Of a stretch of 64,000 nt of DNA, positions 1 through 64,000 are shown one piece after another. The notes beneath the pieces are model-generated. The model worked only from the letters and a program-made list of their open reading frames with translations. It had not been told where the DNA came from and did no database searches. The stretch lies in the NCBI GenBank assembly GCA_017640725.1, contig JAEPQB010000001.1, positions 1,488,001 to 1,552,000 on the forward strand, given 5' to 3'. A program made the translations under genes and the position numbers. The DNA comes from Kordiimonadaceae bacterium. Its GTDB lineage: Bacteria; Pseudomonadota; Alphaproteobacteria; Sphingomonadales; Kordiimonadaceae. How positions within the stretch are numbered: position 1 is the stretch's first letter; every line of letters starts with the position of its first letter.

Positions 1-347
1 CCTCTGACGCCACTGGCCGACAAGCGCCCGAGCCTGTCCCTGAGAGCAACTTCACGCTCGACTGCGACCTCGCAATCATGGCGCTGGGGTTCGAGCCTGA
101 GGACCTACCTGCCCTGTTTGGTGCACCAGAGCTGCGCGTCAGCCGCTGGGGCACCGTCACAGTGAACCACTCTACCCTGATGACCAATCTGGACGGCGTT
201 TTCGCAGCGGGTGACATTGTGCGCGGCGCGTCGCTTGTAGTGTGGGCGATCCGTGATGGCCGCGACGCCGCCTCTTCCATGATCAAACATTTGAATGAAA
301 AAGCACGCGCCAGCGCTCAAACCGGCAGCGTCCAGGCTGCGGAGTAG
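1..347 (+). CDS. gltD: Glutamate synthase small (beta) subunit, C-terminal end
   Basis: This is the 3' end of the NADPH-binding flavoprotein subunit of glutamate synthase, which passes electrons from NADPH to GltB. The frame is open from the first bases of the window. It carries the characteristic closing segment of the GltD/FAD-NAD(P) oxidoreductase family: a LAIMALGFEP stretch, then NLDGVFAAGDIVRGASLVV (the second FAD-contacting motif), then the WAIRDGRDAA helix. The tail ends in a short Ala/Lys-rich extension. The gene stops 4 bases before the gltB start, so the two are surely one operon, in the order gltD-gltB. The 5' part lies outside the window. Confidence 0.93.
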   Translation, partial: SDATGRQAPEPVPESNFTLDCDLAIMALGFEPEDLPALFGAPELRVSRWGTVTVNHSTLMTNLDGVFAAGDIVRGASLVVWAIRDGRDAASSMIKHLNEKARASAQTGSVQAAE

Positions 348-351
348 ACTT

Positions 352-3300
352 ATGACTGAGTATCAAAACCCTCATGTGCCTGGCCCAGTCGGGCTTTATG
401 ACCCCTCTGAAGAACGCGACGCCTGCGGTGTTGGCCTGGTGGCGGCCCTTGATGGCCGCCCGAGCCGTGATGTTGTGCTGCGTGGTATTGAGGCGCTGAA
501 AGCGATTTGGCACCGCGGTGCCGTGGACGCCGACGGTAAAACCGGAGACGGCGCGGGCATCAACCTTGAAATTCCGCAGGAGTTTTTCAAAGAGCATGTG
601 AAAGCGACCGGCCACGAACCATCCGATAGCCGGCTGGCGATTGGCATGGTGTTTTTGCCACGCCTTGACCTCGCGGCGCAGGAAACCTGCCGCACGATCG
701 TGGAAACAGAAATCCTCACGTTCGGTTACACCATTTATGGCTGGCGGCAAGTGCCCGTTGACGTGTCTGTTATCGGTGAAAAAGCCGAAGCCACCCGCCC
801 CGAGATCGAACAGATCATGATCGAAAACTCAAAGGGAGTGGACGAAGAAAAATTCGAGCGTGACCTCTATTTGATCCGTCGCCGTATTGAGCGCGCTGCC
901 ATCAGCGCGCAGGTGCCGGACTTTTACATCTGCTCGCTCTCTTGCCGGTCTGTAATTTACAAAGGTCTGTTCCTCGCAGAGCAGCTTGCGATCTTTTACC
1001 CGGACCTGCAGGACGATGGCTTCATCTCTTCGTTTGCGGTGTACCATCAGCGCTATTCCACCAACACCTTCCCACAGTGGTGGCTCGCACAGCCGTTCCG
1101 CATGATTGCGCACAACGGCGAAATCAACACCATCCGCGGCAACGTGAACTGGATGAAAAGTCACCAGATCCGCATGGCCTCCATCGCCTTTGGCGAAAAC
1201 TCCGAGGACATCAAGCCCGTGGTGCCCAAAGGGGCGTCAGATTCGGCAGCGCTCGATTCCGTTTTTGAAGTTCTCGTGCGCGCGGGCCGCTCAGCTCCCA
1301 TGGTGAAAACCATGCTGGTGCCAGAAGCATGGTCCAAAAAGACCATGATGCCTGAAACGCACCGCAAAATGTACGCCTACACTAACTCAGTGATGGAACC
1401 GTGGGACGGGCCGGCGGCCCTTGCCGCTTGTGATGGCCACTGGGTGGTTGCGGGTCTTGATCGCAATGGTCTGCGCCCGATGCGCTACACAGTCACCAAT
1501 GACGGCTTCCTCATCGTTGGCTCGGAAACCGGTATGGTGGTTGTGGACGAAGACACTGTTCGGGAAAAAGGTCGCCTTGGGCCAGGGCAGATGATCGCGC
1601 TTGATCTTAAGGAAGGGCGCTTCTACCACGACCGGGAAATCAAAGACCGGCTGGCCGCATCCCAACCCTTTGAAAAATGGGTGGAAGACATCCAACCCAT
1701 TGAACAGCTGCCGGGTTATAAAGGTGAAGAAACCACGTCATATGATGGAGCCAGCTTGCGTGTCCGTCAGATCATGGCGGGCCTCACGCATGAAGACCTG
1801 GAGCTTATTCTTCAGCCTCAGGTTATGACCGCGAAAGAGGCCATCGGTTCCATGGGTGATGACACGCCGCTTGCGGTCCTGTCATCACAGTACCGGAATC
1901 TGTCGCATTATTTTCGCCAGAACTTCAGCCAGGTAACCAACCCGCCGATTGATAGTCTGCGCGAACATAGGGTGATGAGCCTTAAAACACGCTTCGGCAA
2001 CTTTGCAAACGTGCTTGACGAAGGCCACACGCAGATCGGGGCCATCGTGCTTGAAAGCCCGGTGATTTCAAACCGTGAATGGCAAACGCTGGTCGAGCAT
2101 TTTGGCGACTCTGCTGAAGTGATTGACTGCACCTTTGATGTGAACGAGGGCCCAAGAGCGCTCAGAAACGCAATCCGCCGCATCAAGCGGGAAGCAGAAG
2201 ACGCCGTTCGTGAAGGCCGCGGCCATTTGTTCCTGTCAGACGAAAACATCAGCCCGACCCGTGCACCGGTTCCAATGATCTTGGCGACAGGTGGTCTGCA
2301 CACGCACCTTGTGAATGAGGGCCTGCGCACCTTCACCAGCCTGAATGTGCGGTCAGCGGAGTGCCTCGACCCGCATTATTTTGCCGTTTTGATTGGCGCT
2401 GGTGCCACAACCGTGAATGCCTATCTGGCACAAGACACGATCGCCGAGCGGCAGGCAAAAGGCCTGTTTGGCGACTATGATTTCACCACCTGCGTTAACC
2501 GCGCGATTGAGGCGATTGACCAAGGTCTGCTGAAGATCATGTCCAAGATGGGCATTTCGATTATCTCTAGTTATCGGGGCGGTAACAACTTTGAGGCACT
2601 TGGTCTATCACGGGCACTGGTTGCGGAATTTTTCCCGGGCATGCCGACCAAGATTTCCGGTATCGGGCTCGCGGGTGTGCAGCAAAAAATTCTGGAACAA
2701 CACAGCCGCGCTTTCCTCGAAGGGGCGGTCAACCTGCCGATTGGTGGTTTGTATCGCTACCGCCGCGACGGCGAAGTGCACGGCCATGATGGCCAGCTTA
2801 TTCATCTGCTGCAAAGCGCGGTTGGGAACGACAATTACGCAAAGTATCTGACCTATTCCCGCGGCATTTCAAACCTGCCGCCGGTGAACCTGCGTGACCT
2901 TCTGGATTTCCGCAGGCCAGACGAGCCGATGGCGCTGGATGAGGTGGAATCGATCACCGAAATCCGCAAGCGTTTCATCACGCCGGGCATGTCCCTTGGG
3001 GCATTGTCGAAAGAGGCGCACGAAACTCTCGCGATCGCAATGAACCGCATTGGCGCCAAGTCTGTTTCTGGCGAAGGCGGCGAAGACAAGCGACGCTTCA
3101 CGCCGTATGAAAACGGTGACAATGCCAACAGCCCGATCAAGCAAATTGCATCTGGCCGGTTCGGTGTAACTGCCGAATATCTAAATGCCTGCGAGGAGCT
3201 CGAGATCAAAGTCGCACAAGGCGCCAAGCCCGGCGAAGGCGGACAGTTGCCGGGCTTTAAAGTCACAGAAATGATCGCCAAACTACGGCATTCCACACCC

Positions 3301-4869
3301 GGCGTGACCCTGATTTCACCGCCGCCGCACCATGATATTTATTCAATCGAGGATTTGGCGCAGCTGATTTACGACCTGAAGCAAATCAACCCGCGCGCCA
3401 AAGTGTGTGTGAAGCTGGTGTCATCTGCCGGCATTGGTACGATTGCAGCGGGTGTCGCGAAAGCGCATGCGGATGTGATCCTGATTTCGGGCCATTCGGG
3501 TGGCACGGGCGCGAGCCCGCAAACCAGCATCAAATACGCTGGCACGCCGTGGGAAATTGGCCTTGCCGAGGTCAATCAGGTGCTGACGCTCAACAACTTG
3601 CGGCACCGGGTCACCCTCCGAACCGATGGTGGCATCAAAACCGGCCGCGATGTGGTGATCGCTGCGATGCTGGGTGCCGAAGAATACGGTGTTGGTACGG
3701 CATCCCTCGTGGCCATGGGCTGTATTATGGTGCGCCAGTGCCATTCGAACACCTGCCCGGTTGGCGTATGTACTCAAGACGAAGCGCTGCGCAAAAAATT
3801 CGATGGCTCGCCCGAAAAAGTTGTGAACCTCTTTAGCTTTATCGCCGAAGAAACCCGCGAAATTCTGGCGGAACTTGGCGTTGAGCGCCTTGAAGACATT
3901 ATTGGCCGCACGGACTTGTTGCACCAGGTAAGCAGGGGCGCCGACCATCTGGATGACCTCGACCTGAACCCGTTGCTTGTGCAAGTGGGTGGCAAGGGCA
4001 AAAAGTCCATCTGCACCATTGAGGGCCGCAATCCGGTGCCCGATACGCTGGATGCGCAGATGCTGAAGGACGCTCAGGCCGTGTTCTCGCGCGGTGAGAA
4101 AATGCAACTGACCTATTCAGTGCAAAACACCCTGCGCGCGATCGGCACGCGATTCTCCAGCGAAATTACCCGCACCTTTGGCATGGACGGTTTGAAGCCC
4201 GATCACGTGACCGTGCGTCTGCGTGGGTCTGCCGGGCAGTCCCTGGGCGCTTATTCAGTGCAGGGCCTCAAGATCGAGGTGGCGGGTGACGCCAATGATT
4301 ATGTAGGCAAAGGCCTGTCGGGCGGCACCATTGTGGTGCGGCCATCGAACCGGGCGTCCTTCAACTCCCGTGACAACACCATTATCGGCAATACGGTCCT
4401 TTATGGTGCCACGTCAGGCAAACTCTTCGCCGCTGGCCAAGCCGGTGAGCGTTTTGCTGTGCGAAACTCTGGTGCCACCGTGGTAGTGGAGGGATGCGGC
4501 GCGAACGGCTGCGAATATATGACCGGTGGCACGGCAGTTATCCTTGGTGCAACCGGTGACAACTTTGGCGCAGGCATGACCGGCGGCATGGCTTTTGTGC
4601 ATGATGAAGCCGGAAACTTCCCAGACCTGGTGAACGGTGAAACCCTTGTCTACGACAGGTTGAAAAGCGAACACTGGGAAGGTGTTTTGAAGTCGCTTGT
4701 TGAAGAACATTTTGACGAGACCCATTCGCGCTGGGCAGCAACACTGCTTGCCAACTGGGAAAGCAAGCGCGATGAATTCTGGCACATTGTGCCGAAAGAA
4801 ATGATCAATCGTTTGGATGTGCCCATGGTGGATGCGGCGCACGCAGAAGAAGAAGCGATCAGCGCCTAA
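352..4869 (+). CDS. gltB: Glutamate synthase large (alpha) subunit
   Basis: It makes two glutamates from glutamine and 2-oxoglutarate using electrons from GltD. At 1505 residues it has the usual length. The order is: class II glutamine amidotransferase with nucleophile Cys25 in DACGVG (after removal of a 24-residue propeptide), central domain, FMN synthase domain, and a C-terminal GXGXG beta-helix. The 3Fe-4S ligands are Cys1124, Cys1130 and Cys1135 in CIMVRQCHSNTC. I chose the ATG at 352 because GGAG lies at 341-344 with good spacing. An in-frame ATG at 295 inside gltD would add 19 residues and make a propeptide of 43 residues, close to the length I recall for enterobacterial GltB, so it cannot be excluded. 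Confidence 0.97.
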   Translation: MTEYQNPHVPGPVGLYDPSEERDACGVGLVAALDGRPSRDVVLRGIEALKAIWHRGAVDADGKTGDGAGINLEIPQEFFKEHVKATGHEPSDSRLAIGMVFLPRLDLAAQETCRTIVETEILTFGYTIYGWRQVPVDVSVIGEKAEATRPEIEQIMIENSKGVDEEKFERDLYLIRRRIERAAISAQVPDFYICSLSCRSVIYKGLFLAEQLAIFYPDLQDDGFISSFAVYHQRYSTNTFPQWWLAQPFRMIAHNGEINTIRGNVNWMKSHQIRMASIAFGENSEDIKPVVPKGASDSAALDSVFEVLVRAGRSAPMVKTMLVPEAWSKKTMMPETHRKMYAYTNSVMEPWDGPAALAACDGHWVVAGLDRNGLRPMRYTVTNDGFLIVGSETGMVVVDEDTVREKGRLGPGQMIALDLKEGRFYHDREIKDRLAASQPFEKWVEDIQPIEQLPGYKGEETTSYDGASLRVRQIMAGLTHEDLELILQPQVMTAKEAIGSMGDDTPLAVLSSQYRNLSHYFRQNFSQVTNPPIDSLREHRVMSLKTRFGNFANVLDEGHTQIGAIVLESPVISNREWQTLVEHFGDSAEVIDCTFDVNEGPRALRNAIRRIKREAEDAVREGRGHLFLSDENISPTRAPVPMILATGGLHTHLVNEGLRTFTSLNVRSAECLDPHYFAVLIGAGATTVNAYLAQDTIAERQAKGLFGDYDFTTCVNRAIEAIDQGLLKIMSKMGISIISSYRGGNNFEALGLSRALVAEFFPGMPTKISGIGLAGVQQKILEQHSRAFLEGAVNLPIGGLYRYRRDGEVHGHDGQLIHLLQSAVGNDNYAKYLTYSRGISNLPPVNLRDLLDFRRPDEPMALDEVESITEIRKRFITPGMSLGALSKEAHETLAIAMNRIGAKSVSGEGGEDKRRFTPYENGDNANSPIKQIASGRFGVTAEYLNACEELEIKVAQGAKPGEGGQLPGFKVTEMIAKLRHSTPGVTLISPPPHHDIYSIEDLAQLIYDLKQINPRAKVCVKLVSSAGIGTIAAGVAKAHADVILISGHSGGTGASPQTSIKYAGTPWEIGLAEVNQVLTLNNLRHRVTLRTDGGIKTGRDVVIAAMLGAEEYGVGTASLVAMGCIMVRQCHSNTCPVGVCTQDEALRKKFDGSPEKVVNLFSFIAEETREILAELGVERLEDIIGRTDLLHQVSRGADHLDDLDLNPLLVQVGGKGKKSICTIEGRNPVPDTLDAQMLKDAQAVFSRGEKMQLTYSVQNTLRAIGTRFSSEITRTFGMDGLKPDHVTVRLRGSAGQSLGAYSVQGLKIEVAGDANDYVGKGLSGGTIVVRPSNRASFNSRDNTIIGNTVLYGATSGKLFAAGQAGERFAVRNSGATVVVEGCGANGCEYMTGGTAVILGATGDNFGAGMTGGMAFVHDEAGNFPDLVNGETLVYDRLKSEHWEGVLKSLVEEHFDETHSRWAATLLANWESKRDEFWHIVPKEMINRLDVPMVDAAHAEEEAISA

Positions 4870-4917
4870 AGCCTTTCGCCAAAAAAATGCTCATCAGATC
4901 ACTTTTGAGAATTGGCG

Positions 4918-4946
4918 GCCCCTCTCTCTTGCGTTAAGAGAGGGGC
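4918..4946 (+). promoter_or_regulatory. Hairpin covering the ribosome binding site of the GST-like gene
   Basis: A perfect 10-base-pair stem (gcccctctct at 4918-4927 with agagaggggc at 4937-4946, 9-base loop) ends one base before the ATG at 4948. Its 3' arm is the Shine-Dalgarno sequence of that gene. There is no T-tract, so it is a poor intrinsic terminator for gltB. As RNA it would hide the ribosome binding site; it may also mark the 3' end of the gltDB transcript. Confidence 0.6.
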
Positions 4947-4947
4947 T

Positions 4948-5616
4948 ATGCCGATTTTGTATCACCATTCCCTGAGCCCTGCGGCGCGATTTGTGCGTGT
5001 GCTTCTTGCCGAGAAGCGCATCGATTTTACATTGCGGGTGGAAAAAGAGTGGGAACGCCGCCCGGCGTTTCTGGCGCTCAATCCAGCTGGCGAGGTGCCG
5101 GTGCTTGTGATGGATGATGGTCATGCTTACTCGGGCGTTATGGCGATCGCAGAATATCTTGAAGAAGTGGTGCCCGAGCCACCTCTTTTGCTGGGCGATG
5201 CGGACGAGCGCTATGAGGCGCGGCGGCTGGTGGGCTGGTTCCACACCAAACTGGGCAGCGAAGTGTCGCGCCATGTGGTGTCAGAAAAACTATTCAAACG
5301 CTTTCTTGGTATCGGCGAGCCCGATTCGGAGGCGGTACGCTGCGCGGCCCATAACCTCAAAACCCACCTCAAATACATCTCGTTTTTGGCGGAGCGTCGG
5401 CACTATCTCGCCGGGCCTCAGTTCACCATGGCAGATGCCGCTGCGGCGGCACATATCTCGGTTATCGACTATTTTGGCGACATTCATTTTGAAGAATGGC
5501 CCATGGTCAAAGAGTGGTACATGCGGGTGAAATCACGCCGGTCCATACGCGGCCTGCTTGAGGATCGCATAACCGGCCTCAGGCCGCCGGCCCATTATCA
5601 GGACCTGGATTTTTAG
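4948..5616 (+). CDS. Glutathione S-transferase family protein
   Basis: A 222-residue protein with the two-part GST architecture. The N-terminal thioredoxin-fold half has the family's NPAGEVPVL cis-proline loop near residue 45 and a substrate-side helix with SGVMAIAEYLEE. The C-terminal half is all helical, with the family's GPQFTMADAAAAA N-capping motif near residue 155. The N-terminal segment MPILYHHSLSPAARFVRVLLAE fits the catalytic Ser/Cys region of bacterial GSTs. The ATG at 4948 is chosen over an upstream TTG at 4912 because GAGAGGGG directly precedes it. queG follows after 3 bases, so they are probably co-transcribed. The substrate is unknown. Confidence 0.88.
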   Translation: MPILYHHSLSPAARFVRVLLAEKRIDFTLRVEKEWERRPAFLALNPAGEVPVLVMDDGHAYSGVMAIAEYLEEVVPEPPLLLGDADERYEARRLVGWFHTKLGSEVSRHVVSEKLFKRFLGIGEPDSEAVRCAAHNLKTHLKYISFLAERRHYLAGPQFTMADAAAAAHISVIDYFGDIHFEEWPMVKEWYMRVKSRRSIRGLLEDRITGLRPPAHYQDLDF

Positions 5617-5619
5617 GCC

Positions 5620-6672
5620 ATGTCTCAATCCGACATGCGCGATCGGTTGCAAGAAAAAGCACTGAGCCTTGGCTTCGACCAGTTTGGCGTAACGTCTGCG
5701 GAGGTTGGTGCGCATATTGCCGATGGGTTAGAGGAATTTGTCGCCAAAAAACACCATGGCACCATGCAATGGCTCGAAGACCGAATCCACCATCGATCCA
5801 GCCCCAAGAACCTGTGGCCCGACGCGCGGTCTGTCATCATGCTCGCGATGAATTATGGGCCGAACAGCGACCCGCGGCTTCTGCTTGAGGAGCGCTCCAG
5901 CGGCAATATCTCGGTTTATGCACGCGGCAAGGACTATCACGACATTATCAAAAAGCGCCTGAAACAGATGGCGCGCTGGATGGTGGAGGAATTCAAGTGC
6001 GAGCTGAAAGTGTTTGTGGACACTGCGCCCGTGCCGGAAAAGCCACTCGCAGCCGCCGCGGGGCTTGGCTGGCAGGGCAAGCACACCAACATGGTATCGC
6101 GTGAGTTTGGCAGCTGGCTGTTTTTAGGGGCCATCTATACTGATATGGACCTTGCGCTTGACGCACCGCACACCGACCAGTGCGGCAGCTGCCGGGCATG
6201 CATGGATGCTTGCCCCACAGACGCCTTCCCCGAGCCTTACAAAATAGATGCGCGCCGCTGCATTTCCTACCTCACGATTGAGCACAAAGGCCCAATCCCA
6301 GAAGAGTTTCGCAAAGCGATGGGCAACCGGATTTACGGCTGTGATGACTGCCTTGCAGCCTGCCCCTGGAACAAATTTGCGCAAACCGCGAGCGAAGCCG
6401 CGTTTCATGCACGCGTGGAGTTGAATGCCCCCGCGCTCTCAGATCTCCTTGCGCTCGACGACCCGGGCTTCAGGCAGGTCTTTTGCGGCAGCCCGATCAA
6501 GCGCATTGGCCGCGACCGGTTTGTGCGCAACGCGTTGATTGCCGCCGGTAACTCAGGTGACCAGTCTTTGCGGGGCCTTGCCCTGAAACTGACGGACGAC
6601 CCAAGCGCAGTGGTGGCCGATGCGGCGCAGTGGGCGGTCGAAGAACTTGATAATGCGGGAGCGACATCATGA
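5620..6672 (+). CDS. queG: Epoxyqueuosine reductase
   Basis: The last enzyme of queuosine biosynthesis: it reduces epoxyqueuosine in the wobble position of tRNAs with GUN anticodons, using cobalamin and two 4Fe-4S clusters. At 350 residues the length is normal. The conserved acid is Asp134 in [19 protein letters not shown]. The cluster ligands are visible as [12 protein letters not shown] (Cys188, 191, 194, 198), Cys214 in CISYLTIEH, and [10 protein letters not shown] (Cys241, 244, 248). A C-terminal HEAT-like helical part follows. B12 dependence fits the presence of cobS and cobT elsewhere in the window. The stop overlaps the next start by 4 bases (ATGA). Confidence 0.96.
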
Positions 6673-6983
6673 AACGTGAACTCCTTTTTGTAGCACTGAT
6701 TGGGCTCGCTGTGCTTGCGTATGATTATCCGCGCCCTGATGAGCCTGACCAGGTTGTTGAAGCCATGGTTTTGTCGGTTGAAGATGCTCCAGAGGGCAAC
6801 GGCTGGCGGCTTATTACCGTGAAGCTCACCAGCGGGCATGACATCACGATCAAAACGCTGGTGCCCTTCTTTTACCGGGTCGGATATATCGCCCATGTGG
6901 GTGTTTATGAGCGGCGCATTTTCCCCGATATCGTGGATTTGGTCGCACCACCAGACGGCGCGACCGAGCTTGCTAATCCCTGA
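6669..6983 (+). CDS. Small membrane-anchored protein of unknown function
   Basis: A 104-residue protein I do not recognise. Residues 5-18 form one hydrophobic segment, probably a membrane anchor or uncleaved signal. The rest is a compact, beta-rich domain ([37 protein letters not shown]) that looks like a small barrel or OB-like fold. It overlaps queG by 4 bases, so translational coupling is likely. Its stop also overlaps the end of the gene on the other strand by 11 bases. No function can be assigned. Confidence 0.75.
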
Positions 6984-8265
6984 TTAGCATGATGCGGGTG
7001 GGGTCAATGGTTTGACCTTCGCGCACGTCGCCGCCCGGGCCATACTTGGGCCACTGGCTTGAGGCGACAAACATGATGCCATCTAATGTACTGACGCCGA
7101 GCGTGGGTTCGTCAAACTCTGGCAGGTTTTGCGCCAGCACCTTGATGCCTGTTACGCGCTCAAAGTCACGGTCTGTTTCGATTTCTATGATCCGGTGCGG
7201 TGTTACGCCGTTCTGGACAGCGATCAAGTGGCCGCGATGCATGAAAAGGCCATCCATGCCGATAAGAGAAACTGTGTCTGGCACCTCCAGCAGCTTGGCC
7301 TCATTGGTTTCAAGATTGATGCGCCATAGCCCGCGGCCATAGTCGGCAGCCAAGAGCGTGTCATCGTACGCCAGCTCAATGCCTTGTGCACTGCGCATGG
7401 AAACATTGAGCGGGAGTTCCTCAAGTCCCTCTTCGCCGAGCCTGTATATTTTCCCGCTCTGGCCGTCGGTTGCGTAAACGCCGTGACGCCCGGTTGCAAC
7501 CAGGTCGGCAATTTGTTGGCCGTCCACACCGCCGGGCAAGGCCCAGTTGCCTTCAATTTCGCCCGTTGTCGGGTGCAGTTTCAGGATGCCGGTTCGGGCG
7601 CTTTCTTTGGCCAGACCTTTGGTTTGCTCGACCCATCCATACGACGCATACAGATAGGGGTAGCGGGCCTCTCGTTCGTAAGCGAGGCCAAAAAAGCTGC
7701 CGAAGTTTTGGCCCTCGTCGACCAAAAAAGGGCGAGTGTTGCCGTAGCCATCTGTGTGAGTGATCGTGCCTGACACAACCGAGCTGGCGTAAAACCCTTC
7801 GGAACGATCGTCTGCGATATCTTCAATGAGCGCTATGTCTGTGGAAACTTCGCGCCACACGTCGGCAGACCCTATGGGCGCCATCAGGCTGTCCATGTCT
7901 GCCTTCAGGTCCGCCCATGTGGTTTCGCCAAGAACTGCTTCCAGTTTTGCCTGCACGGCCGCACCGGGAACAACGCTCATTTTCAAATACCGCCGCGTCA
8001 GGCTTTCAGCGAGGTTTGCGTCACCGGTTTCGGCAGCCAGGAATATGGCGTTGCCAAGGATCGCCACATTGGTGGGCCGGTCTTCCAAGGCCTTAAGCAT
8101 ACCGGCAAGGGCCGCCGGAGCGTCACCGGCACGGAAGGCGGCAATGGCCTCCCCACGCGCGGCCTGGGAACGCTCATACTGCTCTTCGGTTTCAGAAATA
8201 TGGGTTTGCGCCTGCGCCGTGTGGGCAGTGCAAGCAACGGCGATGGCAATAAAAAGCTGTTTCAT
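6973..8265 (-). CDS. Exported beta-propeller (SMP-30/NHL-like) protein
   Basis: A 430-residue exported protein. The ATG at 8265 starts a clean Sec signal peptide (MKQLFIAIAVACTAHTAQAQ); an in-frame ATG at 8292 would bury it. After the signal comes a helical stretch of about 110 residues with a TPR-like pattern (AFRAGDAPAALAGMLKALEDRP). Then follows a beta-propeller with repeated blade phrases such as GVYATDGQSGKIYRL and TLLAADYGRGLWRINLET. Such propellers often bind or hydrolyse small ligands, but no catalytic residues are certain here. Its stop overlaps the convergent gene by 11 bases, leaving no room for a terminator between them. Confidence 0.8.
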   Translation of the reverse strand: MKQLFIAIAVACTAHTAQAQTHISETEEQYERSQAARGEAIAAFRAGDAPAALAGMLKALEDRPTNVAILGNAIFLAAETGDANLAESLTRRYLKMSVVPGAAVQAKLEAVLGETTWADLKADMDSLMAPIGSADVWREVSTDIALIEDIADDRSEGFYASSVVSGTITHTDGYGNTRPFLVDEGQNFGSFFGLAYEREARYPYLYASYGWVEQTKGLAKESARTGILKLHPTTGEIEGNWALPGGVDGQQIADLVATGRHGVYATDGQSGKIYRLGEEGLEELPLNVSMRSAQGIELAYDDTLLAADYGRGLWRINLETNEAKLLEVPDTVSLIGMDGLFMHRGHLIAVQNGVTPHRIIEIETDRDFERVTGIKVLAQNLPEFDEPTLGVSTLDGIMFVASSQWPKYGPGGDVREGQTIDPTRIMLIRD

Positions 8266-8307
8266 GCACTGAAGTTTAGGCAGAAAATTCATCCTGCCAA
8301 GCGCGGC

Positions 8308-8344
8308 GCGACGAAACGCTTCGTCGCACCCCGATATCTATCGG
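8308..8344. repeat. Two adjacent palindromes between the helicase and propeller genes
   Basis: Gcgacgaa-acgc-ttcgtcgc at 8308-8327 forms an 8-base-pair stem, extendable to ten pairs across one mismatch. It is followed at once by ccgata-tc-tatcgg at 8331-8344. They sit 3 bases beyond the helicase stop codon. Neither has a T-tract, so this is not a classical intrinsic terminator. Paired imperfect palindromes just outside a stop codon look like a REP-type dispersed element or an mRNA 3'-end stabiliser. I find no second copy in this window. Confidence 0.55.
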
Positions 8345-8346
8345 AA

Positions 8347-10062
8347 TTACCGCCGCTTGAGCGGTGCGTTGCCGCCGCGTTTTGGCTTACCGCCAGCCGG
8401 ACGATTGCCGCCCGGCTTGCCGCGTCCACCGGACTTCGAACCAAATGGTTTTGATCCTGCAGGTTTGCCGCGCGTTGGTTTGCCGGCTTTGCCACCACTT
8501 GGGCGCGAAGGCTTACCGCCGGTTCCCCGGTTTGGTCGATCACTCCCCGTGCGGTTTGGCCGATCGCCCGCCGTTCGATTTGGCCGGTCACCCGCACCGC
8601 GGTTTGGTCTGCCTTCCTGGTTGCGACTTGGTCTGCCATCCGCGGGAAGGCTTGCGCGCTCGTCCCTTTTCTGGGGCCGGTCGCCTGCTCGGCTGCGCTG
8701 CTTCTGGTCCTGTGAGCGGGATGTGCGCTCAGAACTGCGGCTGCGCTCATCTTCGCGCTGCGGCCTGCCCTTGTTTTTGTTTGGTTTCTTTGCTCCCGGT
8801 TTTTTGGGGCCTGTGGGCTTTGGCTTGTCGCCAAATTTTTGCGCGCGCTTGCCCTTCAGCTGTTTGGCTTTTTTGGCAGCCACAGCCGGGCGTTTCTTGG
8901 CAGAAATTGAGGCCTTCTTTTTGGCAATCAATCGGTAAGGGTGGTCCTGAATAACCATGATTTCGTCACCGAGAATGGCCTCAATCGCTTTAAGAAGGCG
9001 TGGCTCGTTCTTGCCGCACAGGGTAAAGGCGCGGCCGCTTTTACCGCCACGGGCTGTGCGCCCGATCCGGTGCACATAGCTTTCAGCTTCAACCGGCACA
9101 TCAAAGTTGAACACATGGCTGATGTCCTGCACATCGATGCCGCGCGCTGCCACATCAGTGGCGACAAGATAATCAAAGTCGCCGCGCCGGTAGGCGGCAA
9201 TGGTGCGCTGCCGCAGCTTCTGGGCTTTGTCGCCGTGCAAAGCATCTGCCTTCAGGCCAAGATCGCTTAGGAAGGTCGCGATTTCTTCGGCGTCCCTGCG
9301 TGTGCGTACAAATACGATAGATTTGGTGGGTTCCTCGTTTTCAATCAAATACTGCAGCAAATCGCGCTTCTGGTGACCAGGAACGTGCAGCACAAAGTGA
9401 TCCAGATTGTCGGCAACCGTTGCGCTTGCGGCCACTTCCACCTGCGCGGGTTCATTAAGAAGTGTGTCTTTCAAATCGACAATTGCGTCCGAAAGCGTGG
9501 CTGAGAACATCACTGACTGGTGGGGCCGGTTGATTTTGGCGCTGATTTTTTTGACGTCGTCGACAAATCCGAGGTCCAGCATGCGGTCTGCTTCATCAAG
9601 CACAAAATATTCAACAGCATCTAAAAACACGTTGCCGCGTTTGATGTGGTCCAACAGCCGACCGGGCGTGGAAACCAGAATATCAACACCGCGCCGCAGG
9701 ATGTGCGTTTGCGTGCGATAAGGCGCGCCCCCATAAATGGTGCAACAGCTGGATCGCATGCCAACAGCCAGCTCTTTAATACGGTCTGTTGTCTGGATGG
9801 CAAGCTCACGTGTTGGCGCAAGGATAAGCGCACGCGGCATGTGTGGCTCCGCCCGGTCACTGAAAGTGGCGAGTTTCTCAAGCATCGGGATCACAAAGGC
9901 TGCGGTTTTGCCGCTGCCGGTTTGTGCAACCCCAATCACATCACGGTTCGCCAAAACGAGCGGGATGCTTTCCCGCTGAATGGGTGTGGTTTCAGTGAAT
10001 TTTGCGTGTTCGAGCGCGCGCAGCATGTCGCCGCTGAGCCCAAGGCTCGTAAAATCGGACAT
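8347..10062 (-). CDS. DEAD-box RNA helicase, RhlE-like
   Basis: A 571-residue ATP-dependent RNA helicase for ribosome assembly or RNA turnover. All core motifs are visible: Q motif (F..TTPIQRESIP), Walker A AQTGSGKT (46-53), PTRELAIQ, TPGR, DEAD (156-159), SAT (187-189) and HRIGRTAR (331-338). After about residue 375 comes a long, very basic low-complexity tail with repeated GDRPNR-type units and Gly/Lys/Pro-rich ends, probably disordered and RNA-binding. The start at 10062 is preferred over 10092: GGAAG lies upstream and the protein then begins MSDFTSLGLS, typical of the family. RhlE is the closest class, but several paralogues share this layout. Confidence 0.93.
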   Translation of the reverse strand: MSDFTSLGLSGDMLRALEHAKFTETTPIQRESIPLVLANRDVIGVAQTGSGKTAAFVIPMLEKLATFSDRAEPHMPRALILAPTRELAIQTTDRIKELAVGMRSSCCTIYGGAPYRTQTHILRRGVDILVSTPGRLLDHIKRGNVFLDAVEYFVLDEADRMLDLGFVDDVKKISAKINRPHQSVMFSATLSDAIVDLKDTLLNEPAQVEVAASATVADNLDHFVLHVPGHQKRDLLQYLIENEEPTKSIVFVRTRRDAEEIATFLSDLGLKADALHGDKAQKLRQRTIAAYRRGDFDYLVATDVAARGIDVQDISHVFNFDVPVEAESYVHRIGRTARGGKSGRAFTLCGKNEPRLLKAIEAILGDEIMVIQDHPYRLIAKKKASISAKKRPAVAAKKAKQLKGKRAQKFGDKPKPTGPKKPGAKKPNKNKGRPQREDERSRSSERTSRSQDQKQRSRAGDRPQKRDERASLPADGRPSRNQEGRPNRGAGDRPNRTAGDRPNRTGSDRPNRGTGGKPSRPSGGKAGKPTRGKPAGSKPFGSKSGGRGKPGGNRPAGGKPKRGGNAPLKRR

Positions 10063-10099
10063 TCGTCTTCCAGTCAATTGGGGCAGGTGCATCTGGCAT

Positions 10100-10117
10100 C
10101 CTGCGGTTAACCGCAGG
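10100..10117. promoter_or_regulatory. Perfect 18-base palindrome upstream of the helicase gene
   Basis: cctgcggttaaccgcagg reads identically on both strands. It is flanked by a further pair of arms, ggcat (10095-10099) and atgcc (10121-10125). It lies 38 bases upstream of the helicase start codon, in the expected promoter or leader region. It could be an operator for a dimeric repressor or a leader hairpin. No known regulator site is recognised. Confidence 0.5.
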
Positions 10118-10244
10118 CTTATGCCGGCGGCTGCACCAATTCCCTTAACTGTTGAACATGTCCAAAGCTGCGCGACGTCGCGCGGAAACTGGCAGGCGCG
10201 CGCTTGTGCGCCTTTTTCTTGAGCCTGTCAATGAAATTAGCCTT

Positions 10245-10988
10245 TTAGCGGCTGAGCGTTGTGTCCAGCGCAATAGAGGCCGCCCCGATGATTGGGCCGT
10301 GATAGTAACCCTCATGCATCAAAATCGCCAGATGATCAGCACCGGCTTCCAGGCCCGGTGTCAGGTCGATTTCAATGCTGGTGGCAGAGCCATCCCAATC
10401 AGGCAGCATGTCGGCCAAACGAACCACATTGGTATAGTGCAGTGTACGGCCCTGGTTTTCACCCTCGCCTATTTCAACGGTGGCGTCACCAAGGTACCAT
10501 GCAGTTACAAGGGCCACCGTCTCAGGCACATCGGTCGCCGGCAAATCAAGGCGAATGCGATTGCCGTTTAGTTCAAGAGTGGGAACAACGGTCAGGCGCG
10601 TGTCAGCCTTTGCATCAGAAACCGACTCGCGTATAGCAGACTGGTTAGAGCCCACGCTTTGATACCGCCCGTCAAAAACCATTTGCGGTGTAAATACGCC
10701 GCCCCGACCAAACCGCTTGTTATAGGCAGCCTGGCGCATGGCATTGTGAGGGTGTGCAAAGGTATCTTCCCACCCGAGCCGGTCCCAATAATCAACCGGC
10801 CAGGAAAGAGTGAGCATGCCAGGCCGGTCTCTGAGCGCCTTCAGCGCCGCGTCTGCGGGCGGGCAACTTGAGCAGCCTTGGCTCGTGAACAGTTCAACAA
10901 CAGTTGGCCGGTCAGCTTCTTGCGCCACCACCGCCGTTGTCAGGAACAAACTCGCAACTATACTAAGAACGTTTTTCATCATGCCCAT
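10245..10988 (-). CDS. DUF1223 family exported thiol protein
   Basis: About 248 residues, starting with a Sec signal peptide (NVLSIVASLFLTTAVVAQ). The mature protein opens with VVELFTSQGCSSCPPAD, the DUF1223 signature, whose Cys39-x-x-Cys42 pair sits like a thioredoxin-fold active site. Later phrases DYWDRLGWEDTFAHP and RFGRGGVFTPQMVFDGR are also typical. The family's role is not settled; a periplasmic redox role is inferred from the motif and the signal. Three ATGs lie close together (10988, 10982, 10979) and none has a strong ribosome binding site. Confidence 0.85.
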   Translation of the reverse strand: MGMMKNVLSIVASLFLTTAVVAQEADRPTVVELFTSQGCSSCPPADAALKALRDRPGMLTLSWPVDYWDRLGWEDTFAHPHNAMRQAAYNKRFGRGGVFTPQMVFDGRYQSVGSNQSAIRESVSDAKADTRLTVVPTLELNGNRIRLDLPATDVPETVALVTAWYLGDATVEIGEGENQGRTLHYTNVVRLADMLPDWDGSATSIEIDLTPGLEAGADHLAILMHEGYYHGPIIGAASIALDTTLSR

Positions 10989-11391
10989 AAGGTAAGAATT
11001 GTGGGCGTCACGTACCAATCACCTGTGTGTTACAGGCCAAAACTGGCACCTTCCCCCCTGATTCCCTCAATTTTTAAACAAAAATGTTTGCAGTTGTGAA
11101 GCCTTTTCCGGTCTGCGTAACGGCAACGTGAGGTTTTGGACAGGGGGTGACAAAACCGCAAAGGGGTGAAAAACATTCTGATGCACAATGGATCAGCGTT
11201 AACCAGTTGCTCAAGAATTCAGACTATGGTCCGCAATTGTCACTTGTTGTTCTGCTCATAAGAACTTATACGCTTGTGGGCACTTTCAAGATTGTGTTGT
11301 CAACCGTGCGCGACGGTTGGGACATTGAGAGTGGCAAGGCTGAGGGGGAGCCGCAGGTCCTGTATTTAGATTTGGCAATGGTGCCGACCCG
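10989..11391. other. Intergenic stretch between DUF1223 and PAS-type genes
   Basis: About 400 bases without a convincing gene. The part at 11040-11100 is AT-rich and could hold the divergent promoters. A hairpin with 7-base-pair arms (ggttttg at 11132-11138, caaaacc at 11151-11157) lies in the middle. An open frame from GTG at 11147 runs through and into the PAS gene in another frame, but it has no family resemblance and a poorly spaced ribosome binding site. Confidence 0.5.
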
Positions 11392-11958
11392 ATGCAGGTA
11401 CGACGGATTGGTTGCCTTGTTATGCTTTTTGCCACGGCTCAAAAAACAGTTCAGTCGAGACATGTTGAGGTTTTGCCTCGCCGATACGGCGAGAGCCACT
11501 TTTACGACCTCACCCATGGTGTTCCAGACATTTCACCTTTTGGTTTCATACTGGAACGGTTTCAGCAAAAAGCAGCTGGCCGCATCATGCCCGCTTGGCG
11601 CGATTTTAAAATCCAGGATTTGGTGGGCTGGCACGCCGACATGATTCTGATCGAAGTGCTGCCGGACCAGCGAGACGGTCATTGCCGCATTGTCGGTGAT
11701 CGCATTGGACCACACTTTGCTCAAATTGTGCGCCAGAACCGCAAGCTAAGCGACTCTGGTAGCCCTATGGTTAGCAAGCTGTTGCAACATTTTGACCGGC
11801 TGCTTTCTACCCCGGCGGTCGCCCATTTTAATGGCCGTATCGACTATGAGGGTAAGGACCATGTTTCGCTTGAAATGTTGGATCTGCCACTGGCGGACAA
11901 GAATGGCACGCCCCGCTATGTGCTGTCGTTCGGCCGAAAGTTGAGAACCAACCGGTAG
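11392..11958 (+). CDS. PAS_5-type domain protein
   Basis: A protein of up to 188 residues. From about residue 50 it resembles the alphaproteobacterial PAS_5 (DUF) proteins: a helix ending in GRIMPAWRDFKIQDL, then WHADMILIEVLP, then RIVGDRIGPHF, and a late strand RYVLSFGRKL. This is a stand-alone sensor-like domain with no output domain attached. The start is uncertain: ATGs at 11392 and 11422 are both possible and neither has a clear ribosome binding site. The ligand is unknown. Confidence 0.72.
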   Translation: MQVRRIGCLVMLFATAQKTVQSRHVEVLPRRYGESHFYDLTHGVPDISPFGFILERFQQKAAGRIMPAWRDFKIQDLVGWHADMILIEVLPDQRDGHCRIVGDRIGPHFAQIVRQNRKLSDSGSPMVSKLLQHFDRLLSTPAVAHFNGRIDYEGKDHVSLEMLDLPLADKNGTPRYVLSFGRKLRTNR

Positions 11959-11986
11959 GTCACCAGCAATCCGGGTTTGATACTAG

Positions 11987-12014
11987 AAAAGGGCGACCGA
12001 TGGGCCGCCCTTTT
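11987..12014. terminator. Bidirectional intrinsic terminator
   Basis: aaaagggcg (11987-11995) pairs with cgccctttt (12006-12014) around a 10-base loop. A-tract and T-tract flank the G/C core, so it can act on both strands. It lies exactly between the convergent PAS-type gene and acnA. Confidence 0.8.
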
Positions 12015-12036
12015 GCGTTGAACTCGTTGAAATGAC

Positions 12037-14718
12037 CTAGTCTGCAAGGCGCCTCAGCACATAATGCAAGATGCCGCCGTTTTTATAATATTCCACTTCG
12101 TTTTCGGTATCGATCCGGCACAGGGCGGTGATCTCCTTTGAAGACCCATCTTCATAATGAACAGTTACTTTCACGTCCTGGCGTGGCTCGATTGAGCCCG
12201 AAATGCCGGTCACGTCAAATGTTTCGGTCCCTGTAAGGCCGAGGCTCTCGCGGCCTTCGCCGTTTTTGAACTGCAGCGGCAGCACACCCATACCAACCAG
12301 GTTGGAGCGGTGGATGCGCTCAAAGCTTTCGACCAATACGGCTTTTACGCCCAGCAGAATGGTGCCCTTGGCGGCCCAGTCCCGGCTAGAGCCCGTGCCA
12401 TATTCCTTGCCACCCACCACAACAAGCGGTGTGCCAACGTCGGCATATTTCATGGCGGCGTCATAAATGCTCATCACCTCGCCAGAGGGCTGGTGCGTGG
12501 TCCATCCGCCCTCGGTGCCGGGCGCCATCAGGTTGCGCAGGCGGATGTTGGCGAACGTGCCGCGCATCATCACTTCATGGTTGCCGCGACGGGAGCCGTA
12601 GGAATTGAAGTCTTTGCGCTCTACCCCGTTTTCCTGAAGATACTGGCCTGCTGGACTGTCTGGCTTAATAGCACCTGCCGGGCTGATGTGGTCGGTGGTG
12701 ATGCTGTGCCCCAGAAGGGCGAGCGGGCGAGCGCCCATGATGTCTGCCGTGTCGGCAACTTGCTTGCCCATGCCTTGGAAGAAGGGTGGGTGCTGGATGT
12801 AGGTGGAAGTGTCACTCCACTCATAGGTTTTGCCTTCAGACACTTTGATCGCTTGCCACTCGGCAGTACCTGTGAACACGTCAGCGTAACGCTCGATAAA
12901 CATCTGGCGCGTTAGCGATGCATTGACGGCCGCGTCGATCTCATCGCTCGATGGCCACAAGTCCTTGAGGTACACGTCATTGCCGTCCTTATCCTTTGCA
13001 ATTGGGTCAGTGGTGATGTTGATTTTCATCGAGCCCGCGAGCGCATATGCGACCACGAGCGGCGGTGACGCCAGATAGTTGGCACGGATGTCCTGGCTGA
13101 TGCGCCCCTCAAAGTTTCGGTTACCCGACGACACGCTGGTGCACACCATATCGTTGTCGTTGATGGTTTTGGAAATGGGCGGTGCAAGCGGGCCGGAGTT
13201 ACCGATGCAGGTGGTGCAGCCATAACCAACCAGGTTGAAGCCAAGCGCATCCAAATGCTCAGTAAGGCCGGCCTTATCAAGATAGTCTGTCACCACTTGC
13301 GAGCCCGGTGCGAGCGACGTTTTCACCCAGGGTTTGCGCTGCATGCCAAGTTCATTGGCTTTTTTGGCGACCAGTCCTGCCGCAATCAGCACATCCGGGT
13401 TTGATGTATTGGTGCAGCTGGTGATGGCGGCAATGCACACGTCACCATGGTTGAGTTTATAGTCTTCACCGTCGACGCTGTAGCCGTTTTCATCGCCCAG
13501 TTTGCCAAAGTCCTTGAGCACACCATCAAATGCCGTGTCCGCTACGGCGAGCTCAACCCGGTCTTGCGGGCGCTTGGGCCCGGCGAGTGACGGCGCCACG
13601 GTAGAGATATCAAGCTCCAGCGTGTCGGTGAAAATCGGGTCCGTTGAGCCTGGGCCACGCCACAGGCCCTGCTCTTTGGCGTACGCTTCGACAAGATTGA
13701 TGGTGTCTTCGTCGCGACCGGTGAATTCAAGGTAATCGAGTGTGCGCTGGGAGATCGGGAAAAAGCCGCAGGTGGCACCGTATTCGGGCCCCATGTTAGC
13801 GATGGTGGCCTGGTCAGCGAGCGTGAGCTCATCAAGGCCGTCACCGTAGAATTCTACAAACTTGCCCACCACACCTTTTTCACGCAGCATTTGCACTACG
13901 GTCAGCACCAGGTCTGTTGCCGTAATGCCTTCCCGCAGCTTGCCGGTGAGTTTGAAGCCGATCACCTCGGGGATGAGCATAGAGATAGGCTGACCAAGCA
14001 TCGCGGCTTCGGCCTCAATGCCGCCAACACCCCAGCCGAGCACGGCAAGGCCATTGATCATGGTGGTGTGGCTATCGGTGCCAACGCATGTGTCAGGGTA
14101 GGCAATGGTTTTGCCGTCCGCACCTTCGGTCGTCCAAACCGTGTCAGCGATATATTCGAGGTTCACCTGGTGGCAGATGCCGGTGCCAGGTGGCACAGCA
14201 TTGAAGTTATTGAGGGCTCCCTGCCCCCACTTGAGGAACTCATAGCGCTCTTTATTACGCTCCATCTCAAGGTCGACATTTTGCTTGAAGGCCTGCGCAG
14301 TGCCAAACTTGTCCACCATCACCGAATGGTCGATCACCAGATCGACCTGTGCCAGCGGGTTAATCAGCTCCGGGTCGCCGCCCAGGTCCACCATCGCGGC
14401 CCGCATGGCCGCGAGGTCAACAACTGCTGGCACGCCGGTGAAATCCTGCATCAAGACGCGGGCCGGTCGGTAATCAATCTCGTGATTGATTTTGCCGTCC
14501 TTCTGCCAGTCTGCGAGGGCTTGAATGTCTTCGGTTTTGACACTCACCCCGTCCTCGAACCGCAAGAGGTTCTCCAAGAGCACTTTCAAGGTGTAGGGCA
14601 GGCGAGAGACATCGCCGATTTTATCGGCGGCGGCGCTAAGGCTGAAATAATCATACTCGTTGCCGTCTACATTTAGCGTGCGGCGGGTGTTCAGGGTGTC
14701 TTGTCCGACGTTTGACAT
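12037..14718 (-). CDS. acnA: Aconitate hydratase A
   Basis: Interconverts citrate and isocitrate in the TCA cycle. At 893 residues it is the standard AcnA/IRP1-type length. The 4Fe-4S cysteines lie in [12 protein letters not shown] and in [14 protein letters not shown]. Other active-site stretches are [21 protein letters not shown] and, in the swivelling domain, [20 protein letters not shown] precedes the ATG with 9-base spacing. It is transcribed away from acnB, with only 220 bases between the two starts. The region downstream holds a bidirectional terminator. Confidence 0.97.
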
Positions 14719-14822
14719 ACGTTCAAGGCCTCCGTTGGTTGGATTTCAGAAAAGCGTACGTGGCTACGGCACGCTAAGGTATGAAAATTGGCCGAAAACC
14801 GACGTTTTCCAGCCGATGTTTC

Positions 14823-14851
14823 TTGCAAGCGCGACTTTGTTGAAATAGTAT
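14823..14851 (+). promoter_or_regulatory. Candidate sigma-70-type promoter for acnB
   Basis: TTGCAA (14823-14828) and TAGTAT (14846-14851) are separated by 17 bases, in the acnA-acnB spacer and about 90 bases upstream of the acnB start. The match to the housekeeping consensus is fair. I could not find an equally good promoter for acnA on the other strand. Confidence 0.4.
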
Positions 14852-14938
14852 CCGCGCCGGCCAGCTGTACCCTTGCTTGGCAGACGCTTCTGCAGCCCGG
14901 GTTCAAGTTTCATATAACACTTTTTTGTCAGGAAAGTC

Positions 14939-17719
14939 ATGAGTTTGTACACCGAATATCTCGATGAGATCGAAACCAGAAAACTCCAGGGTTTGAACCC
15001 AAAGCCTGTGGAAGATAGCGCGCTTGTGAAAGAGCTGATTGCCAATATCACCGACGCGGGAAGCGAGCACAGAAAACAGTCACTGGACTTTTTCATCTAC
15101 AATACGCTGCCCGGCACCACGAGTGCTGCTGGCGCGAAGGCCGCTTTCCTGAAAGATATCATTCTCGGGAACGCGACGGTTGAAGAGATCTCGGTTGAAC
15201 TCGCGTTTGAGCTGCTGTCGCACATGAAAGGCGGCCCGTCTGTTGAGGTTCTCCTGGACCTTGCGCTCGGTGATGACGCTGGCACTGCGGCACAAGCTGC
15301 AGACGTTTTGAAAACGCAAGTGTTCCTTTATGAAGCGGACACCGACCGCCTGGCGGCCGCGCACGCTGCGGGCAACGCGGTAGCAACAGGCATCCTTGAG
15401 AGCTACGCCAAGGCAGAGTTTTTCACCAAACTCCCTGACATCGAAGAAGAAATTAAAGTCGTCACTTACATCTCTGCCGAGGGTGACGTTTCAACCGATC
15501 TTTTGTCGCCTGGCAATCAGGCGCACTCGCGCTCTGACCGGGAACTGCACGGCAAATGCATGATCTCTGAAGAGGCGCAGGCCGAAATTCAGGAGCTTCA
15601 AAAAGCGCATCCTGACGCGCGTGTGATGCTGGTTGCAGAAAAAGGCACCATGGGTGTGGGCTCAAGCCGTATGTCCGGCGTGAACAATGTGGCGCTTTGG
15701 ACCGGTAAACAGGCAAGCCCTTATGTGCCGTTTGTAAACATTGCGCCAATTGTGGGCGGCACCAACGGCATTTCACCCATCTTCCTGACAACAGTGGGTG
15801 TAACCGGCGGCATCGGTATTGACCTCAAAAACTGGGTCAAAAAACTGGACGCAGACGGCAGTGTTGTTCTCGACGAAAACGACGACCCTGTTCTCGAGCA
15901 GGTTTTCTCAGTTGATAATGGCACGGTGCTGACCATAAACACCAAAACCCAGAAGCTTTATAGCGAAGCGGGCGAAGAGCTGGTGGACATCTCTTCTGCG
16001 CTCACGCCGCAGAAAGTTGAATTTATTAAAGCGGGCGGTTCCTACGCCATTGTGTTTGGCAAGAAGCTTCAGAGCTTTGCCGCGGAAACGCTGGGCGTTG
16101 AGAAGCCGGCCGTTTTTGCTGCGTCCCAGGAAATCAGCCATGAAGGCCAAGGCCTGACCGCGGTGGAGAAAATCTTTAACCGCAACGCTGTTGGCGTTAG
16201 CACCGATGCCCCATTGCATGCGGGTTCTGATGTGCGCGTGAAAGTGAACATTGTTGGCTCGCAGGACACCACCGGCCTGATGACCAGCCAGGAGCTGGAA
16301 GCCATGGCTGCTACCATCATTTCACCAACGGTGGACGGTGCTTATCAGTCAGGCTGTCATACGGCATCAGTTTGGGACAAAAAAGCCCAGGCTAACATTC
16401 CAAAGCTGATGAGTTTCATGAACAAGTTTGGCCTGATCACCGCCCGTGACCCCAAGGACCAGTACCACGCCATGACCGACGTGATCCATAAGGTCCTGAA
16501 CGATATCACGGTTGACGATTGGTCTGTGATCATCGGCGGCGACAGCCACACGCGCATGTCCAAAGGCGTGGCGTTTGGGGCCGACTCAGGCACTGTGGCA
16601 CTCGCGCTTGCGACCGGTGAAGCCACCATGCCAATCCCAGAATCAGTGAAAGTGACTTTCAAAGGCACGCTTCAGGATCACATGGATTTCCGCGACGTGG
16701 TGCATGCCACTCAGGCGCAGATGCTCAAGGAATTTGGCGACAATGTCTTCCAGGGCCGTGTGATTGAAGTGCATATCGGCACATTGCTCGCTGACCAGGC
16801 CTTCACCTTCACCGACTGGACAGCCGAGATGAAGGCCAAGGCATCCATTTGTATCTCTGAGGACGCGACCCTGATCGAGTCGCTCGAGATCGCAAAAAGC
16901 CGTATCCAGATCATGATCGACAAGGGCATGGACAATGCCGCAGGTACGCTTCAGGGCCTGATTGATATCGCCAACAATCGTATTGGCGAGATCAAATCCG
17001 GTGCGCGCCCTGCCCTGACGCCAGACGACAATGCTGAGTATTTTGCTGAGTTCACGGTTGATCTGGATGAAGTTGCAGAACCGATGATTGCCGACCCGGA
17101 CGTTAACAACGCCGACGTTTCCAAGCGCTACACCCACGACACCATCCGTCCGGTTTCCTACTATGGCGGTGACAAGAAAGTGGACCTTGGTTTCGTGGGT
17201 TCTTGCATGGTGCACAAGGGCGATATGAAGATTGTGGCGCACATGCTCAAGAACTTGGAAAAACAGGGCGACGTGAAGTTTAACGCGCCGCTGGTGATCG
17301 CGCCGCCAACCTACAACATCGTTGACGAGCTGAAAGAAGAGGGCGACTGGGCCGTTCTTCAAAAGTATGCAGGCTTCGAGTTTGATGACGACGCACCCAA
17401 AAACGATGCGCGCACCGAATATGAAAACATCCTCTATCTGGAGCGCCCCGGCTGTAACCTTTGCATGGGTAACCAGGAAAAAGCCGGCAAGGGTGACACA
17501 GTGATGGCGACATCAACGCGCCTCTTCAAAGGCCGTGTGGTAGAAGACTCGGACGAGAAAAAGGGCGAATCGCTCTTGGCCTCCACGCCGGTTGTAGTGC
17601 TTTCAACCATTCTGGGCCGCACGCCAAGCGTCGAGGAATACAAAGCAGCGGTGGATGGCATCACGCTCACGAAGTTTGCGCCGCCACTTGGTAAAGCGCC
17701 GGTTACGCACCAGCTTTAA
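14939..17719 (+). CDS. acnB: Aconitate hydratase B (bifunctional with 2-methylisocitrate dehydratase)
   Basis: The second, structurally distinct aconitase. At 926 residues it is longer than the roughly 865-residue enterobacterial AcnB. It has the N-terminal HEAT-like domain (residues 1-160), then the swivelling domain placed before the catalytic core, as is specific to AcnB (SPGNQAHSRSDRELHGKCM). Catalytic stretches are YQSGCHTASVWD and GGDSHTRMSKGVAFGADSG, and the Fe-S cysteines are in GFVGSCMVH and ERPGCNLCMGN. AGGAAAG precedes the ATG. A strong terminator follows the stop. The enzyme may also act in the methylcitrate cycle, but no prp genes lie nearby. Confidence 0.96.
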   Translation: MSLYTEYLDEIETRKLQGLNPKPVEDSALVKELIANITDAGSEHRKQSLDFFIYNTLPGTTSAAGAKAAFLKDIILGNATVEEISVELAFELLSHMKGGPSVEVLLDLALGDDAGTAAQAADVLKTQVFLYEADTDRLAAAHAAGNAVATGILESYAKAEFFTKLPDIEEEIKVVTYISAEGDVSTDLLSPGNQAHSRSDRELHGKCMISEEAQAEIQELQKAHPDARVMLVAEKGTMGVGSSRMSGVNNVALWTGKQASPYVPFVNIAPIVGGTNGISPIFLTTVGVTGGIGIDLKNWVKKLDADGSVVLDENDDPVLEQVFSVDNGTVLTINTKTQKLYSEAGEELVDISSALTPQKVEFIKAGGSYAIVFGKKLQSFAAETLGVEKPAVFAASQEISHEGQGLTAVEKIFNRNAVGVSTDAPLHAGSDVRVKVNIVGSQDTTGLMTSQELEAMAATIISPTVDGAYQSGCHTASVWDKKAQANIPKLMSFMNKFGLITARDPKDQYHAMTDVIHKVLNDITVDDWSVIIGGDSHTRMSKGVAFGADSGTVALALATGEATMPIPESVKVTFKGTLQDHMDFRDVVHATQAQMLKEFGDNVFQGRVIEVHIGTLLADQAFTFTDWTAEMKAKASICISEDATLIESLEIAKSRIQIMIDKGMDNAAGTLQGLIDIANNRIGEIKSGARPALTPDDNAEYFAEFTVDLDEVAEPMIADPDVNNADVSKRYTHDTIRPVSYYGGDKKVDLGFVGSCMVHKGDMKIVAHMLKNLEKQGDVKFNAPLVIAPPTYNIVDELKEEGDWAVLQKYAGFEFDDDAPKNDARTEYENILYLERPGCNLCMGNQEKAGKGDTVMATSTRLFKGRVVEDSDEKKGESLLASTPVVVLSTILGRTPSVEEYKAAVDGITLTKFAPPLGKAPVTHQL

Positions 17720-17758
17720 GCCAATTCAGCAACCATCCGGTTGCACCCAAAAAAATGC

Positions 17759-17792
17759 AAAGCAGCGTACCTGGTGGTGCGCTGCTTTTTTT
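17759..17792 (+). terminator. Intrinsic terminator of acnB
   Basis: aaagcagcg (17759-17767) pairs with cgctgcttt (17780-17788), followed by a T-tract up to 17792. It starts 40 bases after the acnB stop. Confidence 0.85.
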
Positions 17793-17910
17793 GTGTGCGC
17801 CAAAGTTACCCAGATTTGATCATTTTTCTGCCTTAAACCGGCGCGACCTTGGCCCCGTTAAAAAAACAGCTACTGCGCACAAGACGCAGAATAAAAGCAA
17901 GGAACGGGCG

Positions 17911-18009
17911 ATGGCTGAGTTGATGACAATCGAGACACTGATGGCACTAATACTGCCACTTATCGTGGCCGCAGGCCTGCTGCACAGCCGCCGCCAGATG
18001 ATGCGTTAG
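17911..18009 (+). CDS. 32-residue single-span membrane protein
   Basis: A very small open frame with unusually good coding signs. AAGGA lies at 17899-17903 with 7 bases to the ATG. The product begins MAELMTIETLMALILPLIV, has one hydrophobic helix (about residues 9-24), and ends in a positively charged tail (HSRRQMMR), which predicts N-out/C-in placement. It stands alone after the acnB terminator and ends 7 bases from a convergent gene. I do not recognise a family; small proteins of this shape often modulate a membrane enzyme. Confidence 0.55.
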   Translation: MAELMTIETLMALILPLIVAAGLLHSRRQMMR

Positions 18010-18016
18010 GTACCGC

Positions 18017-18619
18017 CTACCACATACGTCCTTTAGCATATTCGGCGTAGCCGCTGTCATAACCCTTGGCGTCAAAGTCGGCTTTTTGCTCTTTGACAAA
18101 TTCGCCTGCTGTTGGAATTCCCGCGCTCTCATCGTCTGATGTCCAAAGTTTTGAGCGCATCAAAGCTTTCGCGCACTGGAAATATACTTCCTGCGTGCTG
18201 ATAACGATTACCGTTCGTGGCAGCTTGCCACCTTTTTCGAACTTACCAACCATGTCTTCGTCATCGGTGATCACGGCGGTGCCATTGACCCGCACCACAT
18301 TGTTGCTGCCTGGCACCATAAACATCAGGCTTACCCGGTCATCGCGCACAATGTTCCTGAGCGAATCGATACGGTTATTGCCGCGCCAATCCGGTAGCAG
18401 AAGCGTGCCCGCGTCCATGATTTGCACCACCGGCCCATCGTCACCGCGCGGGCTGGCGTCCGTGCCTTCTGGCCCAACGGTTGAGAGGATCAGAAAGCGC
18501 GACGCATCAATCCATTTGCGGTAATTGGGCGTCAGGGTTTTGCAAACCTTGTCGATGGAGGCCGGGATTGGCTCACCGTAAATCGCTTCCAGGCTTTCAA
18601 TATCTTTGATCGTTTTCAT
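18017..18619 (-). CDS. PPOX-class FMN-binding oxidoreductase
   Basis: A 200-residue protein of the pyridoxamine-5'-phosphate-oxidase-like fold. Family phrases are FLILSTVGPEGTDASPRGDDGP (residues about 41-62), LLLPDWRGNNRIDSLRNIVRDDRVSLMFMVPG and VRVNGTAVI, which match the MSMEG_1061-like subgroup. These proteins reduce or bind small substrates with FMN or F420; the substrate here is unknown. The start at 18619 is chosen because it gives the family N-terminus. It follows the AhpD-like gene by 4 bases, so both are one operon. Confidence 0.85.
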   Translation of the reverse strand: MKTIKDIESLEAIYGEPIPASIDKVCKTLTPNYRKWIDASRFLILSTVGPEGTDASPRGDDGPVVQIMDAGTLLLPDWRGNNRIDSLRNIVRDDRVSLMFMVPGSNNVVRVNGTAVITDDEDMVGKFEKGGKLPRTVIVISTQEVYFQCAKALMRSKLWTSDDESAGIPTAGEFVKEQKADFDAKGYDSGYAEYAKGRMW

Positions 18620-18623
18620 CAAG

Positions 18624-19172
18624 TCATTCCGATGTTGCGTTTGCGACCATTTCCTCAAGGTCGGTACCCAGAACAGAATTCCAGCGGTTGAGGAAGCCAA
18701 ACAGCGAAATTACAGCGACAATGTCAATAATCTCTTGTTCGCTCCAGTGCGGCCTCAACCTATCAAACACCTCATCAGAAACCTCGTGCGGCGCCACAGC
18801 CGCATGATGGGCAAGCCGGAGCGCTGCGCGTTCGCCGTCAGAGTAATGCTCTGACGTTTCATAAGCCCAGGCGTCCGCAAGTTGTTCCTTCGAGACACCA
18901 TGGTTCATGGCGCCGAAGGCCGTGTGGCCTTTGCAGTAACGGCATCCGGCCGCCGTGCTCGCCACATAGGCCACCAGCCTGATCAGCCCCTGATCGAGCG
19001 ACGTATCCCGGTAAATGGACATGGTGAGAGCCGAAAGGGCCTTCATCATCGCTGGCTTGCGCGCCATCAACAGGCCATCATTGGCAGTAAAGCCCATCAT
19101 GGCTTCAGCACCCTCCATCAGGGCGGCGAGGTCGTTTGGCAATGTGTCGCGGTCAGCAGGCATTAGGCGCAT
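18624..19172 (-). CDS. AhpD-like carboxymuconolactone decarboxylase family protein
   Basis: A 182-residue, all-helical protein of the AhpD/CMD family. The redox centre is GCRYCKGHTAFG, with Cys77, Cys80 and His83, as in peroxidase-related AhpD-like enzymes. The ATG at 19172 is chosen over that at 19178 because GGAG (19180-19183) is correctly spaced only for the former. It is followed by the PPOX gene; the pair may form a small thiol/flavin detoxification unit, which is an inference from adjacency only. Confidence 0.87.
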   Translation of the reverse strand: MRLMPADRDTLPNDLAALMEGAEAMMGFTANDGLLMARKPAMMKALSALTMSIYRDTSLDQGLIRLVAYVASTAAGCRYCKGHTAFGAMNHGVSKEQLADAWAYETSEHYSDGERAALRLAHHAAVAPHEVSDEVFDRLRPHWSEQEIIDIVAVISLFGFLNRWNSVLGTDLEEMVANATSE

Positions 19173-19233
19173 GATCATTCTCCAAAGTTGGTGCGATCAT
19201 GGAGCGCAGGCCGAGCCTCACCAATGACCCACG

Positions 19234-19509
19234 TCAAACCTCTCCCGGCGCAAAACACTTCATGGAAAGCGCGTGAATAGGGCCCGAAAGCTCTTCACTA
19301 AGGGCAGTATTCACAAGACGCTGTCTTGCCACCCGGTTTTTGCCCTCAAAAACTTCACTTGTGATGTTCACATGAAAATGGCTTTCGCCGTGCCCATGAG
19401 GGTTTCCAGCGTGGCCTGCATGGCTTGCCGAGTCGTCAATGACTTCCAGCACGGAAGGCGCGAGCGCGTCCGTTAGTTTTTTTTCGATTGTTTCGCTGAC
19501 TTTGCCCAT
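19234..19509 (-). CDS. bolA: BolA family protein
   Basis: A 91-residue BolA protein. The fold's core VIDDSASHAGHAG..SHFHVNITSEVFEGKNRVARQRLVN and the end GPIHALSMKCFAPGE are clear. The middle is very rich in histidine (residues 29-47). BolA proteins work with monothiol glutaredoxins in Fe-S trafficking. It stands divergent to cobS, an arrangement I recall as common in alphaproteobacteria. Confidence 0.94.
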   Translation of the reverse strand: MGKVSETIEKKLTDALAPSVLEVIDDSASHAGHAGNPHGHGESHFHVNITSEVFEGKNRVARQRLVNTALSEELSGPIHALSMKCFAPGEV

Positions 19510-19643
19510 TTTCGCCTTACTTTCTCTTGAGTGTGCAGCCAGAAATGCCGATATTGGCGCGCAAGCGCCGGTAATTGGCTGGCCGCACCCGACCAGATGT
19601 CTATAGAATGGGCATCAAAACAATCAAGACAAGAGGATTTGTC

Positions 19644-20642
19644 ATGAGTGCCGTAGCAGCTGAAAAACTGCCGAGTATTGATCTGCCTGAAAACAAGGTG
19701 TCCGTGCGCGATGTGTTTGGCATCGACATTGACATGGAAGTGCCAGCTTTTGCCGAACGCACAGAACATGTGCCGGACATTGATAGCGCCTATGTGTTTG
19801 ACCATGACACCACACTTGCTGTGCTGGCAGGCTTTGCGCACAACCGCCGTGTAATGATCCAGGGCTATCATGGCACAGGCAAGTCAACACACATCGAGCA
19901 AGTGGCAGCGCGCCTGAATTGGCCAACGGTTCGGGTAAACCTCGACAGCCATATCAGCCGGATTGATCTTGTGGGCAAGGATGCCATTGTCCTCAAGGAC
20001 GGCAAGCAGGTGACGCAGTTCCAGGAAGGCATTTTGCCCTGGGCTTTGCAGAACCCAACCGCGATTGTGTTTGATGAGTATGACGCCGGCCGTCCGGACG
20101 TCATGTTTGTGATTCAGCGTGTTTTGGAAGTGGAAGGCAAACTGACCCTGCTTGACCAGAACCGCGTGCTGCGTCCGCACCCTGCATTCCGGATTTTCTC
20201 TACGGCGAATACTGTAGGCCTTGGTGACACCACCGGGCTGTATCACGGTACGCAGCAAATCAACCAGGGCCAGATGGACCGCTGGAACATCGTCGCAACG
20301 CTTAATTATCTGCCGCATGATGTGGAAACTGAAATCATGCTGGCGAAAGAGCCGGGTTATCAGTCGGAAGAGGGTCAGAAGACCATTTCTGCGATGGTAC
20401 GGGTTGCTGACCTGACGCGCACTGGCTTTATGGCGGGTGACATTTCCACAGTTATGAGCCCGCGCACGGTGCTGACGTGGGCGCAAAACGCACAGATTTT
20501 CAACGATGTTGGCTTTGCCTTCAAAACCAGCTTCCTCAACAAGTGTGACGAAGCTGAGCGTGTGATTGTGGCTGAATATTATCAGCGCTGTTTTGGCGAA
20601 GACCTGTCTGATTCTGCCGCAAACCTGGTGATTGGCAAGTAA
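19644..20642 (+). CDS. cobS: Cobaltochelatase subunit CobS
   Basis: The AAA+ subunit of the aerobic cobaltochelatase (CobNST), which inserts cobalt into hydrogenobyrinic acid a,c-diamide during B12 synthesis. It has 332 residues. Walker A is GYHGTGKST (74-82), Walker B is in [10 protein letters not shown], and sensor phrases such as [13 protein letters not shown] follow. The start at 19644 is preferred to upstream alternatives because AGAGGA lies just before it. cobT follows after 15 bases. The large CobN subunit is not in the window. Confidence 0.96.
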
Positions 20643-20657
20643 CGAGTAGTCGAACCC

Positions 20658-22517
20658 ATGGCTGATGGTGGTTCAAAACGGAAGGAAACCTTTGAGCAGG
20701 CGCTTGCTGCTACCACACGTGCGCTTGCCGAAGAAAAAGACCTTGAGGTCACCTTTACGGCTGACCACCCCACCTTGATCGGGAACGAAGCGCGCATTTT
20801 GCACCTGCCGCACAAAGTGACGGCCAAGGATGTAGCTGAGGCACGCGGCTGCGCCGACGCCCTTGCGCTCAAGAAACGCCATCACGACCCTCGCCTGCAT
20901 CAGAAGCTTGCGCCGGGTGGCGCCGTTTCCCGCGCGATTTTCGATGCGATTGAAACAGCGCGCTACGAGTCGATCGGTGCGCGCCAGATGACAGGTGTGA
21001 ATGCCAACCTCGCGACCCATATTTCACGCCGCGTGCAGGAAAGCGGGATCGCGCGTCCCAGCGACGACGAAACCGGCAGGTTAGCTGATGTTTTGGGCCT
21101 ATTGGCGCGGGAGCGCCTTACGGGCGAAAAGCCACCCGAATGTGCGACCCTGGCGGTTGAGGGCCAGCGTAAGTGGCTAGAGGAATCTGTTGGCCATTTG
21201 CTCGATGACCTTGAAGACAAGATCGATGACCAGCGTGGCCTCTCGGTCCTGACCCGCAGCATCATTGCCGAGCTGGTTGGCGACGGTGACGGCCAGTCCA
21301 CCAGCGATGACAGCGACGACGACGAACCTTCTGAAGCAGCAGACGCGGAAGCCCCCTCCAGCGACGAAAGCGACGGCATGGAAGAAGACGGCGCCGACGC
21401 AGACGGTGCAGAGGGTGCGGATGACAGCGAAGGCGAAACCGGCGAGGATGAAACCTCGTCAGAGGCTGCGCTTGAGGATGTTGATGACGTAGAGGAAGAC
21501 ACCAGCGAAGGCACGCACGAGGGCACGATCCCTTGGCGGCCAAACAGGCCACTTGATCAGTTGCCTGAGCTTGGATTCTATAAAATCTTCAGTGAAGAAT
21601 TTGATGAGATCATCAAAGCGGAGGAGCTGTGCGACTCGGAAGAGCTTGAGCGCTTGCGCAAATATCTCGACCAGCAGATGGCACACCTCACGGGTGTTGT
21701 GTCCAAGCTCGCGAACCGACTGCAACGCCGCTTGTTGGCGCAGCAGCGCCGCCATTGGCATTTTGACCTGGAAGAAGGGCTGTTGGATGCGGGCCGACTG
21801 TCACGTGTGGTGACCAATCCGCTGCGGCCGCTCTCGTACAAGCTCGAGTCAGATACCGAGTTTAAAGACACGGTTGTGACGCTCCTAATTGACAATTCAG
21901 GGTCCATGCGCGGTCGGCCGATTTCAATTGCGGCGATTTCTGCCGATATTCTGGCCCGTACGCTGGAACGCTGCGGTGTGAAAGTGGAAATTCTTGGTTT
22001 TACAACCAAAGCCTGGAAAGGCGGCAAGTCGCGCGAGAAATGGCTTGAGGCCGGCCGGCCCGCGAAGCCCGGTCGCCTGAATGACCTGCGCCATATCGTT
22101 TACAAAACCGCTGACAGCCCTTGGCGCCGGTCGCGCCGCAACCTGGGCCTGATGATGCGTGAGGGCCTCTTGAAGGAAAACATCGATGGTGAGGCGCTTA
22201 TGTGGGCACACAACCGTTTGATGGCCAAGCCTGACGAGCGCCGTATCCTGATGGTGATTTCTGACGGAGCGCCTGTGGATGACAGCACACTCTCCGTGAA
22301 CAGCGGCACGTACCTGGAAAACCACCTGCGGCAGGTGATTGGCTGGATTGAAGACAAGTCCCCCGTGGAGCTTATCGCGATTGGGATTGGGCACGACGTA
22401 ACTCGCTATTACCAGCGGGCAGTTACCATCCTGGACGCAGAGCAACTCGGCGGCGCCATGACAGAACAGCTGGCTGCGCTGTTTGAGGAAACCCTGCCCA
22501 AACCCCGCCGTTTGTAG
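20658..22517 (+). CDS. cobT: Cobaltochelatase subunit CobT
   Basis: The partner of CobS, a 619-residue protein. The N-terminal half is helical. A very acidic hinge of about 80 residues (roughly 210-290, mostly Asp, Glu, Ser and Ala) follows. The C-terminal third is a von Willebrand A domain whose metal site DNSGSMRG begins at Asp412. The VWA domain is thought to contact the AAA+ ring. It is preceded closely by cobS, as usual, and followed 9 bases later by an exported protein gene. Confidence 0.96.
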
Positions 22518-22526
22518 GACCGACGC

Positions 22527-23528
22527 ATGAAAAAACTAACTTGGTTTGCAGGTGTGTTAGCTTTTGCCCTCGCTGGTGGCGCGCTTCTGTGGCCCGAAGA
22601 AAGCGCTGTTGGGCAGATGACGGCTGAGGAAGCCGCCCGCGCCACGGGTCTGCCCATCGATATTCAGGTGGATGCAGAGCCGCTTGCCCTGTCCTTGTCT
22701 GGCCAGCAATTAAATATTGCGTTTGTTGGTGGCTGGGTGCTGGTTTCAGAACACCAGGACTTTGGTGGCTTTTCAGGCTTGGTGATTGAGGAGGAAACCA
22801 GCCAGCTGGTGGCGATTAATGACAAGGGCGATTGGTGGCAGGTTCCGTTTGATGCCATGAATGCTGTCGCACCCGCTGGTGGCACTATGCGGGCATACAC
22901 ATTAGGTGCCGTCTCCGATAAAGCCAACCTGGATGCTGAAAGCCTGCTGCAGCTGAACGGTGGCTACCTGATTTCCTTTGAGCAGGTTCACCGCCTGGAA
23001 TTCCAGCCTGAAGTGGGCGGCAAACCAACCCATGAAACAGGTTTTGCCGCGATTGATTTTGCCGGTGTTTCAAAAAACAGCGGCATGGAAGCAATCGCCC
23101 TGTTGCCATCAGGTGAATTGCTGGCGTTCACTGAACGTGGACGCGACACCCAGGGCAAGCTGAAAGCATGGCTGGTGAGCGCGGAACAGGCAGAACCGCT
23201 CTTTTTTGCGCCACCCAAAAACTTTGCACCAACCGATGCAGCCACCTTGCCAAACGGCGATGTGTTGGTGTTGCTGCGGAAATTCTCAGCGGTTGAGGGT
23301 GTGGAGGTAAGGCTTCATCACCTGTCTGCCGCTGACATCAAGCCAGGCGCTGTTCTGGTGGGGGATCCTGTGCTGAGACTTACACCGGAAGGGCCCGTTG
23401 ATAATATGGAAGGCCTGGATGTGGTTGCGCTTGATGACAATACCGTCCGGATTGCGATGATATCGGACGACAATTTCAACCCGTTGCAACGCACGCTATT
23501 GATGTTGTTTGATTATAAATATCAATAG
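22527..23528 (+). CDS. Exported esterase-like phytase-family protein
   Basis: A 333-residue exported protein with a signal peptide (residues 1-30, KLTWFAGVLAFALAGGALL). The mature part looks like the 'esterase-like activity of phytase' family: FGGFSGLVIEEETSQLVAINDKGDWW, then SKNSGMEAIALLPSGELLAFTERG, then MEGLDVVALDDNTVRIAMISDDNFN. These are blades of a beta-propeller with conserved acidic, probably metal-binding, turns. It lies 9 bases after cobT and is likely co-transcribed; the order cobS-cobT-this gene-rpmB recurs in alphaproteobacteria, to my recollection. Activity is unproven. Confidence 0.8.
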   Translation: MKKLTWFAGVLAFALAGGALLWPEESAVGQMTAEEAARATGLPIDIQVDAEPLALSLSGQQLNIAFVGGWVLVSEHQDFGGFSGLVIEEETSQLVAINDKGDWWQVPFDAMNAVAPAGGTMRAYTLGAVSDKANLDAESLLQLNGGYLISFEQVHRLEFQPEVGGKPTHETGFAAIDFAGVSKNSGMEAIALLPSGELLAFTERGRDTQGKLKAWLVSAEQAEPLFFAPPKNFAPTDAATLPNGDVLVLLRKFSAVEGVEVRLHHLSAADIKPGAVLVGDPVLRLTPEGPVDNMEGLDVVALDDNTVRIAMISDDNFNPLQRTLLMLFDYKYQ

Positions 23529-23552
23529 CTTGCCTGTGTTATCTCATTAATA

Positions 23553-23566
23553 ACCGAACATTCGGT
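23553..23566. promoter_or_regulatory. Palindrome resembling a TetR-family operator
   Basis: accgaacattcggt has 6-base arms around a 2-base centre and sits in an AT-rich region (next to tatattatatg) 90 bases upstream of the following gene. The shape and position suit a repressor operator over a promoter. No TetR gene is nearby, so the regulator is unknown. Confidence 0.4.
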
Positions 23567-23656
23567 ATATTATATGCTTCTGCCTCATCGTTGGTTTAGT
23601 TGAGGCCACCCTTAATGCTGTGGTTCACTGGTGCCGTCAAAAAAGAGGGGGTACTG

Positions 23657-24691
23657 ATGCGCAAATCCACACTGTGCGCGGGGCTAATCTTGGGGCTCTC
23701 CTATTCGGGTCATGCTGATGACGCGTGTGACGCCCGGGCCATTTATTCGATGGCGGATGTGACAGTTTCTGACGGTACGACTTATCAGGTCGAGGGGTTC
23801 TTTAAGTCCCGCCACCGCGCAGCGGCCCGCTTCATCCGTGAAAACTCCACCCTTCACGTGCTGGAAGGTCCTAATGTTTGGGTGCAAACGGCGTCGGGCA
23901 CGCAGCTTGCGGACGATTTCCAGCGCGACTTCACGGTCGGGCACCAGTTTCACGCATTTTTGCTGCGGTTCGAAGATTTGGTGAGTAACCCAGAGCGGGT
24001 GCAGAACATCGACTTCGCTGGCGGGCAATATGCGGCCCATAAAGGCGAGCGAGATACTGGCGGCTTTGTCTATCTTATAGACGGCGAAACGCCCGGCCAG
24101 CCGCTCGGTCTTCGCTATGATGTTGGTGATCTCAAGATCAAAATCACAGCCCGTGATTGGCGCGAGGTGTCGGGGGAGCAGGTTCCGTTTTCCCTCAGCA
24201 TCGATGACGGCGAGCGGGTTTTTGACTATCGCTACTCCACGGTCGACCTTGGCGACAAACCCGTCATGTGGTTTTATGACAGTGTGCCAAGCCCCGACAT
24301 TCCGTTGGTGGATGTGGAGCGATTGCACCGCAAAACCCTGATTGCCCACTGCTTGGGCGACGCGGAATTGTTGGCGTCCCTGACGGCGCCCTCTGCAACC
24401 ATCGCAAACCGAGGCAGCCTCATTGAGACAACGCCTGAAGAAATGGCATCGCGTTTCGCCAATGTTTTTGAGCGGCGCAAATACTCGGCTTATATCGACA
24501 CGGCCATGCCTCGCGTGTCCGCGGACGAGCGCGTTGGATGGGCGGCTGTGCAGGTGAACACGAAAGGCCGTACGCCTGCGAATGGCCAAAATTTTGACGA
24601 GCATTGGGCCTGGGTCATGATGGCGGAAAAAATTGATGGCCAATGGTTGATGACCGGCAATGCCTCCAACCTGCGCCCGGATAGCCGGTAG
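23657..24691 (+). CDS. Exported protein with an NTF2-like C-terminal region
   Basis: A 344-residue exported protein. The ATG at 23657 follows AGAGGGGG and starts a signal peptide (RKSTLCAGLILGLSYSGHA). The first 220 residues resemble no family I know: a beta-rich region with LEGPNVWVQTASG and FVYLIDGETPGQPLGLRYDVG. From about residue 235, a helix-and-sheet part (HCLGDAELLASLTAPSATI..) ending in WAWVMMAEKIDGQWLMTGN looks like a SnoaL/NTF2-like cone. The gene ends just before the terminator of rpmB on the other strand. Confidence 0.7.
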   Translation: MRKSTLCAGLILGLSYSGHADDACDARAIYSMADVTVSDGTTYQVEGFFKSRHRAAARFIRENSTLHVLEGPNVWVQTASGTQLADDFQRDFTVGHQFHAFLLRFEDLVSNPERVQNIDFAGGQYAAHKGERDTGGFVYLIDGETPGQPLGLRYDVGDLKIKITARDWREVSGEQVPFSLSIDDGERVFDYRYSTVDLGDKPVMWFYDSVPSPDIPLVDVERLHRKTLIAHCLGDAELLASLTAPSATIANRGSLIETTPEEMASRFANVFERRKYSAYIDTAMPRVSADERVGWAAVQVNTKGRTPANGQNFDEHWAWVMMAEKIDGQWLMTGNASNLRPDSR

Positions 24692-24696
24692 GAGCC

Positions 24697-24731
24697 AAAA
24701 AAAAAACGCCGAACCATTATGGTCCGGCGTT
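24697..24731 (-). terminator. Intrinsic terminator of rpmB
   Basis: Arms aacgccgaacca (24705-24716) and tggtccggcgtt (24720-24731) form a 12-base stem with one weak pair. The A-tract at 24697-24706 is a T-tract on the minus strand, so it terminates rpmB. The other side lacks a T-tract. Confidence 0.85.
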
Positions 24732-24778
24732 CTAGAATTCTTGTGCTTGGGCGCTTGCCCAAACGGTCAACCAGAAGC

Positions 24779-25066
24779 TTAAGCTGACGCTTGCTTCTTT
24801 TTGATCTCTTTCTTCAACTTCAGGGCAGCTGCAGACAGGTTAGCGTCGCGCGCCTTCAGGAGAAAGTTATCAAGACCATCGTTGTGCTCAACAGAGCGCA
24901 GTGCGTGCGCAGAAATTTTCAGCGACACAGAGCGGCCAAGCGTGTCTGACATCAGCGTGGCGTTTGTCAGGTTTGGCAGGAAACGACGGCGGGTTTTGTT
25001 GTTGGCGTGCGAGACATTGTTGCCTGACATTACACGCTTACCAGTAAGTTCGCATACACGAGCCAT
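24779..25066 (-). CDS. rpmB: 50S ribosomal protein L28
   Basis: A 95-residue L28. The family's opening [20 protein letters not shown], the [15 protein letters not shown] stretch and the [23 protein letters not shown] core are all present. The C-terminus is a lysine-rich alpha-helix, common in alphaproteobacterial L28. It stands alone with its own terminator; the 130 bases upstream probably hold its promoter. Confidence 0.98.
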
Positions 25067-25200
25067 GATCTTATCCTTGTTTTTCTACCGGATTTTTCCG
25101 GGAATCTTTAATGATCGTTCTAACGTGCAATAGGCGATATCCCCTAAGCACCGCGCGTCTCTATGCGATTCGGTGCCCTCGGTCAAGCTTTTCTGCGCTT

Positions 25201-25722
25201 TTAGGAGGAGTTCTGAATTTCTCGTTCATAGAATTTCAGCCACTTGCGTCCGATGCAAACAAACAGGATGCTATCCAAACTGCTATTAGCGTTCTGCTCG
25301 CTCCAATTCAGGCACGCTTCAACAGCAACCTTCGCCGCCAAGTCAATCGGATAGGCATAAGCACCGGTGCTTATGGCAGGAAACGCAATGGAAGAGTGTC
25401 CAGCTTCAGCAGCAAGGCTTAGACTTTTTGTATGGCAATTTGCCAAAAGGACATGTTCATCCGACTTTCCTCCACGCCATCTGGGTCCAACTGCATGGAT
25501 TATGGCCTTGCAGTCCAAATTGTGCGGCCCGGTAATCTTGGCGCTTCCAGTATCGCACTTACCCAACTTCTGACACTCCAGCAATAGTCCGGGCCCTGCA
25601 GCCCGATGGATAACACCATCCACTCCTCCTCCCCCAAGCAAACTATTATTCGCCGCGTTAACGATCACGTCGACTTGTTGGGCAATAATGCTGCCTTCAA
25701 CGGCTGCAAGTTTAACGGTCAT
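25201..25722 (-). CDS. Macrodomain protein (ADP-ribose hydrolase/deacetylase type)
   Basis: A 173-residue stand-alone macrodomain, similar to YmdB-type O-acetyl-ADP-ribose deacetylases. The ligand loops are VDVIVNAANNSLLGGGGVDG (residues about 18-37, with the key Asn and Asp) and SIAFPAISTGAYAYP (residues about 109-123). The ribose-binding phrase IHAVGPRW is also there. It may remove ADP-ribose marks or detoxify acetyl-ADP-ribose. It overlaps the amidase gene by 4 bases, so the two are coupled, although no functional link is known. The C-terminal part reads less typically than its neighbours. Confidence 0.9.
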   Translation of the reverse strand: MTVKLAAVEGSIIAQQVDVIVNAANNSLLGGGGVDGVIHRAAGPGLLLECQKLGKCDTGSAKITGPHNLDCKAIIHAVGPRWRGGKSDEHVLLANCHTKSLSLAAEAGHSSIAFPAISTGAYAYPIDLAAKVAVEACLNWSEQNANSSLDSILFVCIGRKWLKFYEREIQNSS

Positions 25723-27443
25723 AGTTGAGGCCTATTGGCTTTGAATGCCAACTGCCGCTCCAGCAATTTACCTACCGCCAATATCTGGTCCTCCCGGAAC
25801 ATGTTACCCCACAGGGTAAATCCCCGTGGCACGCTTTTCACCGCGCGTTCTTCCGGCACCGGTTCGCCGGTCAGCGGCACGCTTTCGCGGTTTTCCATGC
25901 CTGTTGGCAGCACGAGGCAAGGGTGGCCGGTGTAGTTTGTGATGGTCAAGAGCGGCCCAAAGCTTGGGCACAGGATGATGTCCACGTCTTTATATATATC
26001 GTGCATCGCCTGCATGACCTTGCGGCGGAAGCGGTCCAGCTGAACGGCTTCCACGGCAGAATAGAAATGCGCGCCGCGGAAGGTGTTGGGCCAGGCCCGA
26101 TTTTCCTGCCAGCCCATTTCATCGTCACGGTTACTGAGTGTCAGTTCTTCAAACGCCGCTGCTGCTTCCACTTCAAGAAGGGTGATCAAGGTGCCATAAG
26201 GCATGTCGGGCAGCGTGATCTCCTTCATCGGAAAACCAAGCTCGCGCACTTGATCAAGCACCGAACGGTCCAGCGCATTCACAGTCTCGCCTTCGAACCA
26301 CGCAGGGTCGTATCCAACTGAAATGTCGCTTGCGGCCGCTGCTGCTGCGTCATACTCGAACCCCCAATCCAGCGAGCCCGGGTCGCCGACATCACCACCA
26401 TTAATGGCAGCCAGCACCAGTGCGGTGTCGTCTACATGGCGGCAGATCGGGCCAAATTTATCAAGCGACCAACAGAGCGCCATCGCGCCCGTGCGCGGTA
26501 CGCGTCCAAAGGTGGGCCTCAGGCCCGTGGTGCCGCAGCGCATGGAAGGCGAGACAATCGACCCCAGGGTTTCCGTACCGATCGAGAAGCCAACAAGCCC
26601 CGCCGCCGTCGCAGACGCGGACCCCGCGCTTGAGCCGGAAGAGCCCTCGTCCGTGTTCCACGGGTTTCTTGTGATGCCGCCAAACCATTTGTCGCCGTAT
26701 GCAAGGGCGCCAAGCGTGGTTTTGCCAACCAGAACGGCGCCGGCTTCGCGCAGCCGCGCAACAATCACGGCGTCTTCGGTTGGCACGCGGTTCTGGTAAG
26801 GGGCGGCGCCCCAGCTGGTTTTCACGCCCGCCGTATCTGCCAGGTCTTTCATGCCATAAGGAATACCATGCAAAGGCCCCCGGTCCCGGCCGGACCTGAG
26901 CTCGCTGTCTGCGCGGAAAGCTTCAGCGCGCGCGCTTTCTTCCATAACGGTCACAAAACACTCAAGCCTGGGCCCCAGTTGGCGAATGCGGTTGAGGTAA
27001 ATATCGAGAAGGCGATTGGCTGTAATAGCGCCGGACCTCAGCCAGGCGCCCTGCTCTGCGATGGACGCAAAAGCGATGTCTTCGTCAGAAGGCAGGGCGC
27101 GCGCAGGTTCATCCTCAAGGCGGACAAAATTTTCCTGGGCATGATATGTTTCGCCGGGCAGGCGCGGGTCAAATGCCATGGCGGGGGCATCTTCGTTATG
27201 AAGGGTAACCTCTGTGCGGCGTTGGCGGGTGCGTTCCACCATGCCTTCAATGCCTTCATAAATGGCCGCACGCTCGGCCTCCGTGTAGTTTGCGCCAACA
27301 AGCTTCTCAGCAATGGCAAGGTCTGAAGGGCTGCCCAATGGGTTGCTCTCTTGCGCGATTGCCCCTGCGCCTACCGCCAGGCCACCAACGGCGCCAGATG
27401 CGCGTATAAACTGCCTGCGATCCATCTTGATCTTTTTTGCCAC
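25719..27443 (-). CDS. Tat-exported amidase
   Basis: A 574-residue amidase-signature enzyme. The N-terminus MDRRQFIRASGAVGGLAVGAGAIA has the twin-arginine motif, so it is exported folded; the start could also be the ATG at 27425. The Ser-cisSer-Lys triad is visible: Lys199 in GIPYGMKDLADT, the cis-Ser around 271-272 in EGSSGSSAGS, and nucleophile Ser296 in GTETLGSIVSP. The substrate amide is unknown. It ends in a 4-base overlap with the macrodomain gene. Confidence 0.92.
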   Translation of the reverse strand: MAKKIKMDRRQFIRASGAVGGLAVGAGAIAQESNPLGSPSDLAIAEKLVGANYTEAERAAIYEGIEGMVERTRQRRTEVTLHNEDAPAMAFDPRLPGETYHAQENFVRLEDEPARALPSDEDIAFASIAEQGAWLRSGAITANRLLDIYLNRIRQLGPRLECFVTVMEESARAEAFRADSELRSGRDRGPLHGIPYGMKDLADTAGVKTSWGAAPYQNRVPTEDAVIVARLREAGAVLVGKTTLGALAYGDKWFGGITRNPWNTDEGSSGSSAGSASATAAGLVGFSIGTETLGSIVSPSMRCGTTGLRPTFGRVPRTGAMALCWSLDKFGPICRHVDDTALVLAAINGGDVGDPGSLDWGFEYDAAAAAASDISVGYDPAWFEGETVNALDRSVLDQVRELGFPMKEITLPDMPYGTLITLLEVEAAAAFEELTLSNRDDEMGWQENRAWPNTFRGAHFYSAVEAVQLDRFRRKVMQAMHDIYKDVDIILCPSFGPLLTITNYTGHPCLVLPTGMENRESVPLTGEPVPEERAVKSVPRGFTLWGNMFREDQILAVGKLLERQLAFKANRPQL

Positions 27444-27592
27444 ATAACCCTCCCGGTAAACTGATTGCCCAAACGGAGCCTATCCCTGTTCTGGAATTAG
27501 TGGCAAGCCGCAATAAAGCGTTTGTGATCCGATGACTGCCCGCCTATGTAAAGACACGAGTGTCGCGTATCCCCGCCGCAAGTGAGCACATC

Positions 27593-30502
27593 ATGACAGG
27601 CATCATCAAAGCTGTTCTTGGCCCCACCAATACAGGCAAAACCCATTATGCTGTTGAGCGCATGCTCGGCTATGCGTCGGGCATTATGGGGTTTCCGCTC
27701 CGGCTTTTGGCGCGCGAGGTGTATGACCGGGTTGTCGCCATCAAAGGCAAGAACCAGGTGGCGCTTTTGACCGGCGAAGAGCGGATCGTGCCGGAGGGCG
27801 CGCGCTACTATCTGTGCACGGCCGAGGCCATGCCGCGCCTGATGGCAGTTGATTTTGTTGCGGTGGACGAGATCCAGATGGCGGCTGACCCGCAGCGCGG
27901 TCATGTGTTCACCGAGCATTTGCTGCACACGCGCGGCCGGTTCGAGACGCTCCTGCTGGGCGCGGACACGATGGCGCCGCTTATTCGGCGGCTTATTCCC
28001 GAAGCGGAGATTCTGCGGCGTGAGCGGTTTTCGACGCTCAGGCACATCAAACCGGCAAAACTATCGCGCCTGCAGCGCCGCAGCGTGGTGGTCGGGTTTT
28101 CCGCCAATGATGTTTATGCGATGGCAGAACTGATGCGCCGCCAAAAAGGGGGTGTCGCGATTGTGATGGGCGCGCTCTCGCCTCGTACCCGCAATGCGCA
28201 GGTGGAGATGTACCAATCGGGCGAGGTGGAACATTTGGTTGCCACCGATGCGATCGGCATGGGCCTCAATATGGATATTGATCATGTGTCTTTCGCGGGG
28301 CTTGGCAAATTTGATGGCCGGCGTTTTCGGGACCTGACGGCGGCAGAAGCTGCACAGATCGCGGGCCGAGCTGGTCGCTACAAGCGGGATGGAACTTTTT
28401 CAACGCTTGGCGGCGGTGAAACTGAGGCGATGGACCCCATGATGGTCGGCCAGATTGAAGAGCATCAGTTTGAGCCCGTGAAACGCATCTACTGGCGGAA
28501 TCATCGGCTTGATTTTGCGTCGATTCCGCGGCTTTTGCGCTCACTTGATCAACATACACAAACCGAAGGCCTGACCCGTGTTCGCGATGCGGTCGATATG
28601 CTGGCGCTTAAAGCGCTCGCTAAAGATGGTGCTGTTGCAGATGTCGCCGTGAACAAGGCGTCGGTCGAAAGTCTTTGGAATGTTTGCCAAATTCCCGATT
28701 TCCGCAAACTTTCGCCTGACGATCACTATGGTATTTTGAAGCGAATTTACCTGGATTTGATGAGCGATGCTGGCGCTATTCCCGGCGACTGGATTGCACG
28801 CCAAGTTAAGCGCCTTGACAATATAAACGGCGACATAGATACCTTGGCCGGTCGTATCGCCAGTATCCGTATCTGGACCTATGTTTCCCACCGGAAAAAT
28901 TGGCTAAAAGACGCGGCCCATTGGGCCCATGTAACACGCAGTGTGGAAGACCGTTTGTCTGATGCGCTGCACGAAAAATTAACACAGCGATTTGTGGATC
29001 GCCGCACGGCGGTCCTCATGCGCTCGCTCAGGCAAAGGGGTGAACTCAGCGTGAGCATCGACAATGATACCAATAAAGTCTCTGTCGAAGGACATGAGAT
29101 CGGCGAACTTAATGGCTTCTCATTTCGGGTTGAGCCAGGCGCTGCACGCGATGATCAGAAAATGCTCAAGGCAGCAGCCGAGAGCAGCTTGCAGGCGGAA
29201 CTGACGCGTAAAGCAAAACTGTTTGCCAATGTGGGGTACAAGGCCCTGACGCTTGATTTTGCGGACGGTCTGGCTTTTCCCAAACTGTTGTGGGAAGACG
29301 CACCGATTGCGACGCTTGAGGACGCAGGCGCATTCCTCGCACCGCGGGTGAAATTGTTGTCGACGACACTTCTCAAAGACGAGATGGCGGACCTTGTTAG
29401 AGGCCGCGCGCAAGACTGGCTGGATGGGCGTATCGCCGAAAAGCTGGAGCCTCTTGTTAAGCTTGCGCAGGAGCTGAACGGCGAGATTGAGCCACCTGAA
29501 GGCGCAGAAGCTCTCTCGGGCACCGTGCGCGGTGTTGCCTTCCGGTTGATGGAAAACTACGGCGTATTGCAGCGCAAGGAAGTCGATGGCGAATTGCGCC
29601 AGATTGACCAGGAAGCACGCAAAGGCCTGCGCCGGTTTGGCATCCGGATTGGTGCAACCAGCCTTTACATGCCGCTTGTGCTCAAGCCTCATGCCATTGA
29701 ACTACGCCTGTTGATGTGGGCGATGGCAGGCAAGCTGTCTGCGCTACCGGGCCTGCCAACACCGGGCATGGTGTGGGTCGACACGGAAGAGACGGCACCA
29801 AAAGAATTTTATGAGCTTTGCGGCTTCCATGTTGTTGGCAAAAAAGCCGTACGCATGGACATGCTTGAGCGTCTGGCGGATGCGGTGCGCCCACTGGGTC
29901 AGGACCGTAACTGGTTTGAAGTCACGCCTGAGATCATGGGGCTAGTGGGCCTGTCGGGTGAAGACTTTGCCGAAGTGATGCGCGGTATTGGCTATAAAAA
30001 CGAGCTGCGCTCCGTACCTGTGGAAGAAAAGCCAGCAGAAGGTGAGGCGAAAGAGCCTGAAGCAGAAACTGCTGAAGCTGAAACTCCTGGGGAGGAAGCA
30101 CCCGCGGCGGAAAACGCTGCCGCTGAAGCAGAAGCACCCACTGAGACTGCAACTCCGGAACCAGAAACAGCAGAAGCACCCGTAGCGGACGCAGCTGATG
30201 GGTCTGAGGCTGAGGAAAAACCGACGCATGTGGAACGCCACTTCTTTATGTGGGCACCAAAGCGTCCGGCCCGCCCTCACGGGCGCCGCGATCACGGTGC
30301 CGGCAAGCCATCGGGTGATGGCAGGCCTGATGGGCGCTCGGGCAAAAAAGGAAAAGGCCCTCGCAGACAAGGCGGCAAAGGCGGACCCAAAGGGCCGCGC
30401 GTGCATACTTCGGGTCCAGCGAGGAAAACGGGCAAGGTTGACCCGGATTCGCCATTTGCAGCATTGGCGAGCCTTAAGGACGCCCTCAACAAAAAAGGCT
30501 GA
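27593..30502 (+). CDS. SUV3-like ATP-dependent RNA helicase
   Basis: A 969-residue superfamily 2 helicase of the SUV3 type, known from the mitochondrial RNA degradosome and common in alphaproteobacteria. Walker A is GPTNTGKTHYA (10-20), motif II is VAVDEIQMA, and the C-terminal helicase half has HLVATDAIGMGLNMDIDHV and AQIAGRAGRYKRDGTF. After about residue 810 comes a long acidic Glu/Ala/Pro stretch, then a basic Arg/Gly/Lys tail, probably disordered and RNA-binding. The ATG at 27593 is preferred to a GTG at 27560. The S4 gene follows after 5 bases. Confidence 0.92.
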   Translation: MTGIIKAVLGPTNTGKTHYAVERMLGYASGIMGFPLRLLAREVYDRVVAIKGKNQVALLTGEERIVPEGARYYLCTAEAMPRLMAVDFVAVDEIQMAADPQRGHVFTEHLLHTRGRFETLLLGADTMAPLIRRLIPEAEILRRERFSTLRHIKPAKLSRLQRRSVVVGFSANDVYAMAELMRRQKGGVAIVMGALSPRTRNAQVEMYQSGEVEHLVATDAIGMGLNMDIDHVSFAGLGKFDGRRFRDLTAAEAAQIAGRAGRYKRDGTFSTLGGGETEAMDPMMVGQIEEHQFEPVKRIYWRNHRLDFASIPRLLRSLDQHTQTEGLTRVRDAVDMLALKALAKDGAVADVAVNKASVESLWNVCQIPDFRKLSPDDHYGILKRIYLDLMSDAGAIPGDWIARQVKRLDNINGDIDTLAGRIASIRIWTYVSHRKNWLKDAAHWAHVTRSVEDRLSDALHEKLTQRFVDRRTAVLMRSLRQRGELSVSIDNDTNKVSVEGHEIGELNGFSFRVEPGAARDDQKMLKAAAESSLQAELTRKAKLFANVGYKALTLDFADGLAFPKLLWEDAPIATLEDAGAFLAPRVKLLSTTLLKDEMADLVRGRAQDWLDGRIAEKLEPLVKLAQELNGEIEPPEGAEALSGTVRGVAFRLMENYGVLQRKEVDGELRQIDQEARKGLRRFGIRIGATSLYMPLVLKPHAIELRLLMWAMAGKLSALPGLPTPGMVWVDTEETAPKEFYELCGFHVVGKKAVRMDMLERLADAVRPLGQDRNWFEVTPEIMGLVGLSGEDFAEVMRGIGYKNELRSVPVEEKPAEGEAKEPEAETAEAETPGEEAPAAENAAAEAEAPTETATPEPETAEAPVADAADGSEAEEKPTHVERHFFMWAPKRPARPHGRRDHGAGKPSGDGRPDGRSGKKGKGPRRQGGKGGPKGPRVHTSGPARKTGKVDPDSPFAALASLKDALNKKG

Positions 30503-30507
30503 TCGCC

Positions 30508-30906
30508 ATGGCGGATCCAACTGGCACGTCAACGCTCCGGTTGGATAAATGGTTGTGGCAAGCGCGCTTCTTCAAGTCACGATCACTTGCGGCTGCGCAG
30601 TGCCGCGCGCGAAAGGTGCGCGTAAATGGCAACTTGTGCAGCAAGGCGAGCGTGGCCGTGCAGGTTGGGGATGTGCTGACGTTTCCAAAAGCGGGTGACA
30701 TAAGAGTGATTGAAGTGGTTGCACTGGGTACCCGTCGCGGGCCTGCCACCGAGGCCCAAACCCTCTACACGGACCTTACGCCGCCCAAACCGGAAGCTGG
30801 CCGCGATGAAGTTGAGGCGGCGCCAGCCGGACCGGTTCGTCTGCCCGGAAGCGGTCGCCCGACCAAGGCCGAGCGCCGTGCGACGGACCGACTTAGAGAC
30901 CGTTAA
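30508..30906 (+). CDS. S4-domain RNA-binding protein, Hsp15-like
   Basis: A 132-residue protein with an N-terminal S4 RNA-binding domain (LRLDKWLWQARFFKSRSLAAAQ, then RKVRVNGNLCSKASVAVQVGDVLTF). The C-terminal half is a basic tail rich in Pro, Arg and Lys. In other bacteria Hsp15 recycles stalled 50S subunits carrying peptidyl-tRNA. It lies 5 bases after the SUV3-like helicase gene, so the pair may act together on RNA; the same neighbours recur in alphaproteobacteria, as far as I recall. Confidence 0.9.
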   Translation: MADPTGTSTLRLDKWLWQARFFKSRSLAAAQCRARKVRVNGNLCSKASVAVQVGDVLTFPKAGDIRVIEVVALGTRRGPATEAQTLYTDLTPPKPEAGRDEVEAAPAGPVRLPGSGRPTKAERRATDRLRDR

Positions 30907-31014
30907 GCCTTCGCCTTCCCATGCCTGAATGATGAGGCTACCTATCTTTTGACCCGCTTTTTCGGTAAAGTGGCAGCTCAGACTAGGGTGCAATCGATTT
31001 CTGGGGAGGGTCGC

Positions 31015-31689
31015 ATGCAAGATTATCTCAAGCTCGCGGTATTATTGGCCAGCATCTCGGTGATCAGCTTTTCTGTTTCAGGACCGGCAGCGGCTCAGAA
31101 CGTCGAAAATTTAACCGACAAAGAGCGCTTTGACCGGGCGCGCAACTATCTTACGTCAGCCGTTAATGGTCAGGGCCAGCTCCGTGAAACCGGCGGACAC
31201 AGCGTCGGCCATCTGGGCAGCCGAATGTCGGAAAACTTCGAAAGGTTGCGCAGCTATCATTCATTCGTCATCTCTAGCAATTGCAGAGCGTCAGTGACCT
31301 ATCAAGCCAACGAAGATAGACGGATTGTACGGTCCAGACCGATTGAAACCATGGCAGAATTCAGTCGCAGTGTCAGCGGTACCAGCAGCTGGCATTTCGG
31401 GTCGATGACAGAAGCAGTGACATCGGAAGAACAGGGGCAATATATCCTTTGGCTCAAAGTGCCAAACACTTTCAGCTGGTGGGAGAATACCAGAAAAGGC
31501 TTTTGGAAAAGTTTACTCAGCAGGTATGTGGAGCAGCCCAAATGGGGGCGCATTACCTACCCGCCGGAGGGCGATGACGATGTGAAAATCCGCTTCCGGA
31601 ACAGAATCACTCGTGACAATGCCAAACGAGCGGCCGAATTTATCCAGACCTACTGCAAAGGCAAAGACCCGAACGTGATGCAGTTTTAG
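31015..31689 (+). CDS. Exported protein of unknown function
   Basis: A 224-residue exported protein that I do not recognise. The ATG at 31015 has GGGGAGGG just upstream and starts a signal peptide (about residues 1-28, LAVLLASISVISFSVSGPAAA). The mature protein is rich in Arg and aromatic residues, with one cysteine near the middle (SSNCRASVTY) and one near the end (QTYCKGKD), which might form a disulphide. It lies alone between the S4 gene and fdxA. Confidence 0.72.
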   Translation: MQDYLKLAVLLASISVISFSVSGPAAAQNVENLTDKERFDRARNYLTSAVNGQGQLRETGGHSVGHLGSRMSENFERLRSYHSFVISSNCRASVTYQANEDRRIVRSRPIETMAEFSRSVSGTSSWHFGSMTEAVTSEEQGQYILWLKVPNTFSWWENTRKGFWKSLLSRYVEQPKWGRITYPPEGDDDVKIRFRNRITRDNAKRAAEFIQTYCKGKDPNVMQF

Positions 31690-31926
31690 GTTTTTCAGCA
31701 ACAATTCTTGCATCGCTACAGTCTCAAACTGGTAGAGTTCCTGTTGGAGTGATGGCACTCAATGGGCGGCGTGTCCGCCCGGTAAACCTGACATTGTCGT
31801 GAGTTAAGAATCGCTTGCACATAAACCCGTTGCCCAGCGGAAAAGTTTTCGGCATAAACCAAGTCAAGGGCCAAACCGGCAGCTGCAACGGCTGACGGGA
31901 ACGACAGGATACAAAGGAGACACCTC

Positions 31927-32262
31927 ATGACCTACATCGTCACAGAGGCATGCATTAAATGTAAGTTTATGGACTGTGTTGAAGTTTGTCCCGTGGACTG
32001 CTTCTACGAAGGCGAAAACATGTTGGTGATCAATCCAAACGAATGCATCGATTGCGGCGTTTGCGAACCCGAGTGCCCCGCTGAGGCGATTTTGCCTGAC
32101 ACGGAAGATGGTCTTGAGGCAATGCTTGAGCTCAACACCAAATATTCTGAAGAATGGCCAAACATCACCGCCAAAGGGCAAGAGCCCGAGGACGCGGACG
32201 ACTGGAAGGGCAAAGAAGGCAAAATGGAGCACTTCTCACCCAACCCAGGTGCTGGCGACTAG
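31927..32262 (+). CDS. fdxA: Seven-iron ferredoxin
   Basis: A 111-residue ferredoxin of the FdxA type with one 3Fe-4S and one 4Fe-4S cluster. Nine cysteines are visible: 9, 12, 17, 21, 25, 40, 43, 46 and 50. By comparison with Azotobacter FdI, Cys9, 17 and 50 would bind the 3Fe cluster and Cys21, 40, 43 and 46 the 4Fe cluster. The C-terminus is acidic. It carries electrons in metabolism, with an unknown partner here. The position just before carD is a conserved alphaproteobacterial neighbourhood. Confidence 0.96.
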
Positions 32263-32750
32263 CCTCTGAGCGCCTTCATTGCCAGCAACAACCTTGCGTG
32301 CGCCAAACATAGGGTTTGAGCGCCCTAGAGGGGCGAAGTCAACTGACACTATAAATTTCATGTAATTTATGTTACAATCTAAAGATTGCTGCATGAAATG
32401 AACGTTTGGGCCGTTTTTTGTGCATAGGAATCTTGCGCAAAATTGCGTTGATGCAGCGGCTAACCTCCTGAATTTATGGGATGTTATTAGCGTTCATTTG
32501 CTCTGGCTGGCTTTTTTCAAATTGCTGCCAGACACTGCACAACGTGTTGAGTGTTGAACTTCTGGGTGCACCGAGTCGAACGGCTGACAAGCCAGTTTCG
32601 GCAGGTTGAGAGATAAAGAACGAATATTTCACGGGCAATTTATCCAATGGGGAGCCGCCATCAGCTGTGTTGATGGCTGAGGGAATTGTCCGGTCTGAAA
32701 ATATCTCCTTCCTGATCGGTGTGCTGAGAAAGAAAAGGATATAAACAGTA
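32263..32750. other. Non-coding leader between fdxA and carD
   Basis: About 490 bases without a gene, the longest such stretch here. It begins with a short hairpin (cgccc-tagag-gggcg at 32321-32335). An AT-rich block follows at 32349-32400, with nested inverted repeats that are listed separately. A further stem, gccatca/tgatggc at 32657-32677, lies 75 bases before carD. The stretch may hold the carD promoter and a long structured 5' leader, or a small RNA. I recognise no known RNA family. Confidence 0.5.
32355..32399. promoter_or_regulatory. Nested inverted repeats upstream of carD
   Basis: Outer arms atttcatg (32355-32362) and catgaaat (32392-32399) match perfectly. Inside them lie caatct (32375-32380) and agattg (32383-32388), also perfect, with a 2-base loop. 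Transcribed, this would be a long asymmetric hairpin. As DNA it could be a double operator near the carD promoter. Confidence 0.5.
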
Positions 32751-33251
32751 ATGGCTAAATCGAAAAACCATCCTTATTCAGTTGGTGATTATATTGTCTA
32801 CCCAAAACACGGTGTTGGCCGTGTTGTTGAGTTGGAAACTCAGGAAATCGCTGGCTTGAAGCTGGAGCTTTACGTCATTCGGTTCGAAAAAGAGCGTATG
32901 ACGCTTCGGGTGCCGACCAATAAAGCAGAAGCAAGCGGTATGCGCCGCCTCTCTTCCGATGCGACGCTTCAGGAAGCTTTCACCACGCTGAAAGGCAAGG
33001 CGCGCATCAAGCGTACCATGTGGAGCCGTCGGGCGCAGGAGTATGAAGCAAAGATCAACTCTGGCGATCTTGTGTCCATTGCTGAAGTCGTGCGCGATTT
33101 GCACCGCGGTGAAGATCAGCCGGAACAATCCTACAGTGAGCGGCAGATTTACGAATCAGCTCTTGGCCGTCTCGCGCGCGAGCTTGCCGCTGTTGAAGAT
33201 ATCGACGAAGCGGCGGCGATGGATAAGCTGGAAAAAGAACTCGCAGCTTAA
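32751..33251 (+). CDS. carD: CarD-family transcriptional regulator
   Basis: A 166-residue CarD/CdnL protein. The N-terminal Tudor-like RNA-polymerase-interaction domain is FSVGDYIVYPKHGVGRVVEL-like here (SVGDYIVYPKHGVGRV, residues 10-25). The helical C-terminal DNA-binding part has MRRLSSDA, then TMWSRRAQEYEAKINSGDLVSIAEVVRDLHR. Such proteins bind the RNA polymerase beta subunit and stabilise open promoter complexes, for example at rRNA and stress promoters. It has its own terminator, then the sigma-32-type gene. Confidence 0.95.
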   Translation: MAKSKNHPYSVGDYIVYPKHGVGRVVELETQEIAGLKLELYVIRFEKERMTLRVPTNKAEASGMRRLSSDATLQEAFTTLKGKARIKRTMWSRRAQEYEAKINSGDLVSIAEVVRDLHRGEDQPEQSYSERQIYESALGRLARELAAVEDIDEAAAMDKLEKELAA

Positions 33252-33273
33252 CCCGCTGAAAATAAACAATTTA

Positions 33274-33300
33274 AAACCCGCCTTTTCGGCGGGTTTTTTT
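33274..33300 (+). terminator. Intrinsic terminator of carD
   Basis: aaacccgcc (33274-33282) pairs with ggcgggttt (33288-33296) around a 5-base loop, with T residues to 33300. It is 22 bases beyond the carD stop. Confidence 0.9.
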
Positions 33301-33410
33301 GTGCGCAGGCGCCTAAAACCGATCACGAAAAAAATACTACCATTCCACTCTAAAATGGTCATAATGCACGCCATTAATCAGATGCATTAAATCTATTGGC
33401 GGAGAGAGAC

Positions 33411-34292
33411 GTGGCGATAGGTAATTGGGCAACTGGGGATGATAGACGGGTAATTCGGCATGCCATGAAAGCGCCGATGCTCGATCGGGACGAAGAAACC
33501 GAACTCGCCCTGGCCTGGCAAACTGAACGTGACGAGCATGCGCTCAAGAAACTCACCGAAGCGCACCTTCGGCTGGCTGTGGCAGCCGCCAGCAGATATC
33601 GCCATTATGGATTACCCGTTGCAGACCTTATTCAAGAAGGCACCGTCGGATTGATGGAAGCGGCCTACCGCTTCGAAAGTTCCCGTGAAGTCAGATTTTC
33701 AACCTACGCATCCTGGTGGGTTCGCGCCGCTGTGCAGGACTATGTGCTGCGCAACTGGTCAATTGTGCGCACCGGCACGACGTCGGCTCACAAAGCCCTG
33801 TTTTTCAACCTGAAACGCTTGAAAGCCAAGATGGGTGTTGATGCTGACAGACCTCTGTCTTTCCAGGCACGTAATCAGATCGCTGATGAAATGGGCGTGC
33901 GCCTTCGCGATGTGGAAGCCATGGAAGGCCGCCTGTCCGGCGTCGACCGCTCCTTGAATGCCCCTGTTGCTGATGAAAGCGCTCAGGAATGGCAGGACCT
34001 GTTGGTTGCGGACGCACCGCTGCCAGACCAGGAATATATTGCGACCCACGATCGCTCTAAAAAGTCTGCTTTGATCGAAGACGCGATGTCAGACCTGACT
34101 GAACGCGAAAGCTTCATTATCCGCGAGCGTCAGCTCAAGGAAAATGGCGTGACCCTGGCGGTACTTGGCTCTCAGCTTGGCATTTCCAAAGAACGTGTTC
34201 GCCAGCTCGAGGCACAAGCACTTGGTAAACTGCGGGACAGTCTCGTGCGCAAAATCGGCGACCCGGTGGCAGCAGGTCTAACCAGCGTTTAA
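33411..34292 (+). CDS. rpoH: RNA polymerase sigma factor, RpoH (sigma-32) type
   Basis: A 293-residue group 3/heat-shock-type sigma factor. Region 2 has LIQEGTVGLMEAAYRFESSREVRFSTYASWWVRAAVQ in its usual form. The RpoH box is clear as HKALFFNLKRLK, and region 4 ends in LGISKERVRQLEAQALGKLR. The GTG at 33411 follows GGAGAG; an upstream TTG at 33396 would overlap that ribosome binding site. Alphaproteobacteria often have more than one RpoH; this one may be the second, oxidative-stress type (RpoH2), which I cannot decide from the sequence alone. Confidence 0.92.
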   Translation: MAIGNWATGDDRRVIRHAMKAPMLDRDEETELALAWQTERDEHALKKLTEAHLRLAVAAASRYRHYGLPVADLIQEGTVGLMEAAYRFESSREVRFSTYASWWVRAAVQDYVLRNWSIVRTGTTSAHKALFFNLKRLKAKMGVDADRPLSFQARNQIADEMGVRLRDVEAMEGRLSGVDRSLNAPVADESAQEWQDLLVADAPLPDQEYIATHDRSKKSALIEDAMSDLTERESFIIRERQLKENGVTLAVLGSQLGISKERVRQLEAQALGKLRDSLVRKIGDPVAAGLTSV

Positions 34293-34296
34293 GCCT

Positions 34297-35094
34297 TCAA
34301 AGCCGGATCGCATCCAGTGGTCCGGTTATCAGCACATCAAAAATTATCACCGGCAACGCGTTGTTAAGGCCGTGTAGTATGACAGCCCACACAAAACCAT
34401 ATCGCATGCGCGTATAGGTGTAGAATGTGGCAGCAACGACCTGCGGCAGGATAATGAACGGCACAAAAAAGCCATGCTCCGACCAGCTGAAATTTGCGTA
34501 ACGTTCGATATGTGCAGCACCAAACGCGATGATAGAGAACCAAAAAATTTTGGCATAATGCTGTCGCCAGAAAGACTGCAGCCCTGCAAGCCAACTTCCT
34601 CTGCTGGTCAAAAAATAGACCAACCCACCGACGGCAAATGACGCCCCATAGCGCAGCACCGCGCCATCCTGATAAAGACCTTCACGCAAGCCGCGGTCAC
34701 CCACAAATACAGCCGACAGGGCAAGATAGACCAACCCCGCTACTGTTGCCGCCAGACTTAGCCGACCCATTTTGAAATGCGCCCGGAAGGCGGCTTCTTC
34801 AATAAGAGGAACAACCAGCCCGCCAACCAGGATCATTTGCCATGCTGGCCAGGTTAGGCTGGCCAGTCTGTTTTCCAGACCAGTGACCATGCCGGCCGCT
34901 TCGAATATATAAAAACTGAGCGCGGCCAGGACGGCAAAAATGAGTTTTAAGATGAGAAGAACGGGAATGTTGGCCGCCGCTTGCCCCCAGCTGGCGCCGG
35001 GATAGCTGTGAACCGGTTGAATCAAGAACTGTGTGACCGCCTTCAATTGCACCCAATAGGCGCCGGGACGCAGAAACGTCAAAAATACTGGCAT
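34297..35094 (-). CDS. CPBP-family intramembrane metalloprotease
   Basis: A 265-residue polytopic membrane protein with about seven hydrophobic segments. The CPBP (CAAX-protease/bacteriocin-processing) motifs are there: EEAAFR (99-104), then FGAAH near residue 195, then HGLNNALP near 246. Glu and His would bind zinc inside the membrane. In bacteria such enzymes process prenylated or bacteriocin peptides or act as immunity proteins; the target here is unknown. The gene ends 4 bases from the end of the convergent sigma factor gene. Confidence 0.83.
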   Translation of the reverse strand: MPVFLTFLRPGAYWVQLKAVTQFLIQPVHSYPGASWGQAAANIPVLLILKLIFAVLAALSFYIFEAAGMVTGLENRLASLTWPAWQMILVGGLVVPLIEEAAFRAHFKMGRLSLAATVAGLVYLALSAVFVGDRGLREGLYQDGAVLRYGASFAVGGLVYFLTSRGSWLAGLQSFWRQHYAKIFWFSIIAFGAAHIERYANFSWSEHGFFVPFIILPQVVAATFYTYTRMRYGFVWAVILHGLNNALPVIIFDVLITGPLDAIRL

Positions 35095-35212
35095 AGGACC
35101 CTCGCATGTTCTGGCGCACTTTTTGGCACCTTATTATCGTCAAATATGCAGCGCGAGTTTTTGAATAGGGTCAAGAACGCATGGACGAGCGATGCTGGCG
35201 CAGGGACCAAAC

Positions 35213-36004
35213 CTATGGGTTGCTTAAAATAACCAACTGGCCTGGCCCTTCAAGGCGCATAAACGGACCACCGCGCCACGTCACCCAGCCCCGCACTTCG
35301 ACTTGTTTTTGTGTCAGCTCCAATGGGTCGATATCCAGTTTTTTGAACAGGCGAATGGCCCTTGTGGGTATTTCCACCGTAAAGTCTGTTCGCCAGTTCT
35401 CCCCGAAGTTGAGGAAAATACGGTTCCCGACCTTGGCAGCATTTTGCACACGGCCCGAAACAATCACCAGTCGCCCAGTGCGTATGTCGTCTACTGCGTT
35501 TCTTTCCAGGTCCATCGCTGACCAAAGGCCAGTTTTGTTTGTTCGTGCAATGGCCTCCGCTGCGCGCAAACTGTCCAGGCCAGCCACATGACCGGCTCTG
35601 GGCAGCACCATCGCGGCCCCGCGTATCACCAGTTGATGCTGGAGCCAGTGGCCATTTTCCACAAGGGCGTGGGCAATTTTTTTGCCGACCAGGGTTTGGT
35701 CTTCTGCTTCACAAAAAAGGGCGAGCTTTTGTCCGCTCACCAGCTCATCCAAAATTGCACGTGACTTTTCTGCATGAGGCCAGCTTCTGTACTGGTCCGT
35801 GGCTTGCCAGACCTCCGGTGCTTTGATTGCCGAGAGAACCAGGTGGCTGCCATCCGCTGCGACCAGTTCATCGCCAGAAACTGCTTCTGCGACTGTAAAC
35901 TGCCCGCAGGCTTTCAATGACAAGGGTATGGGAACGGCGTGTGCTGAGGGTTGGGCCAAAACGGCCGCAACCAAACTCACTAATGCTGCAAATGTCTTGA
36001 CCAT
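35213..36004 (-). CDS. Exported SNase-fold protein with degenerate active site
   Basis: A 263-residue exported protein with a signal peptide (residues 1-23) and a staphylococcal-nuclease-like region (residues about 36-165: VAEAVSGDELVAADGSHLVLSAIKAPE...GQKLALFC..GKKIAHALVENGHWLQ...LDSLRAAEAIARTNKTGLW). Aligned by eye on the conserved Pro-Glu (63-64), the catalytic Arg35 of nuclease is Val56, the calcium ligand Asp40 is Lys61 and Arg87 is Lys108. It is thus probably a binding domain, not a nuclease. The C-terminal third looks like an OB fold (GRVQNAAKVGNRIFLNFGENW). The start at 36004 gives the signal peptide. Confidence 0.72.
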   Translation of the reverse strand: MVKTFAALVSLVAAVLAQPSAHAVPIPLSLKACGQFTVAEAVSGDELVAADGSHLVLSAIKAPEVWQATDQYRSWPHAEKSRAILDELVSGQKLALFCEAEDQTLVGKKIAHALVENGHWLQHQLVIRGAAMVLPRAGHVAGLDSLRAAEAIARTNKTGLWSAMDLERNAVDDIRTGRLVIVSGRVQNAAKVGNRIFLNFGENWRTDFTVEIPTRAIRLFKKLDIDPLELTQKQVEVRGWVTWRGGPFMRLEGPGQLVILSNP

Positions 36005-36065
36005 ACTTCCCTCAAACGGCAAGCCTACAGGCGGGAGAGAATTGCATCAACGGGGAGACCAGTCC

Positions 36066-37007
36066 ATGGCACATGGAACGCACGATTATGCAGCCGACGA
36101 GCGAAACGCCAATGTGCTTATCAATATTAACGGCGACCTGGTGCCAAGGGCTGAAGCCACGGTTTCCGTATTTGATAGCGGTTTTGTGCTAGGGGACGGT
36201 GTTTGGGAAGGTCTGCGGGTGCATGGCGGTGTTATCGTGTTCCTGGGCCGCCACTTAAAGCGCCTGTATGAAGGTGCCAAGGCATTGGACATCGACATGG
36301 TGTTGTCGCCAGAGCAGCTTGCCAGCCGTCTGTATGCAACCATTGACGCCAACAATATGGAAGAGGGCGGACATATTCGCCTGATGGTCACGCGCGGCGT
36401 TAAAGCAACGCCCTATCAGGACCCACGCGTGACGATTAGCGAACCCACGATCGTCATCATTCCGGAGTTTAAGTCGCCACTAAAGGAAACTTTGGATGAG
36501 GGCATCAAGCTGTTCACCGTCCATGTGCGCCGAGGTTACCCGGACGTGCAGGATCAGAAGTTGAACTCGCATTCAAAACTCAATTGTATATTGGCTTGTA
36601 TTCAGGCGACCAAAGCTGGCGCCGATGAAGCCCTGATGCTTGACCCGCACGGTTTTGTGGCAACCTGCAACTCCACGCATTTTTTCATTGTTAAAGACGG
36701 AGAGGTTTGGACCTCCACAGGCCAGTTTTGCCTGGGCGGTGTTACCCGGCGGTTGGTTCTTGAAAGCTGCCACGACAATGGCATTCCTGCGTTTGAGAAA
36801 AACTTCAGCCTGACCGATGTGTATAGCGCGGATGAAGCCTTTGTCACCGGCACCTATGCCGGCTTGGTTCCAGTGCACACGATTGATGGGCGAACAATCG
36901 GTGCGAGTGGAAGCCAGTCCAGTTTACCGGGGCCTATGGTTGCCCGGCTGCGCGACGCCTATGCGCAGAAAATCGGCCAAGCAGTGGATGCGGGCCGGGT
37001 CCCGTGA
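36066..37007 (+). CDS. Class IV aminotransferase (BCAT/D-amino-acid-like)
   Basis: A 313-residue PLP enzyme of fold type IV. The N-terminal phrases SVFDSGFVLGDGVWEGLRV and the PLP lysine, probably Lys171 in LNSHSKLNCILACIQA, place it there. The C-terminal family phrase is FCLGGVTRRLVLE. The family's usual glutamate near the pyridine nitrogen, in the phrase G.V.E, appears as Thr200 (GFVATCNSTHFF), which is odd. The ATG at 36066 has GGGGAGA upstream. It overlaps the next gene by 4 bases (GTGA), so the two are translated together. The substrate is unknown. Confidence 0.85.
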   Translation: MAHGTHDYAADERNANVLININGDLVPRAEATVSVFDSGFVLGDGVWEGLRVHGGVIVFLGRHLKRLYEGAKALDIDMVLSPEQLASRLYATIDANNMEEGGHIRLMVTRGVKATPYQDPRVTISEPTIVIIPEFKSPLKETLDEGIKLFTVHVRRGYPDVQDQKLNSHSKLNCILACIQATKAGADEALMLDPHGFVATCNSTHFFIVKDGEVWTSTGQFCLGGVTRRLVLESCHDNGIPAFEKNFSLTDVYSADEAFVTGTYAGLVPVHTIDGRTIGASGSQSSLPGPMVARLRDAYAQKIGQAVDAGRVP

Positions 37008-37744
37008 CTGTGGCGCCGATCAAGCGGCTTGCCATGTGGTCGGGCCCCCGGAACATTTCAACGGCCCTGATGCGGTCCTTTGAAAACCGGCCAGATTGCA
37101 GCGTCGTGGATGAACCGTTTTACGCCTGCTATTTGCACAAAACCGGCCTTGATCACCCGGGTCGTGAAGACGTGTTAGCCAGTCAATCCATTGATGCCGT
37201 GTCGGTCATTCGATCCCTGAACCAGCCACTAGCGCCCGGTATTTCCCTGCAGTATGAAAAGCATATGGCGCACCATTTCCTGCCGGGAATGCCATCTGAT
37301 TGGTTTCAAAGCAGGCATCATTGCATCTTACTGCGTGACCCAGAGGCGGTGATTGCGAGCTACATCAAAACGCGGCCAACGGTTACGCTCGAAGATATCG
37401 GCATATTACAGCTCCAGGGCTTGTTCAAAAAAATAACGAATGAGCGGGGAGAGGCCCCGCTGGTTGTTGATAGTGACGATTTGTTGCAAAACCCTGCTGG
37501 CATGCTTCAGGCGATTTGCAACCATATTGGCATTGAGTTTTTGCCCGCCATGCTGTCCTGGCCTTCGGGGAAACGGGATAGTGACGGTGTTTGGGCACCC
37601 TGGTGGTATGAGCGGGTGGAGGCCTCAACTGGTTTTGAAGTGAGGCCGCCTTTCGACGGCGAATTGGATGCCAAATGGCAGAACATTGCCGAACAGGCCG
37701 CTGATATTCACCAGCAGTTGGCACGCCATAGAATCCGGATTTGA
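37004..37744 (+). CDS. Sulfotransferase-like P-loop protein
   Basis: A 246-residue protein that begins MTVAPIKRLAMWSGPRNIST. The segment WSGPRNISTALMRSFENRPDC (residues about 12-32) is the sulfotransferase-type PAPS 5'-phosphate loop, followed by VVDEPFYACYLH. Further on is HHCILLRDPEAVIASYIKT, which fits the 3'-phosphate site (RDP...S). Its true acceptor is unknown, and the loop may bind another nucleotide. It overlaps the aminotransferase gene by 4 bases, so it probably acts on the same metabolite. See the finding on plant fusion proteins. Confidence 0.75.
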   Translation: MTVAPIKRLAMWSGPRNISTALMRSFENRPDCSVVDEPFYACYLHKTGLDHPGREDVLASQSIDAVSVIRSLNQPLAPGISLQYEKHMAHHFLPGMPSDWFQSRHHCILLRDPEAVIASYIKTRPTVTLEDIGILQLQGLFKKITNERGEAPLVVDSDDLLQNPAGMLQAICNHIGIEFLPAMLSWPSGKRDSDGVWAPWWYERVEASTGFEVRPPFDGELDAKWQNIAEQAADIHQQLARHRIRI

Positions 37745-37749
37745 GAGTT

Positions 37750-39312
37750 TTAAATAAGCTGATCTTCTGCTGCTGCGGTGTCTTTAGACTTTGGGGCGGC
37801 TTCTGGCAGTTCAACCGTCACACTGGTGCCATGCGCTGGGGCTGATCTGATGGTCATACTCCCGCCGAGCAGCTCCAGAAACCGGTTTACGAGGGGTAAA
37901 CCAAGGCCTGTGCCGCCAACATTGTTTTTGCCATGGTGGACTTGTCCAAACGGCTCCAGCGCTTGTTCGATGTCTTCTTTGCTCATGCCGATACCGGTAT
38001 CAGCAACGATTATTTTGTAGCCACCATCAACGATTTCCGACCGCACGGCAACTTGCCCACCGGCGGGCGTGAACTTAATGGCGTTCGATAGCAGGTTCAC
38101 CAATATCTGACGAATAATGCGTTCGTCGCTGATGATCATCGACGATTCGAGTTCTTTCACCAGCCGGATTGACCTGTCGTTGGCCGAGTTTTCGACCATA
38201 TTGACGGACTGTTCGATGATTTCGACTGGGTCCATCGCTTCGGCAAACACTTCCATTTTGCCAGCGTCCAATTTGGAAATGTTGAGAATGTCATTGATGA
38301 CGGTGAGCAAATGTTCGCCGCTCGAGCGAATAATATCCAGATACTCTTTGTTTTTGTCGCCTTGAATTTCGCCGTGCAGTTCCATGCGAACAATCTCAGC
38401 AAAGCCGATAATGGCATTGAGCGGCGTGCGCACTTCATGGCTCATGGAGGCCAGGAATGCCATTTTGGTGCGATCAGCCTGCTTGAGCTCTTCAACTAAC
38501 CGTCTGGCTCTCACGATGAACATGGCCATCGCCAACAGCGCCATGCCCAACAGCAAGATTGCCGGCACGATCAGCTTGCCAAGCAGGTCCGTGCCAGGCG
38601 AAGACGGGGTCCAGGAAAAATGACCGATCGGCTGCTGAACGATGTTTTCGAGCTGATGCCCCTCTGAGGGCACTGTATCGCCGGGCTGAAACTGCAGGTC
38701 AAACAAAGTAATTGCTTCTCCCATGCGAATGGCGTCTTCAGGATCAACCCGTTGAAAAAAAACGATTACTTCGCGTCGGCCCATGGTAATCGGTGGATCG
38801 TAAACTGTGCCGCCAAACGGCTGCACCATGCTGAGGGCGACCATAAACAGGCTGTTTTCGCTGAACACATAGCCTGCACTTGATATGGCATTGTCAAAGT
38901 TTCCGGATTCAAGTTCGCTGATTGCGCGCGCCAATCCATTGTCGAGCATGGCCTGAATGTCCGGTATTTGCTCAAGTTGATCGAACCGATGGCTGATGCT
39001 GTCGTCCGGCTGCACTATGAACCCACCGTCAATATTGTCGAAGCTCCAGACAGCTTCGCCAATGATTGAGTAGATCCAGTCTTCGTTCTCAGCCAAATGG
39101 ATGTTGTCGACGGCGTCATCCCACCAGGCGTTGTCTTCAGCAACGGCGCGCAATCGCTGGGGGCCATTGCTCAGTTGAACCTCAAGCACCGTGCGTTCGT
39201 TCGCCTGGATTTTAACGTCAAAATTTTTGGCCAGGAAAAATGCAATAAGCGCGACAGACAGCAGGCTGACAACCAGAACCAACACCACGGGCCATATGAG
39301 ACGGTATAGCAT
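37750..39312 (-). CDS. CHASE4-domain sensor histidine kinase
   Basis: A 520-residue membrane-bound histidine kinase. One transmembrane helix (about residues 8-28), then an extracytoplasmic CHASE4-type region with the signature NAWWDDAVD (61-69), then a second helix (about 246-267). The HisKA box has the phospho-acceptor His292 (FLASMSHEVRTPLNAIIGF), and the ATPase domain follows (NAIKFTPAGG, DTGIGM, GGTGLGLPL). No receiver domain or adjacent regulator gene is present, so its partner is elsewhere. The start at 39312 is preferred to one at 39372. The 3' end lies 5 bases from that of the convergent gene. Confidence 0.92.
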   Translation of the reverse strand: MLYRLIWPVVLVLVVSLLSVALIAFFLAKNFDVKIQANERTVLEVQLSNGPQRLRAVAEDNAWWDDAVDNIHLAENEDWIYSIIGEAVWSFDNIDGGFIVQPDDSISHRFDQLEQIPDIQAMLDNGLARAISELESGNFDNAISSAGYVFSENSLFMVALSMVQPFGGTVYDPPITMGRREVIVFFQRVDPEDAIRMGEAITLFDLQFQPGDTVPSEGHQLENIVQQPIGHFSWTPSSPGTDLLGKLIVPAILLLGMALLAMAMFIVRARRLVEELKQADRTKMAFLASMSHEVRTPLNAIIGFAEIVRMELHGEIQGDKNKEYLDIIRSSGEHLLTVINDILNISKLDAGKMEVFAEAMDPVEIIEQSVNMVENSANDRSIRLVKELESSMIISDERIIRQILVNLLSNAIKFTPAGGQVAVRSEIVDGGYKIIVADTGIGMSKEDIEQALEPFGQVHHGKNNVGGTGLGLPLVNRFLELLGGSMTIRSAPAHGTSVTVELPEAAPKSKDTAAAEDQLI

Positions 39313-39518
39313 CAGTTGATACCCCCTGCATTCATGGCTCAATAATGCCGCAAAAATGTAAAGGATTTGCAAATTTTGCCCAAATTGAATCTAGGGGTTT
39401 GCGGCTAATGGAATGAAATGGTTAACAAAATTCCTTTAAAGCGTGCAAAACACAACCACAAACTTCATGCTTCAGGTTGACCGATAAAACGAATCCCATT
39501 ACATGGCAGACAATGGAT

Positions 39519-39595
39519 GGTCCCGTAGCTCAGTTGGATAGAGCACCAGATTCCTAATCTGGGGGCCGCAGGTTCGAATCCTGCCGGGATCACCA
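39519..39595 (+). tRNA. tRNA-Arg (anticodon CCT)
   Basis: A complete cloverleaf of 77 bases including an encoded CCA. The acceptor arms are ggtcccg and cgggatc, the D arm begins gctcagttgg, the anticodon stem is ccaga/tctgg with loop ttcctaa (anticodon CCT, for AGG codons), and the T arm is gcagg-ttcgaat-cctgc. A terminator follows it at once. Its 3' 19 bases are repeated further downstream. Confidence 0.97.
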
Positions 39596-39601
39596 AACTA
39601 G

Positions 39602-39627
39602 AACCGGACCTCGGTGTCCGGTTTTTT
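39602..39627 (+). terminator. Intrinsic terminator of the tRNA-Arg gene
   Basis: aaccggac (39602-39609) pairs with gtccggtt (39616-39623), followed by T residues to 39627. It starts 7 bases after the tRNA. Confidence 0.88.
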
Positions 39628-39705
39628 GTTTGGTCTTCTCAGGAATGATTGCACCCGTTCGCTTGCGAGCCTGCCGAGCAGACGGAGGAGCATCGCGACG
39701 ACGAC

Positions 39706-39724
39706 AATCCTGCCGGGATCACCA
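39706..39724 (+). repeat. Direct repeat of the 3' end of tRNA-Arg (att-like)
   Basis: aatcctgccgggatcacca at 39706-39724 is identical to bases 39577-39595, the 3' end of the tRNA with CCA. The match stops sharply on both sides. Such partial tRNA ends are typical of sites made by tyrosine-integrase elements. Only 110 bases lie between the copies, so any inserted element is gone or the copy is a relic. Confidence 0.8.
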
Positions 39725-39753
39725 GCCACCCTCAGCGGACCCATCCACTGTAT

Positions 39754-40896
39754 CTACTCAGTGCCCTCGCCAATATAGCGGCTGATCCTGTCGAACAGGT
39801 CTTTCATCGCGGCACCGGTTTCCGGCAGGTCTTCGCGCGGTAGGTCCAGGTGGTTGATCGGGATTTCCTGGTAGTATTGTTCAAAAACCGGCTTCACAAT
39901 TTCATAGGCGAAATTGGGGATTTTGCGGCCTTTGCGAAATTCTGCGATGGGGATTTCCGCTTCAATAATACCGTCTTTGTCCTTGGTGGGTTCCTTCGCC
40001 AGAATTTTCCCCTTGTTATCAACGATGATCGACTCGCCCGCGGAATAGTTGGGATTAAGCGGCAGGGCAAAATTCGACATGGCCGAATAATAATTGTTGG
40101 TGAACGCCGTATAGGTCACGTCAGCTTCATCAAACAAGGTCGCTGTCCGCAGCATAATTTCAGTGCCCCGCATGGCAAATGCCGCGAAGATGAACGGATC
40201 AAATTGCACGGTGCTCACGGCGATGTTGCCAAACTCGGTTTGTAGAACAGGAAACTCTTCTTCCATGCCATACATGGCGCGGTATTTGTCGCGCACCGCC
40301 TCAATGGTTGTTGTGGTGATTTCCCGGTCAGCATACAGGCGTTTGATATTGCGTGATTTCCAGAATTTTTTAACAATTTCGCCCTCGCGGTTAATGACCG
40401 TATTGATGCTGAGGATGTGGCCGGGCCAATCCGGGTCCACCGCATAACTGCCAAAAATCAGGTAGGTGTCGCAGGCTTTGGCCACTTTGCCCAGCCGGTC
40501 TGTTTCCGGGCCCGGAATTTGCACGGTATAGGGCAGCTTTTCCGTGCGCGAGCCAGAGGAATAGCCGGTCAGCGGGAACTCATGATACAAAAGAATGTCG
40601 GGCTTTTTACCTCTGGTGCAGGCGTCGTTCGCCATCTTTTCCATATGGGCCAGATTAAAATCCAGGCCTTCCTCGATGGAAGGAAACGATTTCAGGGAAT
40701 TCACCCCTGTTTGAATGACCTTCAGGACAACAACATCCTTTTCAAGGGGCACAGTAGGGTAGGAACCATCCGGCTGCACCAGCACCGGTTCCGCTGATGT
40801 ATTCTGCGCTGTACTTTCACCGCCTGCCATCGATAACCCCAGCAGGAATGCAGCCCCCGCAGCAAGGCCGATTGTCGCCATCATTGTTGTTTTCAT
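39754..40896 (-). CDS. Exported nitrilase-fold protein lacking the catalytic cysteine
   Basis: A 380-residue exported protein. Residues 1-31 form a signal peptide with a hydrophobic core (ATIGLAAGAAFLLGLSMAGG). The body resembles the carbon-nitrogen hydrolase family: Glu106 in LLYHEFPLTGY and Lys180 (or 177) in VKKFWKSRN are the Glu and Lys of the triad. The nucleophile region, normally GV..C.D, reads FGNIAVSTVQFD (222-233), with Val230 or Gln231 where Cys should be, and no cysteine nearby. It is probably not an ordinary nitrilase. GGAGG precedes the ATG. It is divergent to the autotransporter gene. Confidence 0.78.
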   Translation of the reverse strand: MKTTMMATIGLAAGAAFLLGLSMAGGESTAQNTSAEPVLVQPDGSYPTVPLEKDVVVLKVIQTGVNSLKSFPSIEEGLDFNLAHMEKMANDACTRGKKPDILLYHEFPLTGYSSGSRTEKLPYTVQIPGPETDRLGKVAKACDTYLIFGSYAVDPDWPGHILSINTVINREGEIVKKFWKSRNIKRLYADREITTTTIEAVRDKYRAMYGMEEEFPVLQTEFGNIAVSTVQFDPFIFAAFAMRGTEIMLRTATLFDEADVTYTAFTNNYYSAMSNFALPLNPNYSAGESIIVDNKGKILAKEPTKDKDGIIEAEIPIAEFRKGRKIPNFAYEIVKPVFEQYYQEIPINHLDLPREDLPETGAAMKDLFDRISRYIGEGTE

Positions 40897-41047
40897 GAGC
40901 CATCCTCCCTCTGTTCAGAATGCATTATTGGTCAGTGGGCGGTTGCGCTTCATTGACGTACATCAGCAACGTTGTTTGATCTTTGCCGCACCCCTGCCAC
41001 ATTTTGTTCAAAAAACTAGTTGCAAAGACGGAGGACGGCTGATTTCA

Positions 41048-44000
41048 ATGCGTACCAGATCAGTCGACAGCAAAATGGATCCAGATTGTATGTTTACCCC
41101 ATCAAACACCGTCGGGCGGGCACGCCGACCGGTTGTTGCATGTCTATTGGCGGGTGCCGCCGCAATTGCTCTGGCGCAAGGCGCGAACGCGCAAGACGCA
41201 GAAATTGACCAGGACAGAGAAACCGCCGCGACCACCTCTGAATTTTTGGGGGTTGACCCTGGTGTATTGGCGCTGTTGGACGGTGTGACCCTGAGCGCGC
41301 CAACCGGCCCTGTTCTTACTGTTGATGGACCGCACTCTCTAACGCTCTCTGGCACCATTCAGGGACTGGATGCCACGTCGAGCATTGGTGTGCTTGTCGA
41401 TACAGATCTTGCAGGCCCATCGGGCATTACCCTGGATGGGTCCATTATCCTCAATGGACCAGACGGGTTTGAGCTCGATTTGGGCCTTGAAGGCACCAAC
41501 ACAGGCATATTGATTGAAGGGGACGCCGCGTTTGTTGGTGACCTGACCCTGGGCGACACCGCCAGCATTAATATTTTTGGGGCAGGCAGCACCGGTATCC
41601 TGATCAACAGCCCGTTCGAAGGTGACATCGCCATCGACGGCGACATTACAATGTTCGGCAATCGGGCATCGGCGTTTACGCTCAATGGCCCTTTGACAGG
41701 TGATTTGTCTATCCTTGGTTCGCTGACTTCGACAAACCCTGACGGCGCAGGGGCTCTCATCAATGGCCCGATTTCTGGTGCTTTTGTGTTTGAGGGTGTC
41801 ATCCAGGCGGGTGAAACCATTACCTTTGACGACGATGGCAACACTATTGATGCCGTCCCGGGCATTGCAGCTATCCAGGTGACTGAGTCTATTGGCGCTG
41901 GTGTGCTGTTGCAGGGTGTGGGTGTTGAATTCACCGAAGATGGTGATGGTGACGACTCGACCACGCTGAGGGATTCTGTCATTTCCACCAACGGCGGCAC
42001 AACCGCCGTCAGCATCGTTAACCAGTCGGAAGGCAGCGACCTCACAATCGGCTTGGTCGATGGCCTTGATTATGGGTTTGTGCATCGCGGCAACATTGAT
42101 ATTGATAGCGACTCTGCTGGCCTGTCGTCAGTCGGGGTCGACGTCAGCGGTTTTTCCGCAACGGCGCGAACCATCCTTGAAGGTGGTATCCATTTCGACA
42201 CCGGCATTCTGGCCGTCAATGTGGTTGACGCAGACGCGACCGGTGTCCGGGTTGGCAATTTTGCAAGCGTGCCTGAACTGTTGAACCGAGGCACAATTTT
42301 GGCCGAAGTCGGCGTGTCCACAACCACAGACGACGATGGCAACACGGTCTTTGGTCCCGGTGGCGATGCAATTGCAGTGCTTGTTGACGAAAATGGCTCG
42401 CTAACCTCTATTGTGAATACAAATGCGATTTTGGCCGGTGCTGGTAACGCAAACACTGACGCCATCGGCATTCTTGACCGGTCTGGTACCCTCAATAGCA
42501 TTCGCAACGAAGGCACCATTCTGGTTGACCGATCGAACCCCGATGACCTTGATGTAACAGGCTTGACCGCCGCAATTGACGTGAGCGCAAACACCAGCGG
42601 CGTAACACTCTTTAACAGTGGTACAATCGCCGGCGACATTTTGCTGGGCTCGGGTGACGACACTGTCACCTTTGAAGACGGCATCCTGGCTGGCAACATT
42701 GACTTCGGCCTCGGCGCAAACAGCTTTAACCTGAACGGTGCGTCAGAATTCACAGGCTCAATCAGTCATGGTGGCACCCTTGATCTGTTCGTTTCTGGCG
42801 CAGACCTGGAACTGGGCTTGGATCAAGACTTGAATGTGACCAGCGCCCGCTTTGAAAACGGCTCCACCATCAGCATTTTTGTGGACCCTCAAAATGCGGT
42901 TCAAGGTCAGTTTATCGCGTCGGATACAGTGTTCATCGCGGGTGATACTCAAATCGATCCGGACGTGACCTCGTTCGTGTTTGAGGAGACCACATACGAA
43001 TTCCTGACATCAGGCGGCCTGACCGTTGATACTGTTGATTTGGATTCGCTGCTTACCGAGGCACCCTTCATTTATCAGACCCAGCTGGGTTACTCAGGTG
43101 ATGCCTCCAACAACCTGGCCCTGACCATCCGGCCGAAAACGGCAGACGAACTGGCGCTCGACCCGAACGCTACCATCCTCTACGAGCATTTTCTGGACAC
43201 GGCGCTTGACCCAAATGACCAGATCGAAAACGCTTTAACAGGCCTCACAACCAGAGACGCCACAAATGACGCCTTCACCAGCCTTGTGGGCGATGCGTCC
43301 TCGGCGTCAATGGATTTGGCGGCCATCATCAGTGATGTGCAACAATCCCGTTTGCGAGACAATCTGGCTGGCTTTATTCGCCGTTCGGGCCGGGATCAGG
43401 CTTTCTGGGCGCAGCAGGTGGCAACGTATGCGAATGCAAATTCTTCAAGCGAAGACGAATGGAATGCAAGCTACCTAAGTGTTGGTGTTGCTGTTGGTGC
43501 AGACCTGTTCGCTGACGAGAATTTCGCCTGGGGTGTTCAAGGGGGATTCTTGCTCTCTGGCGTCAACCGGGACCGCGGCTTTGGTGACGAACTATCGGTC
43601 TTTTCACCGTTTGTTGGTGCCTACGCAATGCTGAACAATGGCGGCCTGTATGGCGGCATCAATGCGACAGCAACCTATCACAACCTCGACCGTGAGCGCG
43701 TGGTGGCGGTTGGAGCAACCGCGCTCGAAGCGGTCAGTGACACGACCGCCTGGCAGTTTGAAGGAACAGTGACAGCCGGTTATCAATTAACCGCGGGCAA
43801 ATTTACTCTGCGCCCAGAAGTTGGGGTCTCAGGCACCAGCTACAGCGAAGGGGGCTACGAGGAAGACGGCGCCGTTTCTGCAAACCTGCGCGTTGGTTCG
43901 CGCAGCATGTCTCGCGTGGACGGGTTCGCCAGCATCACAGCCGGTTATGACTTCACATGGAGCGAAGGCGAGGTGCCCACCATCCTGCGCCCAGAACTGT

Positions 44001-44239
44001 TTGCGCAGTATCAAACTTTGCTTATTGGCGGTGACCCCGGCACGGTGCAGCTTGGTTTTCTCGCGACAGACACAACCACCACTTTCGCCATTGATGAAAT
44101 TGGTGACAGCGTAAAAGCTGCGGGCGTTGCCTTCCATCTGTTTGGCCAAGGCACTGCAGCTGCCATGCGCTATACCTACCGCGAGCGAGACTTTTTCAAC
44201 TCCCACGAAGCGTCACTGAATTTCAGGCTGAGTTTCTGA
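41048..44239 (+). CDS. Autotransporter outer membrane protein
   Basis: A type V secretion protein of about 1063 residues. A signal peptide with an extended N-region is followed by a passenger of about 700 residues full of repeating glycine/asparagine-rich beta-helix phrases (GILIEGDAAFVGDLTLG, GTNTGILI, GSGDDTVTFEDG). The last 280 or so residues form the autotransporter barrel (FWAQQVATYANANSS ... AGYDFTWSEGE) ending in a terminal phenylalanine (SLNFRLSF), as barrel proteins require. The passenger's ligand is unknown. The start at 41048 has only a distant GGAGGA (about 41028), so ATGs at 41075 and 41090 remain possible. Confidence 0.92.
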   Translation: MRTRSVDSKMDPDCMFTPSNTVGRARRPVVACLLAGAAAIALAQGANAQDAEIDQDRETAATTSEFLGVDPGVLALLDGVTLSAPTGPVLTVDGPHSLTLSGTIQGLDATSSIGVLVDTDLAGPSGITLDGSIILNGPDGFELDLGLEGTNTGILIEGDAAFVGDLTLGDTASINIFGAGSTGILINSPFEGDIAIDGDITMFGNRASAFTLNGPLTGDLSILGSLTSTNPDGAGALINGPISGAFVFEGVIQAGETITFDDDGNTIDAVPGIAAIQVTESIGAGVLLQGVGVEFTEDGDGDDSTTLRDSVISTNGGTTAVSIVNQSEGSDLTIGLVDGLDYGFVHRGNIDIDSDSAGLSSVGVDVSGFSATARTILEGGIHFDTGILAVNVVDADATGVRVGNFASVPELLNRGTILAEVGVSTTTDDDGNTVFGPGGDAIAVLVDENGSLTSIVNTNAILAGAGNANTDAIGILDRSGTLNSIRNEGTILVDRSNPDDLDVTGLTAAIDVSANTSGVTLFNSGTIAGDILLGSGDDTVTFEDGILAGNIDFGLGANSFNLNGASEFTGSISHGGTLDLFVSGADLELGLDQDLNVTSARFENGSTISIFVDPQNAVQGQFIASDTVFIAGDTQIDPDVTSFVFEETTYEFLTSGGLTVDTVDLDSLLTEAPFIYQTQLGYSGDASNNLALTIRPKTADELALDPNATILYEHFLDTALDPNDQIENALTGLTTRDATNDAFTSLVGDASSASMDLAAIISDVQQSRLRDNLAGFIRRSGRDQAFWAQQVATYANANSSSEDEWNASYLSVGVAVGADLFADENFAWGVQGGFLLSGVNRDRGFGDELSVFSPFVGAYAMLNNGGLYGGINATATYHNLDRERVVAVGATALEAVSDTTAWQFEGTVTAGYQLTAGKFTLRPEVGVSGTSYSEGGYEEDGAVSANLRVGSRSMSRVDGFASITAGYDFTWSEGEVPTILRPELFAQYQTLLIGGDPGTVQLGFLATDTTTTFAIDEIGDSVKAAGVAFHLFGQGTAAAMRYTYRERDFFNSHEASLNFRLSF

Positions 44240-44243
44240 TCTG

Positions 44244-44305
44244 AAAAAGAAAAGTGGCCGACGAGCGCGAGGAGGAGGAAATCAAGGGGATAACTCGCCG
44301 GCCAC
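44244..44305 (-). terminator. Terminator for the small secreted protein gene
   Basis: gtggccgacgag (44254-44265) and ctcgccggccac (44294-44305) form a long stem with one mismatch and a 28-base loop. The A-rich bases 44244-44253 give a T-tract on the minus strand, so it ends transcription of the gene at 44377-44763. Confidence 0.55.
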
Positions 44306-44376
44306 ATAAAGGTCCTTCTGGGGGAATGAAACAGAAGGTATGGGTTTGGGGGTTTCGAAACGTTTGGGTTCGTCGG

Positions 44377-44763
44377 TTATTTGTTTGAGTTCAGTTTGAA
44401 GTCAGCAATCAAAGACCGGTCCCGATCAAAGGCAATGTCATTGCGCTCTTTCAAGCCATCACTCAAACCAGCTGCCAGTGGCAGGAAGTTCTTCTGATCA
44501 AATGAAACGCTAAAGATTGTGCGGGGCTGCAATTCTTCGTGCACTTTAAACGCTGGGTTCAACCGGTAGCGGTTACCGCTCGTGTCTTTCTCAACAAAGG
44601 CAGGGTTATAGTCTGCCGTTTTCACAAGACCTGAAAAGTCACCCAACTTTGCCGCGGTGCCGGTGTCGGCTGCGCCGCTTGGCAGTGTGATGATCACGGC
44701 AGCCATTGCTGCTGTTGCGGTGAAGATTGTGTTGCGAACGATGTTCAAAGTTTTCTGTGTCAT
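44377..44763 (-). CDS. Small exported protein of unknown function
   Basis: A 128-residue exported protein. The ATG at 44763 follows GGAGCC and starts a signal peptide (TIFTATAAMAAVIITLPSGAA). The mature part, about 90 residues, has no cysteine and no family I recognise; it ends with DRDRSLIADFKLNSNK. It lies divergent to the LysR gene with 120 bases between starts, so it is a likely regulatory target of LysR. Confidence 0.72.
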   Translation of the reverse strand: MTQKTLNIVRNTIFTATAAMAAVIITLPSGAADTGTAAKLGDFSGLVKTADYNPAFVEKDTSGNRYRLNPAFKVHEELQPRTIFSVSFDQKNFLPLAAGLSDGLKERNDIAFDRDRSLIADFKLNSNK

Positions 44764-44887
44764 TTTCAGGCTCCTGCCGCCCCTTGCGGCGTTTGCGTTT
44801 CTGTCATGAACAGGATATGGGAAGATTATTGAAAACAATAAGTGGAATTTAATCGTTTCTTTATCCACTTTGTGTCATGAATAAGAA

Positions 44888-45817
44888 ATGCAGAGTTACA
44901 GCAACATAAGCACATTCATCGAAGTCGCCCGCTGCCGCAGTTTTGCGGAAGCGTCCTCACGGCTTGGCCTTTCCACATCTGCAACCAGCAAAGCAGTTGC
45001 CCGCCTTGAAGAAGACCTGGGGGTGAAGCTGCTGCACCGAACCACCCGCAGCGTTGGCCTGACGCCAGAAGGCACCCGCTTTCTGGAGGGTGCCACACGC
45101 ATTGTCGGCGATATGGATTCGCTTGTGCGCGAAGTCACCGACACACGCGAAGTGCCGCAAGGACGGCTGGTGGTGGGGTCAACCGTGGTGTTTGGGCGCA
45201 TGTGGCTGATGGAACAGGCGGTGGAGTTCCGCCGCCTTTACCCTGATGTCGAGATTGAGCTTGTGCTGGATGACCGGGCATCTGACCTGGCGCGTGATGG
45301 CCTGGATATCGTTATTCGGGCGGGTGACCTTGAAGACAATGCCAATTTGGTGGCGCGCAAGTTTTTTGAAGACCAGGTGGTTTTGTGTGCAAGCCCTGAT
45401 TATCTCGCCCGTGCTGGCATTCCGCAAACCATTGAAGATCTGGACAGTCATTGCTGCCTTCAGTTCAGGAACCCGGCCCATGGCAGGCTTTACCCATACC
45501 GCTTCACCCTGAAGGGACACAGCATCAGCAAAGTCATGGGGGGCGGCTTGATTGCCAATGAAGGGGAAGCGATTAAAAACGCTGCTGAGGCAGGGGCGGG
45601 CATTGCCCAACTGCCAAGCTTTATGGTGATTGAGGCGCTGGAAAGCGGACGGCTGGTGCCCTTGATGCGCCGCCTGTGGCCGATCCCGATGTCCCATCAC
45701 ATCCTGTATCTGGACCGCCGCTTGGTTTCAAAACGCATCCGGGTATTTATCGATTTCCTGCTTAAAAACAGGCCAGACTGGTCAGCGAATCTGCCGCGCA
45801 TTCTGGCGCGGTCCTGA
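44888..45817 (+). CDS. LysR-family transcriptional regulator
   Basis: A 309-residue LysR-type regulator. The N-terminal winged helix-turn-helix is typical (FIEVARCRSFAEASSRLGLSTSATSKAVARLEEDLGVKLLHRTTR). The rest is a two-lobed effector domain (LARDGLDIVIRAGDLED, GAGIAQLPSFMV). By family rule it probably controls its divergent neighbour at 44377-44763, and maybe the SDR gene downstream. The effector molecule is unknown. Confidence 0.94.
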   Translation: MQSYSNISTFIEVARCRSFAEASSRLGLSTSATSKAVARLEEDLGVKLLHRTTRSVGLTPEGTRFLEGATRIVGDMDSLVREVTDTREVPQGRLVVGSTVVFGRMWLMEQAVEFRRLYPDVEIELVLDDRASDLARDGLDIVIRAGDLEDNANLVARKFFEDQVVLCASPDYLARAGIPQTIEDLDSHCCLQFRNPAHGRLYPYRFTLKGHSISKVMGGGLIANEGEAIKNAAEAGAGIAQLPSFMVIEALESGRLVPLMRRLWPIPMSHHILYLDRRLVSKRIRVFIDFLLKNRPDWSANLPRILARS

Positions 45818-45850
45818 CCCCACGACTTTGTGCTGTCTTCAGTGGTTCGA

Positions 45851-45907
45851 AGAATCTGTTTGCTTGGGACCGCCCGCGCTTTATTTTTCTAGTGAGAAAC
45901 AGATTCT
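45851..45907. promoter_or_regulatory. 11-base perfect inverted repeat upstream of the SDR gene
   Basis: agaatctgttt (45851-45861) and aaacagattct (45897-45907) are perfect inverted copies, 35 bases apart, in the spacer between the LysR gene and the SDR gene. Two binding sites able to loop DNA, or a large hairpin, are possible readings. No T-tract follows it. Confidence 0.5.
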
Positions 45908-45931
45908 GGTCCATAGGCGGGAGAGATCACC

Positions 45932-46735
45932 ATGAAAGCAGCTTTTGATTTTGCGAAACGCAATGTGCTTGTGTTCGGCGGCACGAGCGGTATCAACCTG
46001 GGCATCGCAGAGGCGTTTGCCAGAAGCGGGGCCACCGTTGGCGTCGTGGGGCGCAATGCAGAGAAAGCCGAAGCCGCACGCGACGCGGTGGCTGCCCACG
46101 GGGGCGACGCCTTTTGCTATAGCGCGGACGTGCGCGATTTTGAGGCCGTCTCGGCTGTTTACAAATCTTTTGTGCATGATGCAGGCGGCAAGATCGATAT
46201 TCTGATCTCAGGCGCTGCGGGCAACTTCCCGGCACCAGCACTTGGCATGAGCCCCAATGGATTCAGATCCGTTGTTGAAATTGACCTGCTGGGTACCTTC
46301 CACGTTTTGCGCGCGGGCTTTGAGCACCTTAATCAGCCGGGTGCCAGCATCATCAATATTTCCGCCCCGCAGGCCGACATTGCCATGCCGCTGCAGAGCC
46401 ATGTGTGTGCCGCCAAAGCCGGTGTGGATATGGTGACGCGCACGCTCGCGATCGAGTGGGGCCCCATGGGCGTTCGGGTGAACTCTGTTATCCCTGGCCC
46501 AATCGACGGCACGGAAGGCATGGCGCGCCTTGCCCCAACCGAGAAGATGCGGGAAGCAGTGGAAAAAGCCGTACCGCTTCAGCGGATGGGCACAGTTGAT
46601 GATGTGGCTGATGTGTGCTTGTTCCTGTCGTCGGACGCCGCGCGCTATGTGACGGGCGCGATTGTGCCTGCGGATGGCGGCGCCGTTGCCGCGGGCTCTG
46701 CTGGCATGGGCATGAGCGGCATGCATCACAGTTAA
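45932..46735 (+). CDS. Short-chain dehydrogenase, 2,4-dienoyl-CoA-reductase-like
   Basis: A 267-residue SDR with the NAD(P) loop VFGGTSGINLGIAEAFA (14-30) and the motif ISGAAGNFPAPALGMSPNGF. The usual YxxxK catalytic tyrosine is absent: the site reads SHVCAAKAGVDMVTRTLAIEWGP, with only the lysine. That is the known pattern of the peroxisomal-type 2,4-dienoyl-CoA reductases (DECR2), which use other residues. It would remove double bonds during beta-oxidation of unsaturated fatty acids, which fits the nearby enoyl-CoA hydratase gene. Confidence 0.85.
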   Translation: MKAAFDFAKRNVLVFGGTSGINLGIAEAFARSGATVGVVGRNAEKAEAARDAVAAHGGDAFCYSADVRDFEAVSAVYKSFVHDAGGKIDILISGAAGNFPAPALGMSPNGFRSVVEIDLLGTFHVLRAGFEHLNQPGASIINISAPQADIAMPLQSHVCAAKAGVDMVTRTLAIEWGPMGVRVNSVIPGPIDGTEGMARLAPTEKMREAVEKAVPLQRMGTVDDVADVCLFLSSDAARYVTGAIVPADGGAVAAGSAGMGMSGMHHS

Positions 46736-46753
46736 GCGACCAAAACGGTCAAG

Positions 46754-46781
46754 AAAAAGGGGGCTACGCGCCCCCTTTTTT
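46754..46781. terminator. Bidirectional intrinsic terminator
   Basis: aaaaagggggc (46754-46764) pairs with gcccccttttt (46770-46780) around a 5-base loop. A and T tracts on the two sides let it work both ways, between the convergent SDR and tricorn-type genes. Confidence 0.88.
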
Positions 46782-46802
46782 GCGTCTGAATTTCTGCGAG
46801 CC

Positions 46803-49800
46803 CTATTCGTTATAGAGGCTCTGGATCAGCGCGTTCACTGCTGTTTCGAGCTGCGTATCGCGGCCAGCCGCCCGGTCCTCGGGGCTGTTGTAAACCTCGA
46901 TGTCTGGCTGGGTGTCTTTAAGTTCCAACCAGTCACCTTCAGGGTCAAAGATGCCAAGCGAAGGCACGCCGAAGATGATGTCGCCGGTGATTGCGCGTTC
47001 CCACCAAACATAGGTGCATGTGCCGGTGACAGCCGTGCCCACGAGCAGGCCGCCATTGACGTTTTTATAGGCGGTTGGGAAACAGTGGCCGTCTGAATAG
47101 TTGGCTTCGTTCATCAGCACGATTGTCGGCTTGGTCCAGCGGGTGAGTGGTTCGCCCTGCGCCGGAATGCCATACGGTGCGTTGCGCGTATACTCAAAGT
47201 CACCAGACGTCAGCAGGCGGATAAGGTCTTCCATCAGGTCGCCGCCCCGGTTCCAGCGGCTATCCACCACAAGACCGTCAGCCGCGAAATATTTGCCAAA
47301 CACATCCCGGTAGGTGCGGCGATATACGCTGTCCGCCATAAAGGGCAGATGCACGTATCCGAGCCGACCGTTGGAGAGGCGCTCAACGTCAGCCTGACGA
47401 CCTTCGATCCAGCGCTCGTAAGCCCAGCCGTTTTCGTCCCCGGCTGAAGCCGGTTTCACGACAACCGAATAAGCCTCACCGCCATCCGCACGGTTAAGCG
47501 TGACCCGCACCCGCGCACCAGCTTGGTTGTTCATCAGGTCAAAATAGTTGGTGCCAGCGTCAATAGCGGTTCCATTGATCGCTGTGATACGGTCACCAAC
47601 CGCAACATCACCGTCAGCCCTTGCAAGAGGGCCTTCCGGGTACAGGTGATCAATCGTCAGGCCACTACCAGTGGACGTCATGTCATAGATGGCACCTAGC
47701 GAAGCGGTTCTGTCACGACCATTGGCGGTGCCACCGTTTGCCCGGTACCGCGCGCCCGTGTGAGAGGCATTCAGCTCACCAAGAACTTCTGACAAGAGTT
47801 CTGCCATGTCACGGTTGTGCGCAATCGACGCCACCTTGGGTTTGTAAGCCGTGTAAATGGCATCCCAGTTGCGGCCGTGTTTGTCATCGCCTTTGTAGAA
47901 CCAGTCGTCCGCCTGCTTCCAGGCATGGTCAAACAGATACTGACGCTCTGCGGCTGCGTCCAACGCCATGCGGGCGCGCACCTGCACGGACTTGGACTTG
48001 CCGTCAGCAACTGAAATTGTTTTCAACCGACCATCCGCGAGGGCAACCAGCGTCTTGCCATCTTTTGATAGCTCGATCCCCGCGACACGATTTCCGAGAG
48101 GCGTGAGTTTTTTGGTTTCGTCTTCTTTGAAATCCTGAACCCAAAGATCAAACCCGCCCTCAAAACTGGAAACGTAAAATAGTTTGTCCATGTCTTTCGA
48201 GAGAACCGCATTTGACAGATCAGACGAATGAATGGTCAGGCGCTGCTGACGCTTGTCGAGTCGCTCCCAAGTGATCGGGGTTGGTGCCACCTCTTCCTCT
48301 TTTGCGGCGTTCTCGTCACTTTCTTCTTCTTTTTCGTCCTTTTTTGCGTCTTTTTCGTTCTTTTCTGCGAGCTCGATATCTTCTTTGCTGCGCAGGAACT
48401 TGGCCCAGGCATCGTCAGTGAGGAACCCGGCCATCACGTCAAATTCGGTGCCGTGGCTGCCGTGGTCCCGGCGGCCATAACGCGCAGAGAACCATGTGAT
48501 GGCATCGCCCGATGGGTGCCAGGCTGGAGCCGTGTCCGTGTATCCCGACAAGCTGATATCGCGCGCTGGCGCCGAAGCGTCAAACGGGCGAATAGCGATA
48601 TTTGAGAAGAACAAGCGACCGTTCGACGCCATGTCATAAACAAGGTTTTGGCTGTCCGGCGACCAGGCGAATGTTGTGCCGCGCGCCGCTGTGCTGAAGG
48701 TCTCAACCGGCGTGGTAACTTCATGCAAGGCGCCGCTTTCGCGCTCCAGAACCATCAGCGTGCGAGTGTTACCCATGAACGCCAGCTTCTTGCCGTCCGG
48801 CGACGGTGTAGGCTGGTAGGCATGCTCAACCGGCAGGTCGATCCGCTGCTCGTTCAGGCTGGTTGCCGCATAAAAATAAGGCTCGCCGTCTTCCGACTTT
48901 GAAACCTCGAAAAGGCTCCATTTATTATCGCGCTCTGCCGAGTAATAAAGTGTTTTGCCATCGGGCGAAAAGGCAACGTCAGCCTCTTCTTCGGCCGTAT
49001 CTGTCACCTGGCGTGTGGTTGCGTAATCAACGGACGTTACAAACACATTGCCGTGCGCAACAAAGGCGATTTCCTTGCCATCAGGCGACAGGGCAAACTC
49101 GTCTGCCCGGCTCGCCACATCAAGCATGATGGTCTCGCCCTCAGGCACGCTCACCGCCGGTGTCACGGCAAGCTTGCGCAAACGACCGGACTTCAGTGTG
49201 TAAAGCTCGCCGTGATTGGTGAAGGCAAGGGTGCCGTCCTCTGCCCGGCTGAGGCTGCGCACCGGGTGGTCGGTGAAGTTGGTGAGTGCTTCAACATCGT
49301 CGCCGCGCTGGCGATAGACATTGAATATGCCACTCCGGTCAGACACGAAAAAGCTGCGGCCCGCCCGGTCACCAAACACAGGCGAATGGTCACCGCCAGG
49401 GGTGTTTGTCAGGTTTGTGTGCGCACCGCTCGCCAGGTCAACAACCCAAACGTCCCGCGAAAACGGCGATTTGTCATGCTTGCGAAATTCGTCTTCATAG
49501 CCAGTTTCGCTGCGATAAATTATTTGCGTTGCGTCTTCATTATAGCGTGCTTCGCTTGCGGGCGTGGTCAGCACCATCTCTGGCGTGCCGCCGTTTGTGC
49601 GAACACTGTAAAGCTCACCGGCGCGTGTGAATCCAATTGTTGACGCGGCTGAGTCCTGGCGCACACTTGAAAACAGAATGTGACTGCCGTCCGGATGAAA
49701 ATCAGTTGGTACATCGTCGCTCTGGTGGAACGTGAGGCGCGTGGTTTTGCCGCCGGTTGCGGGCATCACAAAGATGTCTTTGTTGCCGTAGCGGTCGCTT

Positions 49801-50054
49801 GCAAACGCAATCATGCTGCCATCCTTGGACCACACAGGGTGGCCTTCCCAGGCGGCATGTGTGGTCAGTGGTGTGGCAGAGCCACCGCGCGCTGGTACCG
49901 TGAAAATATTACCCAAATAGCTGAAGGCGATGGTTTCGCCGTCGGGCGAAATGGCTGCCTGGCGAAACCAGTCGCTCTCGGCCGCCGCCACTGAAGCTGA
50001 GAGCGAAACACTGCTCATCAGCGCCGCCACTGCGGCCCAATTTCTGATTTTCAT
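46803..50054 (-). CDS. Tricorn-type exported serine protease (S41 family)
   Basis: A 1083-residue exported protease like the archaeal/bacterial tricorn cores. A signal peptide leads into two WD40/TolB-like propellers (repeated phrases such as AFSYLGNIFTVPARGGSATPLTTH and LALSPDGKEIAF). Then comes a charged Lys/Glu-rich linker (about residues 570-610), a helical part with the active-site HTGARY, a PDZ domain (GDRITAINGTAIDAG), and an S41 catalytic domain with MNEANYSDGHCFP holding the serine. It likely degrades peptides in the periplasm. The start at 50054 has AAGGGGA upstream. Confidence 0.93.
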   Translation of the reverse strand: MKIRNWAAVAALMSSVSLSASVAAAESDWFRQAAISPDGETIAFSYLGNIFTVPARGGSATPLTTHAAWEGHPVWSKDGSMIAFASDRYGNKDIFVMPATGGKTTRLTFHQSDDVPTDFHPDGSHILFSSVRQDSAASTIGFTRAGELYSVRTNGGTPEMVLTTPASEARYNEDATQIIYRSETGYEDEFRKHDKSPFSRDVWVVDLASGAHTNLTNTPGGDHSPVFGDRAGRSFFVSDRSGIFNVYRQRGDDVEALTNFTDHPVRSLSRAEDGTLAFTNHGELYTLKSGRLRKLAVTPAVSVPEGETIMLDVASRADEFALSPDGKEIAFVAHGNVFVTSVDYATTRQVTDTAEEEADVAFSPDGKTLYYSAERDNKWSLFEVSKSEDGEPYFYAATSLNEQRIDLPVEHAYQPTPSPDGKKLAFMGNTRTLMVLERESGALHEVTTPVETFSTAARGTTFAWSPDSQNLVYDMASNGRLFFSNIAIRPFDASAPARDISLSGYTDTAPAWHPSGDAITWFSARYGRRDHGSHGTEFDVMAGFLTDDAWAKFLRSKEDIELAEKNEKDAKKDEKEEESDENAAKEEEVAPTPITWERLDKRQQRLTIHSSDLSNAVLSKDMDKLFYVSSFEGGFDLWVQDFKEDETKKLTPLGNRVAGIELSKDGKTLVALADGRLKTISVADGKSKSVQVRARMALDAAAERQYLFDHAWKQADDWFYKGDDKHGRNWDAIYTAYKPKVASIAHNRDMAELLSEVLGELNASHTGARYRANGGTANGRDRTASLGAIYDMTSTGSGLTIDHLYPEGPLARADGDVAVGDRITAINGTAIDAGTNYFDLMNNQAGARVRVTLNRADGGEAYSVVVKPASAGDENGWAYERWIEGRQADVERLSNGRLGYVHLPFMADSVYRRTYRDVFGKYFAADGLVVDSRWNRGGDLMEDLIRLLTSGDFEYTRNAPYGIPAQGEPLTRWTKPTIVLMNEANYSDGHCFPTAYKNVNGGLLVGTAVTGTCTYVWWERAITGDIIFGVPSLGIFDPEGDWLELKDTQPDIEVYNSPEDRAAGRDTQLETAVNALIQSLYNE

Positions 50055-50173
50055 GATTGATCCCCTTGATTGACCTTTTGGGTCATTTATCTGCCGCACA
50101 CGTTAACGTGCTAAACGAAAGCGTCACTCAGTTCGCGATGAAACGTTTTATCGCAAGGTTGAGAGTGCGCCAT

Positions 50174-51037
50174 TTATTCAAATGGTGGTTCTGCGTCCCA
50201 GTTAAAGCCGATGGGCGCGCCTTGGCTGACCGCATCCTTGAACGCCGGGTCCCGCTTATCCAGGAAAGACTGAACGCCTTCCTTACCGTCCCGTGTGCTG
50301 GTGTGATACATGGTTCTGCTTTCAGCCGCGTGGGCCTCCATCGGATGTTCGGCGCCCATCATGCGCCAGATCAGTTGGCGGTTAATGGCCACTGACATGG
50401 CACTTGTGTTGGCGGCGAATCCCGTGGCGATTTCGCGGGCACGGTCCATAAGCTCGTCAGCGTCAACGATTTCGGAAATCAGACCAGCCGCCAGTGCTTC
50501 GTCTGCGCCAAACACATTGCCTTTGAACGACCACTCCAGCGCCTTTTGCACGCCCACCAGTCGTGGCAGGAACCAGCTGGCGCAGCTCTCCAGCGTGATA
50601 CCGCGCTGCGAAAACACAAAACCAAACTTGGCGTAGGGCGAGGCGATGCGAACATCGAGCGGCAGCTGCATGGTGCTGCCAACACCAACAGATGCGCCAT
50701 TAATCGCGCCAATCAGCGGTTTTTTCATACGATACATGCGCAGCACCACCTTGCCGCCTTCATCGCGGTTGCGCTCCATGTCGGGACCAGAAGCATCAAC
50801 AGTTTCATCAAGCCCGAACACGTTGCCGCTGGTCGAGAGGTCCATGCCGGCACAAAACGCCCGCCCATTGCCGGAAAGGACAACAGCTCTTACCGCATCG
50901 TCGCCGTCCGCCTCATCAAGGGCCGCAACAAGCTCGTTCCCCATCTCGACGGTGAAGGCATTCATGCGATCAGGTCGGTTCAGCAGGATGGTATATATGC
51001 CGTCCTGCGCTGATGTTTCGATGCAGTTGAATGCCAT
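50174..51037 (-). CDS. Enoyl-CoA hydratase/isomerase family protein
   Basis: A 287-residue crotonase-fold protein. It has the oxyanion-hole phrases GNGRAFCAGMDLS (58-70) and KPLIGAINGASVGVGSTMQLPLDVRIAS, then FVFSQRGITLESCASWFLPRLVG. The start at 51037 has GGAGGGA upstream; a longer frame begins at 51169 but has no family N-terminus. It would act on acyl-CoA in beta-oxidation, perhaps with the SDR. The exact substrate is open. Confidence 0.92.
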   Translation of the reverse strand: MAFNCIETSAQDGIYTILLNRPDRMNAFTVEMGNELVAALDEADGDDAVRAVVLSGNGRAFCAGMDLSTSGNVFGLDETVDASGPDMERNRDEGGKVVLRMYRMKKPLIGAINGASVGVGSTMQLPLDVRIASPYAKFGFVFSQRGITLESCASWFLPRLVGVQKALEWSFKGNVFGADEALAAGLISEIVDADELMDRAREIATGFAANTSAMSVAINRQLIWRMMGAEHPMEAHAAESRTMYHTSTRDGKEGVQSFLDKRDPAFKDAVSQGAPIGFNWDAEPPFE

Positions 51038-51161
51038 GTGTGTCCCTCCCGATTGGTTGCTTGCTTGAAGATAGCGCACTTCAGGCCCTTGTCGACACAA
51101 AGCTAACTTCTTGCCTCCTGCCCCACTTCGCGCCAAATTAGCGAAAACCTGGGAGGTAAAT

Positions 51162-51686
51162 ATGCGCAATTGGTTTTACGAACAGATGGCCATGTATTCG
51201 GCCTACCACCGTGATAAACGAAACCAGATGACCCATCATGTGGGTGTGCCAATGATTGTCTTTTCAGTGATGATCGCGCTCAGCCAGATCACCCTTTATA
51301 CATTTGAAGGGGGTATCGTGACATTGGCAGGAGCCCTGATCACCGTGCTGCTGCTTCTATACATACTCGCTGCGCCGATGGTGGGGCTGATTGCGCTCAT
51401 CATATACAGCGTTCTTCTGTATACCGCAGAGCGCATTGGCGCCATGGGCATGTCAACCGCCATGATGGCGTTCGGTGCGCTGTTCATTGTCGGTTGGATT
51501 ATTCAGTTTTGGGGTCATGCCTATGAAGGCCGAAAACCTGCGTTGTTCGATAACCTGCTGCAGATATTCATGGCACCATCGTTCCTGATTGCGGAAGTCT
51601 TGTTTGCTTTGGGTTTGCAAGAGCATCTGAAGCAAGAAATCGAACAGCGCATGCCCCGCTATCTTCCGGAAGGTGAGCGAGCATAA
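51162..51686 (+). CDS. Mpo1-like (DUF962) membrane dioxygenase
   Basis: A 174-residue membrane protein of the DUF962/Mpo1 family, with four or so hydrophobic helices. The conserved histidines are there: YHRDKRNQMTHHVGVP (His16, His25, His26) and QFWGHAYEGRKPAL (His119). The yeast member is an Fe(II) dioxygenase in alpha-oxidation of 2-hydroxy fatty acids; the bacterial substrate is not known. The ATG at 51162 has GGGAGG upstream. The AraC gene follows after 5 bases. Confidence 0.88.
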   Translation: MRNWFYEQMAMYSAYHRDKRNQMTHHVGVPMIVFSVMIALSQITLYTFEGGIVTLAGALITVLLLLYILAAPMVGLIALIIYSVLLYTAERIGAMGMSTAMMAFGALFIVGWIIQFWGHAYEGRKPALFDNLLQIFMAPSFLIAEVLFALGLQEHLKQEIEQRMPRYLPEGERA

Positions 51687-51691
51687 ATAGT

Positions 51692-52531
51692 ATGGCGCAG
51701 TACCCACTGCATTTTGTCACCCATACGCCTGAAGCACCACTGGATGCCTACATTCAGTCGATGTTTCACTACGACCAGTTTATGCCAGACCATTCGATAG
51801 AACGGGTGGTTCCGGATGGGGGCATTTATCTGATTTTTGAATTGGATGGGTTTGTGCGTCATCTTTACGATGTGGAGACACACGAACCCACCCACGATTT
51901 CACGCGTGCTTGGGTGTCAGGCATGCACAAAAACTATATTGCGATCTCCGCGCATGAGAACAGTCGCATGTTTGTGGTTCAATTTCACCCTGGCGGCGCG
52001 AGCCCGTTTCTGAGGGTGCCGGTGTCTGACCTGAATGACCGTGTTGTGCCGGCAGAAGAATTGTTTGGCGAGGGGGTTTTTGATCTCCACCGAGATCTCA
52101 AAGAAGCCAACAGTGATGCGACCATGTTTGCAAAAGCCACAGAGTTTTTGATGGACCACGCTGACTTTGACAACGGGCCTGCGCGGGCATTGGTCAACGA
52201 AATGCTGGACGCCATACGCGTCAACGCCAGTGCTCATTTGAAGGATATTGTCGAGGCGTCCGAATATTCGCAGAAACAGGCCATTCATCAATTCAAAAGG
52301 CTTGTTGGCCTGAATCCAAAATCCTTCCAGCGTATCATCAGGTTTGGAGAAATTTTGGCGGCGGTCAAAGAAAAACAGACGGTCTCCTGGCGACAAATTG
52401 CGGCAGACTGCGTTTATTATGACCAGTCGCATTTTATTCGCGAGTTTAAAGCCTTTTGCGGTTACAGCCCGTCAGAATTCCTGATTGAACAGGAGAATCA
52501 CCCCGAGATTAACTTCTTCCCACTCGACTAA
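51692..52531 (+). CDS. AraC-family transcriptional regulator
   Basis: A 279-residue protein. The C-terminal third is an AraC-type double helix-turn-helix (LKDIVEASEYSQKQAIHQFKRLVGLNPKSFQRIIRF and then ADCVYYDQSHFIREFKAFCGYSPSEFL). The N-terminal part is a sensor of the type found in alphaproteobacterial AraC proteins (PDGGIYLIFELDGFVRHL, FVVQFHPGGASPFLRVP). It lies 5 bases after the Mpo1-like gene, so it may control it or sense the same compound. Confidence 0.92.
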   Translation: MAQYPLHFVTHTPEAPLDAYIQSMFHYDQFMPDHSIERVVPDGGIYLIFELDGFVRHLYDVETHEPTHDFTRAWVSGMHKNYIAISAHENSRMFVVQFHPGGASPFLRVPVSDLNDRVVPAEELFGEGVFDLHRDLKEANSDATMFAKATEFLMDHADFDNGPARALVNEMLDAIRVNASAHLKDIVEASEYSQKQAIHQFKRLVGLNPKSFQRIIRFGEILAAVKEKQTVSWRQIAADCVYYDQSHFIREFKAFCGYSPSEFLIEQENHPEINFFPLD

Positions 52532-52635
52532 AATCAACAACTTCAAGAAATTTCGAACCCAGGTAAATTTTATCCAATACGGCTCAAATGCCTGCTCTTA
52601 TGGTGCGTCCATCATCAATTATATGGAGACCAGGC

Positions 52636-53049
52636 ATGGATATGGGCACAGCTTTCGAGAGTTTGAATTGGTTTGCAATTATCGGCGCAGCAGCGGCAGC
52701 TTTCTTCGCAGGGGCCATTTGGTATGGGCCCCTTTTTGGTCAGGCGTGGATGGCGGATTTTGGATTTCAGGAATCTGATTTTGAAGGCCGTAACACCGCC
52801 AAAGTATTTGGGCTGACTTTCGTCCTCAATGTCGTAATGGCGATAAACCTTGGCATGTTTTTAGGGCCGGAGGCGGACATGGTTTTTGGCATTGCAGCCG
52901 GGTTTTTCACCGGCTTCGGCTTTTTCGCTGCATTGCTTGGTGTGTATTACTTATTTGAAAACCGGCCCCTGCGCCTTTTTCTGATCAATGGCGGGTTTGG
53001 CGTTATCAACTTTACCCTGATGGGAGCCATACTGGGCGCCTTCAAATAG
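52636..53049 (+). CDS. DUF1761 family membrane protein
   Basis: A 137-residue membrane protein with four predicted helices, beginning MDMGTAFESLNWFAIIGAAA. The phrase FFAGAIWYGPLFGQAWM near residue 22 is the DUF1761 signature. The function of the family is unknown. The ATG at 52636 has GGAG upstream; frames further upstream would add a polar tail with no family resemblance. It is preceded by about 100 bases of possible promoter. Confidence 0.82.
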   Translation: MDMGTAFESLNWFAIIGAAAAAFFAGAIWYGPLFGQAWMADFGFQESDFEGRNTAKVFGLTFVLNVVMAINLGMFLGPEADMVFGIAAGFFTGFGFFAALLGVYYLFENRPLRLFLINGGFGVINFTLMGAILGAFK

Positions 53050-53078
53050 ACCCGGTCACGACAGCGAGGAGAAAAAAC

Positions 53079-53609
53079 ATGGAAGAGAATCTGAAAGACA
53101 AGACGGGCCGCGACCTCAAGGAATGGAAAGCTGTTTTGGCCAAGCAGAGTTTTGAAAAACATGGCGAAATGCTCAAGTTCCTCAAAGCCGAGTATAACGT
53201 CAGTCATGGGTACGCCAATTTCATCGCGCTAAAGTTTCGCGAGGCAGACGCCGCATCAAGTTCTGATGAAGATTTGGTCGCAGCGCAATATGAGAAAAAG
53301 GTCGATTTGCTGCCTATTTACCAGAAGCTCTATCATCTGATCACTTCCTTTGGTGAAGAAGTACAGGTGGCGCCCAAAAAAGCGGCTGTCAGTTTTCGGC
53401 GGAAGCGCCAATTCGCATTGGTGCAGCCAACAACAAAAACCCGCGTTGACCTGGGTCTCAAGTTCAATGACAGGGCCTTTGAGGGTCGGCTCGAAACTTC
53501 TGGTCCGTTTGGGTCCATGTGCACGCACCGGGTGCAGCTCATGTCGGCTGATGATGTGGACGCTGAAGTTGCCAAATACTTGCGCGATGCTTTTGACGAA
53601 GCTGGCTAA
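53079..53609 (+). CDS. DUF4287/DUF5655 domain protein
   Basis: A 176-residue soluble protein. The N-terminal 50-60 residues (DKTGRDLKEWKAVLAKQSFEKHGEMLKFLKAEYNVSHGYANFIAL) fit DUF4287. The C-terminal half (LYHLITSFGEEVQVAPKKAAVSFRRKRQFALVQPTTKTRVDLGLKF) fits DUF5655. Such fused proteins are common in bacteria and lack a known function. It follows the DUF1761 gene by 29 bases. A terminator follows. Confidence 0.85.
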   Translation: MEENLKDKTGRDLKEWKAVLAKQSFEKHGEMLKFLKAEYNVSHGYANFIALKFREADAASSSDEDLVAAQYEKKVDLLPIYQKLYHLITSFGEEVQVAPKKAAVSFRRKRQFALVQPTTKTRVDLGLKFNDRAFEGRLETSGPFGSMCTHRVQLMSADDVDAEVAKYLRDAFDEAG

Positions 53610-53634
53610 ATCCACCCAGAGAAAGTGAAAGTGA

Positions 53635-53664
53635 GGGGCGCCACGGAGCCGGCGCCCCTTTTTT
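53635..53664 (+). terminator. Intrinsic terminator after the DUF4287/DUF5655 gene
   Basis: ggggcgcc (53635-53642) pairs with ggcgcccc (53651-53658), then six T residues. It touches the stop codon of the convergent gene. Confidence 0.88.
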
Positions 53665-54769
53665 ATTCCTCACGGTTGGGTGTGACCATGGGAATATTTT
53701 TGAGCTCCTTGAAAGCTGCTGCGGCCATCGGTTTCTTGAACCAGGCATCGAAATACACCGCCAGATAATCACTGTCGCCGATGTATCGGGATTCAAAATC
53801 AGAAAAATCGATCTGGGCAATGGCATCGGCTTCCTCAATGTTTTGAGCCACCAACGCATCACGCTGGACGACAACTGAGTCGGCCGTTTCAATCAACAAA
53901 TCCACATAGGATTGATCGCGTTGCAAGTCGCCGTGCCCTGGCACCAATGTTTCATAGCCAAGGCCCTGAATTCGGCGCAGGGTCGCCCCCCATTTTTTGG
54001 GTGGCATATTGAAAGCATACGGCACCGGGTGCACCACGATATCGCCCGTTGCGACAATTTTTTCTTCAGGCAACCACATGACAATGTCGCCGGCCGTGTT
54101 GCCGTCCCCCAGGTACAAAAGCTCAATGCGCCGCGCCCCGGAACGAATGGTGAGTTTTTCGTCAAATGTGAGGGTGGCATGGGTGACTTTGGCGCGCTGG
54201 TTGTCTGCGTGGATCATGTCCGCATCTTCCAGAATCCGCTCATAAACCCCGCGCATCACATCCGGCATGGGATCACCGCCAAGAAGGGTGCCTTCTTCCA
54301 ATCCTTTTTCAATCTGCGGTTTGAAATTTGGAATTTGCTCCGGGTAGGCGTCGATGTAATCGATGCGGGTTCCTTCGAAAACGGCCTGCGTAAAGGTATG
54401 GGCGACCACCTGAACATTCGCGTACTCTTCAAGGTATCTGAAAATCCCGAAGTTATGGTCACCGTGCCAGTGGCTGATAACAACATGCGTAACGGGAAGG
54501 TCGGTTAGCGAGCGTATTTTGGCGATGATCCGCTCGGCCATCGTCGCCGAACCGCCGCCGTCATAGACAACCACGCCCTTGTCAGAGATGACAAAAGTGG
54601 CTGTTCCCATCACGGGAAACCGCGGGTTGTCCTCGCGCACACCCGACCAGACGCCCGGGGCAAGCTCGGTAAACGTTGGAATGTATGGGTCCTGCGCTCC
54701 GGCTTTGGAAGTTAGAACCAAAACAAGAAGTATGGCAAAGCTGTCGAATAGGTTTTTTATGATTTTCAT
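53663..54769 (-). CDS. Exported MBL-fold metallo-hydrolase
   Basis: A 368-residue exported protein of the metallo-beta-lactamase superfamily. A signal peptide (residues 1-26) is followed by the metal motif SHWHGDHNFG (His100, His102, Asp104, His105) and a later GDGNTAGDIVMWLPEEKIVATGDIVVHP, which holds the bridging Asp. The overall shape is like SoxH/quinoprotein-relay or class B3-like hydrolases rather than a clinical beta-lactamase. The substrate is unknown. A 7-base-pair hairpin overlaps its ribosome binding site. Confidence 0.9.
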   Translation of the reverse strand: MKIIKNLFDSFAILLVLVLTSKAGAQDPYIPTFTELAPGVWSGVREDNPRFPVMGTATFVISDKGVVVYDGGGSATMAERIIAKIRSLTDLPVTHVVISHWHGDHNFGIFRYLEEYANVQVVAHTFTQAVFEGTRIDYIDAYPEQIPNFKPQIEKGLEEGTLLGGDPMPDVMRGVYERILEDADMIHADNQRAKVTHATLTFDEKLTIRSGARRIELLYLGDGNTAGDIVMWLPEEKIVATGDIVVHPVPYAFNMPPKKWGATLRRIQGLGYETLVPGHGDLQRDQSYVDLLIETADSVVVQRDALVAQNIEEADAIAQIDFSDFESRYIGDSDYLAVYFDAWFKKPMAAAAFKELKNIPMVTPNREE

Positions 54770-54776
54770 GAAACTC

Positions 54777-54827
54777 CCCTTTCCCGTGAAAGGGTGCCGA
54801 GGCAGACCTCTTAATGCGAGTTAAGAG
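54777..54827. other. Two hairpins between MBL hydrolase and cardiolipin synthase genes
   Basis: ccctttc-ccgt-gaaaggg (54777-54794) and ctcttaa-tgcgag-ttaagag (54808-54827). The first covers part of the MBL gene's ribosome binding site (minus strand, about 54775-54779). The second could end the cardiolipin synthase transcript or belong to a promoter region. Neither has a good T-tract. Confidence 0.4.
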
Positions 54828-54846
54828 TGCGCAACATACCTTAAGA

Positions 54847-56304
54847 CTATAGGTAAGGGCTCAAGAGCCAGACGAGACTGCCTGTTGCGCGGCTCAGCAA
54901 GGGCCGTTTGCGCAAACTCTCAAGGGTGATGGGTTTTGAGGCATCAATGCGCGGTTGAACCCAGGCTGCCATTTTTTCGCCAAAGGCGTCGTCATAGCAC
55001 TCTACATTGAACTCGAAATTCAGCTTCAGAGAACGTGCGTCCCAATTTGATGAGCCGAACAGAACCCAGGTGCCATCGACAACCATAATTTTGCTGTGAT
55101 CAAACGGTTGCGGTGAGAGGAACAAGCGGCAGCCCGCCTCGACCAGTGGCCGGATACCTGAAACAGCCGCCATGGAGAAAAATGGCAGGTTACTTTTCTC
55201 AGGGAACACAATGTCGATCGTCACACCCCGAAGGGCAGCTTGCTTAAGGGCCGACACCAAAGCTTGTTCTGGCAGAAAATAGGGCGTTAAAATTTGCACA
55301 TGCTTGCGAGCGGATGCGAGCGCGCTTTCCATAATCATGGCTGTTTTCTGCAGCGGCTCATCTGGCCCGTCAGGGACCGAGCGAGCGGCGATCGTGCCTT
55401 CAGTTCCCACAACCTCCGGCATCCAGGCGGCAGGGTCTAATTCAGCTTCATTGGAAAACACCCAGTCGTCAGCAAACGCTTCTGTCATCTGGCGCACAAT
55501 CGGTCCTTCCAGGCCAAAGTGCGTGTCGCGAACGCGCTGTCCCTTCTCAGGGTCTTCAAGATGGTGTTTGCGAATGTTCATGCCGCCTGCGAAAGCGCGT
55601 CTGCCATCCAGGATCAAAAGTTTGCGGTGCGTGCGGAGATTAAAAAATGCAAGCCGCCATGAAAACCGTGCCGGATTAAATACAGCAACGTCAATATTGT
55701 GGCGCCGTAATAGGTTGGAGACGGGCTTGAGCCCATACATATTACCAACGGCGTCGACCAGCACCTTCACCTCAAGGCCGCGTTCCTTGGCGCGCACAAG
55801 CGCAGCGATGATCTTGCGGCCGGCCTGATCCGCCTGAAAAATATAGGTGGTCAAAGCAACCGTGCGCTCTGCTTCGTCAATGGCTCGTGCCATTGCTTCA
55901 TAGGCTGCGCGCCCGCCGTCATAAGGCGTAATTTTGTTGCCTGTCGTTAAGGGTGTTTTGGCAACCCGGCCCGCCAGCCGGTCGTGGGCGCGCCAGCGCT
56001 GTGGTGCGGCTTGTTTTGCGTCCTGAAGTTTGGGCCCTTCAGGGTCAACAAGTTTGCCGCGGCGGGGTGCAAGCCCGCGCCGTTGACGGGCAGCGACCGC
56101 GCGCCGCTCAATACGGCTGATGCCAAAAAGCATGTAAAACAACAGACCAAAAACGGGGGCAAGCCAAACGATGGCACCCCAGGCAATCGCTGAGCGAACT
56201 TCGTCTTTGGTTGACAGAATATGGATTGTGGTCAGCATTTGCAGCAGCAGAACGCTAAAAGCGATCACCACACCGTCCGGCCAGACCAATGCTTCCAAAT
56301 CCAT
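54847..56304 (-). CDS. cls: Cardiolipin synthase (phospholipase D type)
   Basis: A 485-residue enzyme that joins two phosphatidylglycerols into cardiolipin. Two transmembrane helices (about residues 12-33 and 43-63) come first, as in ClsA. The two HKD motifs follow: HRKLLILDGRRAFAGGMN and HSKIMVVDGTWVLFGSSN. I chose the ATG at 56304: the protein then begins MDLEALVWPDGVV and has the length of E. coli ClsA; longer starts at 56397 or 56454 would overlap the promoter region of ccmA and add a non-conserved piece. It is divergent from the ccm operon. Confidence 0.9.
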   Translation of the reverse strand: MDLEALVWPDGVVIAFSVLLLQMLTTIHILSTKDEVRSAIAWGAIVWLAPVFGLLFYMLFGISRIERRAVAARQRRGLAPRRGKLVDPEGPKLQDAKQAAPQRWRAHDRLAGRVAKTPLTTGNKITPYDGGRAAYEAMARAIDEAERTVALTTYIFQADQAGRKIIAALVRAKERGLEVKVLVDAVGNMYGLKPVSNLLRRHNIDVAVFNPARFSWRLAFFNLRTHRKLLILDGRRAFAGGMNIRKHHLEDPEKGQRVRDTHFGLEGPIVRQMTEAFADDWVFSNEAELDPAAWMPEVVGTEGTIAARSVPDGPDEPLQKTAMIMESALASARKHVQILTPYFLPEQALVSALKQAALRGVTIDIVFPEKSNLPFFSMAAVSGIRPLVEAGCRLFLSPQPFDHSKIMVVDGTWVLFGSSNWDARSLKLNFEFNVECYDDAFGEKMAAWVQPRIDASKPITLESLRKRPLLSRATGSLVWLLSPYL

Positions 56305-56446
56305 GCGCGGTTTCCCACCCAATTCTTCAACTACCCACTCTCTATATAATCGAAAAACCCGTTCCGGGAAGATGTATGGCAAACCGGCATGCGACATTTT
56401 CAGTCCCGGCTTGTGGTTGTGTGCGCCATTGGTTAGCGTGCGATGC

Positions 56447-57130
56447 ATGAACACGCCTCAGACAGTTTTTGACAGCAGCGCCAAGCTCATGGGCAACGAC
56501 CTGATGTGTCGCAGGGGCGGGCGCATTGTGTTCGACGGTCTTAAATTTGAGGCATCAGCGGGTGATTTCATCTGCCTTCGCGGTAGCAACGGCAGCGGAA
56601 AATCGACATTTTTGCGCACTGTGTGCGGGTTCTTGCCGCAAGCTCATGGTCGGCTGGTGTGGTCGGTTGGGGGCGATGAAAGCGACCATCTGCCCACGGA
56701 GCATTTTATTCAGTCAGGTCACCAGAACGGCCTGAAGCCGAATTTTTCGCTGCGGGACAACGCATCATTTTTTGTGTCGCTTGCGTCCGGCGAAACCGTT
56801 TCTCATCAAGACATGCGTGCCGCTGCCGCGGTTTTTGACCTGGAGCATTTGTTGGAAGACTCGGTGCAGTATTTTTCGAGCGGACAACGCCACCGCGCGG
56901 CTTTGATGCGCTTTGCGCTCGTGCGCAGACAAGTCTGGCTGATGGATGAGCCAACCGTTGGCCTGGACGCCGCCAACCGTGAAGCGCTGGGGCAGTTGAT
57001 CGCGAACCATGTTGCGCACGGTGGCATTGTGATTGCGGCAACGCATGATCCGCTAGGTGTAGAGGGCCTAGAGCTCAATATGGATGACTTTCAGCCCAAA
57101 ATCACGGTTGCAGATGAGGCCTGGCTATGA
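56447..57130 (+). CDS. ccmA: Haem exporter ATP-binding protein CcmA
   Basis: The ATPase of the CcmABCD machine of system I cytochrome c maturation, needed to release haem-loaded CcmE. A 227-residue ABC protein with Walker A RGSNGSGKST (residues 41-50), signature QYFSSGQRHRAAL, and Walker B VWLMDEPTVGLD. The start at 56447 gives the normal N-terminus (MNTPQTVFDSSAKLMGN). ccmB overlaps it by 4 bases (ATGA). It is the first gene of an operon running to ccmI. Confidence 0.94.
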   Translation: MNTPQTVFDSSAKLMGNDLMCRRGGRIVFDGLKFEASAGDFICLRGSNGSGKSTFLRTVCGFLPQAHGRLVWSVGGDESDHLPTEHFIQSGHQNGLKPNFSLRDNASFFVSLASGETVSHQDMRAAAAVFDLEHLLEDSVQYFSSGQRHRAALMRFALVRRQVWLMDEPTVGLDAANREALGQLIANHVAHGGIVIAATHDPLGVEGLELNMDDFQPKITVADEAWL

Positions 57131-57813
57131 GCGCCGAGGTGAAAAGCATTCCGATGTTTATGGCGTTGGTGCGCCGGGACGTAAAACTGGCCTGGAGCCA
57201 GGGCGGCGGTGCCATGCTTGCACTCGGGTTCTTTTTTGTGGCGGTCAGCCTGTTTCCGTTTGGTGTGGGGCCGGCGCCGCAAGTTTTGGCGCGCATAGCA
57301 CCTGGGGTGATCTGGGTTGTTGCTCTCTTGGCGGCGGTGATCAGCTTAGACAGGCTGTATCAGGCGGATTATGAAGATGGGTCGCTTGACGACCTGATGC
57401 TGTCGCCCATTGGCCCTATTGGTATCTCTGCTGCCAAAGTGTTGGCGCACTGGCTTTCAACCACGTTGCCGCTTGCCCTTCTGGCACCGGCGATGGGTGT
57501 GTTGATGAATTTGCCAGACCAGGCATATGGCACGCTCATTCTGTCATTGCTGGTTGGCACGCCAGCACTGTCCCTGATCGGCAGTGTTGGCGCGGCGCTT
57601 ACCGTTGCGGTGCGCCGCGGCGGGGTTTTGATGCTGCTACTTATATTGCCGCTTTATGTGCCGACGCTTATTTTTGGCGTTGGTGCCGTGGATGCGGCCA
57701 TGTCGCTCACGGACCCTTTGCCGCATATGGCCTTGCTTGCGGCAACAACTCTGATCGCCTTGGTTGTGGGTCTTTTTGCGTCTGCGGCAGCGCTTAAATT
57801 GGCCCTTGAGTAG
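57127..57813 (+). CDS. ccmB: Haem exporter permease CcmB
   Basis: The membrane partner of CcmA, 228 residues with six hydrophobic helices. Family phrases include FFFVAVSLFPFGVGPAPQVLARIAPGVIWVVALLAA and DYEDGSLDDLMLSP. It overlaps ccmA by 4 bases and is separated from ccmC by about 75 bases. Confidence 0.94.
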   Translation: MSAEVKSIPMFMALVRRDVKLAWSQGGGAMLALGFFFVAVSLFPFGVGPAPQVLARIAPGVIWVVALLAAVISLDRLYQADYEDGSLDDLMLSPIGPIGISAAKVLAHWLSTTLPLALLAPAMGVLMNLPDQAYGTLILSLLVGTPALSLIGSVGAALTVAVRRGGVLMLLLILPLYVPTLIFGVGAVDAAMSLTDPLPHMALLAATTLIALVVGLFASAAALKLALE

Positions 57814-57887
57814 CACTTCACCGTGTTCCGCTCGTGAGACAGCGCGTCGCACTTGTGGGCAGCGCGGCCATGCTTTAGATAGATGCC

Positions 57888-58622
57888 ATGCATAGATTCG
57901 CGAATCCAGCTCAGTTCAATCGTCTCGCCGACGCCATTTTGCCGTGGGCAACAGGAGCTTTTGTCCTGCTTCTAGGCGCCGGGCTTTACTACGCTTTTTT
58001 CGACAGCCCACCGGACTATCAGCAGGGTGAAAGCGTGCGCGTGATGTATATCCATGTGCCAGCGGCCTGGATGGCCATGTTCACCTATATGGTGATGGCA
58101 GTGGCGAGCTTTACTGCACTCGTTTGGCGGCATCCACTGGCTTTGCTGGCGGGGCGTGCTGCAGCACCCATCGGGGCGGTGTTCACTGCGCTTGCGCTGA
58201 TCACCGGTATGCTGTGGGGCAAGCCCATGTGGGGCACATATTGGGTGTGGGACGGGCGTCTGACATCGGTGCTCGTACTGCTCTTTTTATACCTTGGGTA
58301 CATGGCCCTTTGGCAAGCGATCGACGAAGAAGAGAAAGCGGGCCGCGCAGCCTCCATTCTGGCGCTCGTTGGCGTGGTAAATATCCCGATCATCAAGTTT
58401 TCTGTGGATTGGTGGAGCACCCTGCACCAGCCCGCGTCTGTGATGCGCCTTGATGGCCCAACAATTGACGGCAGCATGCTCATGCCACTTCTGTTGATGG
58501 CGGGCGCCTATCAGGCCTATTTTGCCGTTGTATTTCTGTGGCGCATGAAGCTGGAGATTAACCGGCGCAAACTAGCTGTTGCGCGCCAGGTTTCCATGCA
58601 TGCCCCTGTAGGAGCCGAGTAA
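57888..58622 (+). CDS. ccmC: Haem-handling membrane protein CcmC
   Basis: Loads haem onto CcmE at the outer face of the inner membrane. A 244-residue protein with six helices and the tryptophan-rich WWD-type motif WGKPMWGTYWVWDGRLTS (about residues 104-121), with conserved haem-binding histidines in VMYIHVPAAWMAMF and in WWSTLHQPAS. Its stop shares one base with the ccmD start (TAATG). Confidence 0.95.
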   Translation: MHRFANPAQFNRLADAILPWATGAFVLLLGAGLYYAFFDSPPDYQQGESVRVMYIHVPAAWMAMFTYMVMAVASFTALVWRHPLALLAGRAAAPIGAVFTALALITGMLWGKPMWGTYWVWDGRLTSVLVLLFLYLGYMALWQAIDEEEKAGRAASILALVGVVNIPIIKFSVDWWSTLHQPASVMRLDGPTIDGSMLMPLLLMAGAYQAYFAVVFLWRMKLEINRRKLAVARQVSMHAPVGAE

Positions 58623-58786
58623 TGGCTGAGTTTTTAAGCATGGGCGGTTACGCCAGTTTTGTTTGGACGGCGTACGGCACCTCAGCCGCAGCGCTTGTTT
58701 GGCTGGCGGTCAGCTCCCGCAAACAGCTCAAGGAAACCAATGAAGCTGTTGAAGCCGCGCGCGCCCGCCGTCGGGGAGACAGTTAA
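58622..58786 (+). CDS. ccmD: Haem exporter small subunit CcmD
   Basis: A 54-residue membrane protein, easily overlooked because of its size. It starts at 58622 by sharing a base with the ccmC stop, and its TAA at 58784-58786 shares its last A with the ccmE start. The sequence has the family shape: MAEFLSMGGYASFVWTAYG, one helix to about residue 31, then a basic, charged tail (KQLKETNEAVEAARARR). CcmD holds CcmC and CcmE together to release holo-CcmE. Confidence 0.9.
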   Translation: MAEFLSMGGYASFVWTAYGTSAAALVWLAVSSRKQLKETNEAVEAARARRRGDS

Positions 58787-59268
58787 TGGCTGGCCTGAAG
58801 ACCCGAAAGCAACAGCGCCTGGTCGTTGTTTCCATCGCGCTCACAAGCCTGATTGGGGCGACATTGCTTATCCTGTTTGCGCTCGGCGGGGAAAGCCTGA
58901 GCCTGTTTTTGCAACCTTCTGACGTTCAAAAGCGGAATGTGGCTGTGGGTCAAAACTTCCGCCTGGGAGGCCTTGTGGAAACGGGGTCTTTCTCACGATT
59001 GGATGACGGCCTTACGTTTCGGTTCACGGTAACCGACTGTCTGGCCAACCAGCCGGTCGAGTTTACTGGCATCCTGCCGGACCTGTTCCGTGAAGGGCAG
59101 GGCGTGGTGACTGAAGGTGCGCTCAATGAAAGCGGTGTTTTCATGGCGTCCACCGTGCTGGCGAAACACGATGAAAACTATCGCCCACCGGGAACCATGC
59201 CGAAAGAAGAAGGTCAGTGCAGTCACCCCGACGATCAGGCAGCCGCCGCAAGCTATGCTGAGGGCTGA
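58786..59268 (+). CDS. ccmE: Haem chaperone CcmE
   Basis: Carries haem covalently bound to a histidine to the ligase. A 160-residue protein with one N-terminal membrane helix (about residues 11-32) and a periplasmic OB-fold beta-barrel. The haem-binding His128 and Tyr132 lie in AKHDENYRPP, which matches the classical motif HxxxY. It ends with an acidic, flexible tail. ccmF follows after 2 bases. Confidence 0.95.
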   Translation: MAGLKTRKQQRLVVVSIALTSLIGATLLILFALGGESLSLFLQPSDVQKRNVAVGQNFRLGGLVETGSFSRLDDGLTFRFTVTDCLANQPVEFTGILPDLFREGQGVVTEGALNESGVFMASTVLAKHDENYRPPGTMPKEEGQCSHPDDQAAAASYAEG

Positions 59269-59270
59269 TC

Positions 59271-61244
59271 GTGGCAGGTGAAATTGGTCATTTTGCGCTT
59301 TTGCTCGCTCTGATGTTCGCCCTGGTTGGCGCCACGGTGCCGCATATTGGCGCTGCCCGTGGCAATGCAGCCTTCATGGCACTCGCAGACCGGGCAATTT
59401 TGGCGCAGTTTGCCATGGCGGCGGTGGCGTTTGCCGCGCTCACTTACGCCTTCGTCACGTCTGACTTTTCCGTGGTGAATGTGGCGACCAACTCCCACAC
59501 CTTGAAACCCTTGCTCTATAAAATCTCAGGCACCTGGGGCAACCATGAAGGCAGCCTCCTGTTTTGGGTGCTGAACCTCACGTTATTCGGCGCGCTCGTC
59601 TCCTGGCGGGGCCGCAAACTGCCGCTGAGGTTCCGTAGCCGGGTGCTCGCGGTGCAAAGCACGCTCATCCTTGGTTTTCTGCTGTTTATCATTTTTACCA
59701 GCAACCCGTTTTTGCGTCTGGATCCGGCCCCGTTTGAAGGCAATGGACTGAACCCCTTGCTGCAGGACCCGGGCCTCGCGTTTCATCCGCCCATGCTTTA
59801 TCTTGGTTACGTTGGTCTTAGTGTTGCCTTTTCTTTTGCTGTTGCGGCGTTGATTGAAGGCGAGGTCACGCCCTTGTGGGCGCGGTGGGTGCGGCCCTGG
59901 GCTTTGCTGGCATGGGTTTTCCTGACAGGCGGTATCGCGCTTGGTTCCTGGTGGGCATACTATGAGCTCGGTTGGGGCGGCTGGTGGTTCTGGGACCCCG
60001 TTGAAAACGCCAGTTTCATGCCCTGGCTGGTGGCGGCGGCCCTGCTGCACTCGGCCATTGTGGTTGAGAAGCGCGACGCGCTGAAAAGCTGGACGATTTT
60101 GCTGGCGATTATTGCGTTTTCCCTTTCGCTCCTAGGCACCTTTGTTGTGCGCTCAGGCGTCATCACAAGTGTGCATGCCTTTGCCAATGACCCGGCCCGC
60201 GGCATTTTTATTCTCGCGTTTCTAGCCATTGTTGTTGGGGGGTCGGTGACCCTCTACGCCTGGCGAGCTCCCAAACTTGCGCCCTCAGGTTTGTTTGGTG
60301 TCGTGAGCCGGGAGAGCGCGCTTGTCGTCAACAATATATTCCTCTCTACGTTCGCCGCGGTTGTGCTTGTCGGCACGCTTTATCCTCTGTTTGTCGAAGC
60401 GTCTGGTGCTGGCCAGATTTCTGTTGGCCCGCCGTTTTTTGAGTATGCAGCGGCTGTTCTCATGAGCCCGCTGATCGTTGCGCTTGGCATTGGGCCTTTG
60501 CTCGCATGGAAACGGGGCAACGTGAGCCGGTCGGTGCAAATCGTTTTCCCCGCACTCATTGTTGGCTTTGTGGCTGCGATTGTGTTGGTGTGGCGCACAT
60601 CCGGTGACTTTGTCATGACGGCCTTCGGATTGGGCTTGGCGGCGTGGCTCGTTAGCAGTGTGCTGCTTGAAATCGCGAACCGGCTACGTCTTAGAAAAGG
60701 CGCCAGCATTGCCAGTGCCTTGCGTAAAATTACGCGTGCACAGTGGGGCATGAGCATGGCCCATATGGGGCTTGGGTTTATTCTGCTTGGCATCACCATC
60801 AGTGAGGCTTTCACCACGGAAGAATTAACCGTGATGGCCCCAGGCGATACGGTTGATGTTGCAGGATATGACTTCACGTTTGAAGGCGTTGCGCCCATTG
60901 TTGGTCCCAACTACACGGCCGTTCGTGGGTTCTTCACTGTGTATGAAGGCGAGACGATTTTGACCTCGCTGATGCCTGAGGACCGGGTCTACTCCAACCC
61001 TGTGATGACCACGACAGAAGCAGCCATCTATCCTCTGTTCAGCGGAGACCTGTATGCCGTGATCGGCGAAGCGGCCAGTTCCGGACGCTGGTCGGTGCGT
61101 CTATACTTCAAGCCCATGATTTCGGGGTTGTGGCTCGGCGCTTTCATGATGATGGTCGGCGGTGTGCTTTCGCTTTCTGACAGGCGCCTGCGCATCGGCT
61201 TGCCAACCGGCAGAAAAGCTAGAGTATCGGGAGCGAGCGCATGA
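59271..61244 (+). CDS. ccmF: Haem lyase subunit CcmF
   Basis: The large subunit of the cytochrome c haem lyase, 657 residues with about 13-15 membrane helices. The WWD motif is seen in WGGWWFWDPVENASFMPWL (near residues 235-253), and other family phrases are SGTWGNHEGSLLFWVL and FVVRSGVITSVHAFANDP. The start is GTG at 59271. ccmG overlaps by 4 bases. Confidence 0.95.
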   Translation: MAGEIGHFALLLALMFALVGATVPHIGAARGNAAFMALADRAILAQFAMAAVAFAALTYAFVTSDFSVVNVATNSHTLKPLLYKISGTWGNHEGSLLFWVLNLTLFGALVSWRGRKLPLRFRSRVLAVQSTLILGFLLFIIFTSNPFLRLDPAPFEGNGLNPLLQDPGLAFHPPMLYLGYVGLSVAFSFAVAALIEGEVTPLWARWVRPWALLAWVFLTGGIALGSWWAYYELGWGGWWFWDPVENASFMPWLVAAALLHSAIVVEKRDALKSWTILLAIIAFSLSLLGTFVVRSGVITSVHAFANDPARGIFILAFLAIVVGGSVTLYAWRAPKLAPSGLFGVVSRESALVVNNIFLSTFAAVVLVGTLYPLFVEASGAGQISVGPPFFEYAAAVLMSPLIVALGIGPLLAWKRGNVSRSVQIVFPALIVGFVAAIVLVWRTSGDFVMTAFGLGLAAWLVSSVLLEIANRLRLRKGASIASALRKITRAQWGMSMAHMGLGFILLGITISEAFTTEELTVMAPGDTVDVAGYDFTFEGVAPIVGPNYTAVRGFFTVYEGETILTSLMPEDRVYSNPVMTTTEAAIYPLFSGDLYAVIGEAASSGRWSVRLYFKPMISGLWLGAFMMMVGGVLSLSDRRLRIGLPTGRKARVSGASA

Positions 61245-61768
61245 GCAGGTTTGTTCCTTTGATTGTAGTTGCGGCCCTTGTCGCTCTCTTTTTGGGGATG
61301 ATGCTCTCTGACCGTAACCCCAACGAGATCGATAGTGTCTTGATTGGCAGGGAAGCGCCCGAGTTTTCGCTCGCTAGTTTGGACGATGCGTCCCCGGCAC
61401 TAACGCAAGCAGACCTGTCGACGGGAAAGCCGGTGCTCGTCAATTTTTTTGCGAGCTGGTGCGTGCCGTGCCGCGCGGAGCATGAAAACCTGATGCGCCT
61501 TGCTGGCGACTACCGCGTGGAAGTGATCGGCATTGCCTACAAAAACGAAAAAGACCAGGCGATCGGTTTTCTGAATGAGCTTGGTAACCCTTTCTCCAAA
61601 ACAGGACTGGATCTGGATGGTCGTGTGGGCATTGATTGGGGCGTGTCCGGAGTTCCAGAGACCTTCCTGATCGACGGTGACGGCATTGTGCGGTATCGCC
61701 ACTGGGGCCCCATTGTTGGTGACAGCCTGGAGACGCGTTTGTTGCCTGAGCTGGAGGCCCTGCGATGA
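61241..61768 (+). CDS. ccmG: Periplasmic thiol:disulphide oxidoreductase CcmG (DsbE)
   Basis: A 175-residue membrane-anchored thioredoxin that reduces the CXXCH motif of apocytochrome c. The N-terminal helix (5-21) is followed by the active site NFFASWCVPCRAEH (Cys74, Cys77). The cis-proline is in VSGVPETFLIDGDG, as usual for the family. It overlaps ccmF and ccmH by 4 bases each. Confidence 0.94.
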   Translation: MSRFVPLIVVAALVALFLGMMLSDRNPNEIDSVLIGREAPEFSLASLDDASPALTQADLSTGKPVLVNFFASWCVPCRAEHENLMRLAGDYRVEVIGIAYKNEKDQAIGFLNELGNPFSKTGLDLDGRVGIDWGVSGVPETFLIDGDGIVRYRHWGPIVGDSLETRLLPELEALR

Positions 61769-62220
61769 AAAATAAGCTTTTCGCTGTCTGGGTTTCACTG
61801 CTTGCGGCGTTTGCCGCGCACGCCGTGGCTGTGGATGAAAAGCCGCTGGAAGACCCGGCGCTTGAGGCGCAAGCGCGCGCCCTCATGAAAGAAATCCGCT
61901 GCCTGCAGTGTCAGAACCAGTCTATTGAAGATTCGAACGCGGATATTGCACGAGACCTGCGCGCGCTCATTCGGGAGCGCATTGCGCTGGGGGACAGCCC
62001 CGAAAACGTGAAATCCTATCTCGTGGACCGCTACGGCGACTGGGTGTTGCTGAAGCCGCCTGTTAAATCTTCCACCTATTTCTTGTGGGGATCGCCGTTC
62101 TTCGTGGTTTTGATCATCGCGTTCCTGCTGGTGCGAAGGAAGCAGAGCCAATCGGTTGCTGCGCCTCTGTCTGCAGATGAAGAAGCGCGCTTGCAAGAAC
62201 TATTGGAGCGTGAGCAGTGA
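61765..62220 (+). CDS. ccmH: Cytochrome c maturation protein CcmH (CycL)
   Basis: A 151-residue protein with an N-terminal signal (1-22), the redox motif RCLQCQNQSI (Cys46, Cys49), and a membrane helix near residues 108-124 (LWGSPFFVVLIIAFLLV). It prepares apocytochrome for haem attachment. This is the short form without the fused TPR region, which is encoded by ccmI next door. It overlaps ccmG and ccmI by 4 bases. Confidence 0.94.
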   Translation: MKNKLFAVWVSLLAAFAAHAVAVDEKPLEDPALEAQARALMKEIRCLQCQNQSIEDSNADIARDLRALIRERIALGDSPENVKSYLVDRYGDWVLLKPPVKSSTYFLWGSPFFVVLIIAFLLVRRKQSQSVAAPLSADEEARLQELLEREQ

Positions 62221-63332
62221 TTTGGCTGGCTTTGATATCAGTGGCTGTTCTTGGCTTGCTGGTTTTGCTGTTTCGGGTGCGTGCAGAGGACGACGCGGCG
62301 GTGGACCCGGTTGCGCATTTCAAGACCCAGCTTTCTGAAATAGATGCGGACGAAAAAGCAGGCACAATTGATGCCGCAAACGCCGCGTCAGCACGGCTTG
62401 AGCTGCAACGGCGTTTACTGCGCGCGACAAAGAGCGGCGACAGTGAAGCTGTGGCAACAGGCATTTCCCTAACCAAGAATTCAACAGCTACAGTCTTGGC
62501 AGTAGTGGTGGTCGCTGCAGCAGCTTTATATGCGCTATTGGGGGCGCCCAGCGTACCATCGGCACCAAGAACACTTGCGGAAAACCAGCAACAACAGTTT
62601 GTTGAAGAAACTGGCATGAGCATCAGCGAAGCTTTTGACCGTATGCAGCAGGGGCTGAATGCAGACCCCGGCAATGCTGAGGCGCGGCAAATGCTCGGTC
62701 GGCTCGCGCGGCTGGCAAGGTCTTCTGGCGATAACGTGACCGCGGCCAACGCGTTCAACCAGCTGGCACAGCTTGACCCAGCCAACTCAAATTGGAAGGC
62801 CAGCGAGTTGGAGGCTTTTATTGCCCACGGGCGCGGTCAGATCACGCCTGCAGCCCGGCTCGTGCTAGCAGAGCTTTTGTCTGTCTCGCCTGAGCATCCC
62901 GCAGGCCAATATTATCTTGGCCTTCTGCGGCTGCAGGCGGGTGATGAGGCAGGCGCGCGCGCCGTGTGGACGGCTTTGGCAGACAGGTCTGCCCCTGATG
63001 CGCCCTGGATGGCCCAATTGCGCCAACAGTTATCCGGCCTTGGGGTGGCGCCGCCTGCACTCAGCGCGGAAGATGTTGCTGTTGTTGACGCCATGACGGA
63101 AGCGGAGCGAGAAGACTTCATGCGCCAAATGCTTGCGCGCCTTGAAACTCGGCTCGAATCGAACCCGCAAGACCCGGCAGGGTGGTTAATGCTGGCGCGC
63201 TCAAAATTGGCGCTTGGTGACCGAAAAGGGGCGATTACAGCCGTAGAGCAGGGAATTGCAGCTAATCCGAGTGAAAAAACCACTGAATTACAGGCGTTTC
63301 TTGACAATCTTCTAGAGAATCCCGATCTTTAA
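62217..63332 (+). CDS. ccmI: Cytochrome c maturation protein CcmI (CycH)
   Basis: A 371-residue protein. Two membrane helices (about 1-19 and 92-109) flank a cytoplasmic loop rich in charged residues. The C-terminal part is TPR-like (LNADPGNAEARQMLGRLARLA, NPQDPAGWLMLARSKLALGD), which holds apocytochrome c for the lyase. It starts with GTG, overlapping the ccmH stop by 4 bases, and closes the operon. Confidence 0.93.
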   Translation: MIWLALISVAVLGLLVLLFRVRAEDDAAVDPVAHFKTQLSEIDADEKAGTIDAANAASARLELQRRLLRATKSGDSEAVATGISLTKNSTATVLAVVVVAAAALYALLGAPSVPSAPRTLAENQQQQFVEETGMSISEAFDRMQQGLNADPGNAEARQMLGRLARLARSSGDNVTAANAFNQLAQLDPANSNWKASELEAFIAHGRGQITPAARLVLAELLSVSPEHPAGQYYLGLLRLQAGDEAGARAVWTALADRSAPDAPWMAQLRQQLSGLGVAPPALSAEDVAVVDAMTEAEREDFMRQMLARLETRLESNPQDPAGWLMLARSKLALGDRKGAITAVEQGIAANPSEKTTELQAFLDNLLENPDL

Positions 63333-63452
63333 CAAAGCATTTACGACTTGCTCTTAATGTCAGCAGTCGGATTGATCGTTTCCGGGCACGAAGAAGACGG
63401 CTGCCCTCCCCCAGCTGAAGTGGCGACCCAATATGATTGAGGTCCGAAGACC

Positions 63453-63815
63453 ATGGTCGATATTAATACCAGTGCGTCCGCTTTGCAGGCGCAGTTGCAG
63501 GCAAGCCAGCAAGGCCGAGTGACCGGCCGTGCCCCCGCTGGCACGAGCCAAAACAGCAACGCCAATACCCCACAAAATGTGATTAGCCAGCGCATAGATG
63601 CGCGGCAGGACCTGCCAACACCAGATCGCCGCACGCCGGTGCGCCAATCTGCAAGCAGTAATGAGCTGTCATCATCTGCGGAAATTGAAGATGCCAGCCG
63701 CCGTGTTGCGGACCTAACCGGCAATCGCCGCGAAGCACCGGCGGGCCGGATTTCCAACGCCCCGGCTGAAGAGCGTGACCAGCCACTTGGTCAGATCGTC
63801 AACATCCTGGTCTAA
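63453..63815 (+). CDS. Small hydrophilic protein of unknown function
   Basis: A 120-residue protein that I do not recognise. It is rich in Ala, Gln, Arg, Ser and Pro, has no membrane segment or signal peptide, and is probably largely disordered. The first 30 residues (SALQAQLQASQQG) may be helical, and it ends in the hydrophobic PLGQIVNILV, which could be a docking peptide. It stands 120 bases behind ccmI and is probably transcribed alone. Confidence 0.6.
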   Translation: MVDINTSASALQAQLQASQQGRVTGRAPAGTSQNSNANTPQNVISQRIDARQDLPTPDRRTPVRQSASSNELSSSAEIEDASRRVADLTGNRREAPAGRISNAPAEERDQPLGQIVNILV

Positions 63816-63872
63816 CGATTATTTTTGATCGATCTACTGGACGCGGCGACAGTGCCGCGCCACATTAGGGGC

Positions 63873-64000
63873 ATGTCGAACCCGCCTTTTACACCAGACC
63901 ATTTTCACCGCGCCGTCCCGGACGGTGACGATCATGAACGCTTGGTTTGCCGGGACTGCGGCTATGTCGCGTACGAAAACCCCAAGATTATTGCGGGCGC
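63873..64000 (+). CDS. Nudix-type hydrolase with zinc ribbon, N-terminal part
   Basis: The start of a gene cut by the window end. It begins at ATG 63873 and the first 42 residues include [19 protein letters not shown] (about residues 23-41). The CxxC pair in CRDCG, followed by Y.NPK.I.G, is the zinc ribbon that precedes the Nudix box in ADP-ribose pyrophosphatase/NudC-like proteins. The Nudix box itself lies beyond the window, so the call rests on this one motif. Confidence 0.75.

What the first reader, a model, noticed from the sequence alone, without database searches (positions are those of the whole stretch)
36066..37744. Class IV aminotransferase coupled to a sulfotransferase-like P-loop protein: the split form of a plant fusion?
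Two genes overlap by 4 bases (GTGA): a BCAT/D-amino-acid-type aminotransferase and a protein with a sulfotransferase-type loop (WSGPRNISTALMRSF) and an RDP...S site. I recall that plants have 'branched-chain-amino-acid aminotransferase-like' proteins in which these two kinds of domain are fused in one chain. If so, the bacterial pair is a gene-level version of that fusion, and both would act on one unknown metabolite. The recollection of the plant proteins is from memory and needs a check.
Basis: partly seen in the sequence, partly recalled or inferred. Interest (0 to 1): 0.7.

Follow-up and report, generated by a model that had tools for sequence, protein, structure and literature searches.

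The report
Lysine-less aminotransferase paired with a sulfotransferase
A probable sulfate-transferring enzyme of bacteria is nearly always accompanied by a protein built like an aminotransferase but lacking the amino acid that such enzymes need to work, which points to an undescribed small-molecule pathway with unusual chemistry.

Summary
In detail: an aminotransferase-class-IV gene (36066-37007 +) overlaps a Sulfotransfer_5 (PF19798) gene (37004-37744 +) by GTGA. The "aminotransferase" has Asn167 at the site of the cofactor-binding Lys, Thr200 at the site of a conserved Glu, and Lys171 four residues after the lost Lys. In 104 of 104 distinct Asn-type relatives these changes occur together (171 Lys/Arg, 200 Thr/Ser), with the phosphate cup intact. 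Seven relatives have His and keep the Glu. Of 103 distinct close relatives of the sulfotransferase, 89 have such a Lys-less gene within 400 bases; in 12 of the other 14 genomes one lies elsewhere. No Lys-type neighbour was detected. Gene order varies. The reverse is weaker: 10 of 36 class genomes with the Lys-less protein lack the sulfotransferase. The sulfotransferase keeps its PAPS motifs and fold. A Lys-less relative (Variovorax, PDB 7z79; mutant N174K, 9j32) has a structure, but ten paper searches found nothing on it or on the pair. The plant fusion could not be tested: no plant sequence was available. Best reading: a two-protein unit for sulfotransfer on one amino-acid-derived metabolite, with the aminotransferase fold repurposed. 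Substrate unknown.

The parts
36066..37007 (+). Lys-less class IV aminotransferase-like gene (313 aa)
   Evidence: PF01063 7.9e-42; best PDB match 7z79 1.4e-91
37004..37744 (+). Sulfotransfer_5 gene (246 aa)
   Evidence: PF19798 1.1e-61; model matches PAPS sulfotransferases
37004..37007 (+). GTGA overlap of stop and start
   Evidence: sequence
36564..36566 (+). Asn167 codon, at the site of the PLP Schiff-base Lys
   Evidence: stretch aligned without gaps to 5cm0, 5e25, 5mqz and to 7z79 / 9j32; 9j32 is titled mutant N174K
36576..36578 (+). Lys171 codon; Lys or Arg in 104 of 104 Asn-type proteins, Tyr in 5cm0/5e25/5mqz
36663..36665 (+). Thr200 codon, at the site of the conserved Glu of Lys-type enzymes
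36261..36263 (+). Arg66 codon, phosphate-cup Arg kept in 118 of 118
   Evidence: role recalled
37037..37066 (+). ST 5'-phosphosulfate loop W12-A21 (WSGPRNISTA)
   Evidence: of 83 strong members: W12 82; S13, G14, P15, R16 83; N17 82; S19, T20 83; A21 80
37112..37114 (+). ST Glu37, candidate catalytic base
   Evidence: 83 of 83 strong and 17 of 17 weak relatives; role by inference
37334..37360 (+). ST 3'-phosphate motif R111-S119
   Evidence: R111, P113, S119 in 83 of 83 strong and 17 of 17 weak

Best explanation
The two genes encode one functional unit. Shown: the association, the intact PAPS motifs and sulfotransferase fold, and the altered cofactor site. Inferred: (1) the sulfotransferase moves a sulfuryl group from PAPS to a small metabolite; (2) the aminotransferase-like protein keeps its phosphate cup and still holds a phosphorylated ligand, most likely PLP/PMP or its adduct with an amino or keto acid, but without the internal Schiff base; (3) it makes, or holds and presents, the amino-acid-derived acceptor that the sulfotransferase modifies. 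It therefore does not perform ordinary transamination. Step 3 and the identity of the metabolite are not shown.
For: 89 of 103 strong STs adjacent and 12 of the remaining 14 genomes carry the AT elsewhere, so ST presence nearly implies the AT. Both gene orders and an opposed arrangement occur (76 / 12 / 2; tree), so linkage is not one frozen event. The triple Asn / Lys-Arg / Thr-Ser is invariant in 104 of 104, with Arg66, Gly225 and Thr227 in 104 of 104: a selected site, not decay. ST motifs invariant; the ST model (pLDDT 85.6) has TPST, OLS and CurM sulfotransferases as its best matches. APS kinase in the same genome; an APS kinase is the second gene after the pair in L268. Some AT-only relatives sit in amino-acid ABC-transporter operons, with ProC or ornithine cyclodeaminase nearby in some, which points to an amino-acid-like ligand.
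Against: No conserved third gene names the pathway. The AT occurs without ST in 10 of 36 class genomes and on 20 plasmid records of which none matched the ST, so the AT has some ST-independent role. Two genomes with a strong ST (G053, 87% complete, and G916) have no AT at 1e-40. The unit is patchy: of 7 genomes of the window's genus, 4 have the ST. Cofactor binding in the window protein was not testable. Physical contact of the two proteins was not tested.
Confidence: 0.5

Rival explanations
1. The aminotransferase-like protein is a dead enzyme that serves as a regulatory or substrate-binding subunit of the sulfotransferase, for instance sensing PLP or an amino acid.
For: Loss of both the Lys and the conserved Glu; the ST rarely occurs without it.
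Against: The AT also occurs without any Sulfotransfer_5 gene found, some in transporter operons, where it cannot be a subunit of this ST; the replaced residues are themselves invariant, which suggests chemistry.
Confidence: 0.25
2. Lysine-free PLP/PMP catalysis: the Asn/His-type proteins run an elimination-like or dehydration-like reaction on a noncovalent PLP or PMP adduct, with Lys171/Arg or the His as base, and sulfation either activates the leaving group or caps the product. This is the sharpest version of the best explanation.
For: His-type members keep the Glu and have His for Lys (7 of 7), the pattern recalled for the fold-I enzyme ColD; Thr/Ser at the ring nitrogen recalls fold-type-II elimination enzymes; the nearest solved STs by sequence profile are CurM and OLS, recalled as activating a hydroxyl for elimination.
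Against: All mechanistic parallels are recalled. Lys/Arg exchange at 171 (86 / 18) speaks against a relocated Schiff-base lysine.
Confidence: 0.2
3. An ordinary branched-chain or D-amino-acid aminotransferase next to a sulfotransferase.
For: PF01063 and fold.
Against: Catalytic Lys and Glu absent in 104 of 104 Asn-type proteins; none of the 18 NCBIfam models matched reaches its cut-off; the genome has three other class IV proteins with the Lys.
Confidence: 0.03

Closest known systems
Aminotransferase-like protein of Variovorax paradoxus (PDB 7z79; mutant N174K, 9j32)
   Same: About 50% identity, same Asn at the Lys site, Arg at +4 and Ser at the Glu site
   Different: By motif (NSHSRLN, SSCNST) it resembles the AT-only, transporter-operon type; its own gene neighbourhood was not seen here
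Archaeal BCATs (Geoglobus 5cm0/5e25, Archaeoglobus 5mqz)
   Same: Fold and phosphate cup, 36-38% identity
   Different: They have the Lys, the Tyr at +4 and the Glu
Sulfotransfer_5 family (PF19798)
   Same: Member at 208.5 bits, profile positions 3-197 of 226
   Different: A weaker subfamily (E 1e-15 to 1e-22 in Actinomycetota) has no AT neighbour; no function found in print
CurM and OLS sulfotransferase domains; TPST
   Same: PAPS-sulfotransferase fold, weak profile match to CurM and OLS
   Different: Those are modules of polyketide synthases or Golgi enzymes, not partnered with an aminotransferase fold (recalled)
[quoted passage not shown]
   Same: Recalled as carrying both kinds of domain in one chain
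   Different: Not tested; no plant sequence available

Membership tests
Class IV (fold type IV) aminotransferases as enzymes | Aminotran_4 profile and fold | tested here: met
Class IV (fold type IV) aminotransferases as enzymes | Schiff-base lysine | tested here: not met
   Asn167; PDB 9j32 is the Asn-to-Lys mutant of a homologue
Class IV (fold type IV) aminotransferases as enzymes | Glu contacting the pyridine nitrogen | tested here: not met
   Thr200; the role of the Glu is recalled
Class IV (fold type IV) aminotransferases as enzymes | Phosphate cup (Arg, Gly-x-Thr) | tested here: met
   Arg66, Gly225, Thr227 in 118 of 118; roles recalled
Class IV (fold type IV) aminotransferases as enzymes | Transaminase activity | not testable with these tools
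   -
PAPS-dependent sulfotransferases (Sulfotransfer_5) | Profile match over cut-off | tested here: met
PAPS-dependent sulfotransferases (Sulfotransfer_5) | 5'-phosphosulfate loop and 3'-phosphate Arg/Ser | tested here: met
   P15, R16, S19, T20, R111, S119 in 83 of 83
PAPS-dependent sulfotransferases (Sulfotransfer_5) | Sulfotransferase fold | tested here: met
   (best matches are sulfotransferases; TM 0.45-0.58, large rmsd)
PAPS-dependent sulfotransferases (Sulfotransfer_5) | PAPS supply in the cell | tested here: met
   APS kinase PF01583 1.6e-69 in G000
PAPS-dependent sulfotransferases (Sulfotransfer_5) | Sulfuryl transfer activity | not testable with these tools
   -
Plant BCAT-like fusion proteins | Both domains in one chain, homologous to this pair | not testable with these tools
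   no plant proteomes; paper searches silent
Bacterial fusion of the two domains | One reading frame with both domains | tested here: not met
   0 of 189 loci that hold both

The most novel reading that the evidence does not exclude
A widespread bacterial two-protein system in which a fold-type-IV PLP protein does chemistry without any Schiff-base lysine (Asn or His instead) and hands its product to a dedicated PAPS sulfotransferase, making an unknown sulfated amino-acid-derived metabolite that is retained even in MAGs of about 0.9-1.0 Mb (completeness unknown); if the recalled plant proteins are its fused form, the same pathway would be in plants.
Probability: 0.3. Interest if true: 0.88.

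Novelty: new variant of a known kind. Interest (0 to 1): 0.66.

Why it matters
Class IV proteins are often named by homology as BCAT or D-amino-acid aminotransferases. Here a whole clade carries such names (for example the plasmid records) while lacking the residues of that chemistry, and its close partnership with a sulfotransferase gives a handle on its role. If the unit makes a sulfated metabolite, it is a conserved pathway with no product that I could find in print, in bacteria of several phyla and possibly in plants. If the protein uses PLP without a lysine, it would extend lysine-free PLP chemistry (recalled from a few sugar dehydratases of fold type I) to fold type IV.

Tried and rejected
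Rejected: ordinary aminotransferase (Lys and Glu missing). Rejected: relocated catalytic lysine at 171 (Arg in 18 of 104 Asn-type proteins). Rejected: pseudogene or decay (the site is invariant and both frames are open). Rejected: chance neighbourhood.

Led nowhere: neighbour clustering around the pair found no constant third gene; one large cluster I took to be antisense frames in GC-rich DNA, by eye. NCBIfam gave no name for the ST. Both viral-contig scans found no relative. Paper searches on 7Z79/9J32, lysine-less PLP proteins, PF19798, the Arabidopsis locus codes and the fusion gave nothing on the pair. The plant sulfotransferase paper PMC12506393 (abstract, outline, sections 6, 7 and 14, passages) used PF19798 in its search but has no occurrence of 'aminotransferase' in its main text. 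PMC11625862 and PMC4783884: one passage each. All other papers: listing only. The AT model could not be used for the site: residues 157-169, Asn167 among them, have pLDDT under 50.

Full report
What is there. Two + strand genes overlap by GTGA at 37004-37007. The first is 313 aa, PF01063 (7.9e-42); the second 246 aa, PF19798 Sulfotransfer_5 (1.1e-61). Their neighbours are a SNase-like gene upstream and a CHASE4 histidine kinase downstream, both on the other strand. One Sulfotransfer_5 match was found in the genome.

The missing lysine. The nearest solved structures of the AT are 7z79 (1.4e-91) and 9j32 (9.7e-91), then archaeal BCATs. The entry title of 9j32 is 'Crystal structure of aminotransferase-like protein from Variovorax paradoxus mutant N174K'. 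Around the site the alignments have no gaps: the window has Asn167 where the BCATs have Lys; window Lys171 faces their Tyr; window Thr200 faces their Glu. That the Lys forms the Schiff base, the Glu binds the pyridine nitrogen and the Tyr lies near O3' is recalled from studies of E. coli IlvE, not from a call. The AlphaFold2 model of the AT (9 sequences, pLDDT 82.4) is not confident at residues 157-169, so the geometry of the site is not read from it.

How general it is. Over 118 distinct AT sequences: 104 have Asn, and all of these have Lys (86) or Arg (18) at 171 and Thr (87) or Ser (17) at 200; 7 have His with Leu at 171 and Glu at 200; 7 Lys-type controls all have Glu. Eight further proteins show Asn/Lys/Thr. 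The phosphate cup (Arg66, Gly225, Thr227) is kept in 118 of 118. A quick tree of 96 of these rows (SH-aLRT only, long branches among the 7 Lys-type rows) puts 6 His-type rows together (99) and the Lys-type rows apart (93). ST-linked members occur on both the His and the Asn side, so the link may be as old as the Lys-less clade; the tree cannot root this firmly. The window's genome has three other class IV proteins. They have the Lys (L079 and L080; a PabB-PabC-like frame in L082, read by eye), so ordinary class IV functions are probably covered.

How tight the link is. Of 103 distinct strong ST sequences (tblastn below 1e-38 to the window ST) 89 have the AT within 400 bases; of 23 weak ones, 1. 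Orientation of the 90: AT then ST 76, ST then AT 12, opposed 2. Of the 14 without an adjacent AT, four genomes (G041, G080, G154, G195) carry it elsewhere and eight more do too; G053 (87% complete) and G916 do not. No neighbour detected with the window AT as query was Lys-type (90 of 90 Asn or His). Loci from several searches are pooled, near relatives are present, and three of the samples below are centred on genomes already known to carry the pair, which count as one hit each. By sample: class, ST in 28 of 289 genomes (one, G261, a weak fragment), AT at 1e-60 in 36 of 289, both in 26 (Fisher); I took the two draws to be the same 289 because the handles agree. Order, ST 10 of 60, and 4 of 7 in the window's own genus. 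Phylum, 38 of 398. Phylum of a Nocardioidaceae MAG, 25 of 198, of which the 13 strong ones all have the AT adjacent (9 Asn, 4 His) and the 17 fetched weak or partial ones do not. Phylum of a Neomarinimicrobiota MAG, 22 of 120; all 20 fetched loci have the AT adjacent (19 Asn, 1 His). Phylum of a 'Deltaproteobacteria' MAG, 4 of 188, with 1 of 5 fetched loci carrying the AT. Named records that hold the pair are Kordiimonas, Wenzhouxiangellaceae, Rhodobacteraceae, Asanoa, Nocardioidaceae, Neomarinimicrobiota and Deltaproteobacteria. No fusion was seen: of 274 loci, 189 hold both, 31 of them in the same strand and frame, and none lacks a stop between.

Results against a simple reading. The AT is found without the ST in 10 of 36 class genomes, all ten of Asn type. 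Twenty plasmid records carry the AT, while the only plasmid record matching the ST is a different one. The surroundings of AT-only genes differ. Two named plasmid loci have a GntR regulator, a polar amino-acid ABC transporter, a chloride channel and pyrroline-5-carboxylate reductase; one has an FCD regulator, the transporter and a chloride channel; one has the transporter alone; others lie near ornithine cyclodeaminase, a TRAP transporter or phospholipid genes. Unnamed L208 and L210 look like the first kind (by eye; ProC-like and binding protein of L210 by Pfam). So the AT fold has a role of its own, probably on an amino-acid-like ligand, and the ST has been joined to it or lost from it.

The sulfotransferase. 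Invariant in 83 of 83 strong members: S13, G14, P15, R16, S19, T20, E37, P38, K86, R111, P113, S119, W186, W197, W201, Y202 among others; E37, R111 and S119 are also kept in 17 of 17 weak ones. The AlphaFold2 model (8 sequences, pLDDT 85.6) has TPST, olefin synthase and curacin sulfotransferases as its best matches (E about 1e-6, TM to the query 0.45-0.58, rmsd large), with adenylate kinases lower down. A profile finds CurM (9.5e-10) and OLS (3.9e-8). The genome has APS kinase. In one genome of the Neomarinimicrobiota sample (L268; 0.9 Mb MAG) the order is AT, ST, M1 peptidase, APS kinase, cytidylyltransferase-like. Two related loci (L265, L266) have an APS-kinase-like gene of the same cluster within about 3 kb of the pair (the one of L266 scores 1.9e-18), and L265 has a capsule-assembly gene. 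A weaker ST relative on a Dolichospermum plasmid lies beside cysC. These support, and do not prove, PAPS use.

Mechanism. Shown: linkage, residues, folds. Inferred: the AT protein holds a phosphorylated ligand without an internal aldimine, and the pair acts on one metabolite. Two versions remain open: a true lysine-free enzyme, or a binding or regulatory partner. ST-free relatives and the strict conservation of the new residues favour an enzyme.

The plant question. It stays open. The search for Arabidopsis locus codes returned no paper, the name returned 12 papers (listing), and one passage was read. The sharp prediction is the residue triple in the plant AT domain.

Verdict. The surprise is that the 'aminotransferase' has an altered active site. 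A structure of one such protein is public, so this is not a categorically new protein. I found no publication on the pair in the ten paper searches, which cover only the open papers held.

Noticed in passing
L224:1247-8694 and L227:2103-9500 (full set); L225:4830-9568 and L226:3832-6903 (part): ST-free Lys-less ATs on plasmids in operons with amino-acid ABC transporter genes, in the full form with GntR regulator, chloride channel and ProC; looks like a separate unknown amino-acid unit.
   Followed up: partly
L006, L009, L121, L123, L125, L129 and L253: A sister type has His in place of the Lys but keeps the Glu, in the order ST then AT or opposed to it.
   Followed up: partly
L268:6054-10541: AT, ST, M1 peptidase, APS kinase and a cytidylyltransferase-like gene in a row in a MAG of about 0.9 Mb from the Neomarinimicrobiota sample.
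   Followed up: partly
L230:4992-6920: A weaker Sulfotransfer_5 relative next to cysC on a Dolichospermum plasmid, with amidohydrolase and MATE genes; recalls a cyanotoxin cluster (not tested).
   Followed up: no
L134-L143 and L146-L150: A second Sulfotransfer_5 subfamily in Actinomycetota (loop WAVPRS in most) without an AT neighbour in the loci fetched; function unknown.
   Followed up: no
window 39757-40896 and 40895-44239: A carbon-nitrogen-hydrolase family protein (PF00795) divergent from a long ORF that by eye looks like an autotransporter; the mechanical start of the latter overlaps the former and is probably too far upstream.
   Followed up: no
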